Source: Ziziphus jujuba
Taxonomy: Eukaryota > Streptophyta > Magnoliopsida > Rosales > Rhamnaceae
NCBI RefSeq assembly: GCF_031755915.1
Contig: NC_083379.1
Location: 21,648,001-21,712,000 of the forward strand
Direction of reading: 5' to 3'
DNA: 64,000 bases
A program made the position numbers and the translations under genes. Positions 1-64,000 of the stretch are shown piece by piece (position 1 is the stretch's first letter; each line of letters opens with the position of its first letter). The notes below the pieces were generated by a model that made no database searches, had not been told where the DNA came from, and worked only from the letters and a program-made list of their open reading frames with translations.

Positions 1-1290
1 ACTTAATAAGATGACTATCCCTAATCGTTACCCACTGCCGAGGATAGATGACTTTTTGATTAACTTCAAGGTGCCAAGGTATTCTCTAAGAATGACTTAA
101 GGTTTGGATATCACCAGTTATCTGAGAATCAGATATTCCTAAGATTGCCTTTAGGATAAGGTACGGACACTATGAGTTCTTAGTGATGTCATTTCGGCTT
201 ACCAATGCTTCAGTGGCCTTCATGGATTTGATGAATTGGGTGTTTTTTCTGTACTTAGACCGCTTTGTCATCTTGTTCATAGATGACATTCTGCTCTAAT
301 CAAGGAGCCAAAAGGAGCATGTGAAGCATTTGAAGAGAGTGTTCTAGACTCTAAGGCAGCATTGACTTTATGCTAAGTTTGACAAGGGTGAGTTTTGGTT
401 GAACCAAGTTGGTTTTCTCAGACACATTATGTTGGCAGATGGCATCTATGGAGACCTCAAGAAAGTGAAGGTAGTGTTGAATTAGGAGTGCCCTACTACG
501 GTGATGGAGGTGCGGAGTTTCCTTGGCTTAGCTAGATACTATCGCTGTTTTATAAAAGGGTTTTCAAAGATTGCGGGACCACTCCATAACTTAACCTGAA
601 AAGGAGTTGCATTCGAATGGCCAGATAGGTGTGAGCAGAGTTTTCAGGAATTGAATTAAAGGTTGACATCTACACTTGCCTTAACTTTACCTAATGGGAA
701 TAAAGGTTTTGAGATCTATTGTGATGCATCCCATCAAGGTTTGGGTTGCGTGCTAATGCAGAATCAAAGGGTAGTAGCGTATGCCTCACGACAATTGATG
801 CAGCATGAGCGAAACTACCATACACATGACCTAGAGTTGGCAGCGGTAGTCTTTGCTCTAAAAAAGTGGAGAGAATATTTGTACGGAGCCACATGTCAGA
901 ATTACACCAACCACAAGAGCCTCAAGTACATTTTCACTAAGAAGGAACTAAATATGAGGCAAAGGAGATGCATGAAATTGTTGTAGGATTATGACTGTGT
1001 GATTGATTATCACCCGGGGAAAGCGAATGTAGTAGCGGATGCTTTGAGTAGAAAGGCTACTGGATCTTTTGCTCACATCCGAGTGGTCCAACTTATTCTC
1101 ATGGTAAAGTTGAAGAAAATGGGGGTGCTAATGCATATGCATCCTTCCGGAGTCCTCTTAGCTAGTTTTCATGTATGATCGGTGTTAGTGGACCATATAT
1201 TGGAGACTCAAATGGAAGACCCTAAGTTAAGGATAATCAAAAGTAAGGTGTAGGAAGGTCTTGACCCAGAGTTTTCTCTAAGGAGGGATG
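1..1290 (+). pseudogene. Ty3/gypsy pol remnant, Tekay/Del-like, cut by window edge
   Basis: Reverse transcriptase, RNase H and the first part of an integrase can be read in order on the plus strand, but across several frames and many stops. Visible blocks are the RT palm with FIDDILL (about 265-300), the thumb segment [13 protein letters not shown] (about 505-545), the RNase H start with [14 protein letters not shown] (about 715-760), [17 protein letters not shown] (about 825-875), [19 protein letters not shown] (about 910-965) and [16 protein letters not shown] (about 1005-1055). Homology fades near 1285, within the region between RNase H and the integrase core. The wording of these blocks is that of the Tekay/Del chromovirus lineage. 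The longest open stretch is 663-986. The element is long dead, and its 5' part lies outside the window. Confidence 0.9.
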
Positions 1291-1384
1291 GAGCAAAGAA
1301 TCCACCACTGACTAATCTAACTCAATTACTAGAATGCACCTTTCATTAACATAGTATTTATTCAACCATACTTAATCATTAAAT

Positions 1385-1620
1385 TTATCAACTTCACCTT
1401 TCAGTCACTCATTGATTTACAAAACCTAATTTCACTTCTCGGTTCCTCATTAAAGTTATGCATAAACATTCATTAAGCAAACAAAACATAGAATATATAA
1501 TCTTCACCTTTCGGTTCCTCAATTACATAAACTAAGTATTTATTAACTAACACATAGAAAACATAATCCTCACCTCTCGGTCTCTTAATCATGTAAATTA
1601 AAATTATTGCAAGTCTAATA
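1385..1620. repeat. Imperfect tandem repeat, about 70-bp unit
   Basis: A phrase close to TTCACCTTTCGGTTCCTCA recurs at about 1396, 1430, 1504 and 1570 with AT-rich spacers of roughly 35-75 bp. The copies differ by several bases. No coding potential is seen. Confidence 0.6.
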
Positions 1621-1624
1621 GTTT

Positions 1625-2668
1625 TTACATTTCGATAAAAGAAAGCATTAAACAAACAATAATCTGAAAAAATTGGAATTAAATCTATATAGTTAGGCCT
1701 TCATCATAGCATTGGCTATGAAGTATAGATAATTAAAAACTAAATTCAATATCATAATTAAATAAAAATAAAGTTCTCAGTCAAAGAGTAAAATGAAAGA
1801 TTAGAAAGCAAAGCCAAACTGAAGTAGTCCTCGCAATAGAAATCTTCAAAAGCCAATAATTATGCTTCTCTTTTTGTCCTTGATTGCTTTCCTTCTCCTT
1901 TTTCTAATTGAAATCTCCTCTAAAATTTGTTTGTATAAGATGTATGGAGACCAAAATATGTAGCCTTTTGTATAATGAATTGTTTCCTAAATAGATTAGA
2001 ATAGCCTCCAATTCTAATCCACTAGATTTCCAAAACTCAGTTCTAGTATAACATACATGTAGGGCTGGCTTCTATAAGTAATTAGGGATTAAATTTGGAC
2101 TTTTTGCCGAAATTTATTATCTATGCTTCCTTATTAATACCACATATACTCCTAAATTAGAGGAGTTTTATTTGTACTAAAGCTTTTCTTATTTAGAAAT
2201 TCATGTCAGCCTAAATTTGAACCACTTTTTATACACACAAATCTACTTATTTAGTTTTGATTCTACTTGGAAAAGTTTGGTCTATATCTTAACTTTTCAA
2301 GCATATATGATATTTGGATACTAAGAAGACAAAAATCAATTTTCCCTCAGGATTATAAATTTATTAAACTATACATCTTCTTTAATTCAAAACAAAACTG
2401 TATTAACTGGCTTGTCTAAAACAATGAAATTTTACAAAGATAATCCTTAATATTTTAAGAAAATTCTCTAACTGAAATCTCCTAAAAAATTCTATCTATA
2501 GCTCCAGATGTTATCAAAACTGTACAAACTGCACAGAATTTCAATATTTTACTAGAATTCTTTTTCTATTACTGAAAATTGAGAAATTCAAGGTAATTTT
2601 CCTATTAAAAAAAATACAAAACTAACTAATTGTAAGCTTGAAATAAAACATAAAATCATAATATTTTA
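1625..2668. other. AT-rich DNA without a supported gene
   Basis: Both strands are full of stops. Nothing recognisable is seen. The segment lies between two gypsy relics and is probably more decayed retrotransposon sequence. Confidence 0.4.
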
Positions 2669-3530
2669 GGTTTATCACCTTGACCTTTTATCTAGTGGGG
2701 GCTTGAAATTGTGGGTCCATTACCAATGACACCAAGATAAAGGAAATTCACGCTAGTAGCCACTGACTACTTCTCCAATTGAATAGAAGCTAAAGCATAT
2801 GCTCACATCAAGGATTAAGATGTAGTTCAATTCATATGGAAGCATATTGCTTATCATTTTACCTTTCCAAAAGTAATCACGTCCAATAATAGGTTATAGT
2901 TCATGAGCTCTAAACTTAAAAACTTTTGCTTGAAATGGAAGTTAAGCATCAAATTTCAACACCCAAGCACCCTTAAGGAACATACAAGTGGAAGCCACGA
3001 ACATGACGATCTGTAACACACTCAAGAAACACCTAGAATAGGCTAAGGGTAAATGGGCAAAAGGGCTATTTTGTTCACCTTAGTCTTACAAAATGACCAT
3101 CCTTACACTTATAGGTTCAACCCTCTTTTTCTCACAACAATGACATCATATTATCAGTAGAATTGTCCAAGATGATGTTGTGTATAAGTGAACTCCTTAA
3201 TGAGCTCAAATGATCAAATAATGAGGCAAACACTCAATGATACTGAGCAAAAGTGAGAGACAACAGTTATTTGTCTTGGACAATACTAGCAACTTGTAGC
3301 ACAGTATTATAATACTGGAGTTAAGATTAGACAATTCCAAGGAGGATATCTTGCCCTCAAAAAGGTTTTCTAAAACATATAAGAATTCAACATTAGAAAA
3401 ATCGGACCAAATTGGAAAGCCTCTATAGAGTCACAACCATAGCTTGGCTCAAGGCTTACATACTACAAAACATGGAGGGAAAAAGTTGTTTCATGCAGTT
3501 GGAACTCTAAACACCTTTGCCATTTTCATT
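2669..3530 (+). pseudogene. Ty3/gypsy integrase remnant, Tat/Ogre-like
   Basis: Read on the plus strand, this is the integrase core and C-terminal half of a Tat/Ogre-type gypsy element. Blocks in order: WGLEIVGPLPMTPR (from 2696), LVATDYFSN followed by IEAKAYAHIKD (about 2750-2820), VVQFIWKHIAYHF (about 2825-2860), TLKEHTSGSHEHDDL (about 2970-3010), then TLKKHLE..AKGKWAKGL and a C-terminal stretch ending GPNWKAS..YYKTW (about 3400-3480). The position of the second catalytic Asp (normally SDNG) reads SNN, so that residue is lost. At least six in-frame stops are present. The lineage call rests on the ATDYFTKWIEAEAY-like wording typical of Tat integrases. Confidence 0.8.
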
Positions 3531-4309
3531 TCGAATCTTTCTTATGATTTGTGTTAGTATTTATATTTATTGCTAGACTTTATTTTCATTTGTTTTTGCT
3601 TTCTAATTTTGTCTCAAAAGGGTGGTGCATGCTAAAGGTAGAATAGCACCTCATCAGACTTTTTGAATAATAAAATTCTAAGTTAATTCATTCATACCCA
3701 TATGAATATTTTGTATGTTTCTACCCTAACCTTTTGCAAAACAACTTAGAACAAACAAAAATAGCAAAATTGTCTAGTCCTTCACCAATTTAAGAAAGCT
3801 ACAAGCTAAATACATTTTTATAAGCTCTTTGCAAAACAACCCAAAACAGATAACAATGGTAAAAATGTCTAGTCGTTCACCAATATAAGCAAGTTACAAG
3901 TTGAATACATATTTGTAAGACTATAAGCAAGTCTTGGACTGGAATGGGTACAAACTAGTCTTGGTATGTAATGACTACAAGTAAAACTATTTTCGTAAAA
4001 ATCACAAGCCAATCACAAATTAGAAAAGTTACAAGCTGTATGCATGAAGGCGAATCCTAGATATGGTTTTCCCATCTCAACTTTTATCTTGCAAAAGCAT
4101 TAGTTGTGAAAGGAAAATGCCAACCATTTCGGCAATTTGTTCAACTCAACATGCAATACAATGGACAATATGACATAGCATAAGACATTCAACACATAAG
4201 AAAGCTTTTAATAAAGCAAAAATATCCTTACAATAAAAAAAAAGCTTAAATAGGATCATAATGTCTAAAACTTGTACAAAAATGAGATAAAATAAGTAAA
4301 ACTACTAAG
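3531..4309. other. Noncoding stretch after the Tat-like integrase
   Basis: AT-rich sequence with no open frame of note. A phrase beginning GCAAAACAAC recurs near 3737 and 3833 with similar downstream bases, a weak direct repeat. It probably belongs to the untranslated 3' part of the same dead element. Confidence 0.4.
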
Positions 4310-6650
4310 TAGTCTTATCATTCTTTTCGACCTTAGTGGAAGGACTAAAACGCTTGTCATCAACTTCTTTGTTGGCTTGGGAGGCATGAAAATAGTTACC
4401 AACCTCAAATTATCTTTGAAGGGCCTAATCATTCATCTAAAGCTATTCTAGCCGATCTACTTTTATCCTCACCTCCTTTCTTCCAATAATGGAAGAGATA
4501 TTAGATAGAGTGTAAGGGTTGTTGGGCAAGAAGTTGCTCAAGTAAGACCTTTCCACCTTAGCTCTCTGGAAATGTTTCTTCTTGGCCTCGTGGTAATCTT
4601 TAGCTATGGCTGTACAAGGCTCTTGTCTGATAGCTTGACCAACTCAACCATATTCTACTTCTCAGTGCAAACATTATATTTTTCTTTGAGAAGTTATTTT
4701 TTTAGCTCCCCCACTTCAGCCTTCAATTTTTTTTTCTCACTTTTGAGGGCATTTTTCTTCTCCTTTTCACCATGATGACAAATTGCACTAGCTTACATCA
4801 GATGGCTTTTGATTCCTAAAGTTAAGCCAGTACATTATGTTAAAGTTTATTAACCTTCTTTACATTGGCCTCAACATTCTCCTTTTCAACGCTAGATCTC
4901 CTCAGCTCTCTTCTTGTACTAATGCATAATCGGATAGCATTTTACATTGCTTATGGAAAATAACACAAGTAAGTATTGATTCGATGACATGCAAATGAAC
5001 AAGCAAGGGAGTCGAAATGATTACTGCAATTGCGAGAATTATGGCTTCTCAGCTTAGCTTTGATTACACTCTAAGTTAGCATAAAATGGTTATATGGTGC
5101 TACAAAACGACAGTCTAGCTCACTTAAGTTTAAGATGGATGGCTTAACGTGTCTCCTTCTCAGAAAGTCACCATTTCCAATGCCCTATCCAATATTTCAA
5201 GCAGCTTAGATCTAACATAATCAACCCATGCCCTTTTCTCAAGTTGTTCCTCTATTGACAGTTTGATATGCTTTTGTGACACATTGTCTGAGCACTTGAC
5301 AATTTTTAAGTTAGTTTCGGCAACAAATGCTTCCAAGCATCAGAAATGAGATCGGTAGCAATAAATATGCAATGTCTCAGACAATTTACTCAATTAACTT
5401 CAATATGAGCCTAAGGTTCAAGAGGAACGCTTGTATGTGTATTAGCAGGATTACTGTGCAGGACATTTGTTATAAGATTCTCCTTGGTGAGGGTATGATT
5501 TAAATCCATATCAAAGAGAATGTTGAACTAGGTGATTACTACCTGTTGATCTTCAAAATATACTCCTTAGAAAAAGCTAACATTAGAAAACCACATAAAA
5601 ATCTTAATTTAGAAGAGATAAAATGTAAGATTCACCAAATTAAAATTTCAGGTGCTTATAGGCCTGAAAGAAAAATTAAGGTCATATTGGCCCCAAATGC
5701 CTGCGATGAAAAAATAGTGGGTTTTCCATCTTTTGTCACCAACGATTGCATGTTAAGTTAGTATCTATGCTTCTCATATGCACTCTCTTTCATGATGTAG
5801 TATTTGAAAAGAACCTTTAAGATTGAGGAAATTTTATGCTAGCGAGTTAAAATCACCAATATGAGAAGAACTCTCAACCTATTAGGCATAATTTAGGCTA
5901 AGGCCAAATTGAAGTAAGAGAGCGGAATGGACGACGGGAAGACAAAGAAATCCTAGCTTGAATGGACATAGAAACATTCCAAGCCGTTATGGGAGAAGTG
6001 ATGGTCATGCCTTCATGAGCATAGATGACAACTATATTTGAGAAGCCTTGCTCTTGGGTAAGCTTCATTAGCTAAATATTGGACTTAATTTTGAAAAGGA
6101 AACCTGATTGGGTCCTTTTTTTTCTTCGCCTTTTCTTTCAATAATGAGTTGTTCTAGGAATAATAAGTGCATAAGATGAAAGGGTAGAAGCATTCTTTTC
6201 ACCTTAAGAATGACTTAAAGCCTTATTTAGAGCCTACTCCAAGTCAACCTTCTCCAATATTAAAACTAAGATCACCTTATTAAAGGTCTTGATGATGTTA
6301 TCTACAACCATAAAAGTATTAAAATTTTAAATTCATCAAAGATATCGTTCACCTTTTTAGTATTATACTCATCTACTTGATCATACAACTTCAATAGGTC
6401 AAACCTACACTTGGAAATTTTAGAAGATATAGTTACATAATGTAGTTTGAAATTTGAAGCTTTTAAATGAGGCAAGCCAGATGTAGAAGTTTAATTAGAA
6501 AATGGATTAAACATAGAAAATTCCAAGATTCAAATTGAAATTTCATTCAAATAAAGCAAAAAGGAAATTTAAGACCTTGAAGAAGAACATGAGTAATAGT
6601 TGAAGCATGGAATGGAGTTAGAAAGAGGTCCTTGACTAATTAAATTTCTC
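4310..6650 (-). pseudogene. Decayed minus-strand coding relic, possible Tat antisense ORF
   Basis: Minus-strand translation gives disconnected coiled-coil-like pieces. One reads KLSIEEQLEKRAWVDYVRSK (about 5290-5200). Another is a lysine/glutamate-rich stretch of the LKSEKKKLKAEVGELKKQ type (about 4750-4690). No long frame survives. Tat-lineage gypsy elements are known to carry an extra antisense ORF between pol and the 3' LTR, and this relic sits just there relative to the integrase at 2669-3530. The link is inference from position, strand and coiled-coil character. It could equally be a separate dead gene. Confidence 0.4.
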
Positions 6651-8570
6651 TAGCACTAATGAGACAAGGAACCTGCAGAGCCTCCTTCAAATTATATCTT
6701 CATTGCCTTAAACTACAGATTCATTGTATATATATTTTTTAGTAGTTGAGGACTTACTCCTCCCACAAATAGATAATAAAAGGCAATAAAATAAATAGAT
6801 GAAGACTTTCCTACATCAGATACAATGACAAGCAGTAAAATGCATGAATGTAAATGGCAGAAAGGTAAGAATTAGACACATAGGTTTTTACACTAAAACC
6901 CTATATAGGTAAAACCACAACTATTAGCCACCACCTCTAATCTAAAAGTCCATTAAGTAAAGGCAAATCATACAATCACACAGTCCTAATTTAAATGTAA
7001 GAAATATATCCAAATTTCCAGTCATTATGACAGTGTGGTGACTTGATTCCCTAATTTTGGCATAATCACCTTAAGCCTAAACCATACAGTTGCTACTTCT
7101 TGTAAGTACAGCTATGCAATTCTATTTTAAGCACCTCCCTCACGAGGGCTCTACTCTTCCACTATTGCAATGATCTTTCTTGCAAGGATATACTCTAATA
7201 TTATTGTAACAAATCTCAAAGAGCAACACATATATAAAGAAATAGCAGGGTTTGGGTGTCTCACAGGTGTAAAAATCCTAAAGTTCCTCTTACTAAGTGG
7301 TAAATTAATAAACCAAGAAATCCACACTTAAAACTCATATAAAAACACAAATAAAGTGGGAAAACTCAATCCATGGTTTAGATAATCAATAAAACTTGCT
7401 TAGGATTGGTTTTTGAGGTTTAAAACTCATAAATAGACTGGTTAGCAATGGTAGCTATCTCCAATCTTTTCCCTAATCAAACCTAAGAAAAAGAAGGTTT
7501 TTTCTTTAATTTTTTTTTAAAATTTAGGGATGTTGTTCAAACAATATGGGAGGTTGTCCAAAAAACATTTAAATCAAATAAGAAAATGACACATGTCCAA
7601 ATTTTGTTCTAACAACATAGATCCAACAATTAGAAACTAACACATGGAAGGATGTTTTTTGAATGACATCTCCAATGTTGTTTTAATGACATTCAAACCT
7701 TATTCAAAATTAGTATTTTGACTTTCAAAAAATTATGAAAATTAATTTAAGCCTAAATCAAAATACCAAGTGTAAACCCATGTAAAAACATGAAAAACCA
7801 ATAAAAAAACAACCTTGGATTTATGTAAAAAAATATTCCGTGCAAAAATGTGTGTCTAACCACATAATAATTAGGGAAATGATTTCTAAGTCACTTACCA
7901 TATCTAATTGAGACTTAATCTTCATAGTCAAGTATTGACTAGAATACACTTTGTAACTCTATGTTTTGACTCATATATATTTGCCAAAACACAAAAATTA
8001 ACTCAACAAATAGAAAATCATAGATGAAGAGCACCTTTTTGAAATACTTGAGCTAAACTAGAATAGAACCAAATCTTTGTCAAAGTAATGGAGCAATGAA
8101 AATGATCTCAGGAAAGCTTGAACCACTTAAGTTATGCAGGAAATGGGATTTACGAGATTAGAGAATAGCTTCTGCATAAAAGAGGCAATAAACTTAAACT
8201 TGAACAAAAGCAAAATAAAGAAATGAGTTGCAGCTATTTTTATATCCTTAAAACTGAAGGCCGTGATTTAGATCTACAGTTAACTATCAATGGCCAAGAT
8301 CATGAAACTTGTTGATGGAATGATTGATTGCTTGTGTGTATGTTCAGGAATTAAATCATTCTACCACATGTTCAAATCTAGTAGACCAACCGTCGTGATC
8401 CTAGCACCTGTAGAGCATAGAGATAATAATACTCCATTGAGTGAAAATTTCATTAAAAAAAAGTGGAAGGATGACTGTAGAGGTAGAACTAACCTAAAGG
8501 TCTATTCTTCTCTTGAGTTGAGTTGATAATTTTATAATTTTATCATCATAGACAACCAAGGAGAGAGTAC
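6651..8570. other. AT-rich DNA, probable retrotransposon 3' region
   Basis: No supported gene. A 78-codon frame at 8290-8526 has no recognisable domain and no supporting context. The stretch may hold the 3' LTR of the Tat-like relic, but no paired LTR ends are visible. Confidence 0.35.
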
Positions 8571-8574
8571 ATGT

Positions 8575-8783
8575 CATCGATAATGAAGCATGATAAGAAT
8601 GCTAAGGATGAACATACAAAAATCCGAATTTTAAACATAACCCTATTTCAAAGGGGCTGAGCTATAAAGCCCCAATCATCGATAATTAAGCATGCTAAGA
8701 ATGCTAATAATGAACCTACAAAAATCAAAATCTGAACATGACTCTGTCTCAGATTAGATGGGTTGAGTTGTAATGCCCCACTC
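8575..8783. repeat. 102-bp tandem duplication
   Basis: Two adjacent copies start with CATCGATAAT at 8575 and 8677. They share about 70 well-matched bases (through ATGCTAA..ATGAAC..TACAAAAATC) and then a looser part ending in GCCCCA. The block abuts the left side of the 5S-derived element at 8794. Confidence 0.75.
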
Positions 8784-8793
8784 TCTGCTGATC

Positions 8794-9236
8794 TGTAATG
8801 CCTCACTTTCACTCTATCAATATTGTCCTTAATTTATCCACCACTCTTCAAACAATTCCAGAAGGCACCCATCCTAGAGTTGCTCCCACTTTAGCATGCT
8901 TAACTCCAAAGTTCTTACAAACCCTAAAGCCAACCGCTTTGAAAAGGTCTTGGTTGTAAAGAGAGTGTTTACTTTATATTTGAACATCATTGCTCCACAA
9001 CCGGATGAGGTGGGCTTGGAAACCAGGTTATTTTCGCCAATAATGTAACCTACAAGTGCCTTGCGACTACCCAAACTTACCTTGGAGATATCACACTTGT
9101 TCACCCTTGGATCGTCACAACTTGCACCATTATATTGCTCACTGGTCTTGCCATTTCTTGCCTCGCATTTTTTAAGGCTTACAGGTTTTATAATAAGTTG
9201 ATAGGACTGCTCTCGGAATCCTTCCTGAACACCCAA
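8794..9236 (-). mobile_element. 5S-rRNA-derived Cassandra-like LTR fragment
   Basis: On the minus strand an LTR-like unit starts with TGTGACGATCC at 9119 and ends with GCATTACA at 8794; a second possible end lies at 8769. Inside, at about 8908-8860, is a stretch matching plant 5S rRNA from the A box through the C box: AGTTAAGCATGC, then a GGGAGCAACT segment, then CTAGGATGGGTG. Cassandra TRIM elements are known to carry 5S sequence in their LTRs. Bases 9120-9236 resemble the short internal domain next to an LTR. No second LTR is visible, so this is a fragment or solo copy. Confidence 0.65.
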
Positions 9237-9639
9237 AGTGATCCCAATCTAGTAAGCTTCCTTGTAATTTGGATATAAACCAATAATACAGATAAAATAA
9301 CATAGACATTTTTGATAGAACTCTCACAAAATCATTGATCAAAGATAATACAGGAATCATATATAATAGGTTAATCTACCAAAACAATCTGAACAGTATA
9401 AATGAACAAATGCAAAATATCAAAAGTGCTTAATATAAAATATATATCAGAATTCAACAAAAGAAATAATATTTACTATCATCAAAATCAAAAGAAAAGA
9501 ATAATAAAATGAGCATTTCATCATTAAGGAATTTAAAGTATTAATAACCAAGTGAAACATAAATTTAATATTGGATAATAAATGATATAATCATAATGAT
9601 AGAAGCAATAATGAAAAAGTAGTAAAACTACCAATATAT
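9237..9639. other. AT-rich spacer without a gene
   Basis: Short AT-rich stretch between the 5S-derived fragment and the dispersed repeat. Nothing recognisable is seen apart from a short TA run near 9635. Confidence 0.4.
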
Positions 9640-11650
9640 ATATATATCTGAAAAAAATATCATATTATATACCATACTATATACCAAGTGCTACTATTTG
9701 GTATAAGGCATTCTAAGACACCACTAGACAGTAAAGAGATACAAAGTAACCAAAGAGAGTGGTACAAAACTCGTCATTACTCCAAGATAATGACATACAA
9801 CTTAATCATCATTTTCTTATAATGTGACTACATATAAAATAATTAAACTTGCATACAGCTAATAACGTATAACAAAACCGCTAGTACTGTATAGTACACC
9901 CTTTAAAAATAACAGTGTAGGTTTCATAACAACCCTTTTAGAATCATACTTTCTATTTTTCTAAACAAATATAGTATCATAATTCAAAATTTAATATTCA
10001 AATCCAGCCCTTTATTTAAATATTTCAAATCATCATGTCATAACAAAACATAAATACTAATAGTGAAATATATAATACCATAAACCAGTTTAAGCACCTT
10101 AAAATACAAAGCACTTATATATACTTTAAGATATACAATTTTCAATTTTCTTTTTTAAAATCAAATATTTCCTAAAAATATTAAAAAATCAATTCAAAAT
10201 ACTGTGATACTTAAATACTAAGATTTTCAAGTTCATTATGAACTCAATATAATTTATAATCGTTTAAAACTTGTCAAAAATCATATGAAATTATAATACA
10301 TATGTAAAAGGATATATTCATACATGTGTACAATAAGCACTCAAATTGAACCATATATATAAAATCTTCCAACCATATATATTAGCTGACATGCCCAAAA
10401 TTATTTAAAAACTTAATCCACTTACAGATACTGTTGACATCCACCCCTACTCCTCCGTAAGGTCACCTCTAGTCTCAGTAAGGGTGCCTAAATATCATAA
10501 AAATATTATTTAGGCTCCAAAAATTAAACCCAAGATATTGGTGCGTACTAAATATCTTAAAATACTTTATGCAATTATAAGATTACATAAATTTGGTACT
10601 AAAGGGTTCAATTATACAGCATATCCTTAGGATTCGGTATCTAAAATTTGGGTTTTTCAATCAAAGGCTGAATTTACAAAAGTGAACATGTCCATGGATC
10701 CTAGTAACATCTAATTACACTACTACAACTTAAGTTTTTTTCAATTTGTCCAAATACATTTCAATTTTATCTAATATTAAATTAATTGACCCAAAAATGA
10801 AAAAAATTATCAAATTATGTCCAAAATTTACAAACTTAATATCAATTAAAAGCCCAATAAATGGGTAACATAGTGGTATGCTTATCTTGTTCCAAAAATA
10901 TCACTGGTGGTCGAAAACATGTCATAAAATTTTACCAAAATTGATGTTGATGGATATCTTAAATCGTGAAAATTTTCAACAAACGGAGGATTCAAGCTAA
11001 AGGAGTCCAAATTATGAGGAACGGGTGTATGGCATGCTTGGAATAGTTAAAAAAGCCAGGTTCTCTGGTGACCCGCCATATCACCTTTATTGACTTTGTC
11101 TTCTCGATCTGAGCATGCCCAGTGGTGGTTTTGGTTGAAATTTAGCAGTCAAGGTTGCTATGACGTTGGTAACAATGCTGGCTAGGGTGTGTGAATAGTG
11201 CTAGCCAGAAAACAGGTAAAATCAACATGACTCGGTTGAGTTGGAAACTAGTCAGGTCAGATCAGGTTCCAGGGTTTACAGAGGTTTTGGGGGACTCTTT
11301 GGGTATTTTATGAATTGTTTAATGAAAGTATAGTTCCCCCTATATTTATAGACCCTTGGGTACTAACAAACAAAAGTCCTGAATTGGGTTGGACACCAAT
11401 ATAATACTAATATTTTAAAATTTTTTTTTTCAAAATGATAACTTTTTAACTGTAGTTTGAAATTAGACGTGTGACCAGTGTATGAACCCATATCGATGAA
11501 CCCTATGCAATGGTATAAAAGTCAAATAAAAAATCCATCTCCAAAGAAAAGTCAAATTTAATCCCACTTAAAAGTCCAATTTGGTCAAACTTTGTTAACC
11601 TTGGTTAAACCACCAAAAATTTCAAATTCTAGTTATTTTCTCAAGACAGA
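9640..11650 (-). repeat. Dispersed noncoding repeat, copy A
   Basis: This 2-kb stretch is homologous, in opposite orientation, to 56594-58575. Shared blocks include TAGTACACCCTTTAAAAA (9893) against the reverse complement near 57990, AATCATACTTTCTATTTTT (9942) against about 57930, TTTAAATAATTTTGGGCAT (minus strand, about 10410) against 57463, and GATATCCATCAACATCAA (minus strand, about 10950) against 57001. The minus strand also has a TATA-like CTATAAATATAGGGGG at about 11350-11335, so the unit may be a long LTR or a noncoding retroelement. No coding region is visible. Confidence 0.65.
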
Positions 11651-12121
11651 TCATTACATGAGCCCACATCAAAGAATATAATAGTTAAAGCCCAAGAGCA
11701 AAGCTACCTAAGTCTACACGAAGAGTCAAAAACGACATTCTTATCGGATGGACTAAAACAACACCATTTTACATTAAGGTTTCCTCTTCAACCTTAATTC
11801 CATGATTGGCTATATGGTCTAGCCCATTATGGTTAGGAACCACATGGTAGAGCCTATAAATACATTATTTTGATCCTCATTAAAGATAAATCACAGAAAA
11901 ACCCTAAAAGCTTTTGTGTTCAAACACATTTTTGAATTGAGCGTTAAAATGTCTTTAGTCAGCACCACACAAGTGCCCCAAAAACGTTCAGATTTTTCTA
12001 TATTTGGGTTTTCCAAGTTAGTGCATTAACAACTATAAAAGCCTAAAAAGGAGAGAAAAACAAGGAAAAACAATAATATGGTCAAATATGATGATAAAGA
12101 AAGATTGGAGAAACTATACAT

Positions 12122-12745
12122 GCTTTGGCACTTTGCTCCCTAAACCACCCCCTTCTTTCTTTCTTTTTTTTATTTTTTTTTCTGTTAACTTTTTAATTGA
12201 CTTCTCATATGATTAGCACATGGGGCAAAAATGAGAGTGCAAAGTGCAATCCTATATAGTTTAGGATACAAAATGGAAAAAATTTTAAATAAAAAAATTA
12301 ATGAAAGATTAATAAACGTTTTTCATTTAAAAGAGTTACTAATCTTTTAATAATTTAATAAAGTTTAAAAGGAATGTAAATGTGTTCTTTGAAAAAATAA
12401 GAAAATAATAATATCTAAATAATAGAGGTTAAAAAAATAGACTTATAAAAAAAAAAAGTAATTTAAGTATTATAAAATCTAAAAGAAAACTTGGAAAGAT
12501 TATTTTTATAAAATATGTTATTTGATTTATTTTATATATATATTTTATTTATATTTATTATTTAAAAAAAATACTTCTAAGATTTTCTAATATGCATTTT
12601 TTTTAAAGTTTACTTTTCAAAAACAAAAAAAGACTTTTTCAATGCTTGTTTAAATTTTTAATTGTTATTTATGTTTTTTAATTTCTGTTTTATTTTAAAA
12701 AAGATTAAATAATAATTTGTACATTTATAAAGATCCTAAGTATAC

Positions 12746-12788
<43 letters not shown>

Positions 12789-12879
12789 AAAAGAGCCATA
12801 AAAAAGTGACAAGGTATTTATAAAATCTAAAAAACTTGGAAATTATTATTATGAAATATGTTATTTTATTTATTACATG

Positions 12880-12922
<43 letters not shown>

Positions 12923-13404
12923 TATTTATTTAAGAAAGAAGGTACTTATAAGATTTCTGATATGTATATTTATTATAAATTTTTACTTTTCCAAAAAAAA
13001 TTAATGCATGTTCAATTTTTTTATAGGTCATTATTTATTTATTTTTCTAGGATATCTATTATATATATAAAATTTTCATTTTTTGTTTTTGAAAAATCAT
13101 ATTTTAGTTTTTTTTTTTTCAAACTTTTTAAAGATATAATAGTATTATTTAATTATTTTTATATTTAATTAAATTTTTATTTGAAACTTTTTGCACTTTA
13201 TACTCTAAATTATAGGAAATTGCATTTCGTACTCTCTCATTTTTTGCCCCATGTGCCAGTCATGTTACAAGTATGTTAAAAAGTTAACAAAACAAACAAA
13301 CAAACAAACAAAAAAAAAAAAACATGGTACAAGGTGCAAAGAAAAGTGAAATTTAATGTGTACAATGCCCCAAAAAAAAAAAAAAAATTAAGATGCAAAA
13401 TGCC
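12122..13404. mobile_element. Foldback/MITE-like element with long inverted arms
   Basis: A left arm (about 12127-12276) and right arm (about 13186-13404) are inverted copies. Both contain GTTAACTTTTTAA, then a segment with GCACATGGGGCAAAAA.TGAGAG, then GCAAT.CCTATA, and both end outward in GGCA(C/T)TTTGC. The interior holds two further diverged direct copies (about 12470-12650 and 12815-13030) sharing AAAATCTAAAA, ACTTGGAAA, AAATATGTTATTT and TAAGATTT. There is no coding region; the open frame at 12836-13168 is low-complexity. No clear target duplication was found. This looks like a non-autonomous DNA transposon with internal duplication. Confidence 0.7.
12742..12790. repeat. (TA)n(GA)n microsatellite
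   Basis: A run of TA dinucleotides passes directly into GA dinucleotides. A second TA run lies at 12883-12920. Both are inside the foldback element and would be length-variable. Confidence 0.9.
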
Positions 13405-13959
13405 AGAAAATATATAATTTAGAATCCATTGGTGTTAATATCCCGAAAATTTATTAACATGTTAATTTGTCAATTATAATTTATTTTTAATGTATCATAT
13501 TAATGTATATGTAAATTACGATACGGAAGCCTATTAAAGGCGAAACATTCTGATATTCCACATACCAATTTCTAATAACTCTTTATATTCTTAAAGTCTC
13601 TCAATATTATAGTTTTATTTTATTGGTTCTTTGGATGATGTGATATTTTGACATGGCTTCATCATCCAACTGTGAACATGCTCTTAGAGAATTTAGTTGC
13701 TAGCTTTGAAATCGTATTTTAAAATCTTTATAGACTGCAATAAGCTGTATGAGGAAGCTACAAAAATGAGGAAGCTACAAAAGCTTAGCAGCTTTAGATG
13801 TGCTTCACCAAACAAAGTTTGTTTTTCTATTCCTAGTCGTTTATTGTTATTATTATTATTTTTTTTTACAAATATATTATTTTCCTACTTTATATTTTAA
13901 CTATTTTAGAGTACTAAATACTTTATCAACTGTGACTTCTTTACATAGAGAGGCTAGTT

Positions 13960-14575
13960 GACAAGCCCCCCAAAGTGACAGAATATGCATTAATACAGAC
14001 ACTGCGTGTTCTACAGATAAATCAGCTATAGCATTCATAGCTAAAGATGTCAAAGGTAAGGTTCTGTTGCTTGCAGCTAAGCCCTTGCAACCGGTGAGAG
14101 CTGATATTGCTGAGCTCAAAGCTATTGAATGGGCTACAACTATAGCTGAGAAGTTTTCTTGGAAAGAGGTGGATTGGCACTGCGATGCTTAATCCATGGT
14201 TAACCAGTTGAAAGACTCTTCTAAGCCTTGCGAATGGGACTCATGGAATTTAGTTAAATCTCTCAAAGCTAAACTGAAAGGTAACAATTGGACAGATTCT
14301 TGGATCCCAAGACAGGCTAACAAATGTGCTGACCTAGCCGCCAAGGTAGCCTTGAAGGACGATGCACAACCTTATTTTGTTCCAATGTCAATATATGTAA
14401 CTGCCCAGACATTATCTAGAACAAAATCCTCATAGAGGAAAGGGCTGCTGTACCATGGGGTAAACCGGTTGTTTCTGGTTTCCCTTTCCCCTTTTGTGCT
14501 TAATGCAGTTTACATTACCACCCCACCCCCCAAAAAAAGAAAAAAAGAAAAAAAAAGAAAAGAAAACTATTTATA
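13960..14575 (+). pseudogene. LINE 3' end: RNase H-like domain and A-rich tail
   Basis: One plus-strand frame from about 13962 to 14434 encodes an RNase H fold of the type found at the C-terminus of plant non-LTR reverse transcriptases. INTDTACST carries the first catalytic Asp (from 13989). ADIAELKAIEWATT carries the Glu (about 14104-14145). WHCDA carries the second Asp (about 14176-14190). SWIPRQANKCADLAAKVAL is the C-terminal helix (about 14298-14355). A single TAA at 14190 interrupts the frame right after CDA, so the domain is broken once only. An A-rich stretch at 14527-14573 fits a LINE poly(A) end. The upstream RT is absent, as expected for 5' truncation. A stand-alone RNase H-like pseudogene is the alternative. 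Confidence 0.8.
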
Positions 14576-14709
14576 TTTCACAAAGTGTCCTAGGGGCGAG
14601 CGTATGATAAAGCATGTAAAGTAGTTCATCTAGTTTAGTAACGAAGTTTCTTGCTTAGGAGATAGACTTTACTATGCTGAAATTCTAAGAGTTCAAGGCT
14701 AAATGTTCT

Positions 14710-14812
14710 AAAAAGGTCCTTGAGAGTTACCTTTAAATATGGTAAGTGGTTTTCCCTCAAAAAGGTTCATGAGAGTTGCCTTTAAATATGGATGAGTGGG
14801 TTTCCCTCTAAT
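14710..14812. repeat. 49-bp tandem duplication
   Basis: AAAAAGGT..(T/A)TGAGAGTT(A/G)CC followed by TTTAAATATGG occurs at 14710 and again at 14759. Each copy is followed by a GTGG(G)TTTTCCCTC-like phrase. Confidence 0.8.
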
Positions 14813-15429
14813 CCAAGAAAAAGAGCTTTGTTGAAAAAAATAAAAGAGAAAAGTTTGTCATGTTGGTGGTTAAAGAGGTATAGGATGAAAGACAAGATCC
14901 GCTTAATAAATTCTTTATAGATGTTTCCCTCTTTGTAAATTCCTCATGGATGTTACCCTCTTCACTTACGATGTCATGTATTTGTACATAAATCTTGGCC
15001 AGTATTTTTATATGCAAACTTTGCAGTGCATGAAGGTTGCCTTCTCTGTACATGTGGAGAAAGACTGGAAAGCCAACCATACAGTGGTAAGGAGATTGTC
15101 GAGTTCGATTGGTGATAAAAGGTAGTGTTGAAAACGTTGAAGCCTTAGTAGGATCAATGAGGATTGTTATATCAGTGAACATAAAGATGGTGACGCTTTT
15201 AATGGCATGTATAAGAAAATGTAGTATAGAAATAAATAGGGTTTTGGATAGCATGAAAACTGAAAATATAGATGAAAATGAAGAAACAAAGAACATCCTT
15301 GCCATGGGGCAAAAGTAACTAAACTCACCATAATGCCTTACTGTACCTTTTCTATTCCATCATGATATTGGTTGCATTGCCTGTGAAGACACAAATAATG
15401 GCTAGCCAAAGGATGGCACTTCGTGTTGT
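14813..15429. other. No supported gene
   Basis: Overlapping open frames exist on both strands (165 codons on minus at 15305-14808, 69 codons on plus at 15109-15318). Neither shows a recognisable domain or splice context. I treat them as chance frames in moderately AT-rich DNA. Confidence 0.4.
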
Positions 15430-16420
15430 CATATCGTGTTCATGTGAACCATTTAGTAATCGTGTCGAAATTACTCAACTAGTATCAATACATTTATTAA
15501 TCATGTTAGAAATCTTCAACCCAAATACGTCCATTTAATAAACATATAACTTGAAACGACTTGTATAATCTGTTTATTAAATGAGTCAATTTAGGTTAAC
15601 ACGATCCATTTACATGAAATTGACTCATTTATACAAAATTGATCCGCTTACACGAAATTTATCCAATTAAATAAATTACATTGTTTAAATTGATTATTTC
15701 ATATAAAATAAAAATAATTTTAGCATTAACTAATCCAAAATTAAAATATATATGTTAAACTATTATATAAGATTATTATATTATTATATTATAATAATCT
15801 TATATAATAGTTAAATATATATATATATATATATATAGATAATAAACCTAATACTACATTTATGAAAATAATATAAAAGAACTTTATTAATAATCATGTT
15901 TTTAATTTTCTACATCTCCAATACTTTTAGGCATATTAATTTTTATTTTTTTGATGTCCATAAATCCATATATATATATATATATTATAATATTATATTT
16001 AGGTAAATAAATATTATTTTTAATATTTTCCATTTTTTATTTAATAAAAAAATTAATAATACAACTTTAAATAGCGTTGTAATTTAATAATAAAAAAGTA
16101 TTAGTTAAAATTTTATTAATGGTAAATTTAACATATTAAAGTTATAATTTAAACGGATTATAATTGTGTCGGATTGGATTGATATATTAATTAACATGTT
16201 TAGTTAAGCGGATCAATTTGAATCAATTTTGAGTTAAATGGGTTAATCCAAAATAGACACGTTTAATTAAACATGTAAGTTTGTCAATTCGAAATAGAAA
16301 TATTTAATTAAATAGATCAATTTATCAATCCTAAATTAACACATTTAATAATCATATTGAACGGGTTGAACCGAATTTAACCTGAATCCATTTATAATAA
16401 ACTAAAATCTGTTAACTTCG
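15430..16420. repeat. AT-rich repeat region with near-perfect palindrome
   Basis: The outer parts (15430-15660 and 16150-16400) are rich in short phrases such as AATCATGTTAGAA, GTTAACACGATCC, TTGTGTCGGATTGG and AACGGGTTGAACCG, a wording common in dispersed plant repeats. At 15758-15780 and 15790-15812 a 23-bp arm and its exact reverse complement flank a 9-bp spacer. TA microsatellites follow at about 15817-15838 and 15968-15985. No gene is seen. Confidence 0.6.
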
Positions 16421-16459
16421 TAGTACTTTTGAATTGTATCACTGTATTATAACTTAAAT

Positions 16460-16740
16460 TGCCACCTCTAAGCCAAGATGGCTAGAGTATAAATTTAATC
16501 ATGGCAAACCATCTGTACGCCAAGATGAAAAATTGCAAGTTGACAAGCCGCATGATATTGATATTTATTTTATTCGTGCGAGTAAAGATCTTGCTCTGAA
16601 CATAATATATATGTTAACTAAGATGAAAAATTGCAAGTTGACAAGGCTCCTGACATTGATATTTATTTTATTCGTGCGAATAAAGATCTTGCTCTGAACA
16701 TAATGTATATGTTAGCGGATGCAGAAGCTGTGTTAAAATG
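16460..16740 (+). pseudogene. Unidentified exon-like fragment with 98-bp duplication
   Basis: A plus-strand frame from about 16470 reads as ordinary protein: WLEYKFNHGKPSVRQDEK, then LQVDKPHDIDIYFIRASKDLALN. Starting at about 16620 the last 98 bp are repeated almost exactly, with the variant IDIYFIRANKDLALNIMYM continuing into LADAEAV. The period is not a multiple of three, so the duplication breaks the frame. I do not recognise the protein. It lies about 560 bp beyond the GRXS17 stop codon and on the opposite strand. It looks like a captured or degenerated exon, since no flanking exons were found. The open frame continuing to 16906 is probably intron-like read-through. Confidence 0.45.
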
Positions 16741-17056
16741 TTTGGTTATTTATTTTTTATATTCAGTTTTGCATTTTTGCTTTCTTAATTCCTTACAAGT
16801 ATACGCAGTGAAACTCAATGTTCTTTCAATCCTTGTTATCAAATTACCAAATCATCAATCCGTGTTATCAAATTCTCAAATCACTATTCCGATAAATTTT
16901 AGGTAAGACAGATTCTTAACAAAGGTTACCGTTTTGGAAAACAAGACCTACAATGAATAATCAAACCTAGTAAAATTAAAAAGAGCCAAATGCAACTTAG
17001 CATCTAAATGGGGCAAAATCCAATTCATACTTTCTTGAATGATTTGCATAACAGAA

Positions 17057-17124
17057 AAAGAACCAAAAGGAAAAATATAAAAACCATCAAAGAACCAAAA
17101 GGAAAAATGTAAAAACCATCAAAC
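17057..17124. repeat. Short direct repeat in GRXS17 3' flank
   Basis: AGAACCAAAAGGAAAAAT followed by (A/G)TAAAAACCATCAAA occurs twice in a row. It lies downstream of the GRXS17 stop codon, probably within or just beyond the 3' untranslated region. Confidence 0.7.
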
Positions 17125-17297
17125 AGTGTAGTACATATATAACGTTTTGTCTGCAGACCTTTATCATACTAAAAGCTGTATCAAGTTGCTAAAATACTAT
17201 TCTAAAGCAAACATTTGGAACATGTATAATGTCAATAGACATTCCAACACTAAATATGAAAATGAGCTCCAGAATTTCTGACAAAATAGTAAATGTT

Positions 17298-19636
17298 TTA
17301 CTCTGACAGGGTAGATTTAAGTTCACCGTTGCTTTTCAACTCCAAAACGATATCACAACCTCCTATCAGCTCCCCTTTGTAGTAAAGCTGAGGAAAGGTT
17401 GGCCAGTTGGAGAAGACTTTAAGCCCCTGCCTCACTTCCTCATCAGTCAAAATATCAAAGGACCCAAAATTCAAACCCTCCTCTCTAAGGGCATTAACAA
17501 CTTTGGAACTGAAACCACATCTAGGAGCGTCTGGTGTACCTTTCATGAAGAGCATTACAGGCGAAGAAATAATCAATTTCCTCAAACGATCTTCAAGAGT
17601 TTCTTTCTGAATAATCCCTTTCTCAGTTAAAACCTTGCCAAGTTCCCCACTTTTTTGCATCTCCAGTACAATGTCTGATCCACCAATTAGTTCACCCTTA
17701 ATATATAGCTGGGGATAACTGGACCAGTTGGAATAAACCTTGAGCCCCTGACGGACTTCCTCGTCAGAAAGAATGTCATAACTATCAAAATCAACCTTTT
17801 CCTGCCTAAGGATTTCAACTACCTTCTGGCTAAACCCACACTTTGGTTCATCTGGTTTTCCCTTCATAAATAGCATAACTGGGTTTGTATTAATTAGGCT
17901 TGCAAGTCGAGAGGTTAGACTTGCACTCAAGCCATTAGTTTCTGAGATACCACCCTTTCCACTTCCAACTTCAGCGACTTTTGCTTGTTCAGGCTCACTT
18001 GGATTAATTCCATGGTCTATAAAAACTTCTTTTAATTCACCGCTCTCATGCATTGCAATTGCTATGTCACACCCACCAAGAAGCTCCCCTTTGCAATAGA
18101 GCTGAGGAAAGGTTGGCCAGTTAGAATACTTCTTTAACCCCTCACGAACTTCATTGTCCAATAGGATATCAAAACTACCAAATTTGACCTTTTCTTCCTT
18201 CAAAATATCAACAACTTTTCTGCTAAATCCACACCTAGGCTCTTCAGGGTTTCCTTTCATAAACAGCATTATTGGATGAGAATCAATCAGCTCTTGCAAT
18301 CGCTTTTTCAATGCACTGGTAAGGCCAGTTTGGACTTTGTTTTCCACTTGGGAAGATCCATTTTCTTTTGCCAACTCTTTAACTGTCTCAAGGATCGTGG
18401 GTCCTGCAGCCATACCAAGGCTGGCAGGAGCAGCAGGTTCTCCAGCATGAATTGACCCAGCAACTTTGGCAACCTTATTGGCCAAACTAGATGGATCTGC
18501 CCCCTCCAATGTATCGACAGTCTTACCATCCTGACAAAAAAGAATGCATGTGGCTAAGCTAACATCAAATAAAAATAAAGGCTTATCAACTGCAGAATCT
18601 ATTTCTCAGCAAAATGAAATAGTGAAGCAGCTCAGTAGCTATAAGGCAGCAAAATTAACAAAAACTCTATAATCCCCATTACATTTTTTCCCTAATAAAC
18701 AATAAAGTCACTTTAGTGTCATAATTTGAAGCCCTCCATTTCAGTTAACATTAAAGGCAAGGCAAAACTGAGTGATACAGGTTCAAGTATCCGTACATCA
18801 GGAGCCTACTTGGATATCAAAGAGGCTCTATTACTTTACTGTTTGCCATATTATAGAGAATGATATTCATAGCTGATTACTTCATTAAAGGTGTAATAAG
18901 ACATTGCATATTTGCTGGACTAAGGGTATAGTCTAGGGCCCTTAGACCTATGCATCTTATAGTGAATTCTTATGTTACTGAGATTTGTTGCAGTTTTTTT
19001 GCCTTGCATTGGAGTCCAGGGTATTCAATATATGCTATGTGATCTGTTCTTCCAACAAAGGACCAAAACTATTAAGCAATTATGCTCTTTGAACATCGTA
19101 AAAACTACATTAACATCATTCAACCCCCTCAATCTTGGACCCAATGTCCGCAAGGCCTTAATTAAATTTGCATAGCTTGTAGAGCAACCATCTCTTCTAT
19201 GTGACTGATACCTATATGGCAATTCTATTTATAACTTTTTCCACAAATGTTTATGACTGCTTACGCTTGGTCAACTCAATCCATATAATTAAGGCGACAA
19301 GATAAATTTTGAGGTTTCTACTACATGATCCTGACTCCTGAGATAGTCTGCAAATAATAAGCTATAGTAAAACCATATCATCTCCCTCCCTACTCCATAA
19401 ATTAGGGAAAACCTCTCTACCAGAACCAGGGATCTCTAACAGAAATCTTTCTTCATTGTAAATTTGTAATAAAAGCAATGAGTATATAGTCTAAGCATAC
19501 TAAGAATAGCTGTCTCCATCTTAATTCTTCACTAAATACTTGGTGATTAGCTACAACCTTGTTTTAGGATAAATATAATATAAGCTCATAGCTTAAGCCA
19601 TTAAGCTATGGGCAAAGAAAACATGAAAGAAAACTC

Positions 19637-19685
<49 letters not shown>

Positions 19686-20754
19686 CGTGAACCTTTTTCC
19701 AAGTAACAATTCTGATAATGACCTCATGACATTGAGCCTAGGTGCATGCATAATGGAGAAGTTTCCAGAATTGTCTTATATATAGTTAACTATTCTCCAA
19801 AGAGTAAATCAACTAAGAAATGTTACTTAAGCAATAATACCACATGTTTACGTCATTATCTATGTAATCATCCAGAATATTACCCTTCCCCCAAACAAAA
19901 ATGTACATAAATCATCCTATTTTCAAACAGACAAATTGTATATACAAAAATCTTCACAAACCAGTGATCCCTACTTAAAATATGCTTACAATTTCAGTTT
20001 ATCATCTTTAAGAGGCAAGTTGATTCTACCAATGTACAATCATTGTAAGAAAGATGAGGAACTTTTTAAAAACAAAACGTCATCACAAACATCCATTTAT
20101 GTGAAATAAACAGGTTGCCACTGCTATCATTGCATACTCCTCCTAAGCAATTCCACTCTTTTGACTTTTTTTGGTTTTGGGGTCCAAGTTTCTACTGCAA
20201 ACTAAACGATTCAAACAACGTAGAGCTATATCAATAAATTTTCACCCTTTTCATTTTGCTTCAAAATTCTTAGCCTTACTATAGCATTTGAAAGCTACAA
20301 TCTTTATGCACTTATAATTTATTAGAAAAATAATGCTAACAACTAGCGAAAATTAATTAAAAAAAAAAAAAAAAATCCACCACAATCATACCTTGGAGAA
20401 GATAAAGTAGGGTACGGCAGAAACCGAATAAGCCTCCGATATCTCAGGCTGTTCTTCAGCCTCAACCTATAACAACCAAACATATACCAATTCAGAAAGT
20501 TGAAAACAAACAAAAAGTACAAACAGAGAAAACCCAACAGGGAAAATGTAAAGAAAGACATACAAACTGAAAGAAATACGAACCCTTAAGAAATGGGCAT
20601 GAGGGAAATCGGTGGAGAGATGGGCAAAGACTTGGTCCATATGCTTAGAAGCTTCACACCAGGAGGCCCAGAAATGCACGATGACCAGTGCTCCACTCCG
20701 GACAACGTTGTCCAACTCTCCTTTGGACTGAACATCCTTTACCGATCCACCCAT
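17298..20754 (-). CDS. GRXS17: Monothiol glutaredoxin S17 (three exons)
   Basis: Predicted 492-residue protein from exons 20754-20584, 20466-20392 and 18530-17298. The introns (117 bp and 1,861 bp) have GT/AG ends and the frame joins exactly. GRXS17 is a plant cytosolic/nuclear [2Fe-2S]-binding monothiol glutaredoxin linked to redox control, iron-sulfur metabolism, heat tolerance and meristem function. Domains: an N-terminal thioredoxin-like domain (about 1-105) with WASWC at residues 29-33, then three glutaredoxin domains. Each glutaredoxin domain has a CGFS site (Cys at about 182, 313 and 420), a W(P/S)(T/S)(F/Y)PQLY motif and a GG(C/S)DI glutathione-site motif. Length matches the Arabidopsis protein (488). 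No stop, frameshift or lost cysteine was found, so the gene looks intact. The start is the first Met before GGSVKDVQSK. Confidence 0.96.
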
Positions 20755-21240
20755 TTTAAAATATGGTTCTCTAAAACCCACAAAAATAATCAGACACACC
20801 GACTGAAAAACCGGAGGAAGATTCAAAAACAAAAACACATAATAAAAACTAAAATTAAATAGAAATGAAAATAAAAATAAAATAAAGTTTTTTGTTTTGA
20901 AGCAGAGAAGAGATTGATCGACAGAGAAGGAAAATGAAAAAACAAAAAAACAAAAGTCGGTATTATAAATTAACAATACACAAATCAAAGTTATGTTTCA
21001 AATTTCAAACAAATAAATTTACTCAATCTTCACTCCACAATTATTCAACTTAATATTTTTAGATCTATAAATGTAAACTTTTAAAATTGAGTTTCGTTTA
21101 AAAACAAAAAAAAAAAAAAAACATCAGCGAAAGAGAGAACCTGAACGTTGCCGGAGGAAGACAACGACGATCTTCCTTCTTCGCTTGCAGTCTCGTGTCT
21201 CGAGGTTAGGTTATGTCGGGCCTTTTGTCCCTGAGGAGGG
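20755..21240 (-). promoter_or_regulatory. GRXS17 5' leader with likely intron, and promoter-proximal region
   Basis: On the minus strand a GC-richer stretch at about 21230-21141 ends in AACGTTCAG followed by GTTCTC, a plausible splice donor. Sixteen bases upstream of the start codon, TTTTAG then AGAACCATATTTTAAA looks like a splice acceptor plus the last part of the leader (about 20770). The simplest model is one noncoding first exon and a 5' UTR intron of about 370 bp. This is inference from splice-like motifs and base composition only. Confidence 0.45.
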
Positions 21241-23539
21241 ATAAAGTGTGCAACCTTGTCGCAAACTCCCTTTCTTTTTCAATGCCTTTTATCGGGGTAT
21301 TAGCGCATGGACTGGGCAAGGAAATTAAATATGAGTCTGTTAAATGACAGGGTTTGTCTTTTTTCAAAAAAATTTTTTAAAATGTTCAAATATAAATTTA
21401 ATAAAATATCAAAAAAAAATTTAAAAACGTATTTTTTTAATAAATTATTTAAATATAAATTATTTATTTTTTTATTATTTATATAATTCGAATTTGTATT
21501 TTTATGGATACAAATAAAAATATTCTACCATTGAAATTAATTTATTTTATCATTTTAAAAAATATATTTAAATATAAATTTAATAAAATATCAAAAATTA
21601 AATCAATGAAATTGAAATTTATTATTTAAAAATTATAATTTTAAATTTTATATTTAATTCAATTTAAATATTAAAAAACATGAAAATCTTATATTAGACC
21701 CCAAACACATTATTTAATATATCGCAAACAAGCTTTGTCCATAAATACATAAACAAAATTTTTCAATTTTTAATTAAAAGTATAATTTTTTAATATATAT
21801 ATATATATATATATATTATTTTCTAATAGCAGATATGAGTAGGTTACCAATTAAAACAATTTTAAAAATAATAACAATAATTAAATTGACTTTTTTTTTG
21901 TGTTTTTTTTTTATCATGATGATTAAACCGGCTTAGTTTTAACATATGTAAACCATAAAAATAAAATATATATTCATATATATATATATATATATATTGT
22001 ATGGGCCAACAATGATGTTGAGTTTTCTTTCTGGGGGTATTAGGATTTATGACCCTTGATGGACATATGCCTTTATCTATTTACAAGGTGTGAAATTCCC
22101 TTTACATCTTTACCCTTTTAATTTTGTAAAGCCTGAAATTATTTATCTTCCGTCTTTCCCTTTTGCACACCTCTAGTATAGATGCCTAATAGTATTGCTT
22201 ATCCAATACTTAGTTTTGTAATTAATTTTTTTAATTTTTATCTCTCTTTGTATCGTGACACATGAAATTAAATCCCCTATAGGTTGTTTGTTCCTCCATA
22301 TGCAATCATGATTGATTTTAATGATTTTTTTTTTTATCTCTTTATATTTGCAGTATTTTTAGATTGGGCGCTAGTAGAAAAACAAATAGAAAAGAAAAAA
22401 TTGATGAAAACCATGAAATCTAAATCCAAACGTGTGGAATATGGATGTTGATGACGACCCAATAATATCTCGATTTCTTAAAATCCATATCCTATGTCAA
22501 AATTGAGAAATATTGTACTATTAATATGAGGATAAGTTAAGATCTCTTGAAAAACAATGTGAATTCTTTTTTATCCAAGAATCTCGATTTGATATAGAGA
22601 TACTTTTTAAATATATTTTGGATAATTGTAATTACTATATCTACAATTTTACCAATTATAATAAATCAATATAGTAAACAAAATCACATAAAAAACATAG
22701 AAAATCACATTAAAAAACATAATTTCAATGATGACATCGGACATATACAAAATTCGCTTAATTAAAACAAAATACATATTAAATGTTCAATACGCAATGG
22801 AACAAATCATAGCATGCAGCTAAGTTGGATATAGTTACACAAGTAATTACATTCATCCATGTGTAGTTATATACAACAAGCTCCACCAGTAATGGATTGG
22901 ACTTCTTTAGAATGTTATGTCAATCACCAACACTTGATATTCGTAATTATCACAGTGAAAGTTTGAAAATCCTTGCAGTTTTTTAGGCAAATGGTATTCA
23001 TATTAAGACACTTGAATACCAAATGCTTGATTTGTGACTTAGCCTCATCCACTGCCAATGATTCTAACATTTTACATTCAAATATAAAAGCATGAAAAAA
23101 GTAAGTGATAGGTCACTACTAGAGGTACCAAAAAGCAAGGTTGAAAGGTGCGGCAGTGAGATTTAAATGCAGGTGCTTTGATTGCCTTTTGAAGGCATAT
23201 GAGAGTATCTAGTGAACATTCAGGTGAAATTAAATACCTTGTAGAGGAGCCTTAAATGCAAATCAATCTATCATTTGATCACCCATTTAATGGTTGTTGA
23301 TTGAATAGATAACATGATCAAGAAATGCTTTGAAAGATGGATGAAGAGTTGAGGAAGACCTTAGATTCAAACAGGAACGATGGAAATCTTTTTCCTACAA
23401 TGAAGAAATGTGTGAATAGAATTGTTATCTTAGCATTAGTTTGTAAGGGAATTTGAGCCATAATCAAATGTAGTATATGCAACACCCTGCTTATACTGGT
23501 AGACCTATCACTCTCTGTTGATATTGTCTCCAATTTAGT
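21241..23539. other. AT-rich intergenic DNA
   Basis: Upstream intergenic region of GRXS17. It contains poly-A/T runs, TA microsatellites at about 21790-21816 and 21978-21998, and no credible coding frame on either strand. Confidence 0.5.
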
Positions 23540-23845
23540 CACGGCACTCAATATGACTTTTTTTATTCAGAGCACTTGATATGGGATTTTTATTTAAAGC
23601 TTTCCAAAAGGTCATCCATCCTAGGATCGCTCTCGCCTAAGCATAATTTAGCCATTGCAGTCAGTATGGAGCTTTTTGTTCAAAGCACTCTTGTTTGAGC
23701 AAAATTTAGTCATCACACTTGGTATGGATTTTTGGTTCAAAGCACTCTTGCTTGAGCACAATTTAGCCATGGCATTTAATATGGTTTTTTTTTTTTTTTT
23801 TTTGTTCAAATCGCTTGGTATGGGGTTTTTAATTCAAAACATCAT
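23540..23845 (-). repeat. Tandem array of short 5S-derived units
   Basis: Four to five units of about 55-65 bp follow one another. Each has a version of GGTATGGA.TTTTTGTTCAAAGC, ACTCTTG(T/C)TTGAGCA and AATTTAGCCAT. One unit (23590-23650) has the full C-box-like phrase CATCCTAGGAT followed by CGCTCTCGCC, the reverse complement of plant 5S rRNA. The array adjoins the Cassandra-like element to the right and seems to have grown from its LTR end. Confidence 0.65.
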
Positions 23846-24347
23846 AGGAGGCCATCCATCCTAGGATTGCTCTCGCCTGAGCATGGTTAACTTCATAGTT
23901 CTTTTGAACCTTAAAGCCAACCACTTTGAAAAGACCTTAGAGTTATGAGAGTGACTATTATTATATTTGAATCATTCTCTTATCTATACCCAAATAATAC
24001 GGGATTGGACACCAAATAGTTTGCAAGTGTCCCATACCCACCTACATTGATTGTCACAATCCACTCGCTTTGGGGACCAGTGTCCTCACTGGCACACTTA
24101 TAGCTGGATACAAGATATGATACCAATTGTAACATTTTTCAAAACTTGCCAAGAGGTCACCCATACTAGGATTGTTTTCGTTTGAGCACGCTTAACTTTA
24201 GGGTTCTTTCAAACCTTGAAACCAGCCGTTCTGAAAATGCCTTGGTGTAATGTGACTATTATTGCATTTGAATCATTCTCTTATCAAGATCGAATGATGT
24301 GGGATTGCACACCAGGCTGTCTGCACCTGCTCACATTGATCATCATA
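23840..24347 (-). mobile_element. Cassandra-type TRIM with 5S rRNA-like LTRs
   Basis: On the minus strand: a 5' LTR at 24347-24128 (TATGATGATC..TGTTACA, the first bases apparently mutated from TGTGAC); a two-base gap; a primer-binding site TGGTATCATATC at 24125-24114, close to the initiator-Met type TGGTATCAGAGC; a 69-bp internal region ending in a purine-rich AAAGCGAGTGGA; and a 3' LTR from TGTGACAATC at 24058 to about 23845. Both LTRs contain a plant 5S rRNA-like core: AGTTAAGCGTGCTC, then CTAGTATGGGTGACCTC in the first and CTAGGATGGATGGCCTC in the second. Size, layout, PBS and 5S content are diagnostic of Cassandra. These elements encode no protein and depend on other retroelements. The two LTRs are clearly diverged, so the copy is old. 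Confidence 0.85.
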
Positions 24348-24855
24348 GTATAACTATAGGCAAATCGAATAGAGTGGTTTCCATTTTTACAAATTTGTTT
24401 TCGAGTAGCAAAAAAGGGGAGGATGATGATCATAAAATATTGTAGGAAGTTTTGGAGGAAATATTGGGTTTAGGATAGATTACACTATGTCCTTATTCCT
24501 AAACTACTCATAAGCAGAAACAAAATGAGATTAGGCACATTGTAGTTTGAAAAGATGCAGGGTTCATTTAATTATTGGTGTCCTTGTGCTTGTGCATTAG
24601 CAAGAAATGACTTAACCTTCCAAATTCGAGAATCATGATTAAAAGTCTATAAGCATCGGTTCTCAATGAGATAAATTGTATAATGACTTTAAAAAGCTTT
24701 ACCCAATATATAAGCTGTATTTGATAAGCTTATCTTGTGATTTGTCAAATATAACTTACTTATCTATTTGATCAATTTGGATAAGCCTTATTCAAGCATA
24801 ATTATAAATTAGTTTCAATGAAAATTAATTAGTTAAATAAAAAGTTGAAGTCTTC
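24348..24855. other. Intergenic spacer, no gene seen
   Basis: AT-rich sequence between the Cassandra-type element and the duplicated low-copy block. No coding frame, RNA gene or repeat was recognised. Confidence 0.4.
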
Positions 24856-25620
24856 ACATTTTTTCCTAATTTGAAGAAGTTGGAATCTCTTGAGATAATT
24901 ATATCATAAATGTACGCGTTTAGCTATGTTATTCTCGCTATTCCCGGTTTTATTTAGTTGGGATTACCATTTATGATTGGGAGAATTATGTCACTAAATG
25001 AATGTTTCTCACTTATGTTACACTCATAATTTTCAAGTTGACTAAGCTAGGATCTCAATTTATTATTAGGATATTTATGTCACACATGTTCGCGTTATTC
25101 TGTGATGTACTTTGATGAAGTAATACTTGTACTTTAATGTACGTGTGTTTCCACCAATATTATTTACAATATTTTAAGTGGTTGGGATCTCTACAAAACA
25201 TCGGGACAAGTGCCACATTTTTTCCCAATTTGAAGAAATCGGGATCTCTTAGGACGATTTTGTCACAATTGTACTCATGTAGTTATGTTTTCCAACTTTT
25301 CTCAACTTGATTTAGTTAGTATCTTTATGTATGATCAGAAAAATTATGTCATAAATTAGCATTCATCACTTATGTTAGTCTCGTAATTCCTGAGTCAATC
25401 AAATTGGGATTTCCATGAATTATTGGGACATTTATATCACACGAGTACATGTTGTTCCTCATGTGCTTTCTTAACTTTTTTTATTAATTAACATCGAGAT
25501 CTATATTTATGATTAGGGCATTTATGTAACATTAGTACTTTGACGTACTTGTTTTCTACTAATGTTATTCCCACTATTTTAACTAATTGGGATCTCTACT
25601 TATCATCGAGACAATTGTCA
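24856..25620. repeat. Diverged tandem duplication, about 360-400-bp unit
   Basis: Unit 1 begins TTCACATTTTTTCC(T/C)AATTTG at 24856 and unit 2 begins GCCACATTTTTTCCCAATTTG at 25213. Both run through GGGATCTCTT or similar, a GTCAC-type phrase, TTAGTTGGGAT or TTAGTTAGTAT, CACTTATGTTA, and end TTGGGATCTCTAC (about 25184) or AATTGGGATCTCTAC (about 25585). The recurring phrase TTGGGATCTCTA..TTATTGGGACA continues in later parts of the block. No coding potential was identified. Confidence 0.75.
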
Positions 25621-25639
25621 CATATTTAATATTTTTTGT

Positions 25640-26960
25640 CATACAATTTAAGATTATATTAAAGGCTCATTAAAAAATAGTAAATGAATTTTGACAGTAC
25701 CAATGAAAGAAAATGATGGCATGGAATTTGATGAATGAAAACTTTCATTAACATTTAAATGAAAATTTTTACCATGTTAAATAAAAAAGAAAAAGGAGTA
25801 ACAATAACATTGAATTTGCAACTTTAGGTCTAACAAACTTTTCTAGAAGCTCCAACTTCATCTTCAACAACGTACAATTTGTATGGGAGCTTTTGAAAAA
25901 AAATAAAAATAAAATAACACTATCACAAAATAATGGGAAGAACATTTGAAAAACAAAGGGAGGAATACTCATTGCTTTCTTTTTTCTTTTTTTCTTTTTT
26001 TCCTTGAAATGGTTAATCCCAATCACCTATAGATCGTTTGCATCCTCAAATGATATATGGGAAGATGCTGCAACAATCCATGGATGGCACATTTCAAGAA
26101 AGCTTCCATATGCTCCAATGACGTTCATCACAATAGTTACCGAAAACAAACAGATGTAGGTTTGTGTAAATAAATCTTGCACTATCATGTTCCAAAGAGG
26201 TTTTAGAGCTTTTTCCTCTTTCTTTTTTTCTCTTTCCAAGTCTTTCAGCAATCTAAATCATATAACACACAGTTCGGGTCAAAAACTAGTGTTTTTTTAT
26301 ATTTTATTATGGGGTTTAAGTGTTTTCAATGATATAGGGTTTGGCTTTATGATTTGGGTTTTACTTTTTGAAAATGCATTAAAGAAAGAGAAAAAGAGAT
26401 GTAAATAGAGATCTTTAACTTCATAATTTTTGAATAAGATAATGTTTTTAATAAAAACTGGTGGTTTACGTTTATTTGACATAAACCCACCATATTTGGT
26501 AAAGATAAAAATTAAATGGGGGACTTAAAAGTGGATTGGATGGGACTTAAAGTTGATTAGATGGTTAATGAGGAAAATAATAAATGTTTTTGAATTTAGC
26601 ACTTAAAATGTAGGTAACTAAATGGATCGTTAATAAAATTTTTAGAGTGATAAAAAACCATGGATATTGTGTTTCTCGAACTTCATTTATTGGAATTCCC
26701 AATATAATGTCAGGATAATTAATTGGAAAATTATTGTGCAATCTAGTTATGTGATATTATGTTTCCTAAAGTCAAATGGTTGGGATTCTCGATATGATAT
26801 TGGGACATTTAATCGAGCGAGTAGAATAGATTCCATTTCTTTCAATATACACACACATCTTTCAACTACTTTCAAAAATTAAAAATTCACGATTATCTTG
26901 TAAGTAGTTGGGATCTCTATTTATTATTAGAACAATTATCACAAGTTTCATATTTATTGT
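25640..26960. repeat. Duplicated low-copy block, unit 1 (uninterrupted copy)
   Basis: This stretch is paralogous to 26961-27255 plus 33502-34283 plus 42123-42370. Matching landmarks are GAATGAAAACTTTCATTAACAT (25733 and 27043), AGGAATACTC (25961 and 27244), ATCCATGGATG (about 26076 and 33587), CTTAAA.GTGGATTG (26525 and 34068), GTGTTTC(T/C)C(G/A)AACT (26669 and 34190) and TTTCAATATACA (26842 and 42338). Unit 1 contains neither the Harbinger element nor gypsy element 1. Minus-strand pieces such as CHPWIVAASSHISFEDANDL (26089-26030) recur in diverged form in the other copies, so an unidentified dead gene may underlie the block. Confidence 0.75.
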
Positions 26961-27255
26961 CATGAAATTAAAGAAGATATTAAGAGTCATTAAATTAATT
27001 TAATTGTGTCAGTGAAAGAAAGGATGATATTGAATTTGATAAATGAAAACTTTCATTAACATTTAAATAAAATCTTTTACAAGGTAAAATAAAATAAAAA
27101 TTAGTAACATTGAATTTACAACTTTAGCTAACAAAATTTTCCTCAAGCTCCACCTTTAATAGCATATAAAATATATGGAACCTTGTGGAAAAAATCTTGC
27201 ACTAACCAAAAATAACAAGAAGAGCACTTCAAAAAGAACAAAAGGAATACTCTTG
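26961..27255. repeat. Duplicated low-copy block, unit 2, left part
   Basis: Second copy of the block at 25640-26960, interrupted at 27255 by the Harbinger element. It resumes at 33502, is interrupted again at 34283 by gypsy element 1, and resumes at 42123. Confidence 0.75.
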
Positions 27256-27268
27256 GGGTGTGTTTGGT
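27256..27268 (+). repeat. Left terminal inverted repeat of Harbinger element
   Basis: GGGTGTGTTTGGT, preceded by target-site TTG. Downstream, GGATTGG, GGACACAG and GATCA(G/T) motifs recur to about 27400 and may be transposase or Myb-protein binding sites. Confidence 0.9.
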
Positions 27269-27589
27269 TTGTTGGATTGGTCAGGATTGGATGGGACACA
27301 GTCCCAGTCTGCTGTTTGGTTGATCATTTTGAGCTCGGGACAGATGTAACCGAAACAGTAAATTAATCCCAAATGATCAGGACACAGCTGACCCGTCTCT
27401 CCCCCTACGTCATTTTTGTCCCAAACTCAAAAAGCCCTTGTTCTCTCGCTTATCGTTGCCTCGCGTGGAAGATCAAAGGAAAAATCACAGCTCGGTTGGT
27501 GAGTATCTCTATCTACATCTCTATATCTATTTTCTTCTCTGCATCTCTATCTGTTTTCTTCTCTATTTCTTCCTGTATTGTGACATTTC

Positions 27590-28175
27590 TTCGTATAGGC
27601 CATCTACTATAGTCGATCTGGAGAAAGGGCTTCCATTTGCAAGCAAAACCCCAAACTGTAAAGAACCCAGGTAAGTGTCATCTGTCTCTCCTCTCTGTGT
27701 TGTTGTCGTGGGATCTCGCCGATATATCTTTAAAAAAAAAAAAATTTGCTTAAAAATGTTACCCAAAAAATAGTTAGTTTTTTCTCTGCCTGTGGGAAAT
27801 TTTTTTTCCCTCAATTTGTGTTTTCTTTCGGGTTGGGAAAAGGCTTCCATCTCCTCTCTGTTTTATGTTGTCATGGGTGTGGATTTGAAACCCACTTTTG
27901 ATCTCTCACCGAGATATCTGCATATACAGATGTTTTATAACCATTTCCATTTTTGTTCTAAAAAAAACTTGCATTTTTGGTTCATGTTTTAAAACCCAAA
28001 AATCTAGTTTTTCCTTTCTTCTTTCTGGTGATGCGATAGACTAATTGCCTCTTGTTCCCAAACTCGTGTATAGGCCATCTTATAGTCGGATTCCATTTGC
28101 AAGCAAAACCCCAAATTGCAAAGAACCCAGGTAAGTTTCATCTGTCTCTCCTCTCTGTTTTGTTGTCGTGGGATC
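27590..28175 (+). promoter_or_regulatory. Duplicated putative 5' leader exon of the Harbinger genes
   Basis: Two copies of a block start GTATAGGCCATCT (27594 and 28070), run through TTCCATTTGCAAGCAAAACC and AAAGAACCCAG, and end at a strong donor CCCAG|GTAAGT (27671 and 28132). The conserved sequence continues into the presumed intron with CATCTGTCTCTCCTCTCTG and TTGTTGTCGTGGGATCT. The region upstream (27430-27590) is pyrimidine-rich. All three downstream start codons lie just after acceptor-like AG sites, so the block probably forms a noncoding first exon. Which copy is used, and where transcription starts, cannot be told from sequence. Confidence 0.55.
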
Positions 28176-28451
28176 TGTCTCTCCTCTCCTCTCTGTTTTG
28201 TTGTCGTGCAAAGAACCCCAAATTGTTAGTTTTTTCTCTGCATTTGTGAAATTTTTTTTCCCTCAATACAAATTATTGCACCCAAGATAGTCTGCAAATT
28301 TTACACACTGCCTGATGGGTTCCAAAACAAAAACCTTCACCTAAACACTTTCACTCTATATTTTCACAAAAAAAAATATACTGAATTTTTATGATAGGAC
28401 TGTGTTAAGCATTATTACTGATAGGACTTGAAAATGGTAAGGCTACACAGA

Positions 28452-28891
28452 TCAGGATGAACAGCAAAATAGTTTTCTTCTGCTCTGTGTTTCGTTGTTT
28501 AGATTTATTCCTGTACGCTTTAGTGGAGAAGCCCTTGCGAGTCTCTTTGCTGCATGGGGCAGTAACAACAAACCACACATTGCAGATATTAGTTTCCAAA
28601 TCATAGCAGAATTTGCCAAAATGCTTGCAACTATTTCTAAATGTATGATGTATATTTATCTCTATGGCACTTGTGTTGTGCATTTTATGAACAAAATATC
28701 CTATTTTTGAAATTCAAATGGTCATGGTGTATCTCTCATCTGTCTTGCTGCACAGTGGAACAATATGTTTCTTTATGATGAAGTATTAAAAATTCACCTA
28801 TTTCGTAGAAGAGCTCGTTAATATTTTCTGCTGTCTTTGCTGATGTTTCAATGAAGAACATTCCATTCTCTTGAGCATATTGCTCCCCCTC
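28452..28891 (-). pseudogene. Captured 3' end of a Rab5-type small GTPase gene (two exons)
   Basis: Minus-strand exon 28891-28798 has an acceptor TTGCAG before it and a donor GTGAAT after it. It encodes [10 protein letters not shown], then [21 protein letters not shown]. The ETSAK segment is the Rab G5 guanine-binding motif and the surrounding wording is that of Rab5/RABF GTPases. Exon 28549-28452 follows after a 248-bp intron ending CATGCAG. It completes the split codon and reads AKRLARASPLKRTGINLN, ending RRKLFCCSS and TGA. The vicinal cysteines fit a Rab prenylation site. The frame is open throughout (about 63 codons). No earlier exon (P loop, switch regions, NKxD) is present, so no active GTPase can be made. 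It lies inside the Harbinger element, opposite to the transposase, and the retained intron shows capture at the DNA level. Confidence 0.82.
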
Positions 28892-29110
28892 CTGCAATCA
28901 TTTACAATAAGTTAAAAAAATATTGAAAGTTTTTACAATGAAAGTTTTGGACTGATATAGCTATGCTTCAAACTACGTTAAAGATGTTATGCTACTTTCA
29001 TGCACACCGTGTAAAAATATTGAAATAATACGAGGCATTATGCTAAAATTAATTCCTTAAAATAATACAATTTTAAAAGTAAAAGAAAACGAGCTATAAA
29101 GGTGTGTTTC

Positions 29111-29393
29111 ATCGTTGACCACTGCAAATTACAAAAAAAAATATATTGACCATGATCATTAAATAAACTATAATATATATATATATTGATCATTACAGTC
29201 ATGTGTTCTTATAATTAAAAAATTCATCCTTGGAAAAAACATTTCTACTATCGTTGACCACTGCAAATTACAGAAAAAAATATATTGACCATGATCATTA
29301 AATAAACTATAATATATATATATATATTGATCATTACAGTCATGTATTCTTATAATTAAAAAATTCATCCTTGGAAAAAACATTTCTACTATC
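29111..29393. repeat. 139-bp near-perfect tandem duplication
   Basis: Two copies (from 29111 and 29250) begin ATCGTTGACCACTGCAAATT and run through ATATTGACCATGATCATTAA, a TA run, TTGATCATTACAGTCATGT and CATCCTTGGAAAAAACATTT. They differ at only a few bases. The duplication lies inside the Harbinger element between the captured Rab fragment and the transposase. Confidence 0.9.
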
Positions 29394-29739
29394 GTTTAAT
29401 CTATTTCTATATATGAAAATCAAAGTTTGGATGCTTTTTTTTTTTTCCTTTCTTTTTTGGTAACAAGTTGGATCCTTTTATTATTCACCAAAAAAAAAAA
29501 AAAGGTTGGATCCTTTTATGTGTTGGAAAAGTGACATGACATTATTGCCAATATTTACCAATTCTCAAATTGAGTTATTTATTTAGCATGCTGATAAATA
29601 GATGTATATTGGAATTGATTTGCGTTGTTTAGTCCAAAGTAGTTTATGTTTATCAAATTTAATATGCTATTTATTTATTTATTTTTCTTGAAGCATTTTT
29701 TTGTTTTTTATTTTATTATTTTATTTTTTTGTAGTACAT

Positions 29740-31096
29740 ATGGATCGAAGAAAAGTCGCTGCATTCCTTTTACTTCCAAATGATTCACAATTAAAGTCTT
29801 TTTGTACGGCTTTTATGTTACTTTTGCTTATGTATATGTACTGGGCATATATAAGGCGAAATGTTAGAGGTTATAGAAATCAATTACCTAGGAATGTAGA
29901 ATTGCGTATGTCTTTTCTAAATAGTCTGCTAGATAATGATGTTAATTGTATTAGTCAGCTTAGGATGGATAGGAGAACATTTGATACTTTATGTCAGTTA
30001 TTAGACGATGATGGATATGTTAAAAGTGATGGCATTGTTACATTGCAAGAGCAAGTGTGTATATTTCTGCACATAATTGCTCACCATACCAAGAATCGTA
30101 CAATTATCACTAGATTTTTTAGATCGGGAGAGACAATAAGTCGATATTTCAATTATGTGTTGCATGGAGTACTGCGCTTACATAAAATTCTGTTGAGCCC
30201 TCCAAAACCAATATCAGATAATTGTTTGGATGATAGATGGAAAGTATTTAAGGTACGTTTGTGGAATAGCTTCGTTATTAATATTATAGTTCAATTAGTT
30301 GGAACATTATCTGATGTTAGTAACTTTGTTAATGGCGTAGAATTGTTTGGGAGCTTTAGATGGAACTTACATTAAGGTGAATGTACCAGAAATCGATAAG
30401 CCAAGATATCGTACAAGAAAGGGTGAGATAGCCACAAATGTTTTAGGTGTATGTAATCCAAATATGGAATTTATATTTGTATTACCTGGTTAGGAAGGTT
30501 CCGCTTCAGATTCAAGAGTACTCCGTGATGCATTAAGTAGGCCAAATGGGTTAAGAGTACCAACTGGTAAGGCTAATTTTCAAAATTTAAATTGTAGTAA
30601 CCAACATTGCATACACTAATAGGAGATATGTTTTTGTTTTTTAGGTTGTTATTACTTAGTGGATGCTGGTTATACTAATGGTGAAGGATTTCTTCCACCA
30701 TATAAAGGAACAAGATATCATCTTTCTGAGTGGAGAGAGGGCTGTGCACCCATAAATCACGAAGAGTATTTCAACATGAAGCATGCATCTGCTAGGAATG
30801 TCATAGAAAGATGCTTTGGGGTTCTTAAAAAGCGGTGGGCAATTTTAAGAAGTCCATCTTTCTATCCTATTGCAACACAAATCAAGATCATTACCGCATG
30901 TTGCCTTATACATAATCTTATTAGAAGAGAAATGATAATTGATCCTGGGGAAGTTGAGTTTGATAGGAGTGAAGATGTTGCCATTAGTACTGACGATGAC
31001 ATTATAGGATCGATTTCTTCCTCTGACCAATGGACTAACTGGAGAGATGATTTAGCTAAGCAAATGTTTGCTGAGAGGAGATGTCATGGACATTAG
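29740..31096 (+). CDS. Harbinger DDE transposase (three exons, one nonsense codon)
   Basis: Model: 29740-30252, 30341-30566 and 30645-31096 with GT/AG introns of 88 and 78 bp, giving 396 codons. It belongs to the HARBI1/DDE_Tnp_4 family that cuts and pastes the element. A helix-turn-helix-like segment with [16 protein letters not shown] and [17 protein letters not shown] (about 115-160) precedes the catalytic core. The triad is present: Asp178 in [12 protein letters not shown], Asp253 in [10 protein letters not shown], and Glu301 in [17 protein letters not shown]. The C-terminus carries the usual acidic tail ending [14 protein letters not shown]. The only visible lesion is TAG at 30491-30493, where the family has Trp in [13 protein letters not shown]. 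As it stands the protein would end at codon 221, losing Asp253 and Glu301. The start is the Met before DRRKV, placed six bases after a TTTTTGTAG acceptor-like site. Confidence 0.88.
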
Positions 31097-31292
31097 TGGT
31101 CGCATGTTTTAATGCTCTTGTAGATGTTTTATTTTATACTGTTTGTTAAACATCTTGGATCATTTGTATGAAAACCAATTTATATTATATGCCATTGTTG
31201 TCATATGTGAATGATTTTTCCTTATTTTCTTGCTGTTATTTGCTTGCTGTTATTGTATTGTTGAAATCATAAAAATTTGTATTTTAATAGAA

Positions 31293-32253
31293 ATGAAAGT
31301 TGGAGGTAGCAGTCACAATATCCGAGGGATTGAATCTAGACGTACATGGAGCAAAGGGGAGGAAGATGCTTTGCTGCTTATTTTAGATGAGGTTGTAGCT
31401 AGTGGGCAGCGATGTGACACCGGATCATTCAAGCCTGGCACAATTACTATGATTGAGAGGCGATTGGCTGAGATATGTCCTAATTCGGGCTTGCGAGCAA
31501 ATCCACACATTGAGTCAAAGTTGAAAAAGTGGAAGAAACAATACGGTATAATATATGATATGCTAAACAAAAGTGGCTTCGGATGGAATGACTCTCTTAA
31601 ATGTGTGGACGTTGATAGTGACGAAGTTTGGAAAGCATATGTGCAGGTTTTGAAAATTTGGACATCAGTTTTCATCGAATTTTTTCACTTGATATATGAA
31701 GTTATGTTTTTCAATTGTTTACAATTAAAAGTTTGTTTTTTTATTTTAGAGTAACCCAAGTGCAAAGGCATGGAGAAGTAAACCGTTTCCGCTATATGAG
31801 AGGCTTGCTAGTATTTTTGGAAAGGATCGGGCAACAGGACATGGAGCACAAACTCCAATTGATATGGTCAATGATTTGAATTTGGAGAGTGGAAATGAAC
31901 AATTTAATGATGTATGTTCTCCAATGTCTGTGAATGAAATCCATAGTGAACCGTCTACCCGACCCAAATCAAGAGGTAAGAGAAAATCTGGAATGAAGGA
32001 TGATGACATTGTGAGCGGGTTTGGCAATGTAGCAGAGAAATTGTTTGATAAATTGGCTGCAAAGTTAGATAAATCGGAAGCCAATTATCCACAATACTTA
32101 GCTATGGAGCTAGACAGGTTAGGCTTCTCTGTTGATGACAATCTCGAAATCTCTAAGGCAATGAGATTGGATCCATCGAACGTTGAGGTTTTTAAGATTA
32201 TTAGAACGGATACGGGCAAGATTGAATTTGCTAGAAAATTTTTAAATTACTAG
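31293..32253 (+). CDS. Myb/SANT-like DNA-binding protein of the Harbinger element
   Basis: Two exons, 31293-31646 and 31750-32253, joined across a 103-bp GT/AG intron, give an intact 285-residue protein. Residues about 16-118 form the Myb/SANT-like domain common in plant Harbinger second proteins: RRTWSKGEEDALLLILDEV, then a basic segment KLKKWKKQYGIIYDML, then EVWKAYVQ at the splice junction. Residues about 118-140 (AWRSKPFPLYERLASIFGKD) are the usual extension. The middle is acidic and serine-rich with a basic patch near RPKSRGKRKSG, a possible nuclear signal. The C-terminal part is helical. In studied Harbinger systems this protein binds the element ends and is needed with the transposase. 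The ATG lies two bases after a TTTTAATAG acceptor-like site. Confidence 0.87.
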
Positions 32254-32534
32254 GTGTTGCTGTGTATCATATATTTAAGACTATGTATGAGGGGAACTAT
32301 GAACACTTGGATGTGAACTTTATGGACATATGTTGTATGGTCGTTTATGGACATGTGGTATGGTAATGGATGTTAGTATTTAATTATGTATGTAAAGACA
32401 CTTATATGAAGCATGTGTTATGTTTTAGTGTATTAATATGCACCTGATTGATTTAGTTAATTGTTATTTTGTCTAATTTTATTATTATCTTATCATATTA
32501 TGTTATAATTTATTATAATATGCAGGAACATTAA

Positions 32535-32852
32535 ATGGCAAGGAGAAGAGTTTATGTTGTGTTTGAAGGTAGACAACCAGGAATATATAATTCTTGGCCT
32601 GAATGTCATCAACAGGTGCAAGGATTTAAGGATAATTTATATCAAGCATATAATACAACTGAAGAAGCTGAAATAGCATATGCTGAGTATGTAGAACGAA
32701 TGATGAGGAATCTAAATGAGGCAAATCCAATACAACATATCACCGCACATACACGTGCCAACTTGAATAATGAGTGGCGTAATGGTTTTATAATCGGCTG
32801 TTTGTTTGGATTACTATCAATGGGTGTATTTACTTATTTGGCATATAAGTAG
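32535..32852 (+). CDS. RNase H1/viroplasmin-type hybrid-binding domain protein with membrane anchor
   Basis: Intact single-exon 105-residue protein. Residues 5-50 fit the RNase H1 N-terminal hybrid-binding domain, the fold shared with caulimoviral viroplasmin: VYVVFEGRQPGIY, then SWPECHQQVQGFKDN, YQAY and TTEEAEIAYAEY. The Trp, the GF pair and the TEEA helix are at the family positions. Residues 84-104 (GFIIGCLFGLLSMGVFTYLAY) form one membrane helix followed by a terminal Lys, so the protein would be a tail-anchored type with the nucleic-acid-binding domain facing the cytosol. No RNase H catalytic domain follows. It is in the same direction as the transposase and Myb genes and well inside both inverted repeats. 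The start lies nine bases after an acceptor-like TATGCAG. A function in transposition is unknown; binding of RNA or RNA-DNA hybrids at a membrane is only inference. Confidence 0.8.
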   Translation: MARRRVYVVFEGRQPGIYNSWPECHQQVQGFKDNLYQAYNTTEEAEIAYAEYVERMMRNLNEANPIQHITAHTRANLNNEWRNGFIIGCLFGLLSMGVFTYLAYK

Positions 32853-33329
32853 ATTATTGGTGTGAAATCAAATATATACATTTGTATGGAGACAAGTATG
32901 TGAAATTGTACTTATCAACAAGTTTTTAATTAAATATGATGTTAACTTTATTTATTTGTACATATGATTTAACATATTATAATATCATTTTAATTTGTTT
33001 TAAAAACCATATATTAACATAATTTGTGGTTGTAAAAAAAATTACAATTTAATTACAATGTAAAAACAAAATTACAATTACAAAATTTCATTACTTAACT
33101 TTATTTCTCATTAATTTTTATTTATAAAATATTATGTTATAATTTAATTTTCATTTAATTTTAAAATTACAAATTAATATAGTTTGTGGATGTAATAAAA
33201 ATGGTAAATGAAATATGTAAATAAACTTTATATCAATTTCCAATATTAATTAGGTACATTATTTTTTATTGTAATTATAAATAGAATTTTATAATTTTTC
33301 TTTTAAAAAAATTAAAAAATTTTAAAATA
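32853..33329. other. AT-rich Harbinger 3' noncoding region
   Basis: No gene. The phrase AAATTACAATT recurs between 33030 and 33080. It probably contains the 3' end of the transposon transcripts, but no clear polyadenylation element can be assigned. Confidence 0.4.
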
Positions 33330-33501
33330 GTCCAATCCAGTCTAATCCTGCACCAAACATGGAACAGCTAGTCCATCGTTCAGTCCGGATCTATACCAAA
33401 CATAGGACTGCACTACTATATCCTGTCCGATTCGATCGGATCCGAACCTATCCTGTCTGATCCAGTCCGATCCGAACCTGTCCTGCGTACCAAACGCACC
33501 C
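33330..33501 (-). repeat. Right terminal inverted repeat and subterminal motif cluster
   Basis: The last 13 bases (33489-33501) are the inverted repeat. Within the preceding 170 bp, ACCAAAC occurs at 33352, 33394 and 33489, and a CCGATCCGAACCT(A/G)TCCTG-like phrase occurs twice with shorter variants. Clustered subterminal repeats are typical binding sites for Harbinger transposition proteins. Confidence 0.8.
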
Positions 33502-34283
33502 TTGGGTTCCTTTTCCAAAGTACCTCATCTTAGTCATCAACAGCTCTTTCGCATCTTTAGGTTATGTATTTGAATATGCAGCAATGATCCATGGATGACA
33601 TACATATCAAAAAAGCTTCCAGATATTCCAACTGCTTTCATTGCAATAGATGCCAATAACAAACATCAAGAGCTTTGTGGAAAAAAATCTTGCATTATCA
33701 TGTAAACATCAAGAGGTTTTGAAGCTTTGTTCTTTTTCTTTTTCCCTTTCCTCGTTTCTCTATTGTCTGCTCCATCTTCACACACACAATTGAGGTCAAG
33801 AACCAGTTTTTTTTTTTTCCTTTGGTTCGAGTTTTTTCAAAGGTGTTTGAGTTTTAGTTTTTAAAAATGTATTAGAGAGAGAAGGTGAAAGAGATGTAGA
33901 TAGAGAACATTCACACTATTTTTGTATGAGATGAATAATTGAATGGTTATCTAGAAATGTAATAATATTTTCAGGTATGGTAATTTAATAGAAATTGATG
34001 GGTTCGGTTCATGTTATTTTGACATAAACCCACCATAGTTGGTAGGTATATGAATTAAATGGGGACTTAAAAGTGGATTGTATGGTTAAAGGATTAGAAA
34101 ATATAGTAAATGTTTTTGAACATGGTAGGCAATAGGTAGGTGAATTGATCTTTTATTGAATTTATGTTGTGGGAAAAAACTATGGACATTGTGTTTCCCA
34201 AACTCCATTTGTCGGGATTCTCGATATAATGATAGGACATTTAATGGGCAAATTATTACACTATTTGGTTATGAGATATCATG
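33502..34283. repeat. Duplicated low-copy block, unit 2, middle part
   Basis: Continuation of the block interrupted at 27255. It is paralogous to about 25972-26761, for example ATCCATGGATGACAT (33587) against ATCCATGGATGGCAC (26076). It ends with TCATG at 34279-34283, the target duplication of gypsy element 1. Confidence 0.75.
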
Positions 34284-35162
34284 TGATACGAACCTAGGAC
34301 GACCTCAACCCCTAACCAACCTATGGTTAGAAACCTTGGTATAATGTAGACGCCACAATAGGGGATGGAAAACCTATTGATAAGTTAAGCTAAAACAACC
34401 AATTCTCTAATGGTGTTTTAGGTGTTCTCAAAGAACAAAGAGATAATTAATCTCACAAGTATTTTCTTAATCAAATCAAAGTTGTATTCTTATTGATAAA
34501 TAAGCCTTTAAATAGGCTTTGAAAGAAACAAAATAAACCCTAAAAACCCTAGGAAAAACCGGCCACACACATAAAGAAACCTAGTTGGCCGCAACTATAC
34601 TTCCTTTCCTAATCTAAGTTTGATTAATTAATTCCTTTATATTAAATTAGGAATTAATTAATTTACAATAAAATAAAAACCTTCCTAAAGTTATTTGTCT
34701 AGAAAATAAATAAATAAAAATCCAAAAAGAAATAAAGTCAATCGCAAATTAGGTAACGAGTTGACTTTGACATCTAGGCAGAATTATGTCTTCAACCGAG
34801 CTAACTTATATCTGCCTGATGTCCGAGCTAACTTATGGCCTATCCGAGCTAACTGATGTCTGTCTGAACTAACTTGTGTCTGGCCGAGCTAACTAATGAC
34901 TGTCCGAGGCAAGGGTGTCCAATATAAAACTATGTATAAGTATCCGATGTATCAGCCTGCACCACCTGGATATTTAAAATAGGTCTTTTATCTTCAAGTA
35001 TGGACAAGCCCTTTTTGAGAATGAATTACTCTCTGGATAAAGGCAGCAAGGTTGTCCTTAAACCTCTTAGCTTGAGCCCTAGTGATCGGTCCAGACTTCA
35101 TCCGTATCAGATCAGTACCCCAGCGAGTTGTCGGTGGTGTGAGCTCGGGCGGGTTCGCATCA
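34284..35162 (-). repeat. 3' LTR of gypsy element 1 (879 bp)
   Basis: Shorter than its partner at 41067-42117. About 64 bp are missing after the outer GACGACCT, between two GACCT repeats, and about 125 bp are missing beside GTCCGAG near 34908. Its U3 start (35162 downward) encodes the C-terminal end of the polyprotein. The minus-strand TATA-like box is CTATTTAAAGG at about 34515. Confidence 0.93.
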
Positions 35163-38100
35163 TTCCCCTCCTCTTGAAAAGGATTTGTCCTCAAATTGAA
35201 GTCATCACCTGCAGTAAAAAGAGATAAATCAGCAACATTAAAGGTGGCACTAACACTATACTCACCAGGTAAATCAAGTTTGTAGGCATTGTCATTTATC
35301 CTCTCCAAAACTTGAAAAGGTCCATCGCCCCTCGGCATGAGTTTGGATTTCCTTTGTTTAGGAAACCTTTCTTTCCTTAAATGCAGCCACACCCAATATC
35401 CAGGTTCAAACACCATTGATTTTCGACCTTGATTATCCACCTTTGCATATTGCTCGGTCCTCCTCTCAATGTTTGCTCGTGTCTTCTCATGAATCTGCTT
35501 TACAAATTCAGCTTTTTGTTTTCCATCTAGATTAGCACGCTCACTTAAAGGTAAATGTGTTAAATCTAATGGAGTCAAAGAATTAAAACCATAAACAATT
35601 TCAAATGGAGTAAATTTAGTTGCTGAATATAAAGACCTATTATATGCAAATTCAACATGAGGCAAACATTCTTCCCAAGTTCTTAAATTTCTACTAATTA
35701 ATGCTCTTAACAATGCAGACAAGGTTCTATTTACTACTTCGGTTTGTCCATCAGTTTGTGGATGACAAGTAGTTGAAAATAAAAGCTTATTACCTAATTT
35801 AGCTCACAAAGTTTTCCAAAAATAGCTTAAGAACTTAGCATCCCTATCCAAAACAATAGTTGTTGGCATTCCATGCAATCTCACAATTTCCTTGAAAAAT
35901 AAATTAGCAATATTTGATGCATCATCAATTTTGTTATATGCAATAAAATGTGCCATCTTAGAAAACCTATCTACTACAACAAATATTGAATCCTTACCTG
36001 TCCTTGACCTAGGCAACCCAAGAATAAAATCCATAGACAAATCTACCCAAGGATAGGTAGGAATCGGCAAAGGCTTATACAATCCATGCGGCTTCGATGT
36101 TGATTTTGTTTTTCGGCACTTCAAACATCTTTCACAAATTCTCTCAACATCTCTCCTCATGTTAGGCCAATAAAAATGTTCTTGCAGCAAGGATAAAGTT
36201 TTTAAAACACCAAAATGACCCATTAAACCACCCCCATGTCCTTCCTGGACCAATAATTCCCTAATACTACAATTAGGCACACAAAGTTTGTTTTTCTTAA
36301 ACAAATATCCCTCAAATATGTAAAATTTATTAAATCCATGTTTCAAACAGGTTCTAAAAATTTCTCCAAAGTCACTATCATGCTCATAAAGTTCTTTCAA
36401 TTATTCAAATCCAAGCAATCTAGCATCTAAGGTAGAAAAGAGTACATACCTTCGGGATAATGCATCGGCAACCACATTTTCTTTACCTTTTTTGTAGCGT
36501 ATCACATAGGGAAAGGTTTCAATAAATTCAATCCACTTGGCATGCCATCGATTGAGCTTTCCTTGACCCTTGAGATGCTTCAAAGACTCATGATCCATAT
36601 GAATCACAAACTCCTTTGGCATGAGATAATGCTGCCACGTCTCCAAAGCTCTCACCAAAGTATACATTTCCTTGTCATAAGTCAGGTAGTTTAGGGCAGC
36701 TCCATTTAATTTTTCACTAAAGCAGGCTATGAGTCTTCCTTCTTGAATTAAGATAGCTCCAATACCTACACCCGAAGCATCACACTCAATTTCAAAAGTC
36801 TTAGAAAAATTTGGCAAAACTAATAAAGGTGCATTACACAATTTTTCTTTCAACAAATTAAAAGATTTTTCTTGTACTTCCCCCCATTTGAAGCCGACAT
36901 TCCTCTTGACAACTTCATTCAATGGTGCTGCTATGGTACTAAAATCCTTGACAAATCTTCTATAAAAGCTTGCCAAGCCATGAAAACTCCTCACTTGGGT
37001 GATAGAAGTAGGAACCGGCCACTCTTGAATTGCCTTCACCTTAGCTTGGTCAACTTTGATTCCTGTAGCACTTACTGCAAATCCTAGAAACACAAGCTCA
37101 TCTTTGCAAAATTCACATTTTTTAATGTTAGCAAACAATTTTTCCTTTCTAAGAACTTGCAAAAATTGCCTAAGTTGATCCACATGGTCATCCAAATTTC
37201 AGCTATATATTAGAATGACATCAAAATAAACAACCACAAATTTACCAATAAATGGACGCATTACATGATTCATGAGCCTCATGAAAGTACTAGGTGCATT
37301 GGATAATCCAAAAGGCATAACTAATCATTCATACAGCCCATATTTAGTTTTGAATGCAGTTTTCCATTCATCACCTTCTTTCATCCTAATTTGATGATAA
37401 CCACTCCTAAGATCAATTTTTGTAAACATGCAAGCACCATGCAACTCATCAAGCATATCATCTAATCTAGGAATGGGATGTCTATATTTAATGGTGATGT
37501 TATTTATAGCCCTACAATCAACACACATTCTCCAAGAACCATCCTTTTTAGGTATCAACAAAACAGGAACAGCACATGGACTTAAACTCTCACGAATGTA
37601 TCCTTTATCAAGCAAATCACTTACCTGTTTTTGCAGTTCCTTTGTTTCTTCTGGATTGCTTCTATAAGCTGGTCTATTTGGTATGGCAGCCCCTGGAACA
37701 AAGTCAATTTGATGTTCTATCCCTCGAATGGGTGGTAGTCCACTTGGAATCTCATTTGGGAAGACTCCAAATTCCTTCAAAAGAGAAATCTGAACTTGGC
37801 AATTTAAGTTCTTCAAAGTTAGTTTGATTATTAAAATAATTTTCTTTATAAATCATGAACAGCAAAGGTTTCTTACACTCAATAGCCTTATTAATATCCT
37901 CTAAACTCAAATAAAAATTGCTACTTAACCTTTTTTTTCCTTCTTTTTCTTTTTTTCCTTTGGATTGGTGCACATCTTCAGATTTCTCTTCCTTCTCCAA
38001 GCTCGCGGGTATGCCACTTCCTTTTCCCTCTCTTTTAGTTTTCCCTTGATCTTTCCACTCAATGTGAGTCTTAGAAATCTTACCTTGATCAGCAACCTCA

Positions 38101-38542
38101 TTCTTACCTTCTTGAAAGGATGGTGAAGCCATTGGTGCCATACTTGCTTTTTCCTTGAGCTTTTCGGCTTCTCTCCTTTGTTGCATTTGTAATTGGTCTT
38201 TGTAAACCTCTTTAGGAGATAATGGTTCCAGCTTAACCTTCTTCCCTTTAAACCTGAAAACAATACTATTTTCTCGACCAAAATGAGTAGCATCTTTATC
38301 AAATTGCCATGGCCTACCTAGTAGTATATGTCCAGCAATCATGGGTACAATATCACATAAAACTACATCCTCATATCTTCCTATACTAAATTTTACTTTG
38401 GCTTGTTTATTTACCCTCATCTCACCACTATCATTTAACCATTGTAACCTATAGGGTTCTGGATGTTTAATTGTTTTCAAACCTAATTACTTTTCACATT
38501 AGTACAACTCCCACTATCTATAATCATGCTACAAATTTTACC
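34994..38542 (-). pseudogene. pol of gypsy element 1 (broken)
   Basis: Order: protease with IIDSGSC (about 38515) followed by a small deletion and shift; a linker with YRLQWLNDSGEMRVNKQ and AGHILLGRPWQFD; RT (37816-37000) with [12 protein letters not shown]; RNase H (about 36900-36430) with [12 protein letters not shown] and [11 protein letters not shown]; integrase zinc-binding part [15 protein letters not shown] (36240-36110); integrase core with [11 protein letters not shown] and LDRDAKF (36040-35810); [15 protein letters not shown] at about 35760; and a GPY/F-like end with [16 protein letters not shown]. Lesions are Trp-to-stop at about 37324 and 35803, further stops near 37200 and 36400, and the RT active-site YFDD changed to YFDV (codon at 37219-37217). 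The frame ends at 34994, inside the 3' LTR. Confidence 0.92.
35163..35175 (-). promoter_or_regulatory. Polypurine tract of element 1
   Basis: Minus strand AAGAGGAGGGGAA, directly next to the 3' LTR. It also encodes part of the polyprotein (EEGN), since the reading frame runs on into the LTR. Confidence 0.9.
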
Positions 38543-39918
38543 TTATATTTCGCAGCGAGTGTGGAAGTTGTTTTCTCTTTGTATCTGCTCTTCATCTTTG
38601 TAGATAGGAAGTACTCTCCTTGAAACCAAGCTCAACTCGGCATTAGACGTATCTACAGGTTCGGCTTCATCTTCATTGCAATCCTCCTCTTGCTCGGTTT
38701 CAGCTTCACTTTCTTCACTTGCAGATTCCAGCTCACCATCACCCTTTAATACCATGATTCTTCTATTTGGGCATTGGCTGGCTATGTGTCCTCTTCCTTG
38801 GCACTTAAAACAAATTATTTCTCTGGATTTTGAAGGTTCAGGATCATATTTTACCTCATTTTTATAGGCTTGGACAGATTCGGTTTTAGGCTCCTTCTTT
38901 GGCTGATTGGAGCTTTCTTCCCCCACCTTCGGCTTTGGTTTGAGTTCACTAGTTGAATTGTTTCTCCAGCCACTTGAATTGAATCTCCCACTGTTGGAAA
39001 CACCTCCAAGTCGCGATCCTACTCCCCTCCTCTTGAATTGGTGCTCAAGCTTAATGGCAACATGCAACATCTCCTCTAACTCCAAGTATTGTTGCAATTC
39101 AAGCTGGTTGGCAATGTCACGGTTCAAGCCACCAAGAAATCTTGCCATTGTTGCCTCCCTATCCTCATTCATATTCAGCCTCATCATGAGCATCTCCATC
39201 TATTTGTAATAATCCTCCACGGACCTACTTCCTTGAGACAAAGATTGAAGCCTTTGATGCAGCAACCTATGGTAATGTGATGGCACAAACCGCTTTCTCA
39301 TGGCTCCTTTCATTTGTCGCCATGTCGTAATCAAGTCATCACCAACTCTCCTTCGGGTGCTTTGCTCATTTATCCACCATTGGAGTGCATAATGGCCAAA
39401 CTCCATTGCTGCTAACTTCACCTTCTTACCTTCCGAATAGTTATGGCAATAAAAAATCATCTCCATTTTTTCTTCCCACTCCAAATAAGCTTCAGGATCA
39501 CTTTTACCCATAAAAGGTGCGACATTTACCTTGATATTTCCCAAATCATCATCTGCATCTTCCCAGCTCTCTTTTGGACAGCAAAGGTTTCGGCCATGCC
39601 TTCCTCAAAGTCTCCACCGAATGGCTCCTCATCAAATTCCTCTCTCGGTCTCTCGCGACCTCCTCATCCTCGGCCTCGTCCTCCATGGAATTCTTGCCTA
39701 TTTCTTGTGTTCGGCATTCCTTGTGAGGCTTCTAGCCTTCCCACTCTTTGATTCACATGCTCAACTTGAGCACTAACCCGCTGTATTGACTCCAAAACAG
39801 CTCTCATGTCCACTTGATCTCCACTCCCGATAGCTCGAGCATCGCCATGGAATGCTACGGACTCCTCCTCATTGATCCTCAAGGGTGGCTCTCCTCTCCT
39901 CATTCTTGATTCTATCAT
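38543..39918 (-). pseudogene. gag of gypsy element 1 (broken)
   Basis: Starts at a Met before IESRMRRGEPPLR (39918). The first segment is intact to about 39664. It then changes frame twice through a charged linker (about 39660-39545). The capsid-like part (39544-39200) contains MGKSDPEAYLEWEEKMEM and LITTWRQMKGAMRKRF and ends at one TAG in DYYK/MEML. The last segment (39199-38543) has EATMARFLGGLNRDIANQ and a CCHC knuckle CFKCQGRGHIASQC (about 38812-38771), which binds genomic RNA in this family. An acidic tail follows. Two frameshifts and one stop prevent a full-length protein. Confidence 0.88.
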
Positions 39919-41052
39919 GTTAGTATAATAATGCAATAGAAATAAAATAGGACCTTACAATTTCACTCCCTTACGTGTTTCACTCAAATAAGGACTCGAC
40001 ACTCGTGTTTGCACACTTGTTTTGGCTTTTACCCTCTTTTAAGCTTACACACTCTTGCCTTTTTCCACTCAATGATTTATCTCAAAGTTCTAATTAAAAT
40101 ACCCACAAAACAGCAATTAGATCACTAGTATGTTTGAATTAAACTTATCAACAAAACAGTAAGCAAAAAATGAACAAATACCGAATGGAATGAAAATACC
40201 TATTTTTGGTTTTTTTTTTCTAGACAAAATAAAGCAAATTAATGAGAAAACTTTGGAATTTTGAAGAACTGGACCAGATGGTAATAGATTATGAGTTCAA
40301 GACTAAAATTCTAGGAAAAGAAATTCAAATGCGAACAAGAATCAAAGAGAACAAAAATATAGAAAAGTTGTTGGTTGTTGTTCTTTGTAATTCAAGTTTT
40401 GTATCAAATCCTTTAACTGATTTTAATCCAAATAATTTAAGCACCCAAAATCCAAATATCCAGCAGCAAAAATAATTTCCCAGCAACTTAAATATTGAAT
40501 AAATAAACAAAAAACCAGCAGCTCCAACAAATTCCTAGCAAACAAATCAAACTCCAACAAACCGAAATATTTTTTTTTCTTTTTTATTCGGCTTTACCTC
40601 TTTTTTTTTTTTTTTCACTCACAGAACATAAACAACTGCAGTAGCAAGAATAATTACCAAAATTGCAATTCCAACTCCAAAACAAACACCAAACCCGTGA
40701 CCTCCAAATTAATACAAATATGCAGTTTTTTTTTTCTTTTTTTTTTTAAATGTTGCTGCAAACTTCTTCTTCTTTTTTTGAATATATGAATGCAAATATT
40801 TAAGACTAAAACAGCAAAGAAAAATGAACAAAAACCAAAATCAACAAGAACAATGATGAAAAACAACCAACAAACTAGGAAACAAAAATACGGTAAAACT
40901 AGGAAATCCTAATTCAACTAGGAATGAATTTTTTTTTTTTAAATGCAGAACGTGTATAGTGATAGAAGCAACCTTAACCTAATGCTAAAATTGCATAATA
41001 AAACAAAAACAAATAAAGCAAATAAAGATATATCAAACCTGAATAAAATTTA

Positions 41053-41064
41053 GCTCTGATACCA
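41053..41064 (-). promoter_or_regulatory. Primer-binding site, initiator tRNA-Met type
   Basis: Minus strand TGGTATCAGAGC, two bases inside the 5' LTR. It is complementary to the 3' end of plant initiator methionine tRNA and is where reverse transcription would begin. Confidence 0.93.
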
Positions 41065-41066
41065 AA

Positions 41067-42117
41067 TGATACGAACCTAGGACGACCTGCTCCTAAACCC
41101 GTATTATATTAGCCCGGATCTTAATTAAGTTCAAGTTCTAATGGAATTGACCTCAACCCCTAACCAACCTATGGTTAGAAACCTTGGCATAATGTAGACG
41201 CCATAATAGGGGATGGAAAACCTATTGATAAGTCAAGCTAAAACAACCAATTCTCTAATGGTGTTTTAGGTGTTCTCAAAGAACAAAGAGATAATTAATC
41301 TCACAAGTATTTTCTTAATCAAATCAAAGTTGTATTCTTATTGATAAATAAGCCTTTAAATAGGCTCTGAAAGAAACAAAATAAACCCTAAAAACCCTAG
41401 GAAAAACCGGCCATACACATAAAGAAACCTAGTTGGCCGCAACTATACTTCCTTTCCTAATCTAAGTTTGATTAATTAATTTCTTTATATTAAATTAGAA
41501 ATTAATTAATTTACAATAAAATAAAAACCTTCCTAAAGTTATTTGTCCAGAAAATAAATAAATAAAAATCCAAAAAGAAATAAAGTCAATCGCAAATTAG
41601 GTAACGAGTTGACTTTGACATCTAGGCGGAATTATGTCTTCAATCGAGCTAACTTATATCTGCCTGATATCCGAGCTAACTTATGGCCTATTCGAGCTAA
41701 CTGATGTCTGTCCGAACTAACTTGTGTCTGGCCGAGCTAACTAATGACTGTCCGAGCTAAGTTATGTTTGGCCGAGCTAACTGATGTCTGTCCGAGCTAA
41801 GTTACTTCCGATGTTCGAAGTCCGAGATCAGATACCCAAGGCAAGGCTCCGATGTCCGAGGCAAGGGTGTTCGATATAAAACGTCCGATGTATAAGTATC
41901 CGATGTGTCAGCCTCCACCACCTGGATACTTAAAAGAGGTCTTTTATCTTCAAGTATGAACAAGACCTTTTGAGAATGAATTACTCTCTGGATAAAGGCA
42001 GCAAGGTTGTCCTTAAACCTCTTAGCTTAAGCCCTAGTGATCGGTCCAGACTTCATCCGTATCGGATCAGTACCCAAGCAAGTTGTCGGTGGTGTGAGCT
42101 CGGGCGGGTTCGCATCA
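41067..42117 (-). repeat. 5' LTR of gypsy element 1 (1,051 bp)
   Basis: The complete LTR. On the minus strand a TATA-like CTATTTAAAGG lies at about 41363-41353. It is preceded in U3 by the tandem repeats at 41640-41800 and followed by the R/U5 part ending GTTCGTATCA. Confidence 0.93.
41640..41800 (-). repeat. Short tandem repeats in U3 of element 1
   Basis: Seven or eight copies of a 20-22-bp unit resembling CCGAGCTAACTTATGTCTGT lie roughly 280-440 bp upstream of the TATA-like box. Fewer copies remain in the 3' LTR (34797-34910). Tandem U3 repeats often act as enhancers; that role is inference here. Confidence 0.8.
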
Positions 42118-42122
42118 TCATG

Positions 42123-42375
42123 TTTGCTGAACACTATTTATTGGGATTTTCCGACATAATCTCAGGATAATTAATTGGCAACTTATTGTGTTTCTTCCAC
42201 ATGTTTGCTTTCCTAACTCAATAACTCGATAATCCTTATTTAATGGCAAAACAAGGATAACACCCGTTTAATGACATTGAATTCTATATGTTTTGTTGAT
42301 ATTGTGTTAGTTGAACAAGTAGATTAGATTTTCTTCCCTTCAATATACAAATCTTTCAATTGCTTTTGAATATGT
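42123..42375. repeat. Duplicated low-copy block, unit 2, right part
   Basis: Resumes the block broken by gypsy element 1. It is paralogous to 26762-26885: TTTGCTGAAC..TTGGGATTTTCCGACAT against TTTCCTAAAG..TTGGGATTCTCGATAT, and CTTCAATATACAAATCTTTCAA against TTTCAATATACACACACATC. Confidence 0.7.
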
Positions 42376-43460
42376 AAAATTCACTGGTACTTTGCAACTC
42401 CTCTTGAAGACTTTCCCAAGCTTTTTTAGATGTTGTGCAAGTCATAATCCTTGTAAAGATCTCATCGGTAACAACAACTTGTATTGTTATGAGAGCTTTA
42501 TAAGGTCTTGCATTTTCTTCAGTATGAAGCTTAATTTGGTTTATAGAAGCTGCCGCCTTTAAAGGTTCTAGTTCATAATCATACTCAACTAACTCCCAAT
42601 GGTCATAAGCTTGAAGATAGGCTTTCATTTTGATCGACAAAATTAAGTATTTTTTGCCATCAAACAAGGAGGTGAAGGTGCTAAAAAATGTGAAGAAGCC
42701 ATTGAAACCGATAGGTACTCTTTGGATTCTCACTTGGTTTTGGAAAAAGTTTGAAGAAACGAGGCTTTGATACCAATTTGAAAGATTAGGGCAAGATTTA
42801 TCTAAAGAGGACAAGGGTTTAAAGCTGTTGAAAATTGATTTAGAAAGTGTTTTGGAGTGGTCGACTTTGATGCTTTTGAATAAGGTGTTGAATTTTCCAA
42901 TAAGGTCGGTATGGATGTTTCTTTAGTTTTCAAAGGAAAAAATAAGGTGTTTTGCCAAAACCAAATTCAATTCATTCATTATAATGTTACACATATATAT
43001 AGCTTGCAAAAGTTGTGTGAAAGCACACCATGGTCAAACCTACGCACTAATATTTCTAAGTGCTTAATGGTAAAGCAAGTACAAGTGTGAATGCAACTTC
43101 ATCACATGCTTTCTTAAATTTTGACAAGTGTTACTGCCTTATTGAGTACTTCAAGTTGAAGTAAGCTTCATGCATGATGCCACATTTCTTCACATGCATT
43201 GGATGAGAGGTTAGCCAATTGATAAGAATCCATGTCACCAAGCAACTGTCCATGTCATCATCCATGTCAACAAGCTTCTTCCATGTCATCAAGGTGCTTA
43301 AGTTTTCTTCAACCCTAACTTAGCTAATATACTTCAATTAAATCATTTTGTTGTCTTTCAGCACTAACTTAACTAGTCTATGTTATACACAAAATTGACT
43401 AAAACAAACTACAAGTCAAAATACAAAACAAGCTTGAATTTGCTAACTCTCAGGCTAACA
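42376..43460 (-). mobile_element. Ty1/copia fragment: 5' LTR and start of gag
   Basis: On the minus strand an LTR of about 682 bp runs from TGTTAGCC at 43460 to CTTTCA at 42779. After three bases comes the primer-binding site TGGTATCAAAGCC (42775-42763). From about 42673 to 42376 the frame reads as a copia-type gag N-terminus: LFDGKKYLILSIKMKAYLQA, YDHWELVE, then ITIQVVVTDEIFTRIMTC and TSKKAWESLQEELQ. The rest of gag, all of pol and the 3' LTR are missing, and the sequence passes directly into the duplicated low-copy block at about 42370. It is either an internally deleted copia element or a gag-only derivative cut by the junction. Confidence 0.82.
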
Positions 43461-44486
43461 ATGCCATGATTCTCTAAAACCTTCTCTCACTTTTCTCTGC
43501 CTCATGGTAAGTGATGTGCAGCTTTTGGGGTCATGTTTACGTTTCAAACATTCAGCAATGATCCAATGGCAATGCCTTCATCTAATACACTCCCATGTTC
43601 GATGACGTTTTGATTGTATAATTGTATGGAAGTCTTCGCCACATAAGGGATAGAAGGATGGAGATGGAGAAGGAAAGGGAAAGGGAAAGAGAGAGATGAG
43701 GCACTAGTTTGCAAAATAGATAGAATTGAATGAAAGGTTTTTTACAATTGATGTTTAAGTATACATAGAATACAATAAAATACTATTATTAACAGAGATA
43801 GATCAAGACTAAACAGATGGTTCATGAGGAAATTTAGTTGATTGGATAGATAGGTAGAATTGATAGGTAAATGGGGATATGGATGGTCAATGGGGATAAT
43901 AAATAAGCCAAAATCCAACATCAGTAGTAGAAAATGGGTCATTAATGGTTTATTTAGTAGGTAATTGGATGTTTTATGTGGATAGTAAATGGGCTTGAAA
44001 TCCAGCATCAACATTGAAACATGGGTCATTAATGCTTATTTTAGTAGGCAAATAGATGAACTTCATTTTTTATATGGTTGATTTAAATTGGGAATCCTAA
44101 TTTTACGAGTCCTTACAATGAATCCAAAATTCATCTGCAAATGGATGATTTTCATTTTTAGTCGGGATATATATATGCCTATAGCATATAACCTCGAGTT
44201 CAGAAGTTGTAATCTCAAGGTATGGTTGAGACATGAGTCATTGTCAACCTCCAAACATAATGGGTTTCTTGGGTTTTTCAGTTTCCCTCTAAGTTTTGTT
44301 GGTTTGGCATACGCTTTTCCATATTCATATGTTTTGAAGGTTTTCAAAGTCTATATATATGGTTCCAATAGTACTATATGCAGATTTAACACTATTGAAG
44401 ACGGAACATTAAAATGGAGATAAAACGTAAACAAAGTGAATGTGAAATTCTATTGGATTTCATTTCCTTTTTAGTTCTCCTTCAAA
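43461..44486. repeat. Diverged third copy of the low-copy block, no gene
   Basis: Short phrases match units 1 and 2 (CAGCAATGATCCA at 43552 against 33579; CCATGTTCGATGACGTT near 43601 against CTCCAATGACGTT near 26112; GAGAAGGAAAGGGAAAGGG near 43667). Similarity is weak and broken. Open frames on both strands at about 43740-44420 are not convincing. Confidence 0.45.
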
Positions 44487-45012
44487 ATGGATGTCAAAAT
44501 TAATGTTGTGGTTTTTAATTGCGATTGATATTGTTTTTGAATGTAAAACATATAATAATAATGGTGATTTATGGAAGAAAGAATCGTAATATCATATTTG
44601 CAGTGGATTGGCATCCAGGTTGAAGATAAAGGTAAGTTGGGGATTTAAATGTCTATAAATAGTGAAGGAGGGTAAAAATTTGAAAATTTGGGACCTATGT
44701 ACATATCTTTATCTGGTCCATGAGATGGACATTACTCATAAAACCCCAAAAATGGATGTCAAAATAAATGTTGTGGTTTTTAATTACGATTTATAGTGTT
44801 TTCAAATGCAAACATGTAATAAAATTGGTGATTTATGGAAGAAAGAATCTTAATATCATATTTGCATTGAGTTGGAATCCAGGTTGAAGATAAAGGTAAA
44901 TTGGGGATGCAAATGTTTGTAAACAGTGAGGGAGGATAAAAATCTAAAAATTTAGGTCAGGTGTAAACATCTTTATCTTGTCCATGAGAGATGGGCATTA
45001 CTCCTAAAACCC
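44487..45012. repeat. 265-bp tandem duplication
   Basis: Copies start ATGGATGTCAAAAT at 44487 and 44752. They share TGTTGTGGTTTTTAATT, GGTGATTTATGGAAGAAAGA, TCCAGGTTGAAGATAAAGGT and CATTACTC(A/C)TAAAACCC. They differ at perhaps one base in ten, so the duplication is not recent. No coding frame is conserved between the copies. Confidence 0.85.
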
Positions 45013-46160
45013 TTTTCTTCAATCGCCAACCATTAGGCCTATGGCCCATCAATTTTTGTTTTTCTATAAAATTTGCTTTTTAAAACTAAATTCTTAATTT
45101 GTGTAATGAATATTCTCATTTATATTAAATGAATAATTAATTAATTATACTAATTTTAAAATAAGTCATTATGCTTTATCATTTTGTCTTTTCTTTTATC
45201 CTTTTTACGTGGTGTTATTAAAATTTAACGATATTATAATAACTAATATTCTTAATTATATATATTTTTTATTAAATACTCTTAATTATATTAAATTAAC
45301 ATAATCAATTATGTTAATTTTAAAATAAACAATTAATCATGTTTTTTGCCAAAAAAAAAAAAAAGTTAGTGTAAAAATTAATACCTGAACTTTTAATGAA
45401 ATTTTTTTTTTATACAGTTACAATAAAAAAGAGAAAGAAAATCAAAATTAAAGTTTCCATGTTTTTGTTTTTTCACAAATCATTATTTTTACAGTATCAC
45501 TTCTTTCATGTTTTTGTATAATTTAAGCTTTGTATCCTCTCATCTCACAAATGAAAGTTTCCTTTTATTTATAAGTCAGACATTCAACATGATGCCTTGA
45601 CTACAAGGGAATGAGGGAAGTGCTTTCCTTGTTATACAAAGATGAAGATTATGTCTTCCTCACTATGTAGATATGGAGGACATGACTCTACTGTTACATG
45701 AAGGGAGGGAGAGTATATTCCTTATCGTATTTTAACTTCTCTTAGCCTCTTGTTATCTAGAAAATCCGTTACCTAATATATTCATATAATATTCCATTAT
45801 CTTCTTATGTTTCGTATCCAGTTCATCGATGTTTGACTTGACTTTCAAACTAGCTCCACTTGATATTGACTAGGTAGTCACCTTGTAGAGACCATTAAAC
45901 TAATATTGCTGGATGTTTAGGAAGTTGTTTTACCCACTGAACCAATTATTTTACCCGATATCTAGGAAATCACCTTTCTCTTTTTTTTTTTCCTTGTATT
46001 AAGACAATTGTACATATAACAGATACTCCCTAAGACTTCTTGTAAATTTAATAAAAAATTCATTAAGCATTTTTATTTTTTAACACAAACTTATCTTATC
46101 ATGAACCAAAATGACTTCATTTGCTAAAGGTAGCTTCAAAAGTCAAAATAAGCTAATAAT

Positions 46161-46200
<40 letters not shown>

Positions 46201-46460
46201 TATTGACTTTTTCGTGATATACATCTATATATTATGAGTCCATCTATGAGGCAGAAGTCCTCATATTTTTGTCATGTGGACCTTAGTATTGACAATAGTT
46301 TTTGAAGAAATCGTTATCAAAACTATCACACAGAGACGAGTATTAATGATGTTTTCTTCAAAAATCATCGTCAATACTGAGATCCACACCAAAACATGGT
46401 GTGGACCGTTCACACCATAGAAGTTCCTTATACATTATTATTGTAAGTACTTTTCATATT

Positions 46461-46497
<37 letters not shown>

Positions 46498-47888
46498 TAA
46501 AAGTAATAGTTTAAATTCTAAACGAAAGAAGTTATAGTAAATGACATATGAACTTGTGTCGTATAATAGAAAAGCCATGAAGTTATAATAGAAAGGTGAT
46601 GTTAGAAAGACGACATACAGATTTCATGTAAGTTTAGAAAATAAGCTATAATAGTTTCATTTCCCATACAACCACAAAATAGGCATTGGTTAAAAGCAAA
46701 TATAGGGCAACATGTCACATTTTAATTGTTTATTTTTTAACCACAGCTAATAATTCCCAATATGAAATTATTTATTAGATATGACTTTTCCAAGTCTTCC
46801 ATCAGATTAAATCAAACCTAATGGCTCCAATTTATTTGCTTAAAATTGATAAAAACCTTTGCTTTTGAATCCAAAATCCTTTTTTTATTATTTTTCCTAT
46901 CGTTTATGTGTCTTCACTAGTCTAAAAAAATTCTATCTAACATAACTTTTTTATCTCAGATCTCAAACTCCTTCCAGACTTTGATGCTTTACTTTTAGCT
47001 ATGAAAATCAATCCCCATTGGGGTAATTTTTTTTAAAAAAATTTCAAACTATCTCATCTCTTCTTTATTTACCTTTGCCACTTACAAGTCTTTCTTCATA
47101 ATAAAAGGCTCTTTATTATTTATTTATTTATTATTATTATTTTGTTCTGCGTTTGAGCAATTAAGATTACTATATATATATCCAAACTTTTCATGTGCTT
47201 ACACCTACACATTGCGCATTTATATGGTAAATATATACTTATGTGAAAAATTTGGTTTTACTTTTTTTTTATAAATTTTAAATCGAGTATTATATCTTAA
47301 TTGCCCTATATACATGAAGATTAGTTGACTTGTAAGAACATATATGTCTACCCTTTATGCTCAACATGTTTGCCTACTAATGCATCACCTTTTGTTGATA
47401 TACACTTATAAAATAAATAGATGTACAGCTTAGAGAATAAAGGATAAACGGCAAAAGATTAATTCATGAAGTCTCTTCCTATAGCACCCATTCATATGTT
47501 TATCCATGCAAATTAGTTCATGTGTAAAATAATATAAATGACATAAAAGATAAAATAGGAATTCATATGTTGGGTTTATGTGAAACACATGAAGGAACAA
47601 ATATCATGTTTAAATATGAAGACAAAATTTTGAATGAAATATGATCAAAAAATTTCAAACTAGTCCAATTGGGTTAATTTTAACATAATCCATCAATTAA
47701 GGTCACATGTGCCTCATGTTACCCCCAAATTTAATTTTCTAATATATTTTCAAAATTTATTTGAATTTTGAAGAGTAAAATATACATATATATATATATA
47801 TATAGAGATAACACCTTTTACCCCCCCCCCCAACCCAAAGCATTTACCCCAAACAACAAATGACACTGTGTGCTCATCACTAAGGTTG
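45013..47888. other. AT-rich intergenic DNA with microsatellites
   Basis: No credible gene. TA microsatellites lie at about 46156-46192, 46466-46492 and 47786-47801, and a C homopolymer at about 47821-47833. A foldback element at 46245-46432 is listed separately. The right edge is the start of gypsy element 2. Confidence 0.5.
46245..46432. mobile_element. Small foldback (MITE-like) element
   Basis: A left arm containing TTAGTATTGACAATAGTTTTTGAAGAAATC (46287-46316) and a right arm containing CTTCAAAAATCATCGTCAATACTGAGATCC (46354-46384) are inverted copies around a short loop. The outer part adds an inner hairpin GGTGTGGACCGTTCACACC (about 46398-46417). Such short high-stem repeats are typical non-autonomous DNA elements. 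No target duplication could be fixed. Confidence 0.65.
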
Positions 47889-49025
47889 TGACGAGAATCC
47901 GCCCGTACTCGTATAACCAACTACTCGTTGGGGTGCTAATCCTATACAAATGAAGAATGGGCCAATCACGAGGGCACAAGCCAAGAGATTCAAGGAAAAC
48001 CTAGTTACCTTCATCCAAGGAGTGTTTCAATCTCAAGAGAGCATGACAATACCTGAAGATCCAAAGCCTGCCTTATGCATCCAAGTTATGAAGGCGAATA
48101 TGGATCCAACAAGCTGTTTTGAAGCATTTATGGGTTCCGGGCAGCAAGGGATTGGTTTATTAGCCTATGAATGAGATTGAGATCGCCAAGAGGTCATGGA
48201 ATCATGTGGAGACTGAAGCTAAGCTATTCAAATGAGGCATGTGTGCATAAGGCTTCACTTTGGCCGAAAATGCATTTTTTGGTGCTGACTTTGACTTCCT
48301 TTGTTGATCAAGCAAGTTTGACTTATTTCAATCAAGAGGCAACATAAGGGAATCAATATTAATCCTATTTGGCATCTTACATGTCATATTGGAGATGATT
48401 TGAAGCTTAAACTAGCTGGTGATTGGATAAAGACAGCTTAGTTGCCAAACTAGTCAACTAGTTTCCTAATTTGAACATTTAACTTTTGTTTTAGAAAATA
48501 ATCTCTATTTTGTTTTTTATTTATTTATTTACTGGAAAAATTACTTTAGGAAAGTTAGAATTTTATTATTTTGATTGTAAATTAATTCATTCCTATTTCA
48601 AAATTAAGAAATTAATTAAATCAATTTAGTTTAGGAAAGGTTAGAAAATTCGGCCACTTTCCTAATTCCAATCCATGTTGGCCGAATTTTACCTTAATAT
48701 CCTAGGGTTTTTGTTTTGTACTCTTAGCCTATTTAAAAGACTTATTTTTCAATGAGAAAGCAGCTTAGAATAATATTTGAAAATTATTGTGAGAAAGAAT
48801 TCTCCTTATTTTCTTTGAACACGTAAAACATCGAATATAGATCGAGCGTTTTATTTTGATTTATCAATAGGACATCCATCACCTATTGTGGCATCTTCAT
48901 CATTTACTAAGTTTTCTAATCCCAAGTTGATTAAAGGTTAAGGTAAACATTAAAATTTGAGCTTAATTTTCGATCCGGGCTAGTATAATATGGGTTTAGA
49001 AGCAAGTCGACCTAGGTTCGTATCC
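47889..49025 (+). repeat. Left (5') LTR of gypsy element 2
   Basis: 1,137 bp. It contains an open pol-tail frame from about 47925 (TTRWGANPIQMKNGPITRAQ, then AKRFKENL) to the stop at 48174. A TATA-like CCTATTTAAAAG lies at about 48728. The last base of the normal TATCA end is changed to C. Confidence 0.88.
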
Positions 49026-50141
49026 TTTGGTATTATAGCCGAATTTTGTTCAGGTTTGATCTATCTTATTTTTTTATTATTTTGTTTTGTGTTAATCTAC
49101 AATTTTAGTATTAGGTTAAGGTTTTTGCTTCTATCTTCTTCACGTTCTGCATAAAAAAAAATAATAATAAAAAAAAAAAAAACAGATTTTTCTACATAGA
49201 CGAATTTGTTTCTTAGCCAAATTTTTGTCTCCTAGTTTGTTGGTTGTTTTGCATATTAGTTCCTAGAAATTTGGTTTATTGTTGATTTTTCTTTGCTGTT
49301 TTAATCTTAATTAGTTGCATTCATATATGAAAAAAAAAAATCTTGTTTGAAATGTGGATTTGGTTTGGTGAAATTTTGGCATTGGAATTGTAATTTTGGT
49401 GTTGTTTCTTGCTGCTGAAGTTGGTGTTTATAATTTGTGAGTGTTTAAAAAAAAATAGAAAAAAAGGGGAAAAAAAAAAAGAAAAGCTGAAGATAAAAAA
49501 AAAAAATTTACTGCACAAAGGCGGTTTTGGTAGATCATTATTAGGGGATATTTTGTTTTTGGGAAGCATAATTGTAATTGTTGAGTTGCTGATTATTTAT
49601 TCAATATTTAGTTGTTGGATATTTGAATTTTGAGTGCTAAGATTGTTTGGATTAAAATTAGCTAAAGGAATTGAGACAAAGACTTGAATTACAAGACCTA
49701 CAACCAACAACTATTCTATATTTTGTTCGAATTTTTTCTTGTTCTTTGTTTGAATCTTTTTTCTAAATTTTATCCTTGAATTATTGGTTTCTTAATATTC
49801 TGGTCTGCTCTTTATTGATTCCGAAAATTCCTTGTTGATTTACCTTGTTTTTGGTTAGTTAGGTCGAGACTAGGTTTTATCAATTCACTCGGTATTTGCT
49901 TGTTTTAGTTACTGTCTTGTTGATAAGTTTAATTAGGGTATACTTATGATCTAATTGCTGTTTTGAGTGTGTTTTAATAGAACTTTTAGATAATTCTTTG
50001 AGTGGAAAAATGTAAGAGCGTGTGAGCCTAAAAGAGGGTTAAAAGCCAAAACTAGTATGCAAACACGAGTGCCGAGACCTTGTTTGATTGAAACATATGA
50101 GGGAGTGAATTTGTGAGGAGTTTTGCATTATTTTTATTAAC

Positions 50142-51420
50142 ATGGTAGATCCAATAATGAGGAGAGGAGATGGTTCATTAAGAAATCTTGAAGAGCAATC
50201 CGTGGGATACAGAGGCGAATCAAGAGCAACGGGACTTGGAGGTGAACCTACTGACATGATGGCGGTTTTGGAACAACTTCAAAAGATAAATGCTCGCTTT
50301 GATCTCCTAGGTCAAAGAATGGAAAGAATTGAGAATTTTCAAGGTGGGCCGAATCTAAGGAACCACATGGAGGCCGAGGAGGCTGTGGAAGATTTAGGGA
50401 GGAATTCGAAGGAGGTAATTATGGAGATAACCTAGAGGAGGAGTTTGAAGATGTTTTTGCACTCCAAGGAAGGAAAACCCGTGGGAGGAAAGCCCATGAG
50501 GAAGCTGATGTTGGAAATATTAAGGTCAATATACAACCTTTTATGGGAAAGAGTGATCCGAAGGCTTATCTAGAATGGGAGGAGCATATGGAGATGATAT
50601 TCGATTGCCATAACTACTCCAAGGTAAAGAAGGTTAAATTGGCTGCTTTGGATTTTGGACATTATGCACTCCAATAATGGACTAACGAGCACGGTACTTA
50701 AAGGAGAGTTGGTGATAAATTAATTACTACTTGGCGACAAATGAAAGGAACCATGAGAAAAGGATTTATGCCGACACAATACCATAGGACCGTAGAGGAC
50801 TACTATCAAGAGATGGAGATGCTCATGATGAGGTTAAGTATAAATGAGGACCGTGAGGCAACCATGGCAAGGTTTTTGGAAGGTTTGAACTGAGAGATAG
50901 CCAACGAAATAGAATTGTAACAATATGTGGAATTGGAAGAGATGCTTCATGTGGCTATTAAAATTAAGAACCAATTCAAGATGAGGGCTACAAGCTCACG
51001 GTTTTGAGAAGTTTCTAGCAGTGGGAGGCCTAATTCAAGTGTTTGGAGAAGCAATCCCACATATGATACAAAGCCAAAATCAAAACATGGTGAAGAGAGC
51101 TCCAATCAGCCAAGGAAGGACAATCTGGCTGAACACCCACCAGCATCTAAATTGAGTGGTAAGCTTGATTCTAAAACTTCTAGAACTCATGACATTGTTT
51201 GTTTTAAGTGCCAGGGTCAAGGGCATATTGCCAATCAATGCCCAAATCGAAGAATAATGGTATTGAAAGGCAATGGAGAGTTGGAGTTCGAAAGTGAAGA
51301 ATCCGAGGAAGAGGGCGAATTTGTTGATGAAGAAATTGGAGATTGAGTTCGATGGCAAGGAGGGTTCTAACCACGTATAAAGATAAGGATCAAGGCCAAA
51401 AGAGAAAACATCTTCCACAT
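50142..51420 (+). pseudogene. gag of gypsy element 2 (broken)
   Basis: The start is the Met before VDPIMRRGDGSLRN. Blocks: MGKSDPKAYLEWEEHMEM (about 50545-50600), LITTWRQMKGTMRKGF (about 50720-50770), EDREATMARFLEGLN (about 50850-50890), and the CCHC knuckle CFKCQGQGHIANQC (51200-51241), which is intact. Stops interrupt near 50430, 50677, 50700, 50892, 50919 and 51006, and a deletion removes the stretch before VEDYYQEMEM. Confidence 0.87.
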
Positions 51421-54400
51421 CCGATGTGAAATTCAAGGTAACATTTGTAGTATAATAATTAATAGTGGAAGTTGTGTTAATCTAATTAGTAATGTGGTAG
51501 TTGATAAATTAGGGTTAACAACCATTAAACATCTCGAATCATATAGATTACAATGACTTAATGATAGTGGTGAGATGAAAGTGAACAAACAAGCCAAGGT
51601 GAAGTTTAACATTGATAAAATGTGGATGTCGTTTTATGTGATGCTGTGCCTATGCATGCCGGACATATTTTATTAGGTAGATCATGACAATTTGATAAAG
51701 ATACTATATATTATGGCACCCACGACTTCACCATTTGTGAAGAAAGGTAAAACCGACTCATCTATCCAAAGTAAGTGTCCTAAACCTAAAATTGAAAGGA
51801 AAAAGAGAGAGGAAGTTAAGAGGAAGAACAAAGTGAGAAAGCCGAGAGTGTGACGAAAGGTGAAGTGGCTGAAAGTGGGAAAGAAAAAAAGAGGAAAGAG
51901 AAGAAAAAGAAATTTTTTTATCTTAGTCTAGGTGAGGTTAAAAAGGTAATTTTGAGTAATAAACTATTGCTAGTCATGATTTATAAAGATGCTTACCTAA
52001 ATGATCAAGCTAACCTTGAAGAGCTTGAATTTCCAAGTTCTATTTCTTCTCTTTGACAGGAATTTAATGATGTATTTCCCGAGAAAATTCCTAGTGGTTT
52101 ACCATCTATTCGAGGGATTGAACATCAAATTGACATTATTCCTTAAGCTGCAATTCCTAATAGGCCTGCATATAGAAGTAATCTCAAGGAGATGAAGGAA
52201 CGACAAAATCAGGTAAGTGAATTGCTTGAAAAAGGATATATTCATGAAAGTATGAGTCCATGTGCTATCCCTGTTTTATTAGTACCTAAGAAAGATGGAT
52301 CATGGCGCATGTGTGTAGATTGTAGAGCCATAAATAATATAAATATTAAGTATAGGCATCCAATTCCTAGATTAGATGATATGCTTGATGAATTGTATGG
52401 TTCTTGCATGTTTTAAAAGAGTATCATCAAATTAGGATGAAAGAGGGTGATGAATGGAAAACCGCATTTAAAACTAAATACGGATTGTATGAATGGTTAG
52501 TAATGCCTTTTGGTTTGACTAATGCATCTAGCATTTTTATGAGGTTAATGAATCATGTCATACGTCCATTTATAGGAAAATTTGTGGTTGTATATTTTGA
52601 TGATATCCTAGTGTATAGCCGAAATCTTGATGAACATGTAGGATATCTCAAGTAAGTTTTAAATATTTTTAGGAAGGAAAGGTTATTTGCTACCATGAAA
52701 AAGTGTGATTTTTGTTAAGATGAGCTTGTTATCCTAGGATTTGTTATAAGTGTTGCAGGAATTAAAGTTGACCAATCCAAGGTCCAAGTAATTCAAGTAC
52801 CTCTCCAAGTAATTCAAGTACCTCTATTACCCAAGTGAGGAGCTTTCATGGTTTGGTTAGTTTTTACTGAAGATTTGTCAAGGATTTTAGCACCATTGTA
52901 GCACCATTAACTAAAGTTGTCAAGAAGAATGTTGGATTCAAATGGGAGGAAGCACAAGAGAAATCTTTTAATTTGTTGAAAGAAAAATTAACTAATGCCT
53001 CTTTATTAGTTTTGCTTAATTTTTCTAAAACTTTTGAAATTGAATGTGATACTTCAGGTGTAGGTATTTGAGTTGTTTTAATGCAAGAAGGAAGACCCAC
53101 AACTTACTTTAGTGAGAATTTAAATGGAGCTACCTTGAATTACCCGACCTATGACAAAGAGATGTATGTTTTCGTGAGAGCATTGGAGACATTGCAACAT
53201 TATTTAATGCCGAAGGAGTTTGTGATTCATACAGATCATGAATCTTTGAAGCACATCAAAGGTCAAGGGAAGCTCAAGCAAAGGCATGGTAAGTGGATTA
53301 AATCCATTGGAACTTTTTCTTATGTCATCCGCTACAAGAAAGGTAAGGAAAATGTGGTTGCCGATGCATTATCCCAAAAGTATGTATTATTTTCTACCTT
53401 AGATGCTAGATTGCTTGGATTTAAACAATTGAAAGAACTTTATGAGCATGATAGTAATTTTAGTGAAATATTTAAAAATTGACCTAAGCAGGTTTATAAC
53501 AAATTCTACATTTTTTAGGGATATTTATTAGGGAAAATCAACTTTGTGTACCTAATTGTAATGTTGGGGAATTACTAGTTAGGTAAGGTCATTGTGGGGG
53601 TTTAATGGGTCATTTTGATGTTTTAAAAACTTTAACCATTCTACAAGAACACTTTTATTGGCTTAACTGAAGAGAGATATGGAGAGGATATATGAGAGAT
53701 GCTTAAATGCCGAAAGTCCAAATCAAAATTGAAACCACATGGACTTTACATGCCATTGCCGATTCCATTTTTTCCATGGGTTTATTTATCTATGGATTTT
53801 GTTCTTGGTTTACCTAGGTTTAGGAATGGAAAAGATTCAATTTTTGTAGTTGTTAATAGGTTTTCTAAGATGGCACATTTTATTGCATTTAATAAAACTG
53901 ATGATGAATCTAATGTGGCTAATTTATTCTTTAAAGAAGTAGTAAGACTTCATGGAATGCATAGGACAATTGTTTCGGATAGGGATGCTAAGTTCTTAAA
54001 TTATTTTTGGAAAACATTGTGGGCTAAGTTAAAGACTAAACTTTATTTTCAATTACTTTTCATCCACAAACTGATGGACAAATTGAAGTAGTAAATAGAA
54101 CTTTGTCTGCATTGTTAAGAGCATTAATTAGTAGAAATTTAAGAATATGGGAGGAATGTTTGCTGTACGTAGAATTTGCTTATACTAGATCAATACATTC
54201 AGCTACTAAATACACTCTATTTGAAATTGTTTACGAATTTAATCCTTTGACTTCATTAAATATAACACATTTGCCTTCAAGTGAATGTGCTAATCTGGAA
54301 AACAAAAAGCTAATTTTGTAAAGTCGATTCATGAAGAGATAAAAGCAAGCATTGAGAGGACGATGAAACAATATGTAAAGAATGCTAATAAAGGACAAAT

Positions 54401-54701
54401 AAAGGTTGTATTTGAGCCTGGAAATTGGGTTTATTTGCACCTAAGGAAGGAGAGGTTCTCGAAACAACGAACGTTAAAGCTTATGCCACGAGGGGATGGA
54501 CATTTTCAAGTTTTTAAGAGGATTAATGAAAATGCCTACAAGCTTGACTTGCCAGATAAGTATAATGTGAGTGCTACATTTAATGTTGCTAATTTATCCC
54601 CATTTGCTGTAGGTGATGACTTTGATTCGAGGGAAAATCCTTTTCAAGAGGAGGGGAATAATGAGAATCCACCCCTACCTGTACAACCGACTACCCTCTA
54701 G
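51421..54701 (+). pseudogene. pol of gypsy element 2 (broken)
   Basis: The protease motif reads IINSGSC (about 51454-51475), so the catalytic Asp is changed to Asn. RT (52190-52655) keeps [10 protein letters not shown] but has lost most of the motif-A segment TKIDLRSG at about 52415, including its catalytic Asp. RNase H continues to about 53390 with IECDTSGVG and [11 protein letters not shown]. The integrase core (53690-54060) has [11 protein letters not shown], where the first catalytic Asp is Tyr, and SDRDAKF. A GPY/F-like end has [16 protein letters not shown] (about 54479-54525). Numerous stops and frameshifts occur. The frame crosses the polypurine tract into the right LTR. Confidence 0.88.
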
Positions 54702-55503
54702 CATGCTGATCCTGTACAAATAAAGACGGAGCCAATCACGAGGGCACAAGCTAAGAGATTCAAGGACAACTTGGTTATCTTCATCCAAGGAGTGTTTCAA
54801 TCCCAAGAGGGCATGACAATATCCGAAAATCCAAAGCCTATCTTATGCATCCAAGTTATGAAGGCGAATATGGATCCAACAAGCTGTTTTGAAGCATTTA
54901 TTTGTTCCAGATAGCAAGGGATTGGTTTGTTAGCCTATGAATGAGATTGAGATCACCATGAGGCCATGGAATCATGTGGAGACCGAAGCTAAGCTATTCA
55001 AATGAGGCATGTGCACATAAGGCTTCACTTTGGCCGAAAATGCATTTTTTGGCGCTGGCTTTGACTTCTTTTGTTGATCAAGCAAGTTTGACTTATTCTA
55101 ATCAAAGGCAACATATGGGAATCAATATTAATCATATCATATTGGAGCTGATTTGGAGCTTAAACTAGCTGGTGATTAGATAAAGATAGCTTAGTTGCCA
55201 AACTAGTCAACTAGTTTCCTAATTTGAACATTTGACTTTTGTTTTAAAAAATAGTCTTTATTTTGGTTTTTATTTATTTATTTGCTGGACAAATTACTTT
55301 AGGAAAGTTAGAATTTTATTATTTTGATTGTAAATTAATTAATTCCTATTTCAAAATTAAGGAATTAATTAAACAAATTTAGTTTAGGAAATGTTATAAA
55401 ATCTGGCCACTTTCCTAATTCCAATCCATGTTGGCCGAATTTTACCTTAATATCCTAGGGTTTTTGTTTTGTACTCTTAGCCTATTTAAAAGGCTTATTT
55501 TTC
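54659..55503 (+). repeat. Right LTR of element 2, truncated
   Basis: Starts TAATGAGAATCC (TG mutated to TA) directly after the polypurine tract and matches the left LTR to GGCTTATTTTTCA. It then breaks off about 20 bases after the TATA-like CCTATTTAAAAGG. Confidence 0.85.
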
Positions 55504-56593
55504 AGCTGGGGTGCTAACCCGATATGGATGAAGACCGGGCCAATCACTAGGGCTAAAACTAAGAGATTTAAAGACAATCTAGCTACCTTTATTCAGGGAG
55601 TTATCAATTATCAAAAGGGCTTGTCCATATCCCAAGATACAAAGCCTGTTTTAAGCATCTGAGTGATGCAGACCGATATGGACCCGGATAGCTGTTTTCT
55701 TGCAAATATGGACGGGCAGCAAGAAATGGTTCCAACATTTCATGAATTCAATACATATCTCTAAGAGGTCATGGAATCAAGTCAAGGCAGCTTCAAAGGC
55801 AATCAAAAAGGGCTTGTGCGCGTGGGAGAGAAACCGGTTTTGCTATATTATTTGCTGGCTTTACTGTATTATGCTAAATTGGCATTTTCTATTTGTTCCA
55901 ATCAAGGGCAACATGTGGAACTCAACAATAATCCTATTTGGCATCCTACAAGGTATATGGAAGCTGATTTGGAGTTTAAATTGGTCAAAGATTGGTCAAA
56001 GCTAACTTAGTTAAAAAGATAGTTAAATAGTTTCCTAATTTGATTTTGACTTTTTATTTTAGAAAATTAGTCTTTTATTTGGTTTCTATTTATTTCTTTA
56101 CTGGAAAAATAAAATTAGAAAAGTTATTATTTTATTATTTTCATTGTAAATTAATTAATTACTAATTCAAAATAAAGAAATTAATTAATCAAAATTAGAT
56201 TAGGATAGAAGAGAGAAAATTCGGCCACATTAGGAATCTAACATGCTTTGCTGGTTTTATCCTAGGTTTTTATGGTTTATTGTTTTGTGACTTTAGCCTA
56301 TTTAAGGGCTTATTTTTTAGGAAGAACACACCATTAATAATATTCAGAAAATTATTTTGTGAGATTGAATTCTCTTAATTCTCTTTAAACACCTAAAAGA
56401 CCATTAGAGAGTGAGTATTTTAGTTTTAACTTACCAATAGGACTTCCATAACCTATTGTGGCATCTTCATTATACCAAGATTTCTAATCATTGGTTGGTT
56501 AGGAGTTAAGGTTTTCCCATAAGAACTTGAACTTAATTGAGATCCGGACTAATATAATACGGGTTTAGGTGGAACCGACCTAGGTTCATATCA
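55504..56593 (+). repeat. Second, diverged LTR fused to element 2
   Basis: Begins GCTGGGGTGCTAACCC, which corresponds to 47929 in the left LTR. It encodes the pol-tail motif again (WGANPIWMKTGPITRAKTKR), has its own TATA-like CCTATTTAAGGG at about 56298, and ends GTTCATATCA at 56593. Confidence 0.85.
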
Positions 56594-58575
56594 ATATATA
56601 CCTTGATAAATGTGTTCTCATGAAACAAATTCAAAAAATATCTAAAAAGTCCCAAAAACCTCCAGAAGACTTGAAACATGCGAACTGGGTTGACTCGACC
56701 CATCACCACCACCAATCAGGTCATACTAGTTTTCTTCTTTTCTGCATACCTGTAACCACCGTGTGCTAGCCAGGGGTGTTGCTTGTCATTTGGCAAACAT
56801 GGTCTCTAAATCTCTGGCCAAATCGCTGCCAAATGTGCCCAAATTGGTCTAACAAAGCTAACGATGGTAGTTTGACGAGTCATCAGGGATTTTGGCATTG
56901 TCCAACCATTCTAGGCCTACTCATACACTTTACCCACTATTTTTGGACCCTCTGAACTCATTTCCAGCTTTCTTTTACTAAGGTTTCTCACCATTTGAGA
57001 GATCCATCAACATCAAATTTGCTCATTTTTTCGATGTGTTTTCTGGCCAACGATAATGTTTTTAGATCAAAGTAAGTACACCATTGTATTCCTCGTCTTT
57101 TGGGCTTTCCATTGATATAAAATTTTAAATTTTGGAAGTTGTTTGATAATATTTCCATTTTTAAATCAATCAGTGTAATATCAGATAAATTTGAACTATG
57201 TTTGGACATAATTGGATAAATTGGACAAAACTGAAGTTGGATTTATGTAATTAGATATTAATGGGACTTAACAGAAGACTCAGTACGCAATTTTATTTTG
57301 GAGTTATGAAAGTTATTTTGGAACATTGGTATGCATCAATGTCTTGGATTTGATTTTTGGAGAGGAATAATTTATTATATTATAGGCACCCATACTAAAA
57401 TTAGAGGCGAACATGCAGAAGAATAGTAGACATCATCGGTATCAATGAGTGGTTTATATTTTTAAATAATTTTTGGGCATATTAGCATAATTATATATAT
57501 ATGGTTTGAATATTTTATGTTTATGCTTTCATTTACATATTCATCGTATACATGTATAAGTATATATATATATGTGTTATTAATTCACGTAACTTTTGTC
57601 AAAACTTTAAGTGGTTTTAAATTCAAATGAGTATATTGTGAATTTGAAATTTCTGGTATTTAAATATCTGGGTATTTGATTGACATTTTAGTCTTTTTGG
57701 AAAATAATTGGTTTTGAAAAAGTGGATTTGAAATTGTATATTTTTAAGCATATTTAAGTGTTTATATTTCAAAATTCTTAAAAATGATTTATGGTAATAT
57801 ATATTTCCCTGTTGATATTTATATTTTGATATGAAATAATGATTCTGAATATTTGAAGTATTTACATAAATGGTTAAGTTTGAATATTAAATTTTTGTTT
57901 ACAGTACTATATGCGTTTGGAAAAAATAGAAAGTATGATTTTAAAAAATGGTTTATAAATGCAGCATTGTTGTTTTTAAAGGGGTGTACCATATAATATC
58001 AAAGGTTCTGTTTGTGTTATTAGCTTTGTGCAAGTTTACTCATCCTATGTATAGTCGCAATATGAGAGAATGATAAGGAATTATGTGCCATTCTCTTGGA
58101 GTAATGATGAGTCGTGTGCAGCTGACTCGTGCTCATAGGTTGACATGTCTTTATATGTGAGAATGATGATGAGTTGTATGTCATTCTCTTGAAGTGATGA
58201 TGAATTGTGTGCCCTTCCCTTATGATGTTGGTTTATGTGTATTTCTTTACAGTCTAATGATGTTTCAAGACATTTTAGTAGCGCTAAATATATTATATGG
58301 TATACTATATGTGTTATTTCTGATATATATATATATATATATATATATTGTTTATTGTCCAACATTAAATTTATGTTTTAGTTGGTCAACGAGATTTTAA
58401 ATTCTTTAATTATGAAACGCTATTTTTGTGATACTATTTTGGGGTATAAGTTGGGTTTTGTAAAACGATTTTAAAAATGGAAACTTTTCAAAAAAATGAA
58501 AGTGAGGTCTTGATTGAAAATGTTTGAATTCTAAATGACTATTTTCATATTATTAATATATTTCTATTCACTAAG
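56594..58575 (+). repeat. Dispersed noncoding repeat, copy B
   Basis: Plus-strand partner of 9640-11650. Shared blocks include a GTGTGCTAGCCAGG-like phrase (about 56760), GATCCATCAACATCAAA (57001), TTTTTAAATAATTTTTGGGCAT (57460) and AAATAGAAAGTATGATTTTAAAA (57924). A loose tandem repeat (GAGAATGAT..GAGT(T/C)GT..GCCATTCTCTTG, 58060-58215) and a TA run (58323-58347) lie inside. It is cut at 58575 by gypsy element 3. No coding region is seen. Confidence 0.65.
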
Positions 58576-59541
58576 TGATGAGGACCTGCCTGAGAGCACA
58601 ACAACCTAGAGCCAAGATTCTATATAATTTAAGATAGGACCAATAACATGAGCTCAAGATAAAAAATTTAAAGAACCACTAAATGGTTTAACTTAGGAGA
58701 TGTTTAGCTCTCGAAGGAAATTCACTACTGCAGGTGAATCAAGAATGGTCCAATGTATAGAATTACACGGCCAAATTCATGAAGAAAAGCCTTTGCTATG
58801 ACGTGATATATTGCCGAAGTGGTACGATGATTTGGTATATTGCTAAAATGGCATAGTGACATGGCAGTTATAGGATGATGTGGTAGCGTCATACGGTGTC
58901 CTATGCGGCATTTGTGAGGATTGATATGGTTCAAGATCGAATTGACTTTTCTTGGTATCTAAGTTATTAATTAGTTTCCAAATTGTAATTAGGAACCTTA
59001 ATTGTTTTTGTATTTATTTTATATTTGGACAAGTTTCAAATTAATTTCCTAATTTGCCTTAATTATGTAATTAAGTCACATTTCATAATTTCAATTAATG
59101 GAAGGTTGATTAGTCTAATTAAGTTTAGGAACTAGGTTTAAATTAAATCATCTTTCCTACATTCAATTAAAGGAAGGTTAACTAGTCAAATTAAGATTAG
59201 GAAACTAGGTTTAATGTCAATTTTTGTTTTAGAAACTAGAATTTGTATTTTGCCTATAAATAGGCACTCTTTTAGTTAAATAAAACAGCTTATGAATTTT
59301 CATCATAATTGTGAAAGTTATTATCTTGTTTCTCTAAGAACTATTGAACTTATCAAGCTTTATTTGTGGTTTTCAAACCCTAGACTTATCAAGAGGTTTT
59401 CCATTCCCTATAGTGGCATCATCACTATATCAAAGTTCTTAGTCACAGGTTGAATAAGGATTGAGATTTCCATTAAAACTTGTCTTAGAATGATCCATAC
59501 TTTATTTGTTATGGGTTTAGGAGCGAGTCGGTCTATGTTTG
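58576..59541 (+). repeat. Left LTR of gypsy element 3
   Basis: 966 bp, starting TGATGAGGACC. The pol-tail frame is present but broken, with KIGPIT.AQDKKFKEPLNGL (about 58630-58690). Three ATTAAAGGAAG/GATTAG-type phrases recur at 59090-59210. Confidence 0.85.
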
Positions 59542-60489
59542 TTTGGTATTGGAGCCTGATTTTCTAAGTAGCTTTGATCTATCTTACGTTTATTGTTTTT
59601 GTTTGTTTGATTTTTTAATTTTACAATTTTTGCATTAGGTAAGAATTGCGTCATATATTTCTTCTTATCATCCTTGCCATCCATAGTAAAAAAAAAAAAA
59701 AAAAAAAAATTCATTTGTTTTCTTCTTTGGCCAATCATCATAGGTTTTTCTTTGATCATTGATATCATTATTCTTGTTTGCTTTGTTCTTTTTACTATCC
59801 AAATTCATCCTTGCATTAAAAAAAAATTGGGTTAAGCATCAAAGTTCTGAAATTGTACTAAAAACTCTAATTGTATGATTTTTGGAAAAGTTGTTTGATA
59901 TTTGAGTGGAAGAATGAATTGATACCTTTTAGTAGCATCAAAAGTTCTGAAATTGCACTAAAAGTTCTAAAAAATTCAAGTTGTTTGAGTTGCTTGATAT
60001 TGTGGTTGAGTTTGTTAATTTAAAAGGTTAAAAGTTCAGGTTTGAAAGGAAGCACTTAAAACCTAAGATTCAAGGAATCTACATGGCCAATTCCAAAAGG
60101 TTTGTTTTCACCCTTTTATTCCTTGTACTATTGCCTCAAACTTATTCAATTTGATCTTTGAAACCTTTAACTATTGATGCTTGACTAGATTATCATTCAA
60201 AACTAGAGTTTGTTTTATTTCAGTCTTAGTTGGCCAAATTCTAGATATTAGTGTTTCTTATTTGATTCTTGCTTTCTTTATCATTGTTTAGACTTATTGT
60301 TAAGTTCAGTTTGGACCTATTTATAGTAATTGAATTAGTTAAGTTAGTTTGCAAAGAACTAAGTAAATTTAACTTGAGTGGTAAGAAGCTAGAATGTTAA
60401 TTTATTAAGGTTAAAATCCACTTAATTTTGTGAAACATGAGAGACTGACACTTTGATTAAGTGATACACGTGGGGAGTGAATTAATGAG

Positions 60490-61800
60490 GATCTCTTTAT
60501 TTTGCTCACTAACAATCAAAAGGTAAACATATTCAAGGACAAAGAGGAGTCATCGAACTCTAAGATAAAGATTGATACTAACGTGTTCACCACTTTCATG
60601 GGAGATATGCAGCGAATGGTGAAGGAGATGGAGCAACTTAAATTGTAAGTAGCTGCGAATTCTAAAGCATTCATATTTTAACAACCTACTCGGTATGTAC
60701 CACAAGGACATGGTAATGGAGTACATAGATAAACCGAAGAGGAGTTTAAAGGCAGTAACTACGGAAGCGAATTAAAGGAAAAATTGGAGAAGGAATTCGA
60801 GTTTTACATAAGACAACCATGTTGGAGATTCGAGTTTTACATAAGACAACATGTTGGAGGATAAAACAAGACTGGGAGGATGATTTAAGTGGTATTAAGC
60901 TCAAGATTCCACCTTTTCAAGCCAAGAGTGATCCAAAACATACTTAAAATGGGAGCAACACATGGAGATGGTATTTAAATGTCAACACTTTTTAGAAGCT
61001 AAGAGGGTTAATCATAAAGGTAAATTTGGATTTAGTTGCAATAAGTGCCCTAACAATCTATAAAGATGAAGATCAAATACAATGAGAGAACATCTTTCAT
61101 ACTAGATGTGTAATCGAAGATAAGGTATGTATATGATAACTGACGAAGAAAGTTGTGCTAATGTAGCTAGTACTGTTATGGTTAAAAAGTTAGATTTAAC
61201 AACTATGAACTATTCCAATCCTCATAGATTGCAATGATTAAATGATAGTGGGGTAAAATTTAACACTGATGATCATGAGGATGAAATGCTTTGTGATTCT
61301 GTACCTATGCATGCGATACACATATTGTTATGTAGATCTTGCCAATTTGATAGGGATACTAAACTCAAAGGTTGGACAAACAAAATTGTGTTTTCTTACA
61401 AAGGTGATAAGGTTGTACTAATGCCATTAACTCCTAAAGAGATTTTGAAGATCAGCTAAAGATGCAATGAAGAAGAGAGGCTAAACAACAACAAAAATCT
61501 GAACCCACCATTCCTACGACTAAGAGAGATCAGATGGCCCTTATAGGTAATTTTCAACATACGCTCGAACCACATTCCAAAGGTAAGTCAGGTAAGTCCA
61601 TGAGTAAGGTAGAAAAAGAAAAGAGAGAGAGAGAGAGAGAGAAAAAAGAAAAGAGGGGTTCTATGCAAAAATAAGTGAGATCAAGAGAGCTTTCTAATGT
61701 AAAAATCCTATGTTTGTAATGATGTATAAAGAAGCTTCTCTGAATAATTTAGCTAACTCCAAATCATGTATTTGCTAGTTCTGTAACTTCTCTTTTGTAG
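60490..61800 (+). pseudogene. gag and protease remnant of gypsy element 3
   Basis: Fragments in several frames: TNVFTTFMGDMQRMVKEMEQ (about 60577-60640), KWEQHMEMVFKCQHFLEAKR (about 60948-61005), then protease-like ITDEESCANVASTVMVKKL (about 61137-61195), where the usual DSG active site is destroyed, and SVPMHAIHILLCRSCQFDRD (about 61298-61355). The gag zinc knuckle region is largely deleted. A 29-bp tandem duplication (GATTCGAGTTTTACATAAGACA) lies at 60796-60852. A GA-rich run is at 61620-61655. Confidence 0.75.
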
Positions 61801-62820
61801 AAATTTGATGATATCTTTTCCAAAAAGATACAAAATGGACTTCCACCAATTAGAAAGATCGAGCATCAAATTGACTTTGTTCCAGGTGCAACAGTTCATA
61901 ACCAATCATCATATAGAAGTAATCCTGAAGAAATGAAGGAGCTTCAATGTCAGGTAAATGAATTGTTAGAAAAATATTATATTAGCAAAAGCATGAGTCT
62001 GTGTGCTGTTCTATTGTTATTAGTCCCTAAAATAGATGGAACATGGAGAATGTGTGTTGATTGTAAGGTCATTAACAATAAAACTGTTAAGTATAAACAT
62101 CCTATCCCTAGGTTAGATGATATATTTAATGAGCTATATGGTGCATGCATGTTATCTAATATTGACCTTATACGCATGAAAGAAAATAATGAGTGGAAAA
62201 TTTCCTTTAAAACAAAACATCGATTATATGAGTGGTTGGTTATGCCATTTGGATTAACTAATGCTCCTAGTACTTTTATGAGAGTAATGAACCATGTTTT
62301 GGATTCTTTTATTGATAGGTTTTTGGTTCTGTATTTTGATGACATTCTTATATATAGTAGGAGTTTAGAAGAGCATGTAAAACATCTTAGGCTTATTTTA
62401 GAAATTCTTAGGAAAGAGAAGTTGTTTACTAATCTTAAAAAATGTAATTTTTTTCAATCTAAGCTTGTCTTTTTAGGCTTGTAATAAGTGTTGCAGGTAT
62501 TAAAGTTAATTAAGAGAAGGTTAAGGCCATTCAAGAATGGCCCACGTGAACTTCAATTATAAATGTTAGGAGTTTTCACATGTTGGCTAACTTTTATAAA
62601 AGATTTGTCAATGATTTTAGTATCATTGCTACACTTTTGACAGAGGTTATCAAGAAGAGTGTAGGTTTCCATTGAAGAGAAGAACAAACAAAGTCCTTTA
62701 ATTTGTTGGAGGAAATACTTCTAATGCGTCTTTATTGGTTTTGCTTAACTTTTCAAAAAAACTTTAGATTGAATGTGATGCCTTAGAAATAAGTATAGGT
62801 GTTGTTTTGATGCATTTAAG
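61801..62820 (+). pseudogene. RT and partial RNase H of gypsy element 3
   Basis: An open frame at 61933-62484 encodes most of the RT: KDGT-like [36 protein letters not shown] and the active-site LYFDDILIYS, which is intact. In motif A the sequence reads SNIDLIRMKE, an in-frame loss of about six residues (RSGYHQ in element 1) that keeps the Asp. After 62484 the frame shifts, and the thumb and RNase H start (VRSFHMLANFYKRFVNDFS, about 62560-62615) continue with stops to the deletion junction at about 62815. Confidence 0.87.
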
Positions 62821-63033
62821 GAAAGAAAGATTCCCAGCCCAGTGCAAGTGTAAGCTTATGCCAAGAGAAAATGGATATTTTCAAGTGTTTGAGAGACTAA
62901 ACGACAATGCATATATTTAAGATTTTCCAGGTGAGTATAATGTTAGTGCTATTTTTAATATTTATGACTTATCTTCTTTTTTTGCAGGTGATGATTTTGA
63001 TTTGAGGATGATTTTTTCGCAAGAGAAAGGGAA

Positions 63034-63934
63034 TGATATAGACCTACCTAGGAGCACAATAAGCTGGAGCCAAGATCCTATACAATTGAAGCAGGACCAA
63101 TAACATGAACTCAAGCTAAAGATTCAAAGAAGCACTAAATGATTTAATCTAGGAGCTATTTAGCTCTGAAGGGAAATTCACTACTGAAAGTGAATCAAGA
63201 ATGATTCAATATAAAGGATTCAATAGCCAAATTCATGAAGAAAAGCCTTTGTTGACTTAGATGTTGACATGGCAACCATATGATAATGTGATAGTGGCAT
63301 ATGGCATCTTATATGGCATTTTTGAGGAATGATAAGCTTCAAGACCGAATTGATTCTTCTTGGTGTCCAAGTTATTAATTAATTTCCAAATTGTAATTAG
63401 AGATCTTAATTATTTTTGTGTTTATTTTATATTAGGACAAGTGCCAAATTAGTTTTTTAATTTGTCTTAATCATGTAATTAAATCATCTTTCCTAATTCC
63501 AATTAAAGGAAGTTTGATTAGTCAAATTAAGATTAGGAAACTAGATTTAAATTAAAACATCTTTCCTCATTTCAATTAAAAGAAAGCTGATTAGTCAAAT
63601 TAGGATTAGGAAACTAGGTTTAATGTCAATTTTTGTTTTAGAAAACTAGAATTTGTACTTTTCTTATAAACAGGCAAGCTTTTTAGTTGAATAAAACAGT
63701 TTAAAAATTTTTAGCATAATTGTGAGAACTATTGAACTTATCAAGCTTTACTTGTGGCATTCAAACCCTAGACTTATCAATAGATTTTCCATTCTCTATT
63801 ATGGTATCATCACTATACCAAATTTGTTAGTCACAGGTTGATTGAGGGTTGAGGTTAACATTAAAACTTATTTTAGAATGATCCATACTTTATTTGTTAT
63901 GGGTTTAGGAGGAAGTCGGCCAAAGTTTTTATCA
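63034..63934 (+). repeat. Right LTR of gypsy element 3
   Basis: 901 bp, starting TGATATAGACC and ending near TTATCA at 63934. It differs from the left LTR at many bases and by small deletions (for example after 63255), so the insertion is old. Confidence 0.83.
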
Positions 63935-64000
63935 TTAAGCTTGTCCCATAGTTTTGTTTTCTTAAACTATTTCCTTAGGCCTTAGTTGACAATTTGTGCA

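What the first reader, a model, noticed from the sequence alone, without database searches (positions are those of the whole stretch)
32535..32852. A third Harbinger gene: hybrid-binding domain plus membrane anchor
Plant PIF/Harbinger elements are known for two proteins, a DDE transposase and a Myb/SANT-like protein. Here a third intact ORF lies on the same strand inside the same inverted repeats. It joins an RNase H1/viroplasmin-type hybrid-binding domain (residues 5-50) to a single C-terminal membrane helix (84-104) with no RNase H catalytic domain. An RNA or RNA-DNA-hybrid binder tethered to a membrane is an unexpected partner for a cut-and-paste transposon. I know of no description of such a gene as part of a Harbinger system. 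It might act on R-loops, on transposon RNA, or at the nuclear envelope or ER.
Basis: partly seen in the sequence, partly recalled or inferred. Interest (0 to 1): 0.93.

Follow-up and report, generated by a model that had tools for sequence, protein, structure and literature searches.

The report
Third gene in a plant Harbinger transposon
A family of plant jumping genes carries, besides its two usual genes, a conserved third one for a small protein that looks able to grip double-stranded RNA or RNA-DNA hybrids while anchored in a membrane, which suggests these transposons may do something with RNA at membranes as well as cutting and pasting DNA.

Summary
The 105-codon ORF at 32535-32852 lies inside a 6.2-kb PIF/Harbinger element (27256-33501; TSD TTG; paralogous empty site), after the transposase and Myb/SANT genes on the same strand. 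It has a Pfam RNase H1 N-terminal/Cauli_VI domain (E 2.5e-16) and a C-terminal hydrophobic segment. It is not a chance frame: 126 of 150 listed Myb matches in this genome have it downstream on the same strand (median 1.2 kb; shift controls 0-1), and between subfamilies ML omega is 0.22-0.38. Constraint is weaker than on the transposase and Myb exons. Relatives 52-56% identical from unnamed public records keep both parts. Copies over 99.5% identical at three loci carry it. Against a need in cis, copies at three other loci share a deletion that takes ORF3, yet also multiplied. The lysine pair of human RNase H1's domain is Q-A/S here, so hybrid specificity is doubtful. Best reading: an accessory, tail-anchored duplex-binding protein acting on element RNA at a membrane, perhaps against silencing. 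The mechanism is inferred, not shown. Ten literature searches listed no description of it.

The parts
27256..33501 (+). PIF/Harbinger element, 6246 bp, TIR GGGTGTGTTTGGT... / ...ACCAAACGCACCC
   Evidence: TIR search; paralogous empty site
27253..27255 (.). target-site duplication TTG, left
33502..33504 (.). target-site duplication TTG, right
29740..31096 (+). DDE transposase gene, apparently multi-exon; ORF 30776-31096 hits DDE_Tnp_4 (E 8.9e-9), ORF 29740-30375 has no Pfam hit; in-frame TAG at 30491-30493 (my reading)
31293..32253 (+). Myb/SANT-like gene, two inferred exons (31293-31646, 31750-32253); Myb_DNA-bind_3 E 1.7e-10 on the first
   Evidence: exon limits inferred from the sequence
32392..32525 (+). 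possible intron between the Myb gene and ORF3; TGCAG 9 nt before the ATG is present in 18 of 21 aligned copies; the donor is a guess
   Evidence: alignment; no transcript evidence
32535..32852 (+). ORF3: 105 aa, hybrid-binding-type domain (6-46) + C-terminal hydrophobic segment (about 84-104)
25577..26410 (+). paralogous flank without the element (empty site), 68% identical across the junction

Best explanation
ORF3 is a genuine third gene of this PIF/Harbinger lineage. It encodes a small tail-anchored protein: a duplex-binding RNase H1/caulimovirus-type domain facing the cytosol (or nucleoplasm), held by a C-terminal helix in a membrane, most likely ER or nuclear envelope. The most likely job is on the element's RNA, not on the cut-and-paste reaction: it holds duplex RNA made from the element, such as read-through or antisense transcripts, at the membrane and so shields it from, or competes with, the host's small-RNA silencing, raising transposase output for all copies in trans. 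Shown: the gene, its place, its recurrence, its domain, its constraint. Inferred: the membrane, the binding, the anti-silencing effect. About 0.9 that it is a selected third gene; about 0.35-0.4 for the RNA/anti-silencing mechanism.
For: 126 of 150 Myb matches (within 8 kb) and 125 of 150 DDE matches (within 9 kb) have ORF3 downstream on the same strand (medians 1208 and 1730 bp, 10-90% ranges 1169-1247 and 1693-1777); ORF3 shifted by +100, -100 or +500 kb gives 1, 0, 0 (Myb matches). Omega 0.22-0.38 in the three pairs of W, L049, L050 (p 1.4e-4 to 0.022). Internal-branch N/S over neutral 0.68, binding domain 0.48; terminal 1.27. ORF3 is 85-87% identical between subfamilies, the 3' flank 69-78% and the Myb intron 65-69% (ungapped). 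The 24 members of A3 all match Cauli_VI, among them proteins 52-56% identical to the window's. Model: strand-strand-helix-strand-helix then a long helix, pLDDT 66.6. The motif is said to bind duplex RNA, and CaMV P6, which carries it, suppresses silencing (PMC7102451, PMC5670102, passages). In-trans action fits the ORF3-deleted copies that multiplied.
Against: No binding, localisation, expression or silencing data. In PMC5670102 the P6 residues named for suppression are 80-110 and the passages seen do not tie them to this domain, so the P6 parallel is weak. Constraint on ORF3 is weaker than on both DDE exons and Myb exon 1. The spacer before ORF3 is 76-81% and the right end of the element 84% identical, so ORF3's DNA identity alone is not exceptional. 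The helix shows no dN/dS constraint (1.06); kept hydrophobicity is only modestly significant (13, 21, 49 and 53 of 1000 neutral simulations reach it for P0003, P0004, P0001, L049, but 259 and 274 for L050 and P0005). ORF3-less copies have transposed.
Confidence: 0.42

Rival explanations
1. Hybrid binder in transposition: ORF3 binds R-loops or RNA-DNA hybrids at the element and tethers the donor DNA or transposase to the nuclear envelope.
For: Domain is the RNase H1 hybrid-binding type; the tryptophan aligned with human W43 (W21) is invariant in A1 and A3, though the truncated P0002 has Q there.
Against: The pair aligned with human K59/K60, mutated together with W43 in a triple mutant of that domain (PMC8677849, passages), is Q37-A38 here and Q-S in P0003-P0005. 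Mobilisation of the superfamily is described as requiring two element proteins, ORF1 and transposase (PMC2836001, abstract start in the listings). Copies lacking ORF3 moved.
Confidence: 0.15
2. Translation helper: ORF3 acts like the caulimovirus transactivator, which carries the same domain, and helps ribosomes use the element's RNA, perhaps a dicistronic Myb-ORF3 message.
For: ORF3 follows the Myb gene at a near-constant distance with TGCAG 9 nt upstream of its ATG in 18 of 21 copies aligned; P6 drives reinitiation (PMC5670102, passages).
Against: No transcript evidence; the passages seen do not say that this domain is the part of P6 responsible; a membrane anchor is not part of that picture.
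Confidence: 0.1
3. Captured passenger: a fragment of a host RNase H1 gene or viral gene picked up once and carried along without use to the element.
For: Constraint weaker than for transposase and Myb exon 1; dN/dS about 1.1 among the closest pairs; ORF3-deleted copies multiplied.
Against: Omega 0.22-0.38 between subfamilies; domain and hydrophobic helix kept in relatives 52-56% identical; conserved place in 126 of 150.
Confidence: 0.12
4. Interaction module: the domain no longer binds nucleic acid but a protein partner (transposase, Myb protein or a host factor) and recruits or sequesters it at a membrane, regulating copy number.
For: Loss of the lysine pair with the tryptophan kept; no direct evidence.
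Against: No partner known; nothing tested.
Confidence: 0.15

Closest known systems
PIF/Harbinger elements of plants, MtPH-A6 lineage of Medicago (PMC2213677, passages)
   Same: Transposase with introns followed by a Myb-type orf1 (that order is given for A6), TIRs, 3-bp TSD
   Different: Only TPase and orf1 appear in the passages; the terms third, additional ORF, ORF3 and other ORF do not occur in the main text. Its sequences were not compared here
RNase H1 hybrid-binding domain (1qhk yeast, 3bsu human; Pfam PF01693)
   Same: About 41 residues align, tryptophan kept
   Different: No catalytic RNase H domain; lysine pair replaced by Q-A/S; C-terminal hydrophobic helix added
Caulimovirus P6/TAV (viroplasmin)
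   Same: Carries the same Pfam domain (PMC7102451, passages)
   Different: A viral multifunctional protein, not part of a DNA transposon; its sequence was not compared here
Captured Cauli_VI gene (capE) in a fungal Helitron of Pleurotus (PMC4289320, passages)
   Same: A PF01693 domain inside a DNA transposon
   Different: Reported as a captured gene in the largest copy of one Helitron subfamily of a fungus; here found in many copies and in several subfamilies, at a fixed place
Anti-silencing proteins of plant transposons such as VANC of VANDAL elements (recalled, no call)
   Same: An accessory gene that favours the element's own expression is the mechanism proposed here
   Different: Recalled as a DNA-binding protein acting on methylation; no comparison was made

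Membership tests
PIF/Harbinger transposon (the element) | DDE transposase of the Harbinger type | tested here: met
   DDE_Tnp_4 E 8.9e-9 on ORF 30776-31096; the first exon ORF has no Pfam hit
PIF/Harbinger transposon (the element) | Myb/SANT-like DNA-binding protein | tested here: met
   Myb_DNA-bind_3 E 1.7e-10
PIF/Harbinger transposon (the element) | TIRs and a 3-bp TSD, TWA according to PMC4482050 | tested here: met
   7 of 21 copies show both ends and an identical 3-bp TSD (TTG, TAA, TAA, TAA, ACA, TTA, TAA), plus L050 TAG. Five of these eight are TWA, three are not
RNase H1 N-terminal / Cauli_VI domain (PF01693) | Profile match above Pfam cut-off | tested here: met
   60.1 bits against 21; 24 of 24 members of A3 match at E 0.01 or better
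RNase H1 hybrid-binding domain | W43, K59, K60 of the human domain | tested here: not met
   W kept (W21); K59/K60 align with Q37/A38
RNase H1 hybrid-binding domain | Binds RNA-DNA hybrid or dsRNA | not testable with these tools
   needs protein
RNase H1 enzyme | Catalytic RNase H domain | tested here: not met
   No such domain; the protein ends after the helix. The NCBIfam ribonuclease H model matches only over its first 65 of 211 positions, 66 bits against a cut-off of 320
Tail-anchored membrane protein | Single hydrophobic helix at the C-terminus, no signal peptide | tested here: inconclusive
   Hydropathy peak at 85-103; 46 of 48 sequences have a 19-residue window of 1.6 or more. No membrane predictor or localisation; signal peptide not tested

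The most novel reading that the evidence does not exclude
A lineage of plant PIF/Harbinger transposons encodes its own membrane-anchored duplex-RNA-binding suppressor of RNA silencing, sharing its binding domain with the caulimovirus silencing suppressor/transactivator P6; cut-and-paste DNA transposons thus carry a third, RNA-directed function at the ER.
Probability: 0.28. Interest if true: 0.88.

Novelty: new variant of a known kind. Interest (0 to 1): 0.72.

Why it matters
PIF/Harbinger is described as mostly a two-protein system (PMC4482050, passages; PMC2836001, abstract start in listings). A conserved third gene with an RNA-type binding domain and a membrane anchor would mean that some of these DNA transposons have a function outside the DNA reaction, probably towards the host. 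It gives a testable handle on how DNA transposons stay active under silencing, and the natural ORF3-deleted copies in the same genome are a ready-made comparison.

Tried and rejected
Rejected: chance frame. A fused Myb-ORF3 protein: in W, L049 and L050 an in-frame stop directly precedes the ATG, but L018, L020 and L026 have TCA there, so a fusion is not excluded for those. An extended direct repeat around ORF3 as the cause of the deletion: the blastn pieces overlapped, but reading the junction of L051 did not support it. A splice donor at the Myb stop codon: not kept in L049/L050.

Led nowhere: the whole-genome Pfam search for PF01693 did not complete, so the host's own RNase H1 genes and unrelated PF01693 genes were not counted. 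Codon models in iqtree2 timed out; pairwise ML and parsimony counts were used instead. First structure model poor (pLDDT 61.1); the second better but modest. In one search Myb exon 2 was translated in a wrong frame; corrected from then on. The third protein search was not used.

Full report
What is there. At 27256-33501 is a PIF/Harbinger element with matching ends GGGTGTGTTTGGT / ACCAAACGCACCC and TTG on both sides. The host sequence around it is duplicated nearby, and the copy at 25577-26410 runs across the insertion point (68% identity): a clean insertion. Inside, on one strand, are a DDE transposase gene (DDE_Tnp_4 E 8.9e-9 on its last ORF), a Myb/SANT-like gene (E 1.7e-10) and, last, the 105-aa ORF3. 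The transposase of this copy has an in-frame TAG at 30491-30493 (my reading).

ORF3. Pfam finds Cauli_VI (RNase H1 N-terminal domain) at residues 6-46, E 2.5e-16, and nothing else up to E 1. In PDB the best match is the yeast RNase HI N-terminal domain 1qhk, E 5e-8, then human RNase H1. A model from 24 sequences has mean pLDDT 66.6 and the order strand-strand-helix-strand-helix, followed by a helix 70-104; fold comparison was switched off. The best 19-residue hydropathy window starts at 85 with mean 2.05; 13 of 5000 shuffles reach it; 46 of 48 sequences (43 genome copies, 5 outside proteins) have a window of 1.6 or more, one of the two exceptions being the truncated P0002. The tryptophan aligned with human W43 is invariant in A1 and A3 (P0002, in A2, has Q). 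A1 held the window, P0001 and 25 of the 40 loci L009-L048; A3 the window, four outside proteins and 19 of those loci; I chose them for spread, mostly stop-free rows. The pair aligned with K59/K60, mutated together with W43 in a triple mutant of the human domain (PMC8677849, passages), is Q37-A38 here and Q-S in P0003-P0005. A change in binding preference is therefore likely (inference).

It belongs to the element. A search of the genome listed 150 ORF3 matches (381 candidates, 150 scored), 150 Myb matches (315 candidates) and 150 DDE matches (385 candidates); all three lists are capped. Of 150 Myb matches 126 have ORF3 downstream on the same strand (median 1208 bp, 10-90% range 1169-1247); of 150 DDE matches 125 (median 1730 bp); shifting ORF3 by +100, -100 and +500 kb gives 1, 0 and 0 Myb matches with ORF3. 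Of 150 ORF3 matches 140 have Myb or DDE upstream on the same strand. Of the 20 loci L009-L028, which were fetched because they match ORF3, 18 have transposase pieces and 19 Myb pieces; L025 has neither. Of the 24 Myb matches without ORF3 I fetched 6: two do have ORF3, absent from the capped list (L053, in two frames; L054); three carry a deletion of ORF3 (L051, L052, L055); one, L056, shows neither Myb exon 2 nor ORF3 in the 3 kb fetched. The other 18 were not looked at. Both ends with an identical 3-bp duplication were found in 7 of 21 copies, and in L050 but not L049; in the rest an end was mutated, missing or outside the slice, or the flanks did not match. Copies L049, L057 and L058, at three loci, are 99.5-99.7% identical over 6.1-6.7 kb with all three genes, and have different right flanks: recent transposition of three-gene elements.

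Selection. Pairwise ML between subfamily representatives W, L049 and L050 gives omega 0.27, 0.22 and 0.38 for ORF3 (p 4.5e-4, 1.4e-4, 0.022), against 0.11-0.28 for the two DDE exons, 0.13-0.23 for Myb exon 1 and 0.32-0.46 for Myb exon 2; the three pairs with L018 gave ORF3 0.23-0.36. Nei-Gojobori over 36 stop-free sequences of 41 gives dN/dS 1.1 for the closest pairs (87 pairs), then 0.61 (122), 0.55 (417) and 0.40 (4) as dS rises. On a tree of 36 distinct stop-free sequences (of 43 rows) the N/S ratio relative to neutral is 0.68 on internal and 1.27 on terminal branches; by part, internal: binding domain 0.48, linker 0.74, helix 1.06. Internal values for the other exons, from 8-15 sequences each, are 0.26 (Myb exon 1), 0.60 (Myb exon 2), 0.46 and 0.36 (DDE). 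Binomial p is 0.025 for the domain and 0.038 for the whole; internal versus terminal 0.033. Constraint is thus real but modest, weaker than on transposase and Myb exon 1, and concentrated in the binding domain. The helix drifts in sequence; its hydropathy is reached by 13, 21, 49 and 53 of 1000 neutral simulations for P0003, P0004, P0001 and L049, but by 259 and 274 for L050 and P0005. ORF3 is 85-87% identical between the three representatives (ungapped); the Myb intron is 65-69%, the 3' flank 69-78%, the spacer before ORF3 76-81%, the right end of the element 84%.

Beyond this genome. Two searches of 5.8 billion proteins found five relatives: P0001 (79%), P0003 (56%), P0004 (53%), P0005 (52%) and the truncated P0002 (76%; identities). 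The four longer ones keep domain and hydrophobic helix. Their organisms are not given; the best listed match of P0004 in this genome is 56%, so it is probably from another species.

Natural ORF3-minus copies. L051, L052 and L055 match L049 on either side of the same gap of about 0.5 kb, which holds ORF3 and the splice-acceptor-like site before it (junction read in L051). They lie on three contigs with different flanks; L051 is 98.4% identical to L052 and 99.6% to L055 over the 1.7 kb compared. Their last DDE exon and Myb exon 1 have no stops; the rest of these copies was not examined. So ORF3 is not needed in cis, and whether it is needed in trans is unknown.

How it may work. The gene is accessory. 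Its domain type is said to bind duplex RNA (PMC7102451, passages, citing Cerritelli 1998, which is not held). Caulimovirus P6 carries it and suppresses silencing and drives reinitiation (PMC5670102, passages), although the passages seen do not tie either activity to this domain. A membrane-held duplex binder acting in trans on element RNA, against silencing, is the reading I find most likely (0.35-0.4); hybrid binding in transposition, a translation role, a protein-interaction module or a passenger are the rivals.

Novelty. PIF/Harbinger elements are described mostly with two ORFs (PMC4482050, passages; PMC2213677, passages). Searches had other aims; only 20 of 860, 23, 504 and 481 papers were listed; Repbase and subscription papers were not searched. 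A Cauli_VI gene captured by a fungal Helitron is known (PMC4289320, passages). I file it as a new variant of a known kind.

Noticed in passing
L051, L052, L055: Harbinger copies at three loci share a deletion that takes ORF3 but neither the Myb gene nor the last DDE exon; a natural comparison for ORF3 function.
   Followed up: partly
window 32392-32534; same place in other copies: TGCAG 9 nt before the ORF3 ATG in 18 of 21 aligned copies (exceptions L039, L045, L046), suggesting a 5'-UTR intron or a joint Myb-ORF3 transcript.
   Followed up: partly
window 25577-26813 against 26898-27255 and 33506-34284: Host sequence on both sides of the insertion is duplicated nearby (68% across the junction; 70-83% in several ungapped blocks).
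   Followed up: partly
window 34994-36667, - strand: ORFs that look like remnants of a Ty3/gypsy-type polyprotein right of the element (my reading, not searched).
   Followed up: no
G000:C1:21714130-21714438, about 2 kb beyond the window end: A decayed DDE match (60%, three stops) of an older Harbinger relative.
   Followed up: no
L020 2395-7923: An element with both ends and TSD ACA in which no DDE match was found, but the 3' part of the Myb gene and ORF3 remain.
   Followed up: no
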